A DNA stretch of 29,978 bases from a virus: positions 1-29,978 of the IMG/VR virus record IMGVR_UViG_3300030101_004023. One strand, given 5' to 3'. The first letter of the stretch is position 1. The number at the start of each line of letters is the position of its first letter. Position numbers and translations under genes: made by a program. Shown one piece after another: positions 1 to 29,978 of this stretch. The notes under the pieces were generated by a model. That model saw only the letters and a program-made list of their open reading frames with translations, ran no database searches and was not told the origin of the DNA.

Positions 1-1
1 C

Positions 2-163
2 GAAGCCATTGGGAAGCTATATTGCGCTATAACTAGGTGCGATAGTGAAAACATTAAGCTAGTCGCGAAACACTTGCCAGAAGCGCTTACATTGGCGAGA
101 AAGCACGTTGAACATTGCCCTCTATCAAATCAACTTTTAGATAAAGATATTTGGGGGGAATAA
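2..163 (+). CDS. 3' end of an unidentified gene, truncated by the window edge
   Basis: An open frame enters from the left edge and ends at TAA 161-163, giving the last 53 residues of a protein (contains TRCDSENIKLVAKHLPEALT and ends DKDIWGE). Its stop lies two bases before the ATG of the ArdA-like gene, so the two were probably co-transcribed. The fragment looks helical and has two cysteines, but I do not recognise a family. The start, full length and function lie outside the window. Confidence 0.6.
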   Translation, partial: EAIGKLYCAITRCDSENIKLVAKHLPEALTLARKHVEHCPLSNQLLDKDIWGE

Positions 164-165
164 AA

Positions 166-669
166 ATGGCAAATATAACTTATTACTCATTGTCCGATTA
201 TGTCGGCAGTACTTTGATAAGCAAAACATTTCAACTTGATGAAGTAGATCACGATGAGCATTTACAGCAAATATCAGATTGGTTGAAGTCTATAACAAAA
301 TTAAAAAATGATGGTGAGATCAGAGAAGAATGGATCGTCTGTGATTCTGAAGACATACCGACAAACTATGTAGGTGAATACCAGTTAAACCCAGAGTTTT
401 TCGAATATCGAGATGTACTTAACAGATCTTATTTGGATAAAGAAATTTTTGAAGCGGGTTTAAATAATGGTTTGACTTTAGAGGACATTGAGGAAAATTA
501 TCTTGGTTATTTCAGAGATCCTAAAGAACTAGGTGAGCATTTTGTTCACGAGCTAGGCGCAATCGATATCCCAGAACATTTGGCAAATTACTTTGATTAC
601 GAATCATACGGGTACGATCAATCTATAAATAATCTTTCGGAGTGCGATGGACATTACTTCTGGAATTAA
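166..669 (+). CDS. ardA: ArdA-type antirestriction protein
   Basis: A 167-residue, strongly acidic protein, close to the roughly 165-170 residues usual for ArdA. Family members are dimeric DNA mimics that occupy the DNA-binding site of type I restriction-modification enzymes and so protect incoming DNA. What points to ArdA here is the length, the high Asp/Glu content, the N-terminal strand with a YVGST turn, and the C-terminal pattern (HELGAIDIPEHLANYFDYES followed by GHYFW) that matches the family's usual ending. The start chosen is ATG 166, eight bases after the G-run of a GGGGGGAA Shine-Dalgarno sequence; an upstream TTG at 151 is in frame but lacks a good site. A terminator-like hairpin follows, so ArdA closes its own transcription unit. 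The family call comes from recall of its sequence pattern. Confidence 0.82.
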   Translation: MANITYYSLSDYVGSTLISKTFQLDEVDHDEHLQQISDWLKSITKLKNDGEIREEWIVCDSEDIPTNYVGEYQLNPEFFEYRDVLNRSYLDKEIFEAGLNNGLTLEDIEENYLGYFRDPKELGEHFVHELGAIDIPEHLANYFDYESYGYDQSINNLSECDGHYFWN

Positions 670-682
670 TTCCAACTGATGA

Positions 683-720
683 GATCAGATAGTCACTGAT
701 CGAAACACCCTACGGGGTGT
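683..720 (+). terminator. Tandem hairpins after ardA
   Basis: Two adjacent inverted repeats lie between the ardA stop and the next leader. The first is GATCAG 683-688 with CTGATC 696-701 (7-base loop). The second is ACACCC 705-710 with GGGTGT 715-720 around TACG, which makes a cUACGg loop of the very stable UNCG class. The downstream T-run is poor (CTTGG), so this may be an inefficient terminator or an mRNA 3'-end barrier. Confidence 0.55.
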
Positions 721-733
721 CTTGGAAAACTAC

Positions 734-749
734 TAACCTGAGGAGGTTA
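734..749 (+). promoter_or_regulatory. SD hairpin 1 (CCTGAGGAGG element)
   Basis: TAACCT 734-739 and AGGTTA 744-749 form a perfect 6-bp stem closing on GAGG. The element contains the AGGAGG ribosome-binding site of the gene starting at 754. It is one of five such leaders in this region whose stem flanks change but keep pairing. Confidence 0.65.
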
Positions 750-753
750 AAAG

Positions 754-915
754 ATGAAAAAGAAAATGAACTTCATACACAATCAAAGAAAGATTCCAGT
801 CTTAATTGATCTAGGATGGCGGGTCAAATGGAGGTGGACTGATGCACCTAAAAAAGTGATCAAGAACATTCAGTTTATTGAGATTCCATGCGATTTCACA
901 AGGGAGGTGGCGTGA
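754..915 (+). CDS. Small basic hypothetical protein (53 aa)
   Basis: ATG 754 is preceded by AGGAGG at the usual distance, and the frame ends at TGA 913-915, directly before the ATG of the next gene. The product is 53 residues, lysine-rich at its N-terminus (MKKKMNFIHNQRK), with a Trp-rich centre (GWRVKWRWTD). It ends DFTREVA. I recognise no family. A nucleic-acid or phosphate interaction is possible from its charge but is only a guess. It is the first gene of a cassette led by SD hairpin 1, and the exact abutment suggests translational coupling to the next gene. Confidence 0.6.
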   Translation: MKKKMNFIHNQRKIPVLIDLGWRVKWRWTDAPKKVIKNIQFIEIPCDFTREVA

Positions 916-1125
916 ATGAAAACTATAGAATTAGACCCAAACATGATTGCAGAAATGTATTTTGATGCAGTTGATTTAAAAAGAACTCTGGAAGAAAACA
1001 ACTTAACTCATTTTAACCGAGTTCATGGAGCAACACATAATGAGGACACTATAGGCGATTTAATAGACAACCTTTTTTATAATATCGACAAGCTCGATGA
1101 TATCGTGCAGGAGGGGACACAATGA
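916..1125 (+). CDS. Hypothetical acidic protein (69 aa)
   Basis: A 69-residue acidic, probably all-helical protein (starts MKTIELDPNMIAEMYFDAVD; ends DDIVQEGTQ). ATG 916 sits immediately after the previous stop and has GGGAGGTGG upstream. Its stop overlaps the next start in an ATGA junction (1122-1125), the usual sign of coupled translation. No catalytic motif, membrane segment or metal site is visible and I recognise no family. Its place in an early-type cassette suggests a small host-takeover or accessory role, which is inference only. Confidence 0.65.
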   Translation: MKTIELDPNMIAEMYFDAVDLKRTLEENNLTHFNRVHGATHNEDTIGDLIDNLFYNIDKLDDIVQEGTQ

Positions 1126-1427
1126 ATAACAAGGTAAAACTTGCGGGATTCCCTTTAAAAATTGATCAGAGAAAAGCCGACCACTTGATTACTCTTTATG
1201 ATGCGATCTACTTTGTTTCGGGTCAGATGGAGCAGTTCAGAAATGACCCAGAATTATATCAAGCTGAGAAGCATTTGGACGATGCTCACAATGCAATCAA
1301 CGATTATTTACAATCTAAGAATTGCTTCAAGCATTTTGAGAGAGGTTGCACATTTTCAAGCATTCAAAATTACTTTGAAAACTTTGCTTCAAACTCTGAA
1401 TATTTGAGACAAAACAAAAATGACTAG
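1122..1427 (+). CDS. Hypothetical protein (101 aa)
   Basis: A 101-residue protein starting at ATG 1122, overlapping the preceding stop by four bases, with GGAGGGG just upstream. The middle is helical (YQAEKHLDDAHNAINDYLQS) and the C-terminal part is rich in Phe and Asn. Two cysteines (NCFK and GCTF) are too few for a convincing metal site. I recognise no family. It is the last gene of the first cassette; hairpins begin about ten bases beyond its stop. Confidence 0.6.
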   Translation: MNNKVKLAGFPLKIDQRKADHLITLYDAIYFVSGQMEQFRNDPELYQAEKHLDDAHNAINDYLQSKNCFKHFERGCTFSSIQNYFENFASNSEYLRQNKND

Positions 1428-1436
1428 CCTGATGAT

Positions 1437-1477
1437 GGACATTGAGGAATGTCCGAAACTCCCCTACTTTGGGGAGT
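1437..1477 (+). terminator. Tandem hairpins closing the first cassette
   Basis: GGACAT 1437-1442 pairs with ATGTCC 1449-1454 around a TGAGGA loop. ACTCCCC 1458-1464 pairs with GGGGAGT 1471-1477 around TACTTT. The second resembles the post-ardA hairpin in position and outline (GAAAC, C-run, TAC, G-run, GTC) but has different paired bases. No T-run follows. The TGAGGA loop repeats the core of the SD hairpins, so the first stem-loop could also be a protein-binding site. Confidence 0.5.
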
Positions 1478-1497
1478 CGCTAGACCTAAACAAACTA

Positions 1498-1513
1498 TTA
1501 CCTGAGGAGGTAA
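1498..1513 (+). promoter_or_regulatory. SD hairpin 2 (CCTGAGGAGG element)
   Basis: TTACCT 1498-1503 and AGGTAA 1508-1513 form a perfect 6-bp stem around GAGG, covering the ribosome-binding site of the gene at 1516. Compared with hairpin 1 the outer pairs are changed on both sides, which keeps the stem. Confidence 0.65.
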
Positions 1514-1515
1514 AC

Positions 1516-1845
1516 ATGAGCAGTAAAAAAGCAAAAATAATAAGTGGTGATTCCATTTATTACACATATAGAGACTCAAAAGGAATGTACTCTTTGAGAG
1601 AGCATCACATTTCACCAAGCAGTCAGGAAGAAGCTGATCAAATTTATAACGATTTAAATGGTTATTTATGTGATGAATGCCTCTATGAAGATGGCGAGTT
1701 ATCAGCATCTGAAGCTGAGGAAAAATTCATATTTTATATGGCAAAAGCACGAAGAGTTGAAAGATTCGGTTATCTACCAACTGAAGATGGCGAGAGATGG
1801 AGAGCGGGAGATAAACCAAGTTTAATAAACTGGTGGGGTGATTAA
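1516..1845 (+). CDS. Hypothetical protein (109 aa)
   Basis: Start ATG 1516 (MSSKKAKI) is chosen because AGGAGG lies five bases upstream. A longer frame from 1420 would read through the hairpin leader and is unlikely to be translated. The 109-residue product is acidic in its C-terminal half, with a CDEC pair near residues 55-58 (GYLCDECLYEDGE) and a C-terminal WRAGDKPSLINWWGD. One CxxC is not enough for a zinc site unless the protein dimerises. No family recognised. The next gene starts three bases after its stop. Confidence 0.6.
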   Translation: MSSKKAKIISGDSIYYTYRDSKGMYSLREHHISPSSQEEADQIYNDLNGYLCDECLYEDGELSASEAEEKFIFYMAKARRVERFGYLPTEDGERWRAGDKPSLINWWGD

Positions 1846-1847
1846 TT

Positions 1848-2000
1848 ATGGATCGTAAAATTGAATCTGATTTCCTTAATAACTTGGAGCAAGTGTTAGC
1901 CGATTTTTTTGGTTGTGATTGGTCATATGATTTTGAAAAAAATGATGGAGGACTGAGTATAAAAATCGAAACTTGGGGACTTGAAGAGGAGGAGGAATGA
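1848..2000 (+). CDS. Small acidic hypothetical protein (50 aa)
   Basis: A 50-residue frame from ATG 1848 to TGA 1998-2000. The product is acidic (MDRKIESDFLNNLEQVLADF; ends WGLEEEEE). Its 3' end doubles as the purine-rich AGGAGGAGG ribosome-binding site of the next gene, and the stop overlaps that gene's ATG 1997. This explains the poly-Glu tail. The upstream site for its own ATG is only GGTGATT, which is weak. Function unknown; coding status rests on the tight junctions at both ends. Confidence 0.5.
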   Translation: MDRKIESDFLNNLEQVLADFFGCDWSYDFEKNDGGLSIKIETWGLEEEEE

Positions 2001-2545
2001 TAATGAGTAAATTTAAAGTGATTGCAACTATAGAACAAATTATAGAAGCAGATACACGAGAAAAAGCATTAAGTAGAGCCAACCAACTTATAGATGTTAA
2101 TGGGGTGGTTTCTTTTAATACAGGCAAAATAAAATATCAAATAGAAAATTACAGACCAGAGTTTATTTGGAGGTGCGTTCCTAATGTTAATTACTATTTG
2201 GAAATTGAAGCGGATGATGAAGACGAAGCCTTAATGAAATTTGAATCCTTAATTGGAGACTATCAAAGTGACCTATATTCTCAATTACTTGATCTTGGCT
2301 TTATGGAGTTAAGTTGTAATTGGAATTTTGCTGAGGAATATGAAGGCTTTTTTTGTTGTTATCCATGCATTGATCTTTCAATAGACATTAAAGCAAATAC
2401 TGAAGAAGAAGCATTAAAGAAAATGGGAGATTTAATAAAACCATTTATGGATTCATTTCAGAAAAAGCTAGTCGATCTTGATTTTAAAAAGACAGATTAT
2501 CCAGTAGGTTTCTGTACAGATAGTTGGAAAGAAGGAGAAGAGTAA
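1997..2545 (+). CDS. Hypothetical protein with three internal repeats (182 aa)
   Basis: An acidic 182-residue protein. Three units share a strand followed by a short acidic turn and a helix: IIEADTREKALSRANQLI, LEIEADDEDEALMKFESLI and IDIKANTEEEALKKMGDLI. The second and third also share the following helix (LYSQLLDLGF; FQKKLVDLDF), so the gene grew by internal duplication. Four cysteines cluster between units two and three. The start is ATG 1997 (ATGA overlap) or ATG 2003; AGGAGGAGG at 1987-1995 serves both. The family is not recognised with confidence. The repeat and acidity would suit a binding protein, but no partner can be named. Confidence 0.65.
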   Translation: MIMSKFKVIATIEQIIEADTREKALSRANQLIDVNGVVSFNTGKIKYQIENYRPEFIWRCVPNVNYYLEIEADDEDEALMKFESLIGDYQSDLYSQLLDLGFMELSCNWNFAEEYEGFFCCYPCIDLSIDIKANTEEEALKKMGDLIKPFMDSFQKKLVDLDFKKTDYPVGFCTDSWKEGEE

Positions 2546-2553
2546 ACAACAGT

Positions 2554-2601
2554 TAAGCCCATTCTTTTGAGTGGGTTTACTGGTGTTTATTTTTAGCACC
2601 A
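2554..2601 (+). terminator. Tandem hairpins closing the second cassette
   Basis: TAAGCCCA 2554-2561 pairs with TGGGTTTA 2572-2579 (one G-T pair, 10-base loop). TGGTG 2581-2585 pairs with CACCA 2597-2601 across a T-rich loop. This again places two hairpins between the stop codon and the next CCTGAGGAGG leader, as after ardA and after 1427. Confidence 0.55.
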
Positions 2602-2606
2602 TAACA

Positions 2607-2622
2607 ATACCTGAGGAGGTAT
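2607..2622 (+). promoter_or_regulatory. SD hairpin 3 (CCTGAGGAGG element)
   Basis: ATACCT 2607-2612 pairs perfectly with AGGTAT 2617-2622 around GAGG, enclosing the ribosome-binding site of the gene at 2625. The outer three pairs differ from hairpins 1 and 2 on both strands. Confidence 0.65.
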
Positions 2623-2624
2623 CT

Positions 2625-2867
2625 ATGAAGATGATATACAAAAGGTCATCTGATCAAGTCATTGAATATGATTTGAAGACTGACCCACCAGACGCTAAGT
2701 TCTGGACAACTTATAAACTAAAGAAGCGTGACATTGTTTTAGTGGATAAGTTTGACAGGACGGAAACGTCAATTATCAAGGATGAAATACTGAACGACAT
2801 TGTTGAGAGTGAGAAGCCACAGGAGGTTGAAACTGGTTTCGCATGGACAAACAAGGTCAGGAGGTAA
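2625..2867 (+). CDS. Hypothetical protein (80 aa)
   Basis: An 80-residue protein beginning MKMIYKRSSDQVIEYDLKTD. ATG 2625 is chosen because AGGAGGT ends five bases before it; a GTG at 2571 is in frame but lies inside the preceding hairpin. The product is mixed-charge, has no cysteine and no membrane segment, and ends AWTNKVRR. Its last codons (AGGAGG) act as the ribosome-binding site of the next gene at 2870. No family recognised. Confidence 0.6.
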   Translation: MKMIYKRSSDQVIEYDLKTDPPDAKFWTTYKLKKRDIVLVDKFDRTETSIIKDEILNDIVESEKPQEVETGFAWTNKVRR

Positions 2868-2869
2868 AC

Positions 2870-3001
2870 ATGAAGCACTTTGAAATAGTACATGATGACA
2901 GCGGAAAATTTGTTGGAGTCTTAGTATCTGGAAAAGCCTACATGCTCTTCAATATTGGAGCGATTATTTTATCAGTATTAACTTTAATCATTATCACCTG
3001 A
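2870..3001 (+). CDS. Small single-span membrane protein (43 aa)
   Basis: A 43-residue frame with AGGAGGTAAAC before ATG 2870. The N-terminal half is soluble (MKHFEIVHDDSGKFVGVLVS). The C-terminal half is one hydrophobic segment (FNIGAIILSVLTLIIIT) that runs to the stop, so the chain likely ends in or just past the membrane. The stop TGA 2999-3001 is inside the CCTGAGGAGG element of the next gene, so ribosomes finishing here would open SD hairpin 4. Function unknown; small phage membrane proteins often target host functions, but nothing specific can be claimed. Confidence 0.55.
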   Translation: MKHFEIVHDDSGKFVGVLVSGKAYMLFNIGAIILSVLTLIIIT

Positions 3002-3009
3002 GGAGGTAA
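2994..3009 (+). promoter_or_regulatory. SD hairpin 4 (weaker CCTGAGGAGG element)
   Basis: ACCT 2996-2999 pairs with AGGT 3004-3007 around GAGG, then a C/A mismatch and a T-A pair. It is the weakest of the set, and the only one lying inside a translated region, where the upstream stop codon overlaps it. It supplies the ribosome-binding site for ATG 3012. Confidence 0.5.
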
Positions 3010-3011
3010 CA

Positions 3012-3245
3012 ATGAACGTGCAAAATTTAAAGCAGCACTTGGAGGAAGCAGAGAGGATTGCAATCACTCTTAACATGCCAACAGTTGAGCGATCAATTTC
3101 TAAGACGAAAGCTAAGGTTAGAAATGAAATCGCCAGACAAAAGTGCATGAAAACTTTACAGCTAGAGCTTATAGACCCTGAAGTCAGCAAACAAAAATGC
3201 TTTAAGAAATGGGGACTATCTAAAGGGAGGCTTTATGACAACTAA
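3012..3245 (+). CDS. Hypothetical basic protein (77 aa)
   Basis: A 77-residue, lysine/arginine-rich, probably all-helical protein (MNVQNLKQHLEEAERIAITL; ends CFKKWGLSKGRLYDN). ATG 3012 follows the AGGAGGTAAC site of SD hairpin 4. The charge would suit nucleic-acid binding and the next gene has a helix-turn-helix, so the pair could be regulatory. That is inference; I recognise no family. It overlaps the next gene by 11 bases. Confidence 0.6.
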   Translation: MNVQNLKQHLEEAERIAITLNMPTVERSISKTKAKVRNEIARQKCMKTLQLELIDPEVSKQKCFKKWGLSKGRLYDN

Positions 3246-3465
3246 AGAAGATAGAACAAAACAGCTGACAAATTTAAAGCGTCAACACAAGCTATCAAAT
3301 GGCGATATCGCGACTATTTGTAGTGTCAGCATACATACAGTCAACGAATGGTTTAGAAGTCCCAAAGAGTTTAAAAACGTGGCTATATCTGAACCGTTGT
3401 TAGAACTGTTAACAATCAAACTAGCGATGCGAGAAGCTAACAAGGGGGTGAGTGATGCTAGTTAA
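3235..3465 (+). CDS. Small helix-turn-helix DNA-binding protein (76 aa)
   Basis: A 76-residue protein with a clear helix-turn-helix at about residues 20-43: LSNGDIATICSVSIHTVNEW, then FRSP. This is the Cro/CI-like or phage-antirepressor style of DNA-binding helix pair (helix 2 GDIATICSV, recognition helix IHTVNEWFR). GGGAGG lies seven bases before ATG 3235, inside the end of the previous gene. It could be a Cro-like regulator or an excisionase-type accessory factor; its distance from the CI-like gene (9530) and attP (about 14 kb) gives no clear choice. No dimerisation domain is visible beyond a C-terminal leucine-rich helix. Confidence 0.7.
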   Translation: MTTKEDRTKQLTNLKRQHKLSNGDIATICSVSIHTVNEWFRSPKEFKNVAISEPLLELLTIKLAMREANKGVSDAS

Positions 3466-3631
3466 GCCAACTTGGGGATATGATTATGAATTATTTCAAA
3501 ATGTTCATTGTTTAGAATGTGATCATGTTTACCCAGAAAAAACAGACGGAACGGTGATCAAAATATGCCCCAAATGCGGCAACAAAGATATGATGAAAAC
3601 CGTTTATCTACAAAAAGAAGGCAGTGTGTAG
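3455..3631 (+). CDS. Small zinc-ribbon protein (58 aa)
   Basis: A 58-residue protein with two CxxC knuckles about 21 residues apart: HCLECDH near residues 18-24 and ICPKCGN near 40-46. This spacing fits a rubredoxin-like zinc ribbon. ATG 3455 overlaps the previous gene by 11 bases and has AGGGGGTGAG upstream. Zinc ribbons of this size in phages bind nucleic acid or protein; no target can be named. The gene ends its cassette and is followed by strong hairpins. Confidence 0.65.
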   Translation: MLVKPTWGYDYELFQNVHCLECDHVYPEKTDGTVIKICPKCGNKDMMKTVYLQKEGSV

Positions 3632-3641
3632 TAGACACCAT

Positions 3642-3712
3642 AGAGCCACCTCGAATATCAAATCGAGCACGAGTTTTTGAGGTGGTTCTTTAGTGTTAAT
3701 TCCGACACTAAA
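3642..3712 (+). terminator. Tandem hairpins closing the third cassette
   Basis: AGAGCCACCTC 3642-3652 pairs with GAGGTGGTTCT 3679-3689 (11 pairs, one G-T) across a 26-base loop. TTTAGTGT 3689-3696 pairs with ACACTAAA 3705-3712 (8 pairs, loop TAATTCCG), sharing base 3689, so the ends of the two stems compete slightly. They sit between the zinc-ribbon stop and SD hairpin 5, repeating the cassette pattern. Confidence 0.6.
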
Positions 3713-3717
3713 CTAAA

Positions 3718-3731
3718 ATCCTGAGGAGGAT
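3718..3731 (+). promoter_or_regulatory. SD hairpin 5 (CCTGAGGAGG element)
   Basis: ATCCT 3718-3722 pairs with AGGAT 3727-3731 around GAGG, enclosing the ribosome-binding site of the gene at 3735. The T-A pair next to the core replaces the A-T pair of hairpins 1-3, a compensatory change. Confidence 0.65.
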
Positions 3732-3734
3732 ATT

Positions 3735-4034
3735 ATGAAAAATGAAGAAGATAAAAATCAGTACTTTGCGAAAAATGACAATCTAGCATTTAACTTAATG
3801 ACTCATTCAATGAATCAGTATGCTAACAAATGTGAGGTTGATAAAGATCATGGCATGATGGATCCATTACAAGCGACATATTTCCTTGTAAATAATCTAG
3901 CAACAGCGTTGTTCTATAAGGCAGAAGGTCATATGGAATTATGCGAAGAGATCATATTAGAAGCAGTTCAAGATGCATTTGAAAAAGTAGAAAACACCCG
4001 TCAGAAAACTAAAAAGTTGGAGGTGGTGAAATGA
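3735..4034 (+). CDS. Hypothetical protein (99 aa)
   Basis: A 99-residue, helical, acidic protein (NLAFNLMTHSMNQYANKCEV; MDPLQATYFLVNNLATALFY). Its C-terminus is lysine-rich (RQKTKKLEVVK). ATG 3735 is led by SD hairpin 5, and its last bases (TTGGAGGTGGTG) form the ribosome-binding site of the next gene, whose ATG overlaps its stop. No metal site or membrane span is seen and no family is recognised. Confidence 0.65.
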   Translation: MKNEEDKNQYFAKNDNLAFNLMTHSMNQYANKCEVDKDHGMMDPLQATYFLVNNLATALFYKAEGHMELCEEIILEAVQDAFEKVENTRQKTKKLEVVK

Positions 4035-4219
4035 GCAAAACAATTCTTATCACAGAAACAAGACTTGAAACGGTCAATTACTTTCATGAATTTGAAGGAA
4101 CCATTGATCAAGCGAAAGAATGGTTTCAAGACAATGGTCATTACGATGAGACAAGTATTGAAAGTGAGACTACCCATTCAAACATACTTGAAGTTAATTA
4201 TGAGGAGTGGGAGGAATGA
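4031..4219 (+). CDS. Small acidic protein (62 aa)
   Basis: A 62-residue, strongly acidic protein (MSKTILITETRLETVNYFHE; ends NYEEWEE). Strand-helix-strand character with a QAKEWFQDNGHYDE helix recalls small phage proteins of a ferredoxin-like shape, but I cannot name a family. It starts in an ATGA overlap with the gene before and ends in a second ATGA overlap at 4216. Its purine-rich 3' end (GAGGAGTGGGAGG) doubles as the next ribosome-binding site. Confidence 0.6.
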   Translation: MSKTILITETRLETVNYFHEFEGTIDQAKEWFQDNGHYDETSIESETTHSNILEVNYEEWEE

Positions 4220-4419
4220 ATGGGTGGCTGTGTGATACTTGTTTATCTGATGATATTTATCAGCTGTCAGATGCAAGTTCAGAAATGGATATTTATTGTG
4301 GACAATGTAAATCACCAAACTACAAGGTTTCTAAGTGGTTTATAGAACACTTTGAACCACCTATTCATTGGTATATTAGATGTAACCCAAACGAGGGGGC
4401 AGATGAGGGCATTCTCTGA
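4216..4419 (+). CDS. Small zinc-ribbon-like protein (67 aa)
   Basis: A 67-residue protein with CDTC near residue 6 and CGQC near residue 30, spaced as in a zinc ribbon (MNGWLCDTCLSDDIYQ; IYCGQCKSPNYK). A later lone cysteine (IRCNPNEG) follows. Start ATG 4216 is chosen over an in-frame GTG at 4207 because GGGAGG ends just before it and it makes an ATGA overlap. Its last codons form the first copy of the 20-base repeat described at 4384. Function unknown; a second zinc ribbon lies 600 bases upstream. Confidence 0.6.
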   Translation: MNGWLCDTCLSDDIYQLSDASSEMDIYCGQCKSPNYKVSKWFIEHFEPPIHWYIRCNPNEGADEGIL

Positions 4420-4529
4420 ACCAAACGAAGGGGCAGATCGTCAAAAAAATAGATAATTTTAGTCTAGTTTTATGATGCTTAACACTATCTGCACCTTGTT
4501 TTGGTGCAGTCTGCCCCTTAATTTGGGTT
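4384..4529 (+). repeat. Direct and inverted 20-base repeats around a hairpin; candidate regulatory RNA
   Basis: Three related copies are present. Two are direct: 4384-4404 and 4419-4438 (core AACCNAAACGANGGGGCAGAT). One is inverted at 4510-4529 (TCTGCCCCTTAATTTGGGTT). Between them CTGCACC 4489-4495 and GGTGCAG 4503-4509 form a perfect 7-bp stem. The word TCTGC occurs in both the hairpin and the inverted copy, so the direct copies could pair with either. The stretch 4420-4584 has no convincing gene. This may be a terminator, an attenuator or a small RNA. Confidence 0.5.
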
Positions 4530-4584
4530 CGCAATTTATAATTTCAAACAAACGGGAGTATTTAAGATAGCTATAGTGTTAACA

Positions 4585-4818
4585 ATGTCTATAGATGGCG
4601 GTGATATTACTTTCTCGGTATTGAATCGTCATCTAACGACAAAAAAGCAACGAGAAGTATTCGATCAATATTATGTCGAGCACGAGTTTTTATATCAAAT
4701 TAAACGATCATGCGCGACAAAATCTACGAGACTTTATTCTTTTGAAACAAGTGACAGGATTGCTGAGTGCTGTAGATGGTTTGAGGATCAAGCTATTTAT
4801 AGTTCTGGGCGATCCTGA
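4585..4818 (+). CDS. Hypothetical protein (77 aa)
   Basis: A 77-residue basic protein (MSIDGGDITFSVLNRHLTTK; ends DQAIYSSGRS) with three cysteines (SCATK; ECCRWF). The start is uncertain: ATG 4585 has no good ribosome-binding site, and an in-frame GTG at 4576 is only 17 bases from GGGAG. The stop TGA 4816-4818 falls in a CCTGAGGAGG copy that is not followed by a gene. Function and family are not recognised; coding status is moderate. Confidence 0.45.
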   Translation: MSIDGGDITFSVLNRHLTTKKQREVFDQYYVEHEFLYQIKRSCATKSTRLYSFETSDRIAECCRWFEDQAIYSSGRS

Positions 4819-4857
4819 GGAGGGTTGAAGGGGATATAAATCCCCTATCGCCCAGAA
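4803..4857. terminator. Strong nested hairpin between convergent genes
   Basis: TTCTGGGCGAT 4803-4813 pairs perfectly with ATCGCCCAGAA 4847-4857. Inside it AGGGGAT 4829-4835 pairs with ATCCCCT 4840-4846 around ATAA, directly abutting the outer stem. It separates the plus-strand early genes from the minus-strand replication block and so probably ends transcripts on both strands. Neither side has a long T-run, so the mechanism is uncertain. A degenerate CCTGAGGAGG copy lies within it at 4814-4823. Confidence 0.6.
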
Positions 4858-4868
4858 GCTACATAATA

Positions 4869-5294
4869 TCAAAGTGGTTTCAGCCTATCAATTTTATAAT
4901 GACAAACAATCTCAACGTCATCCGCATCCCGTCTGGTGTTTCCTATTCTTCCACCAACTTCAAAAGAATCAGGTGACTCATCGAAGTCTATATATTTTAT
5001 TAAGTCATCAAACTTCACAATAAAAAAACTAGGGACAAGCAACTCTCTTGATAATGATCTCGCTGTCAATCTTTTCATAGTCGAAACAATAATAGTTTCA
5101 TATTTATCACTACTAAAATTTCTAACTCTTATCTCACTCAATGCTTTTAATTTATTATCCCTAATCAAAGCAAAATCTAATCTATACTGAATCGGTAATT
5201 TGATATACTTACAATGCCATTTGTCGGCTACTGTTTCTATGATAAGATTTTCTCTTTGTAAATCTTCTTTTGTCTCGTACATTTGTCTTGACAT
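4869..5294 (-). CDS. Putative PD-(D/E)XK nuclease-like protein (141 aa)
   Basis: A 141-residue protein. Start ATG 5294 (MSRQMYETKEDLQ) is chosen because GGAG lies eight bases before it; a TTG at 5333 has no usable site. The core reads YRLDFALIRDNKLKALSEIR: an Asp (residue 40) at the end of one strand, then Glu-x-Arg (54-56) on the next, spaced as in PD-(D/E)XK nucleases. The usual lysine is replaced by arginine, followed by RNF. An N-terminal Glu (15) fits motif I. It is the last gene of the replication block and overlaps the previous gene by 86 bases. Because of the Lys-to-Arg change it may be inactive, or not a nuclease. Confidence 0.5.
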   Translation of the reverse strand: MSRQMYETKEDLQRENLIIETVADKWHCKYIKLPIQYRLDFALIRDNKLKALSEIRVRNFSSDKYETIIVSTMKRLTARSLSRELLVPSFFIVKFDDLIKYIDFDESPDSFEVGGRIGNTRRDADDVEIVCHYKIDRLKPL

Positions 5295-5565
5295 TTCTGG
5301 CACTCCAAAGTCGAAGAATCGTGTACTTAACAAACCCCTTTAAATGAGGAACTTCATCATCTTCTGGTAGCAAATCGAGCGCACGTTTTCTCTCTTCTCT
5401 TGAGTTCAAATCCATGATTTTGTTTACTAAAAAATACTGAAGCATACCCTTTGCTAGAGGGTGAAATTGTTTATCTAAATGCTTATCTAAATACCCCTCG
5501 ATCTCAGGGTAAAATATACGGTCAGCTGCTTGTTCAACAATATTTCTCAATTTAGCTGGCTTCAC
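5209..5565 (-). CDS. Hypothetical protein (118 aa)
   Basis: A 118-residue basic protein (MKPAKLRNIVEQAADRIFYP; DKQFHPLAKGMLQYFLVNKI). The first 80 residues look like a folded helical domain. The last 30 (rich in Arg, Lys, Ser, Asn) overlap the start of the next gene in another frame and look like a secondary, unconstrained tail. The start overlaps the end of the resolvase-like gene by 14 bases. No family recognised. The sandwich position between two nuclease-like genes suggests DNA metabolism, which is inference only. Confidence 0.55.
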   Translation of the reverse strand: MKPAKLRNIVEQAADRIFYPEIEGYLDKHLDKQFHPLAKGMLQYFLVNKIMDLNSREERKRALDLLPEDDEVPHLKGFVKYTILRLWSARNVKTNVRDKRRFTKRKSYHRNSSRQMAL

Positions 5566-5935
5566 TGATAACTTCTCGCATTATCAGCATGGCTTCTCTA
5601 GTGCATACTGTAAATGTTTCGTTATCTCTCCTGATAAAATCCCCTACTACATATAAAGGGAAAACAAACTTAGTTGGTTGACGATCAAATCTATATACAA
5701 GGAGGGGAATATATTTATTTCCCGCAGATTTTAAAACTTGATTCCACCAGTCTTCTTTGTGCCAATGACCTGAAGCATATCGTTTACACTCAACACAAAA
5801 TGGATGAAGTATAATATCGCCATGATCCTTTTCGGCATATTGATCAAGGTTTCTTTTGCAATAACCTAGTTCATCTTTGAATAGATTTACTATCTCTCTC
5901 TCAAACGAATGACCTTTTGTTCTACTATTTGTCAT
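5552..5935 (-). CDS. Holliday-junction-resolvase-like PD-(D/E)XK nuclease (127 aa)
   Basis: A 127-residue protein with the Hjc-type layout: an N-terminal RTKGHSFEREIVNLF helix carrying Glu 12, then KDHGDIILHP with Asp 40, then FCVECKRYASG with Glu 49 and Lys 51. These are the metal- and phosphate-contacting positions of the PD-(D/E)XK fold used by Hjc/Hjr and by T7 endonuclease I-like enzymes. The expected role is cutting branched DNA made during replication and recombination, before packaging. Length fits small resolvases (about 120-150 residues). ATG 5935 overlaps the DUF3310 gene by 11 bases. It could instead be a related branched-DNA or restriction-type nuclease. Confidence 0.7.
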   Translation of the reverse strand: MTNSRTKGHSFEREIVNLFKDELGYCKRNLDQYAEKDHGDIILHPFCVECKRYASGHWHKEDWWNQVLKSAGNKYIPLLVYRFDRQPTKFVFPLYVVGDFIRRDNETFTVCTREAMLIMREVISEAS

Positions 5936-6254
5936 TTGAATGCTCCTCGATCAAGCGATGCAAGTACCACTTTGCTTTGCGTAAATCTTCAACTGGATTG
6001 CCTTTGTATGGGTGTCGATGAATATATTTTATGATTGACCCAAACAAGTAATTCTTAAAGTCTTTACCTAGCCTATCTTTAATGTAATCAATGCACTCAA
6101 TGTCACCCTGATTGTAATGTCTGGGTCGAGCTACTAAGTCATAAACAATGTCATTGTCCAATTCGCTGTCTTGTCCAGTCGAGAAGACTTGACTCTGTTC
6201 CGTATCTTTTTTCGAACTCTCTTTTGAATGGGTGTCTGCTGACGTATCTATCAT
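5925..6254 (-). CDS. DUF3310 family protein (109 aa)
   Basis: The C-terminal 65 residues match the phage DUF3310 pattern: RPRHYNQGDIECIDYI, then LGKDFKNYLFGSIIKYIHRH, then EDLRKAKWYLHRLIEE. The family is common in phage nucleotide or replication clusters; its biochemical role is not established. The first 40 residues (rich in Ser, Asp, Lys, Gln) overlap the end of the Ref-like nuclease gene by 104 bases and look disordered. The start is still credible because GAGGGAG stands eight bases before ATG 6254. A shorter start nearer the core cannot be excluded. Confidence 0.82.
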   Translation of the reverse strand: MIDTSADTHSKESSKKDTEQSQVFSTGQDSELDNDIVYDLVARPRHYNQGDIECIDYIKDRLGKDFKNYLFGSIIKYIHRHPYKGNPVEDLRKAKWYLHRLIEEHSNDK

Positions 6255-6450
6255 TGTTAACTCCCTCTCTGTGATGTCTGTAACATAATCCTATTGTTTT
6301 AAGATGAGCCTCTGGCTTAGTCTTACCGTCTAAATGATGAATCTCTGTTGGCGTAAAGACATCGTACTCACGCCAACAAACACAGCATCCTAGTTCTGTT
6401 AACTTAGCCATCCATGCAGTCTCAACTTTAGTCGGACTGCGTGATTTCAC
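6151..6450 (-). CDS. Ref-like (RecA-dependent) HNH nuclease (99 aa)
   Basis: A 99-residue protein whose pattern matches the nuclease half of phage P1 Ref: GCCVC (residues 21-25), EIHHLDG with His 38-39, then TIGLCYRHHREG with Cys 56 and His 59-60, then SRHPFKREFEKRYGTESSLL. The cysteines and histidines bind metal and form the HNH active site. P1 Ref makes targeted double-strand breaks when RecA filaments are present; this shorter version lacks the long N-terminal part. It probably starts at GTG 6450, coupled to the previous stop in a GTGA overlap. Its C-terminal coding region is also the start of the DUF3310 gene in another frame. Confidence 0.75.
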   Translation of the reverse strand: MKSRSPTKVETAWMAKLTELGCCVCWREYDVFTPTEIHHLDGKTKPEAHLKTIGLCYRHHREGVNNDRYVSRHPFKREFEKRYGTESSLLDWTRQRIGQ

Positions 6451-6788
6451 CCTCCGTAAACTCTCCTTTCAAATCTTAAATCTGCTTGCTTGCTCTGCCA
6501 TATTTTGAACTCAGCCTCAACTGCCATAACCTCGCACCGAGCGGCTTCAAGATTACCTTTTGCAATACCTAAATCTATCCTTGCTTGATAGACTGATTCT
6601 TGTTCATCAGCCCATCGATCTTGAGCAGCATTTGACTTGAGATTTCTTTGTTCACCCGCAATAACTTTTTGCACAGCAATCTCTCTTTTTAAGTTGGCTT
6701 CAGCAGTGTGTATCTGTACCTGTGCTTGCTGAACCATCTTTCCCGCTTTTCTTAAATTGTTAGCTAACTCTTCTTCTTTATCGTGCAT
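6447..6788 (-). CDS. Coiled-coil protein of unknown function (113 aa)
   Basis: A 113-residue, almost entirely helical protein with heptad-like spacing (KEEELANNLRKAGKMVQQAQ; ARIDLGIAKGNLEAARCEVM). It ends in a conserved-looking FERRVYGG. ATG 6788 overlaps the end of the primase-helicase gene by 11 bases; an in-frame TTG at 6800 is less likely. No catalytic motif is present. Its position between primase-helicase and Ref-like nuclease suggests a DNA-replication or recombination accessory role, but no family is known to me. Confidence 0.6.
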   Translation of the reverse strand: MHDKEEELANNLRKAGKMVQQAQVQIHTAEANLKREIAVQKVIAGEQRNLKSNAAQDRWADEQESVYQARIDLGIAKGNLEAARCEVMAVEAEFKIWQSKQADLRFERRVYGG

Positions 6789-8601
6789 GGTTAATATCAA
6801 AATCTATGTATTTCCTAACAGGCTCACCACGAGATTGAACGTACTGAAAGCAGTCAGGCTTAAATTCAAAACCAACTGATCCCTCAAACTGACCAGACCT
6901 ATTTTTCATTACCCCTATATAGATATCCCATTGATTCAATACATCAGGATCAGGTTCCTCTCCCAACATACTCTGATACTGGATATGCTCTAGTTTCTTT
7001 TTGTTTTTCCAAACTGAAATACAACTATCTGCAAGATCAGTAATCGATCCACTGCCCTTAACATCATATTTTCCAGTTCTTGAGTTTTCTGTTTCACCTT
7101 TTCGAACATGCGTAACAAGAAAAACTGTGACAGGAAAATTTAATTTAAACTGAACAAGAGACTCAATGAACTCTTGCTGTGCTCCGTAATCATCTTGTCT
7201 AACAATGTTTGTCAACGAATCAACAACAAAGACGTTTATACCGTATCGTCTATAGGCATATTCGAAACACGCTAACAAGTCTTTTGGTTTCGGAGTCAAT
7301 GTATCCACATACAACCAAAAGTTAGGTAACAACCACTCAAGCAATGCATCCCTGTATTCTGTTGTTGGATTGAATACTCCAGCTGCTTGCTTCATCATCC
7401 GTCCCGCTGTCTGACTCGGAATCATTTCAAACGATCCAACTAAAACTTTCTGTCCTTGATGTATCGCATTCAAACAAACTTGAGATAACCACATAGACTT
7501 ACCATGACCATTAGCCCCACTTACCGTAACGAGTTCATGGGTTCTCAGAGTAATATCTTCTTCATCTAATTTAGTCCAACCAAAACCGAATCCATTTTTA
7601 TCCTTTTCATCAAATGCAAAGTATTGATCAATCTCTTCTTTAAATTCACTGATGTTTCTGAGGGTTGGCGGGTCTTTGTAGATAGCCGATTCGATTGCTT
7701 GATCTAAAATTAATTTGCTCTTCTCGTAACCATATTTTTTAACGAGGTCGTTGATATCTTTACAAGGGATTTCAACGCGGAAACATTTCTCTCCAAGTCG
7801 TTTACTTACCTTTCTCCACATATCATCTCCCGCCTCATCCATATCAGAACAAATTAGAATGCGGTCAAATCTTTCTAGGTTAGGCATTTCATGTTCAATC
7901 CAATTAAGATTTTGCGCTCCCATAGGAACACTCAATGCGTTAAAACTTAACTCATTCGCCATAACCTGATCGAACTCACCCTCAACAATAATTAAATCTC
8001 TTGCCCTGTCATCAATAGTTTTCCATCCGAATAAAATAGGCTTCAATGCTTTTTGAGTGAAGGGTGATGCCTCGCCTGTGATTGGCTTTATTTTGATAAA
8101 GGTTAGCTGATTGTCAGCTGAGTAATATGGAAAGACGACTGCCCTATCCAACGCATCTAGTTTTGTTTCATAGATACCAGAGTTATTTAAAACATCATCT
8201 GTATTCTTGAATGCTCTACCCTTTAGATATTCATGTATCATTTCTGTATCTTTAGGTGGCAGTGTTGGGGTGTTATATTTTTTTCCCCCGATATTTTTGA
8301 TTTTTTTCTGAACCTTTTCTGTAAGACCGAATCGCTTTTTTACCCAATTCATTGCCTCAACAATAGACAAAGATTCTTTTGAGCATATCAAATCAAGAAC
8401 ATCACCAGTTTCACCAGTAGCAAAATCAACCCATTGACCCACTTGATCACCACTTAAAAATACTGACATACTTCTGCCTTTCTCGCCTTGAACCGATCCG
8501 ATTTTAAAATTACCACCTTCTATCCTTCCTTCAGGATAAAACTCCCGAAGTAATGTTGATACATGAGGAGCAAGCCTCATTTTAAGTTCCTTAACATCCA
8601 T
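6778..8601 (-). CDS. Bifunctional TOPRIM primase / DnaB-type helicase (T7 gp4-like)
   Basis: A 607-residue replication enzyme. The TOPRIM primase core has EGEFD (207-211) and DMDEAG (253-258), which bind the catalytic metals. The RecA-like helicase half has Walker A SGANGHGKS (361-369), Walker B VFVVDS (457-462), the sensor VTHVRK (496-501) and a KGSGSITDLADS segment typical of the DnaB/gp4 family. It should unwind the fork as a ring and lay primers. Unlike T7 gp4, the N-terminal region has no cysteine zinc finger: residues 30-75 keep a CHC2-like outline (GRSMSVFLSGDQVGQWVDF) but only one Cys. ATG 8601 lies inside a palindrome carrying an ACANGGANGU motif. It overlaps the stop of the initiator-like gene upstream. 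Confidence 0.92.
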   Translation of the reverse strand: MDVKELKMRLAPHVSTLLREFYPEGRIEGGNFKIGSVQGEKGRSMSVFLSGDQVGQWVDFATGETGDVLDLICSKESLSIVEAMNWVKKRFGLTEKVQKKIKNIGGKKYNTPTLPPKDTEMIHEYLKGRAFKNTDDVLNNSGIYETKLDALDRAVVFPYYSADNQLTFIKIKPITGEASPFTQKALKPILFGWKTIDDRARDLIIVEGEFDQVMANELSFNALSVPMGAQNLNWIEHEMPNLERFDRILICSDMDEAGDDMWRKVSKRLGEKCFRVEIPCKDINDLVKKYGYEKSKLILDQAIESAIYKDPPTLRNISEFKEEIDQYFAFDEKDKNGFGFGWTKLDEEDITLRTHELVTVSGANGHGKSMWLSQVCLNAIHQGQKVLVGSFEMIPSQTAGRMMKQAAGVFNPTTEYRDALLEWLLPNFWLYVDTLTPKPKDLLACFEYAYRRYGINVFVVDSLTNIVRQDDYGAQQEFIESLVQFKLNFPVTVFLVTHVRKGETENSRTGKYDVKGSGSITDLADSCISVWKNKKKLEHIQYQSMLGEEPDPDVLNQWDIYIGVMKNRSGQFEGSVGFEFKPDCFQYVQSRGEPVRKYIDFDINHAR

Positions 8602-8605
8602 GTTA
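8592..8605 (-). promoter_or_regulatory. ACATGGATGT hairpin at the primase-helicase start
   Basis: On the minus strand the sequence TAACATGGATGTTA is a hairpin of 5 pairs with loop TGGA. It contains the ATG start of the primase-helicase gene and the stop of the gene before it. It matches the CsrA-type consensus ACANGGANGU exactly. The codons ATG GAT GTT are part of it, so some of the match could be coding constraint. Confidence 0.45.
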
Positions 8606-9349
8606 TTTCACCAAATGTAGTGTGTTTTTTTTAAATTGATTGCATATCTGATAAATATTTCCATCGTTATCAACTGGTAAGCCCTTCCACCCATGATCAA
8701 TAGTTAACAAAATGCAATCCTTGAGATTGTGAGTTTTGTTTATTTGCTTCATTAAATTAACTGTGCGAGTAACAACAGACTTAGCGGGAATTCTGTTTAT
8801 ATTTTTATAGTTCCACCAAAGCACCCATGCATCAGACGATATCGAAGAAGGTGGATTTTCAAGAAAATTTTTAAAAATAGAGGGTTCAGGCTTTTCTTTA
8901 TTAATAGTATTTCTTTTATCAATAGTATTCTTAGTGCCCTCTTTTGCCAGATCTGGCTTTTCCTTGATCTGGCTTTTCCTTGATTTAGGCATACCGCCCA
9001 CAGGTTTTACTTCTTCTTTATCAAAATTATTTCTTTCATCTGTGATTATCCAATCCCAACTTTTTACCTTTCCACCATTTCGATTGACAGACCGTTGAGC
9101 GTATCCTGATTGTTCTAATTCACGAGTAATTTTGGTAACTTTTTCTTGGGTGATTTTAAAAAATTTAGAAAGCTGAATATTGGTAATATTCCATTCACTT
9201 TTATGTGATAAAAGATATACTAGCACCCCCAAAGATTCTGGCGAAAGACCGTCCTCCCTTGGCTGACTTGGAGGAGTTGATCCACCACGTAAAAGACGGT
9301 TTGGAATAACCGTATAATTATTTTCTTTGGAAGCTGGGCGGTATATCAA
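8603..9349 (-). CDS. Replication-initiator-like winged-helix protein (248 aa)
   Basis: A 248-residue protein. Residues 10-85 read like the winged helix-turn-helix of phage replication (O/DnaD-type) proteins: NYTVIPNRLLRGG, then LSPESLGVLVYLLSHKSEWN, then QLSKFFKITQEKVTKITREL and GYAQRS. A long charged linker (about 110-160) follows, then a C-terminal domain ending ILLTIDHGWKGLPVDNDG that resembles DnaD/DnaT-like helicase-loader ends. It probably opens the origin and recruits the primase-helicase encoded next. The start is TTG 9349, with GGAG seven bases upstream, inside a small hairpin (9351-9365). The linker contains a 16-base tandem duplication. Confidence 0.75.
   Translation of the reverse strand: MIYRPASKENNYTVIPNRLLRGGSTPPSQPREDGLSPESLGVLVYLLSHKSEWNITNIQLSKFFKITQEKVTKITRELEQSGYAQRSVNRNGGKVKSWDWIITDERNNFDKEEVKPVGGMPKSRKSQIKEKPDLAKEGTKNTIDKRNTINKEKPEPSIFKNFLENPPSSISSDAWVLWWNYKNINRIPAKSVVTRTVNLMKQINKTHNLKDCILLTIDHGWKGLPVDNDGNIYQICNQFKKNTLHLVK
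8951..8982. repeat. 16-base perfect tandem duplication inside the initiator-like gene
   Basis: ATCTGGCTTTTCCTTG occurs twice in a row. It lies in the charged linker of the initiator-like protein, and because 16 is not a multiple of three the two copies are read in different frames (KSRKSQ and KEKPDL on the coding strand). Loss or gain of one unit would shift the frame. Confidence 0.85.
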
Positions 9350-9529
9350 GATTCACTCCATGAATATCTATGAAGTAAATTATGATCTACACAGAAACAT
9401 TTTGCAAATATGGAAAAATATAGCGAGTAAAATAATATGTGAAAAATTTCTTGATTTTGTATTTTTAAGATGATAAACAAACCTTAAAAGACAATAACTA
9501 ACGGGAAAAACTGAGGATAAAAATAGAAC
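9350..9529. promoter_or_regulatory. Divergent control region between replication block and CI-like gene
   Basis: This 180-base gene-free stretch separates leftward replication genes from the rightward CI-like repressor, so it should hold promoters in both directions and repressor operators. It is very AT-rich (for example TTGATT 9451-9456 and many A/T runs). I could not find a promoter with both boxes at standard spacing or a convincing symmetric operator, so no exact sites are called. Confidence 0.5.
9351..9365 (-). promoter_or_regulatory. GGA-loop hairpin over the initiator gene's ribosome-binding site
   Basis: On the minus strand ATTCA and TGAAT pair (5 bp) around TGGAG, which is the Shine-Dalgarno sequence for TTG 9349. 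It contains CATGGAG, related to the CATGGA elements at the starts of the annealing-protein, CsrA-like and integrase genes. Confidence 0.4.
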
Positions 9530-9940
9530 ATGGAAAAGTTATCGAAAGAGGAAAGGGCAAAAATCCTCGATAAGATTTTGACAAACAATGGCGTTCCCCA
9601 ATATGGAAGAGCCACTAAAATAAGAAAAGATATGAATGCATCCCCCGCCACAGTGCAAGGATGGCTTCAAGGATCATTGCCGCAAGATATGCCGACAGCC
9701 CTTAAATTCTGCAAAGTTTACTCTATGTGTCCCTATTTATGGGTTTATGGTGTTCCAAATCCTGAGATAGAAAAGGTAGGCAAACAATCTTTTATTGGCT
9801 TATATATAAGGAAATGGGAAAAAGAGCATAATTTTGAATTAAGTGATACTCAGTACAAGGAAGTATATTCAATGCTAAGTGTTGATTGGGATGCTGCAAA
9901 AGATTTCCTACACGCAATGGTTTCTTTTTTGAAAAAGTAA
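9530..9940 (+). CDS. CI-like repressor, short form (136 aa)
   Basis: A 136-residue protein. The first 75 residues fit the phage CI repressor N-terminal domain: ILDKILTNNGVPQYGRATKI, then a helix-turn-helix with SPATVQGWLQGSLPQDMP, then ALKFCKVYSMCPYLWVYG. This domain binds operators as a dimer. The C-terminal 60 residues are helical and lack the S24 self-cleavage domain of lambda CI, so induction by RecA-driven cleavage is not expected. ATG 9530 is preceded by GAGGA at a rather long distance. It faces away from the replication block, as expected for a lysogeny regulator or a Cro-like counterpart. Confidence 0.7.
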   Translation: MEKLSKEERAKILDKILTNNGVPQYGRATKIRKDMNASPATVQGWLQGSLPQDMPTALKFCKVYSMCPYLWVYGVPNPEIEKVGKQSFIGLYIRKWEKEHNFELSDTQYKEVYSMLSVDWDAAKDFLHAMVSFLKK

Positions 9941-9960
9941 ATTTGAAGATTTCCTTATAT

Positions 9961-10005
9961 GTTACTCTATAGATAATAAGTTACTGTATATATTGATTTT
10001 ATAAT
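9961..10005 (+). promoter_or_regulatory. Candidate promoter and operator for the recombination operon
   Basis: A perfect TATAAT (10000-10005) lies 45 bases before the annealing-protein start. Upstream is a direct repeat, GTTACTCTATAG 9961-9972 and GTTACTGTATAT 9980-9991, spaced 19 bases, about two helical turns. No -35 box stands at 16-18 bases. The repeats may be operator half-sites for the CI-like or another regulator. Confidence 0.35.
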
Positions 10006-10034
10006 TTAAACTGTTAAACTGCTTCTATGTGTTT

Positions 10035-10044
10035 ACATGGAGGT
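10035..10044 (+). promoter_or_regulatory. ACATGGAGGT site overlapping the annealing-protein ribosome-binding site
   Basis: ACATGGAGGT matches the CsrA-type consensus ACANGGANGU exactly and contains the GGAGG that serves ATG 10050. Only a weak stem can form here, unlike the related sites at 12164 and 12940. Confidence 0.45.
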
Positions 10045-10049
10045 TGTTT

Positions 10050-10706
10050 ATGTCTGCCGAAAAATCTACGTTTCAAGCAATCTATGAAACAGATGTCTCT
10101 CAATTCTTAAAAGAGACAGATAAACCCACAAAAGACGGTAAAACAATATTGACGTTACCTTGGTCAACGGCTCATCGTTTGATGCAAGATATTGATCCTA
10201 ATTACTCTTGGGAGTTTGAGAGGGATGTAGATGGTTGTGAGTGTCATTATTACCGAAACGGTACAGCCGAAGTAAGAATCAGAATGACCGTATGCGGTAA
10301 GACAGTGCATCGCTCCTACCCTATTCATAGTAATTGGGAATCAATTAAGAATCCTTCCTCAACTGAAATACACACTGCAAAGCAAAGATGTCGTGTTGCG
10401 ACAATGGCTGAGTTCGGTCTGAATTTAAGAAACTATGAGGAGATTGATGTCATCGACGATGAAGAAACAACTTCAAATAACGAGCCTGTTCCACAAAAAG
10501 AAGAGATGACTGTCGAAGAGCAGATCGATGAAATCTGGTATGAAAGCGGTATAAATGATGCAGAAAATTATGACGCATCAAAAAGAATATATGACAGATT
10601 TAAAAGAGCGCTAAGGAATCGTGGGTTTAAAGATTATCAAGAAGATAGATTCATTAAGTTTATTGCAAACAAAGGATTTACTTCTCCTGAAGCAAAGGTT
10701 GCCTAA
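10050..10706 (+). CDS. Sak/Rad52-type single-strand annealing protein (218 aa)
   Basis: A 218-residue protein whose N-terminal 130 residues match the phage Sak (former DUF1071) pattern: FQAIYETDVSQFLK, then ILTLPWSTAHRLMQDIDPNY, then VRIRMTVCGKTVHRSYPIHS and TAKQRCRVATMAEFGLNLRN. These proteins form rings that anneal complementary single strands and stand in for lambda Bet. A charged linker follows (about 140-165), then a helical C-terminal domain. Start ATG 10050 is chosen because GGAGG lies seven bases upstream; the longer frame from 10029 lacks a site. It overlaps the YqaJ exonuclease gene by one base (TAATG), and the two form the usual annealase-exonuclease pair. Confidence 0.8.
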   Translation: MSAEKSTFQAIYETDVSQFLKETDKPTKDGKTILTLPWSTAHRLMQDIDPNYSWEFERDVDGCECHYYRNGTAEVRIRMTVCGKTVHRSYPIHSNWESIKNPSSTEIHTAKQRCRVATMAEFGLNLRNYEEIDVIDDEETTSNNEPVPQKEEMTVEEQIDEIWYESGINDAENYDASKRIYDRFKRALRNRGFKDYQEDRFIKFIANKGFTSPEAKVA

Positions 10707-11746
10707 TGTCAGAGTCACAACCATTTGCGGGACTAGAGCAAGGATCTGTTGAGTGGCGTAAAGCTAGAGCATCTAAGATCACAGCAACCGAAACATCAGT
10801 TATTGAAAGAAAAAATCAATTTGAATCTTTTGATGATCTAGTCAGAAAGAAAGTAAGGGCTTTAGCAGAAGAGGATGATGAGTTCGTTACCAATGAAGCC
10901 GTAGAGCACGGCACAAGGCTTGAACCTGTAGCACGAGATTATTTTGAAAAAAGAACAGGGAAGAAAGTTTTTGAAACAGGCTTAATTGTCCATGACAAAT
11001 ATCCTTTTTTGGCGGCATCTCCAGATGGATTAGTGGGTATTGATGCGGGTATAGAAATTAAGTGCCCTTACTACGCTAAAGAACCCTACTCCGTCTTTGC
11101 AAAAGAATATTACGAGATGCAATGCAGAACGATTATGGAAGTCGCTGATTTAGATAAGATGTATTTTCTTTGTTACAAAGTCAAAAAGCCTACAGATGAT
11201 CCTCATGTCATTCTTGAGACAGTTGAAAGAACCGAGGATTGGTTACATGAAAAAGTATCTGCTCGTTTATTGCCTCATCCAAAAGAAGGTTTGATTGAAA
11301 GAATCGATTTATACAGAGCAGCTTATGATTTTATTCAAGATGAATTTAATGATGCTGAAAGAAGAGAGAAACACTTACAGCCTAAAAAAACAGCCAAAGA
11401 TTATGAATATGTTAAGGATGATGAGGCAATCATCAAGTTAACAAAAATACAGAGAAAAATAGCTGACATCAAACTTGAACATGATGATATGTTTGTTGAG
11501 CTTTCTGATTTAGAAAAACGATCTAACGAATTAAAAAATCTTATTGCTGACAAGTACGGTCAAAGTGTTGGCAATCACGAAACAGTCGTTCAAATATTGC
11601 ATAAAAAAGCACCTATCGATTTTAGAAGAGCCTTTAGTGAAATAAATGGTGAGGCTCTTTTATTAAAGCAAGAAAAGTCACTTGAGGACTTTAGAAGACC
11701 CAATGGAACTAGACAAGTTTCAATTAAATATGGAGATATTTTATGA
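10706..11746 (+). CDS. YqaJ-type (lambda Exo-like) recombination exonuclease (346 aa)
   Basis: A 346-residue protein. Key features match the YqaJ/lambda-exonuclease fold: LEQGSVEWRKARASKITATE at 10-29, VEHGTRLEPVARDYFEKRTG (67-86), ASPDGLVG with Asp 107, and GIEIKCPYY with Glu 117 and Lys 119. These form the PD-(D/E)XK metal site. The enzyme should digest one strand of duplex ends 5' to 3' to give single strands for the neighbouring annealing protein. The C-terminal 130 residues are a long coiled coil (IQRKIADIKLEHDDMFVELS) beyond the usual core. It overlaps the SSB-like gene by four bases and carries that gene's ribosome-binding hairpin in its last codons. Confidence 0.88.
   Translation: MSESQPFAGLEQGSVEWRKARASKITATETSVIERKNQFESFDDLVRKKVRALAEEDDEFVTNEAVEHGTRLEPVARDYFEKRTGKKVFETGLIVHDKYPFLAASPDGLVGIDAGIEIKCPYYAKEPYSVFAKEYYEMQCRTIMEVADLDKMYFLCYKVKKPTDDPHVILETVERTEDWLHEKVSARLLPHPKEGLIERIDLYRAAYDFIQDEFNDAERREKHLQPKKTAKDYEYVKDDEAIIKLTKIQRKIADIKLEHDDMFVELSDLEKRSNELKNLIADKYGQSVGNHETVVQILHKKAPIDFRRAFSEINGEALLLKQEKSLEDFRRPNGTRQVSIKYGDIL
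11726..11741 (+). promoter_or_regulatory. GGAG-loop hairpin over the SSB-like gene's ribosome-binding site
   Basis: AAATAT 11726-11731 and ATATTT 11736-11741 form a perfect 6-bp stem with the loop GGAG, the Shine-Dalgarno sequence for ATG 11743. The stem is all A-T, so chance is more likely than for the GC-containing ones. Confidence 0.35.
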
Positions 11747-12153
11747 GTAGTTTTGAAGTACATGCGGGTAACGCAAGGTTGTATAAACTTACAGAAGAGA
11801 AAAGGCAAAAAGAATTAACAAGACTCAAAGGTTTGAGGGAAACGGGTCAGACATGGGCTACAGATGATCAATGTCACGACTATGATGGCTTCATTAAAAT
11901 TGACCAGCAATTAGTCGATTACTTGTCGTTTGCCTTGAAGATGGATCAAGACCGAATCAACTGGAAAGGAAAAATTGCAAAGCAATTAGATGGAACTCCA
12001 ATGTTGAAGATCGGTGATTTATGGGTCGGTGGAGAAGTGCCTAGTTTTAAAAACTACAAAAATTCTTTGCCTCCAGTAGAAGCAAAAACGGCTCCACCAG
12101 TGGAAGCAAAACAAAATCCTGTCAGTGATTTTGATGATGACATTCCATTTTAG
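11743..12153 (+). CDS. SSB-like protein with a perfect acidic C-terminal tip (136 aa)
   Basis: The last eight residues, DFDDDIPF (129-136), are identical to the end of E. coli SSB, the tip that docks host repair and replication proteins such as exonuclease I, RecO and PriA. A flexible linker with a short repeat (PPVEAKTA, PPVEAKQN) precedes it. The N-terminal part (KRQKELTRLKGLRETGQTWA, then WKGKIAKQLDGTPMLKIGDL) is not an obvious SSB OB fold by eye, and the protein is short for SSB (usually 150-180). It sits directly after the annealing protein and exonuclease, so a single-strand-binding or SSB-tip-mimic role in recombination is likely. Confidence 0.6.
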   Translation: MSSFEVHAGNARLYKLTEEKRQKELTRLKGLRETGQTWATDDQCHDYDGFIKIDQQLVDYLSFALKMDQDRINWKGKIAKQLDGTPMLKIGDLWVGGEVPSFKNYKNSLPPVEAKTAPPVEAKQNPVSDFDDDIPF

Positions 12154-12163
12154 GTTTAATTTT

Positions 12164-12177
12164 TTACATGGATGTAA
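12164..12177 (+). promoter_or_regulatory. ACATGGATGT hairpin in the leader of the CsrA-like gene
   Basis: TTACATGGATGTAA folds as a 5-bp stem with the loop TGGA and matches ACANGGANGU exactly, apart from one base also the longer CsrA selection consensus. It lies 24 bases before the CsrA-like start. It also contains the start of a tiny frame (12168-12200, MDVMTFVRTI) that ends immediately before ATG 12201. Confidence 0.5.
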
Positions 12178-12200
12178 TGACATTTGTGAGGACGATATGA

Positions 12201-12593
12201 ATGCCATTAAGAATTACACGACCTGTTAATAGTGTCTTATATGGTGGTCGCAATCTAAATGTTAACGATCTTGAAAGTTCATACGCTCACAAAATATGGA
12301 TTAGACGGGTTAGGAATACCAAGTATTACCAAGATTGCATCGCAAATATAGCCAGTGTTGATGGAGTTGTAGAAAGAATTTTATCGGTGAATGATCCCGT
12401 GCCGATTCAATTAGAACCAAATGTTGTGGTTCAGATGTTAGGGATTGGAGAGCATTGGACTCCTAAAAATTCATACTGTGAACATTGTGGCAGAGGAGAT
12501 CGGGCTGAGAAGATGATACCTCAGGTAAAACTATCTATATCTGCGCCTAAACAATATAAATTTGTTAGAAATGAAGCGAGGAAAAAAACGTGA
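12201..12593 (+). CDS. CsrA-like RNA-binding protein with a large internal insertion (130 aa)
   Basis: Segments of this 130-residue protein line up with CsrA (about 61 residues). MPLRITRPVNSVLYGG resembles the N-terminal strand, NVVVQMLGI (74-82) matches VTVTVLGV, and QVKLSISAPKQYKFVRNEAR (108-127) matches [20 protein letters not shown], including the APK turn and the arginine that contacts RNA (Arg 123). Two insertions are extra: about 23-70, and 83-107 with YCEHCG (Cys 93, Cys 96) and nearby His 85 and 95 that could bind a metal. CsrA dimers bind GGA in hairpin loops and block ribosome sites. A hairpin of that type lies in its own leader (12164-12177). GAGGA eight bases before ATG 12201 sets the start. 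Confidence 0.6.
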   Translation: MPLRITRPVNSVLYGGRNLNVNDLESSYAHKIWIRRVRNTKYYQDCIANIASVDGVVERILSVNDPVPIQLEPNVVVQMLGIGEHWTPKNSYCEHCGRGDRAEKMIPQVKLSISAPKQYKFVRNEARKKT

Positions 12594-12853
12594 CTAAAAG
12601 TAATGGCAAAGATGAAGGTCAGGACATATTGATAATTGATGGCAAGTCATACCATAGGTCTGATCTTTCAAAAAACTGCATGGAACTTCTTGGATCTGTG
12701 CAAGTAAGTAATCAAGCGATTGAGCTGTTTTCAGTGCTTCTCGGTATGGCGAGGATGGGTATTGAACAACAAGCAAATGATGCAAGAAAATTGCTGCCCG
12801 ATCCGATTGAGACAGAGGAAGAGATCGAGGTAGAAACGGGTACTGTTAACTAA
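12590..12853 (+). CDS. Small IDGKxYxxxDLS-type protein (87 aa)
   Basis: An 87-residue acidic protein beginning at GTG 12590 in a GTGA overlap with the CsrA-like gene. ILIIDGKSYHRSDLSKNCME followed by a helix (NQAIELFSVLLGMARMGIEQ) recalls a family of short phage and bacterial proteins that start with a hairpin and carry a long helix; I recall it as DUF6447-like but cannot confirm that. The C-terminus is poly-acidic (ETEEEIEVETG). Function unknown. It is the last gene before the strong terminator at 12892. Confidence 0.6.
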   Translation: MTKSNGKDEGQDILIIDGKSYHRSDLSKNCMELLGSVQVSNQAIELFSVLLGMARMGIEQQANDARKLLPDPIETEEEIEVETGTVN

Positions 12854-12868
12854 GTTTTACCCCCGAAA

Positions 12869-12886
12869 GCTGATAGCTTTATCAGC
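12869..12886 (+). terminator. Hairpin before the main terminator
   Basis: GCTGATA 12869-12875 pairs perfectly with TATCAGC 12880-12886 around GCTT. With the larger terminator that follows it makes a tandem pair, like the double hairpins between the left-hand cassettes. Confidence 0.5.
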
Positions 12887-12891
12887 ACTTT

Positions 12892-12940
12892 CCAGATCGC
12901 CCATGATCTGTTATGTTTCATGGGCTGATCTGGGTTTTTT
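12892..12940 (+). terminator. Strong rho-independent terminator
   Basis: CCAGATC plus GCCCATGA (12892-12906) pairs with TCATGGGC plus GATCTGG (12918-12933), a 15-bp stem with one bulged T (12926) and an 11-base loop. G and six T follow (12934-12940). It should end transcription from the recombination operon, leaving the integrase under separate or read-through control. Confidence 0.85.
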
Positions 12941-12956
12941 ACATGGAGATTATGTA
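12940..12956 (+). promoter_or_regulatory. CATGGAG hairpin over the integrase ribosome-binding site
   Basis: TACAT 12940-12944 pairs with ATGTA 12952-12956 around GGAGATT, so the GGAG ribosome-binding site is in the loop and the first base of ATG 12956 is in the stem. ACATGGAGAT differs at one fixed position from the ACANGGANGU sites. The element directly follows the terminator T-run. Confidence 0.45.
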
Positions 12957-13846
12957 TGGAAAACTCAATTCGTGAAATAGCGGACGATTGGTTGGAAGAG
13001 CCTTCAAAGAATGAAAGGCAGAGAAAACATCCTAATGAAATTCATAGGTGTAATATCATTACCAATTATTTTGGTAATAAAAAATTCAGTGAGCTTGAAA
13101 GACGAGATGCTCACGAGTTTAAAAAATACCTTAAAAATTCATTAGGTCTTTCTGAGTCTACAATTCAAAGGTATATCTCAACTTTCAACGCTATTATGAA
13201 TTTTGGTTTAGAGAGCGGTTTATCTAGTACTAGAATTCAAATAAAAACTAAACAAGTAAAAGGAAAAGAAACTTACCTTGAGCCTAATGAATTGAAAAAA
13301 TTTATAGGACAACTTGATACATTAAGAGCAAACATTGCTGAGTTCTTAACATTAACAGGACAGAGAAAAGCTAATGTTATTAACTTGAAATGGTCTTCTC
13401 TATCTGATGATTTAAAAGAGTGGACTCAATCAAGCGATGAGATGAAAAATGCCGAACCAAATGTTTTAGGCATAGGTACATCTGCTCAAAATGTTTTAAA
13501 AAGAATGTGGGACAGGAAAGAGCGCATTGAGCAATCTCGTCCCTATTTGAGAGGTAAGATTGAATATGTTTTTGTTCAGGATAATGGAAAGCCCTTACAG
13601 GCAACTTCATTAGGAAATAAACGCTGGAAAAAAGCAGTTCAAAATAGTGGTGTTAAAAAAAATATAACTCCACACACTCTTCGACATACATTTGCCACTT
13701 TGTTAGCAAAAGATGGAGTTGATATTTATCAAATCAAAGAAGCTGGGGGGTGGAAAGATTTGAAGAGTGTGACGAGATATGCTCACGTTAATACTGCTAA
13801 AAAAAGGGAAATTGTAGGTAGATTAGATGCGGTACTTTTGCAGTGA
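12956..13846 (+). CDS. int: Tyrosine recombinase, phage integrase (296 aa)
   Basis: A 296-residue site-specific recombinase. An N-terminal SAM-like domain binds DNA cores (about 1-95). The catalytic domain has Arg 137 (LTGQRKANVINLKW), His 240 and Arg 243 (TPHTLRHTFATLLAKDGVDI), Trp 266 in AGGWKD and the nucleophile Tyr 275 (SVTRYAHVNT). It should catalyse insertion and excision of the phage at the adjacent attP. It is about 60 residues shorter than lambda Int and lacks an obvious separate arm-binding domain before the core-binding domain, although arm-type sites are present. Its N-terminal 15 residues may do this. GGAG lies in a hairpin loop seven bases before ATG 12956. Nothing is encoded between its stop and attP. 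Confidence 0.95.
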   Translation: MENSIREIADDWLEEPSKNERQRKHPNEIHRCNIITNYFGNKKFSELERRDAHEFKKYLKNSLGLSESTIQRYISTFNAIMNFGLESGLSSTRIQIKTKQVKGKETYLEPNELKKFIGQLDTLRANIAEFLTLTGQRKANVINLKWSSLSDDLKEWTQSSDEMKNAEPNVLGIGTSAQNVLKRMWDRKERIEQSRPYLRGKIEYVFVQDNGKPLQATSLGNKRWKKAVQNSGVKKNITPHTLRHTFATLLAKDGVDIYQIKEAGGWKDLKSVTRYAHVNTAKKREIVGRLDAVLLQ

Positions 13847-13865
13847 AAATTAGGTTGGAAAAACA

Positions 13866-14189
13866 ACAACCTTCCTTGAACACAACCTTGGATTTTTTGA
13901 GGAATCGATTAGTGAATTTCACTAGGAGAAATCTTTTTAGGAAGGTTGTACTCGGTACAAAGCCCGTAACTAATTGATATTATTGATGAAAATTGAATTG
14001 GAGCGGGAAACGAGGTTCGAACTCGCGACCTCAACCTTGGCAAGGTTATACTCACTACGGTAGCAATAACCTCAATTAAATCAATAACTTAACTAAAATC
14101 GACCCAGATCAGCAAATTTTTAAGAAACAACAACCTTCTTTTTACAATTTAAAAACTACAACCTTCCTCAAAGAATACAACCTTCCTTG
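13866..14189. repeat. Integrase arm-type sites (ACAACCTTCCT repeats) on both sides of the core
   Basis: The word ACAACCTTCCT occurs at 13866-13876, 14158-14168 and 14177-14187. It occurs with one change at 14130-14140 (ACAACCTTCTT) and inverted at 13939-13950. A partial copy, ACAACCTTGG, is at 13882-13891. Left arm and right arm thus carry three sites each around the core, the layout of lambda-type attP. These are the likely integrase or accessory-factor binding sites. Confidence 0.75.
13999..14047 (-). other. attP core: 3' half of a tRNA-Gly(GCC) gene
   Basis: Read on the minus strand, 14047 to 13999 is the 3' half of a tRNA-Gly. It has AACCTTGCCAAGGTT (anticodon stem-loop with GCC at 14041-14039), a T arm CGAGTTCGAACCTCG (14025-14011), the acceptor strand TTCCCGC, discriminator T and CCA. 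The sequence upstream on that strand does not supply the matching 5' acceptor strand GCGGGAA, so this is not a whole tRNA. It is the usual identity block by which integration restores a host tRNA gene. Confidence 0.85.
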
Positions 14190-14309
14190 TTTCTTTGTTT
14201 TTTCTCTTTTTACTGCTTTATGAACAACTGACCTCAGCATTATGAATGCTTTCCGCTTATTTTGAGACCCTCTGAAACACAGCATTCTAGGTACTTGTAG
14301 CGAAGTTGA

Positions 14310-14359
14310 GTTGTCATAGGTTGTCATAGGTAGTCTAAAAGTCCCGCAAAAGTCCCGCA
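14310..14359. repeat. Tandem 10-base and 11-base repeats beside attP
   Basis: GTTGTCATAG occurs twice head to tail (14310-14329), and AAAGTCCCGCA occurs twice head to tail (14338-14359). Periods of 10 and 11 bases put copies on the same face of the helix. They may bind an excisionase or another accessory protein of the recombination complex. Confidence 0.6.
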
Positions 14360-14380
14360 AGGTTCAAATACCATCATTTT

Positions 14381-14539
14381 CTATTTCTTTGTTTTCTTTC
14401 TTCTTACTGTTTTATAGGCTTCATTTTTATTAGGTGTGGACTTGTCATCAGCAACAAATTGACCCTTTGAATTTCTGTTTCTTACTACCACATCCTCAGA
14501 TGAAGTAAAAAAGTTTACTAAATTTCTAAATATCTTCAT
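14381..14539 (-). CDS. Small basic protein (52 aa), last gene of the late operon
   Basis: ATG 14539 has GGAG seven bases upstream, and the frame ends at TAG 14383-14381. The 52-residue product (MKIFRNLVNFFTSSEDVVVR; GQFVADDKSTPNKNEAYKTV) ends RRKKTKK. It starts inside the end of the previous gene (14 bases overlap). An amphipathic N-terminus with a very basic C-terminus is all that can be seen; no family is recognised. Confidence 0.55.
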   Translation of the reverse strand: MKIFRNLVNFFTSSEDVVVRNRNSKGQFVADDKSTPNKNEAYKTVRRKKTKK

Positions 14540-14666
14540 TTATTATCTCCGTTGAATCACCACCAAAAAAATATATGTATGCAAAAAGACCTCCCCAAAA
14601 AAGGAATAACAATATAACGTGCCACCATCTAGCACCCTCTCCGTTGTAATTCTCAAGCCAAGACAT
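14526..14666 (-). CDS. Small single-span membrane protein (46 aa)
   Basis: A 46-residue protein with one strong hydrophobic segment (WHVILLFLFWGGLFAYIYFF) at about residues 16-36 between a short N-terminus and an acidic tail (GGDSTEIINEDI). ATG 14666 shares its A with the stop of the gene before (TAATG). Size and layout would fit a pinholin-like or other lysis accessory protein, but a three-helix holin is already present at 28075, so this is speculative. Confidence 0.5.
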   Translation of the reverse strand: MSWLENYNGEGARWWHVILLFLFWGGLFAYIYFFGGDSTEIINEDI

Positions 14667-14908
14667 TAATCAAATATCACAGTTTCATTGGGGTTAACAT
14701 ACTTAGGCTTACAATAAGCTCTAACTGGTATAGGAAATGCTTCTCTAAATGTAATGTGTCCTTCTCCTTGAATGCCTTGCAAACTAAGACTTCTAGCAAA
14801 ATAAATACACTTATTTAAGTCCGCCCACACACCATATTCTTCTTCTTCTGTAACAAGACCTTTTTCACTCAATGTTTCTAACATTAATGCAAATACCAAC
14901 TGTTTCAC
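14666..14908 (-). CDS. Cys-containing protein with a short hydrophobic N-terminus (80 aa)
   Basis: An 80-residue protein starting MKQLVFALMLETLSE, containing KCIYFARSLSLQG and AYCKPKYVNP. It shares its outline with the gene directly upstream (MKMVFALLFLVNGE, HCIYMCQELS, ECVCQVQWVD), so the two are probably tandem paralogues. The hydrophobic N-terminus may be a signal or anchor. Similar small proteins with a YCKP motif occur in marine phages as I recall, with no known role. GTG 14908 overlaps the previous stop (GTGA). Confidence 0.65.
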   Translation of the reverse strand: MKQLVFALMLETLSEKGLVTEEEEYGVWADLNKCIYFARSLSLQGIQGEGHITFREAFPIPVRAYCKPKYVNPNETVIFD

Positions 14909-15096
14909 TTTATATCTTTGTCTGTTTCATCTACCCATTGAACTTGACACACACATTCAACTGGTTCGTAGTTTATGCTTGGTCTTGATAGTTCTTGACA
15001 CATATAAATACAATGTGATTTTTTCCAATAATAAAGTGTTCTGTCCTCCGCTATTTCACCATTCACTAAAAACAAAAGGGCAAATACCATTTTCAT
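14905..15096 (-). CDS. Cys-rich small protein, paralogue of its neighbour (63 aa)
   Basis: A 63-residue protein: hydrophobic N-terminus (MKMVFALLFLVNGEIAED), then SHCIYMCQELSRPS, then VECVCQVQWVDETD. Four cysteines could form two disulphides if the N-terminus exports it. It is a shorter relative of the 80-residue neighbour. ATG 15096 overlaps the preceding stop (ATGA), so the late genes here are translated as a coupled string. Function unknown. Confidence 0.65.
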   Translation of the reverse strand: MKMVFALLFLVNGEIAEDRTLYYWKKSHCIYMCQELSRPSINYEPVECVCQVQWVDETDKDIK

Positions 15097-15392
15097 CGTC
15101 TTTCTTTAAGCATCAACTCAATAAGAGTACCTAGTTTCTCATCCGTGGCTTGTGATATTTCTACTTGTCTTGATAGACCATCTGCTATCTGTTGAATGGC
15201 TTGCTCATTAAGGGCTGTCTTTTTGGTGTTGTCATCTGTTTCCTCAGCTACCTTTTCTACAACAACCGTAACTCTTTTTAGTTCCTCATCAGTTGCCTGA
15301 CTCATAGCTTGCATGCTGCCAAAGGCGATTGCCGCTGGTACAACTCCAGCAAAGACGGGCAACATCCACGATGGTATTTTTACCTCGCTCAT
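15093..15392 (-). CDS. Membrane-anchored coiled-coil protein (99 aa)
   Basis: A 99-residue protein with one N-terminal membrane span (WMLPVFAGVVPAAIAFGSMQ, residues 9-28) and a helical, charged remainder (VTVVVEKVAEETDDNTKKTA; ISQATDEKLGTLIELMLKER). It repeats QATDE(E/K)L at residues 32 and 81. ATG 15392 overlaps the stop of the giant ejection protein (ATGA). It could be a lysis (spanin-like) or virion-associated protein; nothing decides between them. Confidence 0.6.
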   Translation of the reverse strand: MSEVKIPSWMLPVFAGVVPAAIAFGSMQAMSQATDEELKRVTVVVEKVAEETDDNTKKTALNEQAIQQIADGLSRQVEISQATDEKLGTLIELMLKERR

Positions 15393-18300
15393 ATCTCTTG
15401 CTCCAAAAGTTCATTAACTAATTTGAATCGTTCCTTGAACTGTTTGGTTTTTTTATCACCAAATAAAACATCAGATTTTTTAACTGTATTTTTGATACTG
15501 CTATCTGACATTTCCCAAGCCGTCATACCCCCTTCTACTAGTGCTTTCGCATCAGCTTTAGTTACATTGTTGGCTCGTAAAATCATCATTGTTTGTGTCT
15601 TTGTTAGCCCCGCTTTTAATCCAGCCTGAACTAGCTTTGACATGCGCTCAAAAGCCTCTTTTCTGGCTCGTGACGAGTTTTTAAAGGCTGTCCTTATGTC
15701 TCCCTCAGATACATCATTAGGATCGCGTAGGACGTTTGTAAGAAGCGATACAGACTCTCTTTTACTTTCATTAAATTCGTATGCCTTAAAGTACAACGCA
15801 GTCTTAGGATCAAATAGAGTCGTTCTTAATCCTAGAATAGCTAATACTTCATCTTCTACAGAAAATTTTCTACCAGACTTACTGATCTCACCATTCAATG
15901 CTGAAGCCGTTCTCCTTAAATTTTGTAAAACAGCGGGAGCCATACCTCTTTCAAAATGTTTATAAAGGTCTGTCGATCTATTTAGTAGAGTATCTGACTC
16001 ATTATAAATTTTTCCACCTGACTCTTTTTGATTTGAAATGGCTTCTAAAATAGTTTGAGTAGATATATCCCAACCTAAAAACGGTTTGAAAAATTCCCAT
16101 ACTCCATCATATATTCCATCTTCTATTGGTCGATCTCTTAGTATTGCATTAATAGGTTTTTTAAATTGAGCATACGGATCCATATGAGATAGATCCATGT
16201 AATTTATTTTTCCATCAGGCTCTCTACTCGTTACTAATAAATTTGAGTTTTGTGACCAAGGTGGAGCCATCAACCGAATTGCTTCTTCTTCATCTTCTGA
16301 AACATCAAGCATTCCAGCAACCGTCTGTACCAGACCATATGCTCCAGCATTTGCAATGGTCAAACCAACAATTCTTCTTGGAACTGTTTTCTTTAAATCT
16401 GGATCTTTCATATCTTTTAGAAGATATTTGATCATGTTTATTTTGTTTCGGATTATTTCGTAAGGGAATGAAACAAATGTACCGATTAAAGGGAATCTTC
16501 TTAACCATTTAATTCCAGCACCAACAAGAGAGTAAGTAGGATACGTATCTCTTATTCTTTGTGCGGCTAATGGCATTGCTTCTTCTCTTGTAATACCTTT
16601 AGCATTCATAAGAATATCAACTTCATTTTCAAAGCCGACAATCTTCCAGAAATCATCACCATATTGATAAAACTTAGTAAAGAATTCACCTGTTTGAGAT
16701 ACTTTTCTTCTTAACTTTTCTCCTCTCGATGCACCCTCTTCATCAAAAATAATATCTCCACCAAAACTTGAATCTTTCAGTGTATCTATAAGCTCACCAG
16801 CAACCGCTGAATCATAGTTAACTCCTAGCTTTTTAATCTCTTTGAGATAATCAGCCATTTCTGTGTCAGTTAAGTTGTTGAAGTATGCCTTCCTAGCCTG
16901 AAATGCTTTGCTTGTTTTAGCCCAATTAAAGTGTCCGTTGGCTACAGTGAACAATGCTGCCGACATAAAGTTTCTTGCTATTGTTGTAGGCGCAATAACT
17001 GTTTTACCAAACTTAACAAAAGCATTTAATCTAATGATTGATCCATACAAACCAGTTGGAGATGAGGGATCTACAGCATCGATAAACGCTTGGTTAACTT
17101 CTGGAGTTGTGTAGTACCCATTTAAAGGAGCCAAAACAGATGAATTATCATTTGCTATTTTTACAAAATGATCTGGTGGTGCATCCTCTTGTTTAAATAA
17201 AAATACTCCTTCACCTTGTTCTAATACTTTTTCTAAGAAATAAGTGTTAAAGATATATCGACTCATCTTTGTAGCTGATCTAGCAAAGTTAACTTCTGGA
17301 TCAGTGTATTCACCTAACAACGCCCTTATCTCAGGAGCAATATCTTTTCTTCTCATCAGATTTGATAAGTCTTTTGCTCCAAGTTTTGTTTCTCTTATCA
17401 GCGTTGGCAAGTCTTGATAGGCTGTCCCTTCTTTTAGGATTGTATTGATCACTTGATTGGGATTTGTATTGCCTTGTGCTTCTAAATAGTTTCTTGCTGT
17501 TACAAGAACTTCCTCAGGGACTTTTTTAAACCAGTTTTTGTCATCAAAAGCGCGATATGATCTATTCACATAGGAACCGATTCTATCCATGATGACATTT
17601 AATAAATCAATTTTTGCCGCTGCTTGACCTTCTTTTCCTTGTAACGCAAGTGCCTCTGCATCTTTTGCAATAGCAGTTGCATATTTGACAGAATAGTTAT
17701 CAAGGTAAACCCTCATAGCCCTCAAAGGGGCTTTTATGCTTTCAGGAATAACTGCATTTTCAACGTCAGATAAACTACCTGATAAAATGTTTTGAAGAGT
17801 TTGTTTATCTTGCTCGGTAGGATTTCTTCCTAATGTTTCTTTGACAGCGTTTCTGTAATTGCCTAACAGCTGTCTGACTTCTATTTCAGATGCGCCAACA
17901 AGACCATCTCTTTCGATCATTGCATCAAAAGCAGTTTCAGGAAGTAATCCTTTGGGTTCTAAATATTTTTTAAAAGTTGTTCTGGCTTTAGATTTTGTTG
18001 CTTCAAATCGAGTTGTAGACTCACGAACAGAGTCGATTAACTCATCATCTCTTTCTATTTCTTGGGCTGTTCTCGTAGGTAAATCAAAGACATCATCATC
18101 GTCTAATACGCCTCGTCCAGTACCGAACCCATCTTCTTGTTCGCCCTCTCTGCCCACTCCTTGATCGGTTTGTTCTCCTTCAACGCCTCTCCCGCGATCT
18201 TCTCCAGTTGCTGTGGTGTCATCCACTTCAACGCCTCCATTGCGGGAAGATGTCCGAATCGGTCTAAGTATTCCGTTACGTTCTTCGAGTCTGTCGGTGG

Positions 18301-21067
18301 TTTGATTTCCATTACCATTGTTTCTAAACTCCCTTGTTAAAGCCTCATATGTTATTGGTAAATTAGCTTTGAATGCTTCTTTGTCAGAATAGTATATTGC
18401 ATACGCTTGAGCAAATATTTCTTTCCTGTATAACTGCATTACAGAATCTAAGTTTCCATCAGCAGAAGCCTTCTTAAATACGTTATACATTTGTCTCATG
18501 GGATGCACAAATAATTGTCCGAACTCACTACCAGATTGATACTCACCAAGTATCTCTTCAATAGCTGCCCCAGAATCTAATGTTAACTGTCCATTATCTG
18601 CTTCAACTGCTGATACAACAAACTCAGGCGTGTTAATAGATATGTTATTTTTAATATCAAATTGGTGTCCTAATTCGTGAGCCAAAACAAATCTGAGGTA
18701 CTTCTCTGCTTTTGGATTTCTGAGTGACTCTTCAATTAACTCAGGACTTATTCTTACAACGTCAGTTTCAGGATCGTATGATCCATCCGCTTTTGTATAT
18801 CCCCTCTCTCCTGATCTCATCATTCTCTGAATAGATGGAACGCTTATTCGTGCGGGATCTAGTACGTTTTCAACACCCGCTTTATTGAGGTCTAACATTG
18901 CTCTTGTTACAGCATCGTTATAATCAGCACCATCTTGGGTAATGATTTTATTAATAGCTTCATCTAAGAAAATAGTATCTTCAGCGGTGGGGGTTTTTGT
19001 TACTTCCCGATTGAAAAATTTTTCTATGTTTGCAAGATCAGTTCTTTTATCACTCTGTAGAATTAAAGATTTTCTAACTTCATTTACAATTTCATCTCTA
19101 CTTGGTGGAGGCAAAAGAATCGCTGCATTTTCAATATCACTCTCGGAAACAAAAACGGGAACTTCAACACCTCTATCAATAGCTGACTGAACAAGAAGTT
19201 GTTGCATTTCAAGAGGCAAAGACAAAAGGCTTCTTTCAGAAATATTTACAGCCTCAATCGTTTCGCCTGTCAGAGCAGAAGCATCCCTAGTGATTCGTCT
19301 TTCTTGTATTTCTCTATCGATTTCGGATTGTCTTCTGTCAATGTCTTGCTCAACTACCTGAGTAGCGACCGCAACCTCTCCACCACTTCTATCCAATTCA
19401 GCAACCCTTGTTGCAAGTTGATCTTGAATAGCAAAATTAGCATCAGAGAGCATTTCAATATTTAGACCAGCCTCTCTCGCTTGCTCGATAACTTTGTTTA
19501 AATCTTGTTGTAAGTTTTCTTGTTGTTGCCTAGTTATTTTAGGCGCTACAACAGATTCCCTTACATTCTGAGGCGTTTGTTCAGCTACAACTAAATCCCT
19601 TACGCCCCCTCTTTGCCTTTCAAGCTCTGCAATATGGTTAGCAAATTCATCTTCGATAATATTCTGTGCTGTAATTCTGTATTCAGTTGTTCTGTCGAGA
19701 AGTTTTCTTGCATTTTCTCTTGCGGCTATCCGTCTTTCCTCAGGAGATAATTCCTGTATTTTAGAAAGAACTGGATCTATCTCCATTTGTTCAGAAGTAA
19801 CTTGCTCAATAGCTCTATCTCTGGCTTGTCGCCTTCTTTCTGAAGCATTTTCTGCTCTCTGCTCAGGAGTTAGTCTTTCATCTCTTGGAGAAAAATCTTC
19901 ACCAAGTTCTGCCTGAACACTTCTTCTAGCGGCTTCTTGTCTGTTTCTAGCCCTTGTTACTTCAGGATCATCGGGTTCAGTTTCTTCAGGCGTGGGCTGT
20001 TCCTGAGTGTCTTGTTCTGCTTGTGTTGCCTCGTCTAATGTTCTTGTAGGTGTGGGATCACCAACAATACCTGTGGGAATACCCACAATACCACCACCTA
20101 CAGCACCAGCTATCGCTGCATTGAGATAAACTGATCTATTTTCCTCGTCAAATAATCTTTCAAGAAAATCTTTTTGAAGAGTTGGGTCTTTTTTTCCTAC
20201 AACATATTCAACCGCTGATTGTTGTATGATTTCTTGAACTGCTTCAGTAACACCTTCAGCGGCTCCCAATTTACCCATTTGAGAAAGTACTCTCCTAATA
20301 GGTTTTTGGTTTGTCATTATTTGATCAGATATCTGATCTTTTGCTTCTTTGAACTGCTTAGATGGTAGCAATCTTTTTAATGCATTAATTGGAACAAATG
20401 CATCTAAAGCACCCGCTGACACTCCAACTGCAAGAGATAATACAGGATCTCTCTCATCAGCTTCTTCATATAAATTTGCAGTAGACTCTCCAGCATTTAA
20501 TGCGGCACTATAAGTAAAAGCACCAGCTGCTTGTGCGGATCTAACAGGATTATCTCTTAACTTTTTAAGTGCATTAGAGCCATATTGTTTTGCCTTCCCT
20601 TTAAGAGATTTTTCTTTTACAACCTTTTGAACTTGCTCTTTTGCCGCTTGATCAACTCTATCTTTAACTTTCTTTTTAACAGCAACTTTTGCTAACTGAC
20701 CCGCTACAGCACCAGTTCCAAGACCTCCTAAAAGAGTTGGTACAACATTACCAACTAAATAAGAGCCATATAAAACTGCATCACCAAAACCTTCAACATC
20801 TTCAACTCTTCCTATTTCAGCTTCAGCTGCTTCTTCCATTTGTTCTTGATAGAAATCAATACCATCTTGGAACATTTGTTCGCTTCCAAGAATATCTCCA
20901 AGCAAAGCATATGCACCACCACCAAGGGCTTGTAGCTGATCTACGCCAGCGCCAAAACCTTTGCCAAGCTCACCTAAAGCGCTTACGCTATCAGAGCGCC
21001 TTGATGCTTTTCGTAAGCCTGTACGTTGACCAAAATTGTAGTCATTAATATTGCCAGAAGATAACAT
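15389..21067 (-). CDS. Giant internal virion / DNA-ejection protein with a zincin-like site (1892 aa)
   Basis: The largest gene. Its place after three smaller internal-virion-type genes and its layout fit the T7 gp16-like ejection proteins (T7 gp16 is about 1318 residues). The N-terminus has Gly/Ala-rich amphipathic segments (about 100-130). Residues 340-640 are charged, coiled-coil and low-complexity. FVLAHELGHQFDIKN has a HExxH-type HELGH at 797-801, suggesting a zinc metallopeptidase. Residues about 917-990 are a Gly/Asp/Glu/Arg-rich linker that also encodes another protein in a different frame. The C-terminal 600 residues (ARSATKMSRYIFNTYFLEKV; FPYEIIRNKINMIKYLL near 1534) recall polyvalent-protein domains in phage ejection proteins. 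It lacks a visible transglycosylase site. AAGGAT before ATG 21067 sets the start. Confidence 0.8.
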   Translation of the reverse strand: MLSSGNINDYNFGQRTGLRKASRRSDSVSALGELGKGFGAGVDQLQALGGGAYALLGDILGSEQMFQDGIDFYQEQMEEAAEAEIGRVEDVEGFGDAVLYGSYLVGNVVPTLLGGLGTGAVAGQLAKVAVKKKVKDRVDQAAKEQVQKVVKEKSLKGKAKQYGSNALKKLRDNPVRSAQAAGAFTYSAALNAGESTANLYEEADERDPVLSLAVGVSAGALDAFVPINALKRLLPSKQFKEAKDQISDQIMTNQKPIRRVLSQMGKLGAAEGVTEAVQEIIQQSAVEYVVGKKDPTLQKDFLERLFDEENRSVYLNAAIAGAVGGGIVGIPTGIVGDPTPTRTLDEATQAEQDTQEQPTPEETEPDDPEVTRARNRQEAARRSVQAELGEDFSPRDERLTPEQRAENASERRRQARDRAIEQVTSEQMEIDPVLSKIQELSPEERRIAARENARKLLDRTTEYRITAQNIIEDEFANHIAELERQRGGVRDLVVAEQTPQNVRESVVAPKITRQQQENLQQDLNKVIEQAREAGLNIEMLSDANFAIQDQLATRVAELDRSGGEVAVATQVVEQDIDRRQSEIDREIQERRITRDASALTGETIEAVNISERSLLSLPLEMQQLLVQSAIDRGVEVPVFVSESDIENAAILLPPPSRDEIVNEVRKSLILQSDKRTDLANIEKFFNREVTKTPTAEDTIFLDEAINKIITQDGADYNDAVTRAMLDLNKAGVENVLDPARISVPSIQRMMRSGERGYTKADGSYDPETDVVRISPELIEESLRNPKAEKYLRFVLAHELGHQFDIKNNISINTPEFVVSAVEADNGQLTLDSGAAIEEILGEYQSGSEFGQLFVHPMRQMYNVFKKASADGNLDSVMQLYRKEIFAQAYAIYYSDKEAFKANLPITYEALTREFRNNGNGNQTTDRLEERNGILRPIRTSSRNGGVEVDDTTATGEDRGRGVEGEQTDQGVGREGEQEDGFGTGRGVLDDDDVFDLPTRTAQEIERDDELIDSVRESTTRFEATKSKARTTFKKYLEPKGLLPETAFDAMIERDGLVGASEIEVRQLLGNYRNAVKETLGRNPTEQDKQTLQNILSGSLSDVENAVIPESIKAPLRAMRVYLDNYSVKYATAIAKDAEALALQGKEGQAAAKIDLLNVIMDRIGSYVNRSYRAFDDKNWFKKVPEEVLVTARNYLEAQGNTNPNQVINTILKEGTAYQDLPTLIRETKLGAKDLSNLMRRKDIAPEIRALLGEYTDPEVNFARSATKMSRYIFNTYFLEKVLEQGEGVFLFKQEDAPPDHFVKIANDNSSVLAPLNGYYTTPEVNQAFIDAVDPSSPTGLYGSIIRLNAFVKFGKTVIAPTTIARNFMSAALFTVANGHFNWAKTSKAFQARKAYFNNLTDTEMADYLKEIKKLGVNYDSAVAGELIDTLKDSSFGGDIIFDEEGASRGEKLRRKVSQTGEFFTKFYQYGDDFWKIVGFENEVDILMNAKGITREEAMPLAAQRIRDTYPTYSLVGAGIKWLRRFPLIGTFVSFPYEIIRNKINMIKYLLKDMKDPDLKKTVPRRIVGLTIANAGAYGLVQTVAGMLDVSEDEEEAIRLMAPPWSQNSNLLVTSREPDGKINYMDLSHMDPYAQFKKPINAILRDRPIEDGIYDGVWEFFKPFLGWDISTQTILEAISNQKESGGKIYNESDTLLNRSTDLYKHFERGMAPAVLQNLRRTASALNGEISKSGRKFSVEDEVLAILGLRTTLFDPKTALYFKAYEFNESKRESVSLLTNVLRDPNDVSEGDIRTAFKNSSRARKEAFERMSKLVQAGLKAGLTKTQTMMILRANNVTKADAKALVEGGMTAWEMSDSSIKNTVKKSDVLFGDKKTKQFKERFKLVNELLEQEI
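18103..18318 (-). CDS. Candidate overprinted gene inside the ejection-protein gene (71 aa)
   Basis: A second frame on the same strand as the giant gene encodes a 71-residue, soluble, helix-rich protein with normal composition: MEIKPPTDSKNVTEYLDRFG, HLPAMEALKWMTPQQLEKIA, then GEALKENKPIKEWAERANKK. ATG 18318 has GGGAG ten bases upstream. The main frame over the same bases is low-complexity (Gly, Asp, Glu, Arg, Thr), the opposite of what is expected if the second frame were a shadow. It may be an embedded gene, or the trace of a small gene captured by fusion of two flanking domains. Not proven. Confidence 0.5.
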   Translation of the reverse strand: MVMEIKPPTDSKNVTEYLDRFGHLPAMEALKWMTPQQLEKIAGEALKENKPIKEWAERANKKMGSVLDEAY

Positions 21068-21076
21068 TAATTATCC

Positions 21077-22600
21077 TTAGTCAAATAAATATTTGTTGAG
21101 ACTAAACGATTTTCTATCTCTTCGAGAAGAAGCAGTTGGTAAGGTTCCTACTCCACCAGTAGGTCTTCGTGCGCTTGTATTAACACCAATAGGAGTCCCT
21201 AACTTATCCCTCAGAATTTGTTTGTAAGTTTCAGCAGAGTTTCTATCCATAACCAACTTGCCGTTATCATCACTTAGCAAAAGAGTCAGTCTTAAAATTT
21301 CTCTATCAGAGAGAACTTCCTTTCCATCAGATCGTAGCTGATTATTTATTGCTTGAACTTGAGGTGTATTTCTTATCGATGATATTTGTGCTCGTGTTTC
21401 AGGCAGCCTTCTACCTTGAGTTTCCCCACCAAGCAATATTTGTTGTTTGATAAAATCATCTCTAAGACGCTTGTTTGTAGCTAAATCACCATAAGTTGTT
21501 CTGCCCCCTTGAACAATGGTAGAGCTTCTATTTGCATCTAAATTATCATTGAAAGACTTTTCTTCTTCTCTAAATGCTTTCAAATATGCTTGACGATCAT
21601 AATCTCCTTCTTCATTTTTAAAATTAAAAGCAGCTATAAGATCAAGAATTTTATCCCTGTTTTGTAATACTTCCTGATTATAAATTTGTTTTGCCGCAAA
21701 CGCAGTGGTAATTTCATTCACTTTAAAACTGTATTGCGCTCCAGTGCCTTGCCTACCCTCTGTCATGGGAGCAAGATAATTTTGCAAGTTTCCATCCCTA
21801 TCTCTGACCGTCACAAGAACTTCAGCATCAAGAAATTGATCACCGTTATCATCAACTCTACCTTTAACATCGTATACCTCAGTTTCTACTAGTGTATATT
21901 CACCTGTTTGTAGTTCTTTTGGTGCATTAGGAAATGCATCAGGAGTTACTGTCTGTCCAATTAATCGCCTATTATTATCTCTAAGAACTAAATTCAAACC
22001 ACCAATAATAGAATCGATATTTGATAAGTCTTCACCAGACGCAATTTTTTGTAAATCGGCTTGTATTTGGTCACTTAATTCTGGTGTAAATAAATTCAAA
22101 CCATCAGTCATATCTAAAGCAGTCCCAGCAATAAGATTAAAATGACCCTGAATAGTGTCTAACTCATCTTGGGTAAAGTTTCTTGGAACATTTTGATAAT
22201 TTAATAGTTTTTGACCAGCTAACGCTGCGGCTTTAAGTTCAGCAGCTTTTAGAGCGTCTTTTTTTTCTCTGCTTTCTTGATCCTTAAGCATGGCTAGTTT
22301 TTGTTCATTGGCTAGCCTTGTCGCGTTATCTGCATCAATTCTTGATTTATCTAATTTTTTTTGTCTCTCTAATTCATCCCTTCGGATTGTTTCGGCAAGC
22401 TCTCGATCCTCCTTTCTAATTTTATCTTCTCGTGCTTGATCCTCCCCTCTTATTCTTTCTTCTCTTGCAAGATCCTCTTCACGCAATCTTAATGATCTAG
22501 CAATATCTTCATCTCTATTTTTTCGTTGTTGTCTACGCTCGATCGTATCCTCAACCATTCCATAGCCAGATCGAAACCCTTCAGCAAATCCCGTAACCAT
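21077..22600 (-). CDS. Internal virion protein with N-terminal coiled coil (507 aa)
   Basis: A 507-residue protein. Residues 20-130 are a highly charged coiled coil with degenerate repeats (LREEDLAREERIRGEDQARE, DKIRKEDRELAETIRRDELE). The rest is mixed, with a Ser/Arg/Gly-rich tail ending SLNKYLFD. Its position between a 204-residue-class Ala-rich protein and the giant ejection protein matches the T7 gp15 slot, but I see no direct sequence match. GAGGTGATTT precedes ATG 22600. It should be packed in the capsid and ejected with the DNA. Confidence 0.6.
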   Translation of the reverse strand: MVTGFAEGFRSGYGMVEDTIERRQQRKNRDEDIARSLRLREEDLAREERIRGEDQAREDKIRKEDRELAETIRRDELERQKKLDKSRIDADNATRLANEQKLAMLKDQESREKKDALKAAELKAAALAGQKLLNYQNVPRNFTQDELDTIQGHFNLIAGTALDMTDGLNLFTPELSDQIQADLQKIASGEDLSNIDSIIGGLNLVLRDNNRRLIGQTVTPDAFPNAPKELQTGEYTLVETEVYDVKGRVDDNGDQFLDAEVLVTVRDRDGNLQNYLAPMTEGRQGTGAQYSFKVNEITTAFAAKQIYNQEVLQNRDKILDLIAAFNFKNEEGDYDRQAYLKAFREEEKSFNDNLDANRSSTIVQGGRTTYGDLATNKRLRDDFIKQQILLGGETQGRRLPETRAQISSIRNTPQVQAINNQLRSDGKEVLSDREILRLTLLLSDDNGKLVMDRNSAETYKQILRDKLGTPIGVNTSARRPTGGVGTLPTASSRRDRKSFSLNKYLFD

Positions 22601-22608
22601 AAATCACC

Positions 22609-23205
22609 TCAATCAAATAATTTAGAAAGCACATAGCCAATACCTAAAGCTATTGCTACTGGCGCACCTACCGTTGCTAATTGTGCAAGTGGACTAGAAC
22701 CAGCTGCGGCAGCTGTCGCACCCTCAACTGCAACCGCTCCTTCAGCGGCTGCTGCGGCTCCAGCGGCATCTACTGCGGCAGTTGCTTCAGCAAGACCAAG
22801 CCCCTCTGATAATGCAACCTCAGCTGCTTTATCAGTTGCAGCTTTTTCGACAAATGCATCTTTAATTGCCGATTTAGCCGCATCGCCCACTACAGCATCT
22901 GTAGTTCCTCCTGTTTTGAAAAAGGTGAGTTTGTCACCTTGCATCCCCGCCTTACCTATTCCTTCAATACCTTGATTAATGGTATTTAATGCAGAGGTGG
23001 ATTTATCAACTGCATCTAATGCTCGACCTACGCCCACTTGCCCACCGATACCCGCTGTCATTCCCATAGTTGACGCTTGCATTTGCTGTCTCTGTCCTTC
23101 TAAAGCCATTCGCTCCATTTCTTCTTGAGCTTCAGTTTTAGCGACAATACCGAAACCTCGGTTTGCGTCTTCTAACTTTTTTCTTCCTAATGCAATTAAC
23201 GTCAT
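22609..23205 (-). CDS. Ala-rich internal virion protein with C-terminal membrane segment (198 aa)
   Basis: A 198-residue protein. Start ATG 23205 (MTLIALGRKKLEDANRG) is chosen because GGAGG lies upstream; a GTG at 23223 is in frame but overlaps the previous gene further. The N-terminal part is helical and Gln/Met-rich; the C-terminal 80 residues are almost all Ala/Gly/Val (AATAAVDAAGAAAAAEGAVA) and end with a membrane-like segment (APVAIALGIGYVLSKLFD). The layout suggests a T7 gp14-like protein that inserts in the envelope during DNA entry. This is inference from composition and position. Confidence 0.6.
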   Translation of the reverse strand: MTLIALGRKKLEDANRGFGIVAKTEAQEEMERMALEGQRQQMQASTMGMTAGIGGQVGVGRALDAVDKSTSALNTINQGIEGIGKAGMQGDKLTFFKTGGTTDAVVGDAAKSAIKDAFVEKAATDKAAEVALSEGLGLAEATAAVDAAGAAAAAEGAVAVEGATAAAAGSSPLAQLATVGAPVAIALGIGYVLSKLFD

Positions 23206-23206
23206 A

Positions 23207-23746
23207 TTAGTAACCGCCTCCACCTCTAGTTCTAGCTCTAGCAGTTGATGATATATTTCCTATTCCACCGCCAATAATTCCCTGTCTTCTATCTTCATCT
23301 CTTCTTATCGTGTCATTGAAGCCACCAACTAAAGAGCTAATATAAGTATTGTCCTGACCAATATTTGAATCAGAACTCAACCCAAATCTTTCTAAACTTC
23401 TTCTTTGTTGTCCCGCAGCATTTTGTGCGGCAGTTGTGATTGCTTCGCCAGTTCTCATAAGGTCATCTGGCAAACTAGTTGTTCCTGTCGCTGTAACTCG
23501 ACTTGCTAAATCTCTTTCGATTGGTGCAAATCTAGTCATGTAATCTCTTGTTTGTGCTCGTATTAACTGAGCAAATAGATCGTCAGCTGGTCTTTTGCCA
23601 GCACCTCTACCTCTTGGAATATTTGGATTAATATCCGAATATGGGTTAAAAGAAGGATCAAAAACTTGACCAACTTGATTTTGAACTCCAGTGTTTAATT
23701 GAGAAAAAATTCTCTCATATGGATTTTCTGCACCGCCTGAACACAT
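23207..23746 (-). CDS. Virion protein of the MCxGG type (179 aa)
   Basis: A 179-residue protein beginning MCSGGAENPYERIFS. It is rich in Arg, Gly, Asn and Ser, with an Arg/Gly tail (TARARTRGGGGY). It shares the MCxGG start and a helical middle (AQTRDYMTRFAPIERDLASR) with the next gene, which may be a distant paralogue. Its place in the internal-virion cluster suggests a virion component; no enzyme motif is visible. GGAGAATATAT lies before ATG 23746. The exposed second-residue cysteine in both is unexplained. Confidence 0.6.
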   Translation of the reverse strand: MCSGGAENPYERIFSQLNTGVQNQVGQVFDPSFNPYSDINPNIPRGRGAGKRPADDLFAQLIRAQTRDYMTRFAPIERDLASRVTATGTTSLPDDLMRTGEAITTAAQNAAGQQRRSLERFGLSSDSNIGQDNTYISSLVGGFNDTIRRDEDRRQGIIGGGIGNISSTARARTRGGGGY

Positions 23747-23758
23747 ATATATTCTCCT

Positions 23759-24328
23759 TTAACCCATCCTATTAAGACCGTAAGAGGAAGCCATTCCAGC
23801 GGCTGTTCCAAATATTCCACTCAACGCAGAACTTCTTGCAAAATCTCTCTCCGCTGTTTGTCTTGCTAATTCTGAAGAAGTATTTAACCGATCAATATTT
23901 CCTTCCATTGCATTCTGCTGAATGCCTTGACCCATATTTATTACATTCGTAAGACCTCTAAATGCTGCGTCTGTATTTGCTAATCCAGCATCTGCGGCAG
24001 TCAATCCAACACCTCTTGCTTGTGCTTTTCTAAGACTGTCAGAAGAATCAATAAACGCTTGAGATGAAGGGTCGATACCTCTACCAAACATTGCGGGATT
24101 TAACTGCATAAATCCTTCGTCATAGGCTGCTTGAGCAGTCGTTGCTGCTGTTCCCATTGCTCTATCAAAAGCTGGCTGTTCAAATCTTCGCAGCTGATCA
24201 CCAATGAATTGATTCTCAAGAGGAACAAATACTTCTCCAAAGTTTTTAAGTTGTATAGCCGCTTGCTCTGCTATAGCTCTTTTGCTCTCTAACTCTTTAG
24301 GTTCGCTACCGCCACCACCAAAACACAT
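23759..24328 (-). CDS. Virion protein of the MCxGG type (189 aa)
   Basis: A 189-residue, Ala-rich helical protein beginning MCFGGGGSEPKELESKR and ending GIFGTAAGMASSYGLNRMG. It resembles small podovirus proteins encoded between tail and internal core genes. Start ATG 24328 has GAGG upstream. Function probably structural, possibly an adaptor or core component that lets the larger ejection proteins assemble. The Ala/Gly C-terminus is membrane-active in character. No motif allows a firmer call. Confidence 0.6.
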   Translation of the reverse strand: MCFGGGGSEPKELESKRAIAEQAAIQLKNFGEVFVPLENQFIGDQLRRFEQPAFDRAMGTAATTAQAAYDEGFMQLNPAMFGRGIDPSSQAFIDSSDSLRKAQARGVGLTAADAGLANTDAAFRGLTNVINMGQGIQQNAMEGNIDRLNTSSELARQTAERDFARSSALSGIFGTAAGMASSYGLNRMG

Positions 24329-24330
24329 TG

Positions 24331-24786
24331 TTATACCTCTTTCTTGGTCAGTATTCCGACTTGATCATAGCCAAGTCTGTTTAATAACTTGGGATATCCT
24401 TCACCCGCTATCCCACTTGTAATTCCAATCGCTACTTCGACAGCACCTTTTTCTTTAGCCCATGCTTCAAAGTCTTTTATTAGCTTTATGATATGCCTCA
24501 ATATGTTTTCTCTTTCATTTGGATGAAAAACAAGAACCATATCTTGAGCAATTAGTTTGTCGGAAAAGAAATATTCGCTTACAGATCCGACCATAAAACC
24601 AATAATCTTATTATTTCTCTCAACTACTCTGAGAAAGATGTTTGAGTCGGAATCTTGAGATGCAGAAACAATCCTATAAACTTTTCGCGAACACCATCCA
24701 TTGTTTGCGAAATGACTGTTTTCTTGCATCCATTGTCCTAGAGCATGAATCTGTTCAAAGTCTTCAGGTCTAGGTTTTCTTGACAC
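24331..24786 (-). CDS. GNAT-family N-acetyltransferase (151 aa)
   Basis: A 151-residue protein. The order of strands and helices fits GNAT enzymes: RKPRPEDFEQIHALGQWMQE, then FLRVVERNNKIIGFMVGSVS, then AQDMVLVFHPNERENILRHI where acetyl-CoA would bind, then GAVEVAIGITSG and LLNRLGYDQVGILTKK. The classic Q/RxxGxG/A motif is replaced by HPNERENILR, as in several phage members, so activity is not certain. The start is taken as GTG 24786 (GAAGGG six bases upstream); GTG 24795 is possible. Such enzymes sit beside structural genes in many podoviruses and may modify virion or host proteins. Confidence 0.75.
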   Translation of the reverse strand: MSRKPRPEDFEQIHALGQWMQENSHFANNGWCSRKVYRIVSASQDSDSNIFLRVVERNNKIIGFMVGSVSEYFFSDKLIAQDMVLVFHPNERENILRHIIKLIKDFEAWAKEKGAVEVAIGITSGIAGEGYPKLLNRLGYDQVGILTKKEV

Positions 24787-24863
24787 ACGAAACACCCTTC
24801 ATATCTAGGCGATTCCATGCATTGATAAGTTGTTAATAATATACAGTAATTTTACGTTTCAAT

Positions 24864-25184
24864 CTACCGTTTAGCCATATATGCCTGTGCTCCAAAATAA
24901 AGTCCAACAATACTGGCTTGCGATAAAAAAAGCATATCAGACAATGATGCCAATGTTGATAATCTATCAGTTGGTATAAAAGGTAATAACGGTATCAATG
25001 CGAATACGCACATTGATATCATTGCTACCCAAGCCATCCTCCTTTGCGTGTCTGACTTTTCCTCTAATAGCTGTTGATTCATCATTTCCTGATGTTGTGC
25101 TATCTCCTTATCAGTGACAACACCATCATTATCCATATCAAATTCATCATATTTACTTTTTGTCTGTAGTTTTTTTTGTTTCAT
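24864..25184 (-). CDS. EF-hand membrane protein (106 aa)
   Basis: A 106-residue protein. Residues 13-27 contain a canonical calcium-binding EF-hand loop, DMDNDGVVTDKE, with acidic residues at positions 1, 3, 5 and 12 and Gly at 6. A charged helix follows, then two hydrophobic spans (MAWVAMISMCVFALIPLLPF; LFLSQASIVGLYFGAQAYMA). Proteins of this plan (single EF-hand, QRRMAW, two spans) recur in marine phage late regions as I recall; their role is unknown. It could sense or bind Ca2+ or Mg2+ at the membrane, possibly with lysis or superinfection control, but this is a guess. Confidence 0.7.
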   Translation of the reverse strand: MKQKKLQTKSKYDEFDMDNDGVVTDKEIAQHQEMMNQQLLEEKSDTQRRMAWVAMISMCVFALIPLLPFIPTDRLSTLASLSDMLFLSQASIVGLYFGAQAYMAKR

Positions 25185-25189
25185 ATTTA

Positions 25190-25576
25190 CTATTCAGGTT
25201 CATTAGGAAGTAAATCCATTATTTTTTGTTCTGTTCTAGCATCAGATGTCGCTAAGACTAGATCAGGAAAATCTCTTAATTGTTGTCTATATTCTTTCCA
25301 TTGATCTCTTTTATCATCATCTAAATTATTGTCAGGCATTTGAGTCCAATCACTCTCTATGAGTTTAGGTAATCTGCACTCTTGAGCAAATTTATAATGA
25401 TTGATTGGAGGTACTTCTTTTCTAACTGGCTTACCATCGGTTATTTTATAGAGGGAGCCATTTATATTTTCCCGCAAAAAATCTTGATCATCATTTAACA
25501 TTCTACGCACAGCCTCATCTGCGTAGCTAATATTAAGAACTATTTCTCCAGTATATTTATTATATATAGTAGCCAT
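25190..25576 (-). CDS. Phage tail assembly chaperone-like protein (128 aa)
   Basis: A 128-residue protein. The second half has the tail-assembly-chaperone pattern RLPKLIESDWTQMPDNNLDD, then WKEYRQQLRDFPDLV (compare the R..LL..SDWTQLPD...W..YRQALRD motif). Such proteins help fold or trimerise tail fibres. The N-terminal half (MATIYNKYTGEIVLNISYAD) is a short beta domain typical of these families. It overlaps the upstream structural gene by one base and lies a few genes from the S74 tail fibre, its likely client. Confidence 0.75.
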   Translation of the reverse strand: MATIYNKYTGEIVLNISYADEAVRRMLNDDQDFLRENINGSLYKITDGKPVRKEVPPINHYKFAQECRLPKLIESDWTQMPDNNLDDDKRDQWKEYRQQLRDFPDLVLATSDARTEQKIMDLLPNEPE

Positions 25577-26400
25577 TATGATCGTGTGTTTAACCTAAAC
25601 CCTCTTATAAATGTGTTGTAAACAGCACCTGAACTTCCAGCACCTCTCAAGTACACATAAATTTTAAATCTATAATCAAATCCTTTAGCCAAAGGAACAT
25701 TAACGATGCCTACTCTCTGACCTAAAATATTTACCCCATTTGTAACTTCATCTGATTTTTGCGATTGAAAGTCTGCGTAGGTGGATGATGCTGCACCCGC
25801 TACTTTTCTCTCAACTCCAAGAGCAACGTATGATCCTCCTTGAGTTGTATTGGTTGCATTGCCTGAAACAACTGCACCAAAATCAAATAAATAATTACCA
25901 TCGTCTTTTATTTGAGTACTAAGTATTTCTATATTATTTAACTGACCCATAATCACGGGCAAAGTTACCGCACTTGACTCACCTATTTCTGCCGCAGTTG
26001 CTTTAAAAGGAGGCTCAGATTGTTCAAACACACTACTTAATGCAGTTTGTTGTGTTACTGCTTGAGTGTTTTCAATAAAAACTAATAACTGCTCTCCTAC
26101 TGCATTTGCAGCGAGGGTCAGTTCATTATTAATATTAGATTCTAACGAACTATCATCAAGCCTTAGTGTTCTAGCCTCTACCCTTCCTTGCCTTGCGCCC
26201 GTTGTTAAATTATAAGTTAGCTGCCCCTCTTTGAGCCTTATAACCCCATAATTAATAAGCTCTCTAGCAGTAATTGCTTTATCTAAAGGATCACCTCGTA
26301 ATCCTGATAAAACATCAACGCTTTCTTTAATAGCAAATCCAAATCTTTTTTCTTGATCTGACCATTTAATAGGTACAGGACTACTTATAAATCTAGCCAT
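25576..26400 (-). CDS. Virion structural protein of unknown type (274 aa)
   Basis: A 274-residue protein with few charged clusters and mostly beta-strand character (for example GGSYVALGVERKVAGAASST and FKIYVYLRGAGSSGAVYN). It has no cysteine and no enzyme motif. Position between a beta-rich tail protein and the tail assembly chaperone suggests a tail or fibre-attachment component. GAGGAAATAGG stands before ATG 26400, which overlaps the upstream gene by eight bases. I do not recognise the family. Confidence 0.6.
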   Translation of the reverse strand: MARFISSPVPIKWSDQEKRFGFAIKESVDVLSGLRGDPLDKAITARELINYGVIRLKEGQLTYNLTTGARQGRVEARTLRLDDSSLESNINNELTLAANAVGEQLLVFIENTQAVTQQTALSSVFEQSEPPFKATAAEIGESSAVTLPVIMGQLNNIEILSTQIKDDGNYLFDFGAVVSGNATNTTQGGSYVALGVERKVAGAASSTYADFQSQKSDEVTNGVNILGQRVGIVNVPLAKGFDYRFKIYVYLRGAGSSGAVYNTFIRGFRLNTRS

Positions 26401-28078
26401 TACCTATTTCCTCAGAACTTTCAAATACCTTTATTTGATTGATTGGAACACTGCCTGTAACTTCTACATGAAAAGCGTTCTCTTTATATCCTGAGGGTAG
26501 TTTAAATGGGTCAGCACTTGTAACGGTTTGTGTATGCTTTAATGAATTATCGGCAAATAATTTGAATGTTACTGAAGGAGAATAACTATCACATTCAACT
26601 TGCGCTACAGCTGGATTGATTGGTCTTGCGTTATAAAACTCTTTTGATTTCCATGTATAAGATAAATTTGATCCTGATGCAAACTCAACAAAATTATTAT
26701 TTACTACTAAATATAATTCATCATTTTCCAAATCTGAAAAACCAGCATCAGCATAAAAACTTAAATCAACAAATGAGTTTTTACCTCCTCTTGGATCAAA
26801 AACAAAGCCACCTTTTTCAGTGTTAGATATTTTATAAAACCCAATATAATGACCTTCCCAATAATATGCATGTATAGAAGATGGATTGAATGCTTGCCAA
26901 TGATCCCTTGTGAATATTTGTTCAGTTATTAATTCAACACCAGACTCACTCGCTAAAACTAATCCATCAGGACTTGCATAAACACTGAAATCACCCATAT
27001 CAACGATGCTTCTTCGTGATACACAACTTTGAGCAGAATCTATTTCTACCATTGCCATTGACGCTGGATCTGTCCCTTGAACTAGGACAGGCTTCCCTTT
27101 TGTTAAAACCATAAGACCATTTGATAGTGGAGCTAAACCAACTACAGGAGATTGAACTGTTAGTTGAAACTTTTTAGGAAACGCATGAGGTTGAAAAGGA
27201 ACTGAAAATAAAACTGTTTTTCCAGCAAATCCAGCAAACACGCCATTGTTCATAGATTTTAATCCTTCCATATGACCTTCTGGATGTGCAGTTGCATCAC
27301 TGTCAGGTGGTGGATCAAAATCAGCAGTTTCGTTTGGCTCACCTAACTCAGCATCAGTTTTATTATCAACAAAGGTTGTTAGATTGCTTGATGATTCATC
27401 AGAAGGAATATCAATATCTGCCACCTGTCTAAAAGTTCCATCAGCATCAGTTCTATATAATCTTCTTTTTGCTAAATTGTGCTGACCAGATGGCGCTACA
27501 GGAAACGTAATAGTTACTGTTTGGTCAGAAAATACACTCAATATTTGGCTTGTTTGCGCTGTACTAGGCTGACCTTCTTCACCGAAAGCGCTAACAAAGG
27601 TATATATGTAGCTTCTTGCGGATGGTGTTTCAGTTGCCGATACAGACGATGAAGTTGGAGTCAATGTTGGGGTTGTTGCTAGATTAGGAGCCAACGGTAT
27701 TCCTAATCTAAAAAATATATTGTCATCCACTTGATCTGCTATTTGCATAAGTGGATGAGAAAATCCACCTATGTCAAATCCAGAATAATAAATTCTATTA
27801 TGTGGATCTTCTGCAATAGGACTTTCAAGTATGTCAACAACTTTATCGACTGCAATCCATATATTACTGCTATGTTTAAATATTGTTTTAACACCTATTT
27901 GTGTAAAATTAGTTGGACTGGTAGCGTTTATGCTAGATGATGCATTCCCTTTCCACGGTTCAAGTCTGCCTGTATCTAATCTCACATTTGTCGCTACCGT
28001 AGCCATATCATTCGGTAACAACCTAGAATAAATCTTAGGTGCTTTGCCGCCAAAAGTTTGCAAACTAAATCCTGTCAT
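26393..28078 (-). CDS. Beta-rich tail protein, tail-tube or nozzle candidate (561 aa)
   Basis: A 561-residue protein starting MTGFSLQTFGGKAPKIYSRL and then LPNDMATVATNVRLDTGRLE, an opening shared by podovirus proteins annotated as tail tubular protein B, nozzle or DNA-stabilisation protein. Many repeated strands (LVVNNNFVEFASGSNLSYTW) suggest a propeller-type fold. A Thr/Ser/Pro-rich linker lies near 125-150. ATG 28078 is preferred (ATGA overlap with the holin stop); a GTG at 28105 is in frame. The name is by analogy of start motif and length, not by direct match. Confidence 0.6.
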   Translation of the reverse strand: MTGFSLQTFGGKAPKIYSRLLPNDMATVATNVRLDTGRLEPWKGNASSSINATSPTNFTQIGVKTIFKHSSNIWIAVDKVVDILESPIAEDPHNRIYYSGFDIGGFSHPLMQIADQVDDNIFFRLGIPLAPNLATTPTLTPTSSSVSATETPSARSYIYTFVSAFGEEGQPSTAQTSQILSVFSDQTVTITFPVAPSGQHNLAKRRLYRTDADGTFRQVADIDIPSDESSSNLTTFVDNKTDAELGEPNETADFDPPPDSDATAHPEGHMEGLKSMNNGVFAGFAGKTVLFSVPFQPHAFPKKFQLTVQSPVVGLAPLSNGLMVLTKGKPVLVQGTDPASMAMVEIDSAQSCVSRRSIVDMGDFSVYASPDGLVLASESGVELITEQIFTRDHWQAFNPSSIHAYYWEGHYIGFYKISNTEKGGFVFDPRGGKNSFVDLSFYADAGFSDLENDELYLVVNNNFVEFASGSNLSYTWKSKEFYNARPINPAVAQVECDSYSPSVTFKLFADNSLKHTQTVTSADPFKLPSGYKENAFHVEVTGSVPINQIKVFESSEEIGNG

Positions 28079-28473
28079 TTCGCTGTACCATTCCTCTTGT
28101 CCCACGATCTCAACCCGCCCATTCCAAGCATTCCGAGTAAAACCGTCATAAGTGTATCCATATCAAAAGATGGCAATTCTGGTAAATCAAAACCAGCTGC
28201 CGCAATAATAAATGTTGCTACTGGTTGACCAACAAAATGCCAACCCATTGCTATTACCGAAACATAACCAGCTAAAGGTCGCCAAGAACTTTGAAACCAA
28301 TTACCTTTTGCATCAAGTTTATTAAGCTCTATCTGTTGCAACGCATTCTCATTCGCTGCTTTTTCGGACATGGTTGCTATCTCGTGAGCCAACCTATTCC
28401 TTTCATCTGCGTCAGGAATAACCTTCCCAAGTAAATCAGAAACAGGTGTTATTAAACTTTGAATAACTGACAT
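28075..28473 (-). CDS. Three-helix holin of the GTA type (132 aa)
   Basis: A 132-residue protein. The first 60 residues are amphipathic and charged (LLGKVIPDADERNRLAHEIA). Then come WFQSSWRPLAGYVSVIAMGW, a second hydrophobic segment (VATFIIAAAGF) and a third (MTVLLGMLGMGGLRSWDK). This order, with SWRP at the start of the first span and GxRSxDK at the end, is typical of the 3TM holins linked to gene-transfer-agent release. It should form the membrane lesion for lysis. No endolysin is visible in the window. GGAG precedes ATG 28473. Confidence 0.8.
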   Translation of the reverse strand: MSVIQSLITPVSDLLGKVIPDADERNRLAHEIATMSEKAANENALQQIELNKLDAKGNWFQSSWRPLAGYVSVIAMGWHFVGQPVATFIIAAAGFDLPELPSFDMDTLMTVLLGMLGMGGLRSWDKRNGTAK

Positions 28474-28476
28474 AAG

Positions 28477-28815
28477 TTAGCTCCAAGGCACTCCCATCGT
28501 AACTTTAGGTGCTTTAGACTCAGCAATTTGAGCCGCTACACTTGCTTCAATAGCGTCTTTATCAACGTCCTCAGATGCGTGTAACCAACCAATAACATCT
28601 GCTTCAGTTAAGTCAGCATATTTGATATAGCCTTCTTTTGATGAGTCTGGTTGCCAGCTGCATGTCCCGTATGCAGACCCATAATGTGTTACCTCAGACT
28701 CACCAGAGCCTACTGTTTCAGAATCTTCACAACGCCAGTGCGCTACAATAATTCCATCTTTGTTTGGAGCTTTAGTATTTCGCTCTAGTTCTACAATTTT
28801 CCACGTTGCCGCCAT
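28477..28815 (-). CDS. Conserved phage protein next to the tail fibre (112 aa)
   Basis: A 112-residue protein (MAATWKIVELERNTKAPNKD; IIVAHWRCEDSETVGSGESE; YADLTEADVIGWLHASEDVD; ends GVPWS). This pattern (TWKI..L.R, VAHWR, a YG...W turn, LTE.DVI.W) recurs in marine and other phages next to tail fibre genes, and I recall it as an unknown-function family (possibly DUF7936). GGAGTAAGAC before ATG 28815 is a good site. Role unknown; a virion or fibre accessory function is likely from position. Confidence 0.65.
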   Translation of the reverse strand: MAATWKIVELERNTKAPNKDGIIVAHWRCEDSETVGSGESEVTHYGSAYGTCSWQPDSSKEGYIKYADLTEADVIGWLHASEDVDKDAIEASVAAQIAESKAPKVTMGVPWS

Positions 28816-28818
28816 GTC

Positions 28819-29978
28819 TTACTCCTTTTCTTTAAGTGATTTAATTTCTTTTCTAAGGTTTTGTATTTCTTTCATCATCAAAGGGACGAGCTTAGAATAA
28901 TCTATGCCCATCATCTCGTGATCTTCGGTTGGTGTTGATACTGCATCAGGTACTTCTAAGATAAGCTCTTGAGCTATCATGCCGTAATCTTGATGCTTAC
29001 CTGTCTTCTTCCAATCAAACTGGCGTACCTTAATTTTATCTATAATGTCGCCAGAGTCTCTTGCAGGCTCTATGTTGTCTTTAAGACGAGCATCTGAGGA
29101 TGTTGGAAACGATGTTGCTGTACATGATCCTGCGAATGTACCGTTACCACCTGAAGCAATCGTTAAAGCATTTACAGCAGAACCATCGTCCATTGTGATA
29201 AACTCAAACTGACCAAATTCATCACTCATATCTGTGGCTTTGTACGCGATTCTTCCGTAAACATTGTTAGTGCCACATTTAAAGTCTAACGGTGCATAAG
29301 TGTTGTTAGTCGTACTGGTATTATTAATCATTAAACCAGTACCAACATTAGAGGTATTTCCAAAACCCGAAGATGTTGAACTTGTGTTTGTGTCTGTGCT
29401 TGTAAATGCTACTAAAAGGTTTCTATAGGGTGTGGTTGCGCCAATCATTACGCCAGAATTTACAACACTCAGTTGAAAATCAGTTGACGACTGCGCTCCA
29501 AAATCAAGCCTGTCATACTGATGCTTGTAATTAATAAAACCGCCCGCAAGTGAGCCTTGATCCTTAAATTGTATTATTGCTGTTCTATTGACTTGACTTG
29601 TATCAAATACTAAACGTGGATCGCCTGATGCCGCTGAATCAATAGTTAATGTTGGATCAGCTACAGTACCGCCACCAACATTTACATTTACTGAATTCAC
29701 CGTCCCACTGAAATGAGCGTCTTTAAAGCGATAAGCAGATAAACCTAAATCTAGTGTGGTGGCTCCACCAGTTTCTGCATTAATTGGATAAACAGAGTTG
29801 ACATCTTTATTAAAATTAATACCTGCATCACCAGAACCTATAAAGAGATTGCCACTATTACCAGTACCAATAATGCCTACCAAGCTAGAGTCCTTTCTAA
29901 ACTCCATTAAGCTTCCGTCCCCAGTAAGACGATTAACTTGTAAAGCAACATTATTATTTCTTACAAAAGAACCTGATC
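28819..29978 (-). CDS. Tail fibre with S74 self-cleaving chaperone domain, 5' end outside the window
   Basis: The frame stays open past any internal ATG to the right edge (residues before ATG 29907 read SGSFVRNNNVALQVNRLTGD), so it is partial and starts beyond 29978. At least 385 residues are visible. The body is beta-rich, Gly/Asn/Thr-rich fibre sequence with repeated turns. The C-terminal 90 residues are an intramolecular chaperone: SDARLKDNIEPARDSGDIID with the Ser and Lys of the S74 protease dyad, then GMIAQELILEVPDAV, then a coiled coil (MMKEIQNLRKEIKSLKEKE). After trimer folding this part is expected to cut itself off just before the Ser. The fibre should bind the host receptor. Confidence 0.85.
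   Translation of the reverse strand, partial: SGSFVRNNNVALQVNRLTGDGSLMEFRKDSSLVGIIGTGNSGNLFIGSGDAGINFNKDVNSVYPINAETGGATTLDLGLSAYRFKDAHFSGTVNSVNVNVGGGTVADPTLTIDSAASGDPRLVFDTSQVNRTAIIQFKDQGSLAGGFINYKHQYDRLDFGAQSSTDFQLSVVNSGVMIGATTPYRNLLVAFTSTDTNTSSTSSGFGNTSNVGTGLMINNTSTTNNTYAPLDFKCGTNNVYGRIAYKATDMSDEFGQFEFITMDDGSAVNALTIASGGNGTFAGSCTATSFPTSSDARLKDNIEPARDSGDIIDKIKVRQFDWKKTGKHQDYGMIAQELILEVPDAVSTPTEDHEMMGIDYSKLVPLMMKEIQNLRKEIKSLKEKE

Follow-up and report, generated by a model that had tools for sequence, protein, structure and literature searches.

Shine-Dalgarno hairpins with covarying stems of balanced strength at phage gene starts, often behind hammerhead ribozymes

Results

Hairpins and ribozymes in the window

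The window analysed here is a 29,978 nt stretch of an uncultured phage (IMG/VR record IMGVR_UViG_3300030101_004023). The 10-mer CCTGAGGAGG was found six times in it, against 0.87 copies expected with one mismatch allowed, and five of the copies are ribosome-binding sites with complementary flanks (Table 1). The preliminary description had listed these five leaders, with flanks TAA/TTA, TTA/TAA, ATA/TAT, A/T, and AT/AT, and they read exactly as it stated. At the fourth site, the TGA of the motif is the stop of an upstream ORF (2843-3001), and the corresponding flank in one relative (L028) is an unpaired A..C. The TGA of the sixth copy terminates ORF 4576-4818, and this copy lies within a TGGGCGAT/ATCGCCCA stem; it is located in a three-stem fold.

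Table 1 RNA elements at gene starts in the window, and the sixth motif copy (SD, Shine-Dalgarno)
Feature	Position	Strand	Start codon	Description
Type I hammerhead ribozyme 1	670..727	+		From structural detector; stem I TTCCAA/TTGGAA, core CTGATGA (676-682), stem II GATCAG/CTGATC, GAAA, stem III ACACCC/GGGTGT; predicted cleavage 721/722
SD hairpin 1	734..749	+	754	TAACCT-GAGG-AGGTTA; 15 nt downstream of predicted hammerhead cut
Type I hammerhead ribozyme 2	1424..1483	+		Stem I CTAGC/GCTAG, core CTGATGA (1429-1435), extra T, stem II GGACATT/AATGTCC, GAAA, then stem III; predicted cleavage 1478/1479
SD hairpin 2	1498..1513	+	1516	TTACCT-GAGG-AGGTAA
Long imperfect hairpin, class-2 leader	2542..2594	+		Before SD hairpin 3; RNase III-like or terminator-like (single fold)
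SD hairpin 3	2607..2622	+	2625	ATACCT-GAGG-AGGTAT
SD hairpin 4	2996..3007	+	3012	ACCT-GAGG-AGGT only
Class-2 leader	3633..3712	+		Before SD hairpin 5; long hairpin with internal loops, then TTTAGTGT/ACACTAAA hairpin
SD hairpin 5	3718..3731	+	3735	ATCCT-GAGG-AGGAT; flank 1 T-A instead of A-T
Sixth CCTGAGGAGG copy	4814..4823	+		Convergent gene end, without start codon; not a ribosome-binding site

Hammerhead ribozymes precede SD hairpins 1 and 2. Both have the CUGANGA...GAAA core, three helices, an open stem I, and U16.1 and H17, and stem III of each ends U-C before the predicted cut. The detector found these two in the window versus a shuffled mean of 0.07, and 43 in eight relatives versus 0.4; the counts come from a version that does not demand an uninterrupted stem II, a requirement under which most copies are missed. 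The assignment is based on the core and stems rather than on an Rfam cut-off, as the Rfam hit at 653-726 (RAGATH-1-hammerhead, 25.3 bits) falls below the gathering cut-off of 56.3, and the best score in the relatives (Hammerhead_1, 33.5) is also sub-threshold, at a cut-off of 34. From the folds and their positions, we infer that both window copies would cleave themselves. Hammerhead 2 is kept in L028. In total, 63 distinct modules of hammerhead plus SD hairpin were identified, mostly with 12-25 nt from cut to motif, and these modules are serial, forming arrays of up to six per locus. Among cultured phages, there was no close relative of L029 and no match to the whole module (ribozyme plus SD hairpin); the hammerhead half alone matches Pseudomonas Bruynoghevirus phages. 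A scan of bacterial genome contigs returned single matches per contig, which we estimate to be near chance for a 21-base gapped pattern, and it was set aside.

The class-2 leaders carry long hairpins, described here from single folds. The one before SD hairpin 3 starts at the preceding gene's stop codon, contains a terminator-like stem (2554-2579), and belongs to a class present in many relatives, while the leader before SD hairpin 5 is kept in L028. MAFFT/RNAalifold gave no consensus structure for these leaders. Both long hairpins are processing-like in their predicted folds and might be cut. Sigma-70 promoters and terminators were no commoner in positions 1-5000 than in shuffles, and a close-relative search with the protein encoded at 3735-4031 gave no match. 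The CTGAGGA of CCTGAGGAGG was also considered as a hammerhead CUGANGA box and rejected on inspection, as sites 1-5 have no adjacent stem and GAAA box.

Covariation of the stem flanks

The leader set comprised 116 distinct start-codon leaders of three classes from related IMG/VR contigs. Leaders were retrieved by the exact 10-mer, which partly accounts for its invariance. The first flank pair was Watson-Crick in 107 of the 116, with all four pair types occurring. By class, this was 58/60 for hammerhead leaders (the other two being U-G; 17.9 expected; 0/20,000 shuffles), 33/38 for a second class, and 16/18 for sites whose TGA closes a long upstream frame, many of which have no upstream cutter. 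The preliminary description had proposed a covariation test on related leaders; with 91 distinct leaders, flank pair 1 scored 0.296, whereas shuffling gave 0.082 and out-of-register shifts never exceeded 0.075. Its pairs were GC (34), AU (25), UA (19), CG (5), UG (4), and GU (1), with three unpaired. The signal persisted at one leader per gene family (39.7 of 43 paired versus 12.5 expected). In a comparison set of unrelated viral CCTGAGGAGG..ATGA sites, 44 of 114 were paired at flank 1.

Flank pair 2 was likewise paired above chance, and from flank pair 3 outward pairing was at chance level across leaders. Therefore, of the twelve extra pairs that had been described as exceeding chance, those at flanks 1 and 2 belong to the general pattern, while the three at flank 3 are unsupported as a general feature. 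Variants of the core also preserve the stem: TCT-GAGG-AGA, TGCC-GAGGA-GGCA, ATACCT-AGAGG-AGGTAT, AATACCTT-GAGG-GAGGTATT, and GGAGC-AGAGGAG-GCTCC. The motif lies in the coding orientation, mostly 5-8 nt from the ATG, and the hairpin stands before many genes of one gene cluster in the window phage and its relatives. It is thus well supported that CCTGAGGAGG and its flanks are a selected RNA hairpin with a 4-5 bp stem and a GAGG loop, partly enclosing the SD sequence. That the RNA hairpin itself is selected, as had been suggested, is borne out by the four pair types, the RNA-sense U-G wobbles, the stem-preserving variants, and the balanced stem energy described below.

Balanced stem strength

Where flank pair 1 was A-U, pair 2 was formed in 46 of 53 leaders, versus 1 of 40 where pair 1 was G-C (Fisher, 8e-18). 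The same balance was seen inside single contigs (35:4 versus 1:26, p = 4e-13), and it remained when each gene family contributed one leader (median p = 3e-8). Of six flank-1 wobbles, five were U-G with a G-C behind them at flank 2, and at G-C sites pairing was under-used (1/42 versus 22% at outer flanks, p = 4e-4). The standard deviation of stem energy was 0.95, compared to 1.64 when permuted (0/300 permutations), and 0.60 versus 1.42 in a second phage group. Predicted stem energy was ~ -5.7 kcal/mol for the hammerhead phages, the second group being at ~ -7.0, with SD hairpins at ~ -4 to -7 kcal/mol, all being nearest-neighbour predictions at 37 C, which may differ from the host's temperature. 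The last range is also the one that bears on whether the SD hairpin could be an RNA thermometer, opening with temperature. Background phage sites showed a weak trend in the same direction (7/16 versus 3/28, p = 0.02). What is conserved is the strength of the stem, held near a set point, and not its sequence.

A second phage group

In the second group, whose genes are mostly unrelated, the identical type of hairpin was observed, with flank 1 paired in 107 of 107 leaders and flank 2 in 95 of 107 (50.7 expected). The hammerhead's position is occupied there by a covarying three-way-junction RNA that is absent from Rfam. In a scan requiring only this upstream RNA, 36 of 52 copies were followed by the CCTGAGGAGG motif, and all 36 of these pair. 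Both the hammerhead and the three-way-junction RNAs lie 11-35 nt upstream of the SD hairpin.

Discussion

We estimate at roughly 0.6 the probability that the stability-set SD hairpin gates initiation and forms, with an upstream cutter, a naturally occurring equivalent of RiboJ, an engineered insulator. The 3' end of 16S rRNA could reach the exposed GAGG loop, after which the ribosome would have to melt the short stem in order to bind, and the hairpin would thereby gate initiation uniformly. Most leaders have, ahead of the hairpin, either a type I or III hammerhead, which would cleave the polycistronic transcript, or a long hairpin, which might itself be cut. Each gene would then have its own 5' end followed by an identical gated ribosome-binding site. 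Given the re-pairing stems, their near-equal strength, and their frequent position behind a hammerhead, it seems that these phages rely on a standard cut-and-gate module to turn on translation. Cutter and hairpin are separable, since the hairpin also occurs at overlapping genes without an upstream cutter. We infer these effects on translation and processing in the cell from the arrangement; the earlier suggestion that the hairpin may set translation rate agrees with the covariation and the balanced stem energy.

RiboJ is synthetic, joining the sTRSV hammerhead to a 23-nt hairpin and a ribosome-binding site (PMC6206723). The same order of ribozyme, hairpin, and ribosome-binding site before a gene was found in the 63 distinct modules, with the hammerhead just upstream, and a uniform processed 5' leader per gene would result. 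The likeness lies in the arrangement, and the phage modules differ in being natural, in forming arrays of up to six, and in that the hairpin holds the SD itself at a set stem strength. Type I hammerheads are known from phage and prophage intergenic regions, including those of Pseudomonas phages PaP3 and MR299-2, and the HF1/HF2 HHphage lies 13 nt before the start codon of an early gene (PMC3088659; PMC6155905). These share the core, the three stems, and the pre-gene position, while here the hammerheads are serial and a covarying SD hairpin comes after each; no SD hairpin of this type accompanies the MR299-2 hammerhead. SD-sequestering hairpins (T4 e, soc, 49, and I-TevI; MS2 coat) likewise enclose the SD within a start-site helix, but they are gene-specific and mostly inhibitory, whereas here one short design of balanced strength serves at least 43 gene families and leaves GAGG in the loop.

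CsrA/RsmA and T4 RegB sites also have GGA or GGAG near the SD, and the preliminary description had offered a CsrA-like target or an RNA-cleavage target as roles for the hairpin. Neither is supported as worded, in contrast to its selected hairpin and translation rate. A CsrA site has its GGA wholly apical (ANGGA type), whereas this GGA straddles the GAGG loop and the stem, its A pairing with U in 91 of 91 leaders. No CsrA homologue exceeded the Pfam cut-off in 18 phage contigs, where positive controls were detected; the host may still supply a CsrA. RegB cuts unstructured GGAG, preferring an A-rich 3' side, and is impeded by secondary structure (PMC3014915); the site here is structured, and no RegB match exceeded the cut-off in the 18 contigs, in a search without a positive control. 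RNA cleavage is probably central nonetheless, through the hammerheads just upstream, which had gone unseen.

The hairpin could instead be a shared operator through which one RNA-binding protein, of the phage or its host, shuts off every gene of the set together. We consider this quite improbable, although an identical loop and closing pairs stand before many genes of one cluster. Operators of T4 gene 43 and MS2 coat are single, and RegA acts on about 30 T4 mRNAs. Operators that are shared, or that are hairpins, have T4 precedents (PMC3014915). However, loops of several sizes occur (GAGGA, AGAGG, and AGAGGAG), the lower stem varies, the SD accounts for the constant letters, it is the stem's strength that is conserved, and neither CsrA, RegB, nor RegA exceeded the cut-off in the 18 contigs (the RegB and RegA searches having no positive control). 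Also improbable, in our judgement, is a role in folding or timing with no set point, in which the hairpin would prevent wrong pairing between the purine-rich SD and the C-rich ribozyme, or delay the 30S subunit until the ribozyme had folded and cut. The 11-35 nt spacing to both upstream RNAs is consistent with it, and a T4 ribosome-binding-site hairpin that blocks I-TevI translation protects td intron folding (PMC3014915), but 16 of the 18 sites whose TGA closes a long upstream frame pair at flank 1 as well, many without a cutter.

Protection of the mRNA, whether by shielding the SD from GGAG-cutting nucleases or by slowing 5'-end decay after cleavage, is very unlikely to be the main function; structure does shield GGAG from RegB (PMC3014915), and a 5' hairpin has been proposed to stabilise RiboJ transcripts (PMC6206723), yet this hairpin begins 11-25 nt inside the cut end, and stability alone would not account for the avoidance of extra pairs at G-C sites. 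A DNA-level site for a dimeric binding protein is most unlikely, for although NCCT-N4-AGGN' is an interrupted inverted repeat, the motif is fixed 5-8 nt before the ATG in the coding orientation and shows four pair types, RNA-sense U-G wobbles, and the A-U/G-C balance.

The role of prokaryotic and phage hammerheads has been described as an open question (PMC6155905). Here, hairpin stability is held by compensating changes across many genes and is tied to hammerhead arrays at start sites. For the cut-and-gate module, this tie between ribozyme arrays and a ribosome-binding-site hairpin of constant stability makes a direct prediction about translation that simple reporters can test, and the module offers a natural model for designing insulators. 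A broader and rather unlikely reading is that unrelated phage groups converged on, or exchanged, a standard cassette of a self-cleaving RNA (a hammerhead or an undescribed three-way-junction ribozyme) and an energy-selected SD hairpin. If true, it would supply a natural RiboJ-type insulator, a concrete role for phage hammerheads, and a new ribozyme class. The hairpin analysis was what brought to light the three-way-junction RNA, which is unlisted, covaries strongly, and stands where the ribozyme would be.

A Shine-Dalgarno (SD) hairpin under selection

The SD hairpin is a real RNA structure whose pairing is selected and whose strength is balanced, and it often lies just 3' of a canonical self-cleaving fold. 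Its core, the 10-mer CCTGAGGAGG, occurs as six exact copies on the + strand of the window, and the RNA is predicted to fold as N-CCU-GAGG-AGG-N'. Five of the six copies are ribosome-binding sites (RBSs), listed in the table with the hammerheads found upstream. The complementary flanks quoted for these five leaders in the preliminary description were correct when re-read in the window.

SD hairpins and hammerhead ribozymes of leaders 1-5, the leaders of the five start-codon sites
Feature	Leader	Position	Strand	Start codon	Predicted energy (kcal/mol)	Basis
Type I hammerhead	1	670-727	+			canonical core and stems
SD hairpin 1	1	737 (CCTGAGGAGG)	+	754	-5.2	
Type I hammerhead	2	1424-1483	+			canonical core and stems
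SD hairpin 2	2	1501 (CCTGAGGAGG)	+	1516	-5.3	
SD hairpin 3	3	2610 (CCTGAGGAGG)	+	2625	-5.4	
SD hairpin 4	4	2997 (CCTGAGGAGG)	+	3012	-3.8	
SD hairpin 5	5	3720 (CCTGAGGAGG)	+	3735	-5.3	

Across 91 distinct leaders, the in-register covariation score was 0.296, compared with at most 0.075 when slid. Counting base pairs outward from the core, Watson-Crick pairing at flank pair 1 was seen in 58/60 hammerhead leaders (U-G in the remaining two), 33/38 other leaders, and 16/18 leaders whose motif terminates the upstream frame. Flank pair 2 was formed in 34/60 hammerhead leaders versus 21.7 expected, while flank pair 3 paired at chance level, so the covarying flanks originally proposed hold for the inner two pairs and not for the third. 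With one leader sampled per gene family (43 families), flank pair 1 was still formed in 39.7 versus 12.5 expected, and shared ancestry therefore does not explain the pairing. In a comparison set of phage sites that are unrelated but carry this 10-mer ahead of ATGA, flank pair 1 was paired in 44/114. Core variants also keep the stem: TCT-GAGG-AGA was seen twice, and TGCC-GAGGA-GGCA in several leaders.

The balance in stem strength was absent from the preliminary description. Where flank pair 1 was A-U or U-A, flank pair 2 was formed at 46 of 53 sites, versus 1 of 40 where it was G-C or C-G (Fisher 8e-18), an association that persists inside single contigs and at one leader per gene family. Predicted energies had a spread of 0.95 kcal/mol, compared with 1.64 when outer flanks were permuted among sites (0/300). 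Five of the six wobbles at flank 1 were U-G supported by G-C at flank 2. Pairing of flank 2 in G-C sites (1/42) was rarer than in neutral outer flanks (22%, p 4e-4), and this under-pairing suggests an upper limit on stem strength besides the lower one. Background sites had a wider energy spread (sd 1.76) and only a weak trend of the same kind.

Self-cleaving and other folds upstream

Neither hammerhead had been reported in the preliminary description. They are the only window matches of a detector requiring core and stems, which gave 0.07 matches per dinucleotide shuffle; in eight relatives it found 43 hammerheads versus 0.4 in shuffled sequence. Rfam matched the window hammerheads below threshold only. 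Leaders 3 and 5 instead carry a long imperfect hairpin starting at or near the preceding gene's stop codon; it may serve as a terminator or for RNase III-type processing. These hairpins (GUAA..CACCACGAAGCC..GGUUUCUUAGUGUUAACUUU) take the hammerhead's place at 2542-2594 and 3633-3712 in the window and also on contigs L014, L020, L024, and L032. In leader 4 two genes overlap, and the upstream frame stops at the motif's own TGA.

Scanning IMG/VR for CCTGAGGAGG downstream of a hammerhead core returned 35 stretches, several of which contained five or six matches; a few chance matches among them were excluded. On hammerhead-group contigs, the motif is confined to a single strand and a single ~2-9 kb block. 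In the 63 distinct hammerhead-plus-motif modules collected, the predicted cut mostly lies 12-25 nt before the motif, which is mostly 5-8 nt from the ATG. In some leaders (contigs L015 at ~640-720, L019, L023, L037, and L434), a type III hammerhead with stem III AAGUGU/ACACUU replaces type I directly 5' of the RBS hairpin.

IMG/VR contains many type I hammerheads a short distance 5' of phage start codons (at least 120 matches, L042-L156), and the SD hairpin is absent from most of these sites among the matches listed. An ArdC-type antirestriction protein (ArdcN + MPTase-PolyVal) is encoded behind the hairpin at L036:6371, with the family MAKFEDIFQ.. in L009, L029, and L031; ardA behind hammerheads was noted earlier (PMC3088659).

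A second phage group

Hammerheads are absent from contigs G021 and G022, which were located via the RBS motif. The leaders on these contigs contain a three-way-junction RNA consisting of a 6-bp P1, a P2 capped by a triloop, UG, and a P3 whose UUCAAU loop is invariant, followed by ACU and in most cases one more hairpin. It sits where hammerheads sit in the other group and is a candidate new ribozyme or processing element. A scan for this RNA alone gave 54 stretches. P1 and P2 were paired in 100% of cells, a figure partly built in because the collecting detector demanded paired helices, and two-sided changes, which are not built in, were plentiful. The RNA matched no Rfam family; its model found no copies on hammerhead contigs, and the hammerhead detector found no hammerheads on three-way-junction contigs.

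Among copies from the RNA-only scan, 36/52 lie upstream of CCTGAGGAGG, with flank pair 1 formed in 36/36; over the whole group, flank 1 was paired in 107/107 and flank 2 in 95/107, and some variants keep the stem while the loop differs. Downstream genes are nearly all unrelated between the groups by pairwise alignment, and the common hairpin is therefore convergent or exchanged. The three-way-junction RNA stands before phage genes in 66 copies, with strong covariation, in L423, L424, and L436-L487 (e.g. L424:1779-1822).

Possible function

Hammerhead cleavage would fall between the genes of the polycistronic transcript. Pairing with 16S rRNA may be nucleated by the GAGG loop, with the stem displaced afterwards, and a fixed stem strength would give each gene a similar initiation rate. 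RiboJ, an engineered insulator of ribozyme, hairpin, and RBS, has the same order of parts (PMC6206723). The main alternative is that in hammerhead leaders the RBS hairpin may protect ribozyme folding, as a translation-limiting RBS hairpin does in T4 (PMC3014915), but this would leave leaders without an upstream cutter uncovered. The earlier suggestion of a CsrA-like target fails on structure. A RegB cleavage site is not supported either, since RNA structure protects against that nuclease (PMC3014915). Hammerheads ahead of phage genes (PMC3088659; PMC6155905) and SD-sequestering hairpins in T4 (PMC3014915) were already known. No earlier case of an SD hairpin that recurs in arrays behind ribozymes with its stem strength compensated turned up in the literature searched, mostly open-access papers, and this does not prove novelty.

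Additional structures in the window

ARAGORN found no tRNA in the window; a weak tRNA-like Rfam match lies at 14002-14073 (- strand; 25.4 bits, cut-off 29). The sixth CCTGAGGAGG copy, at 4814, lies at the convergent end of the gene cluster and has no start codon. It falls within an outer stem of eight or nine pairs at 4790-4862, enclosing two inner hairpins with GAA before the second, a predicted fold reminiscent of a terminator or of a hammerhead-like junction. Just past the cluster, at 4381-4530, GGGGCAGAU..AUCUGC and CAGUCUGCCCC stretches form a very stable long hairpin (~-63 kcal/mol predicted).
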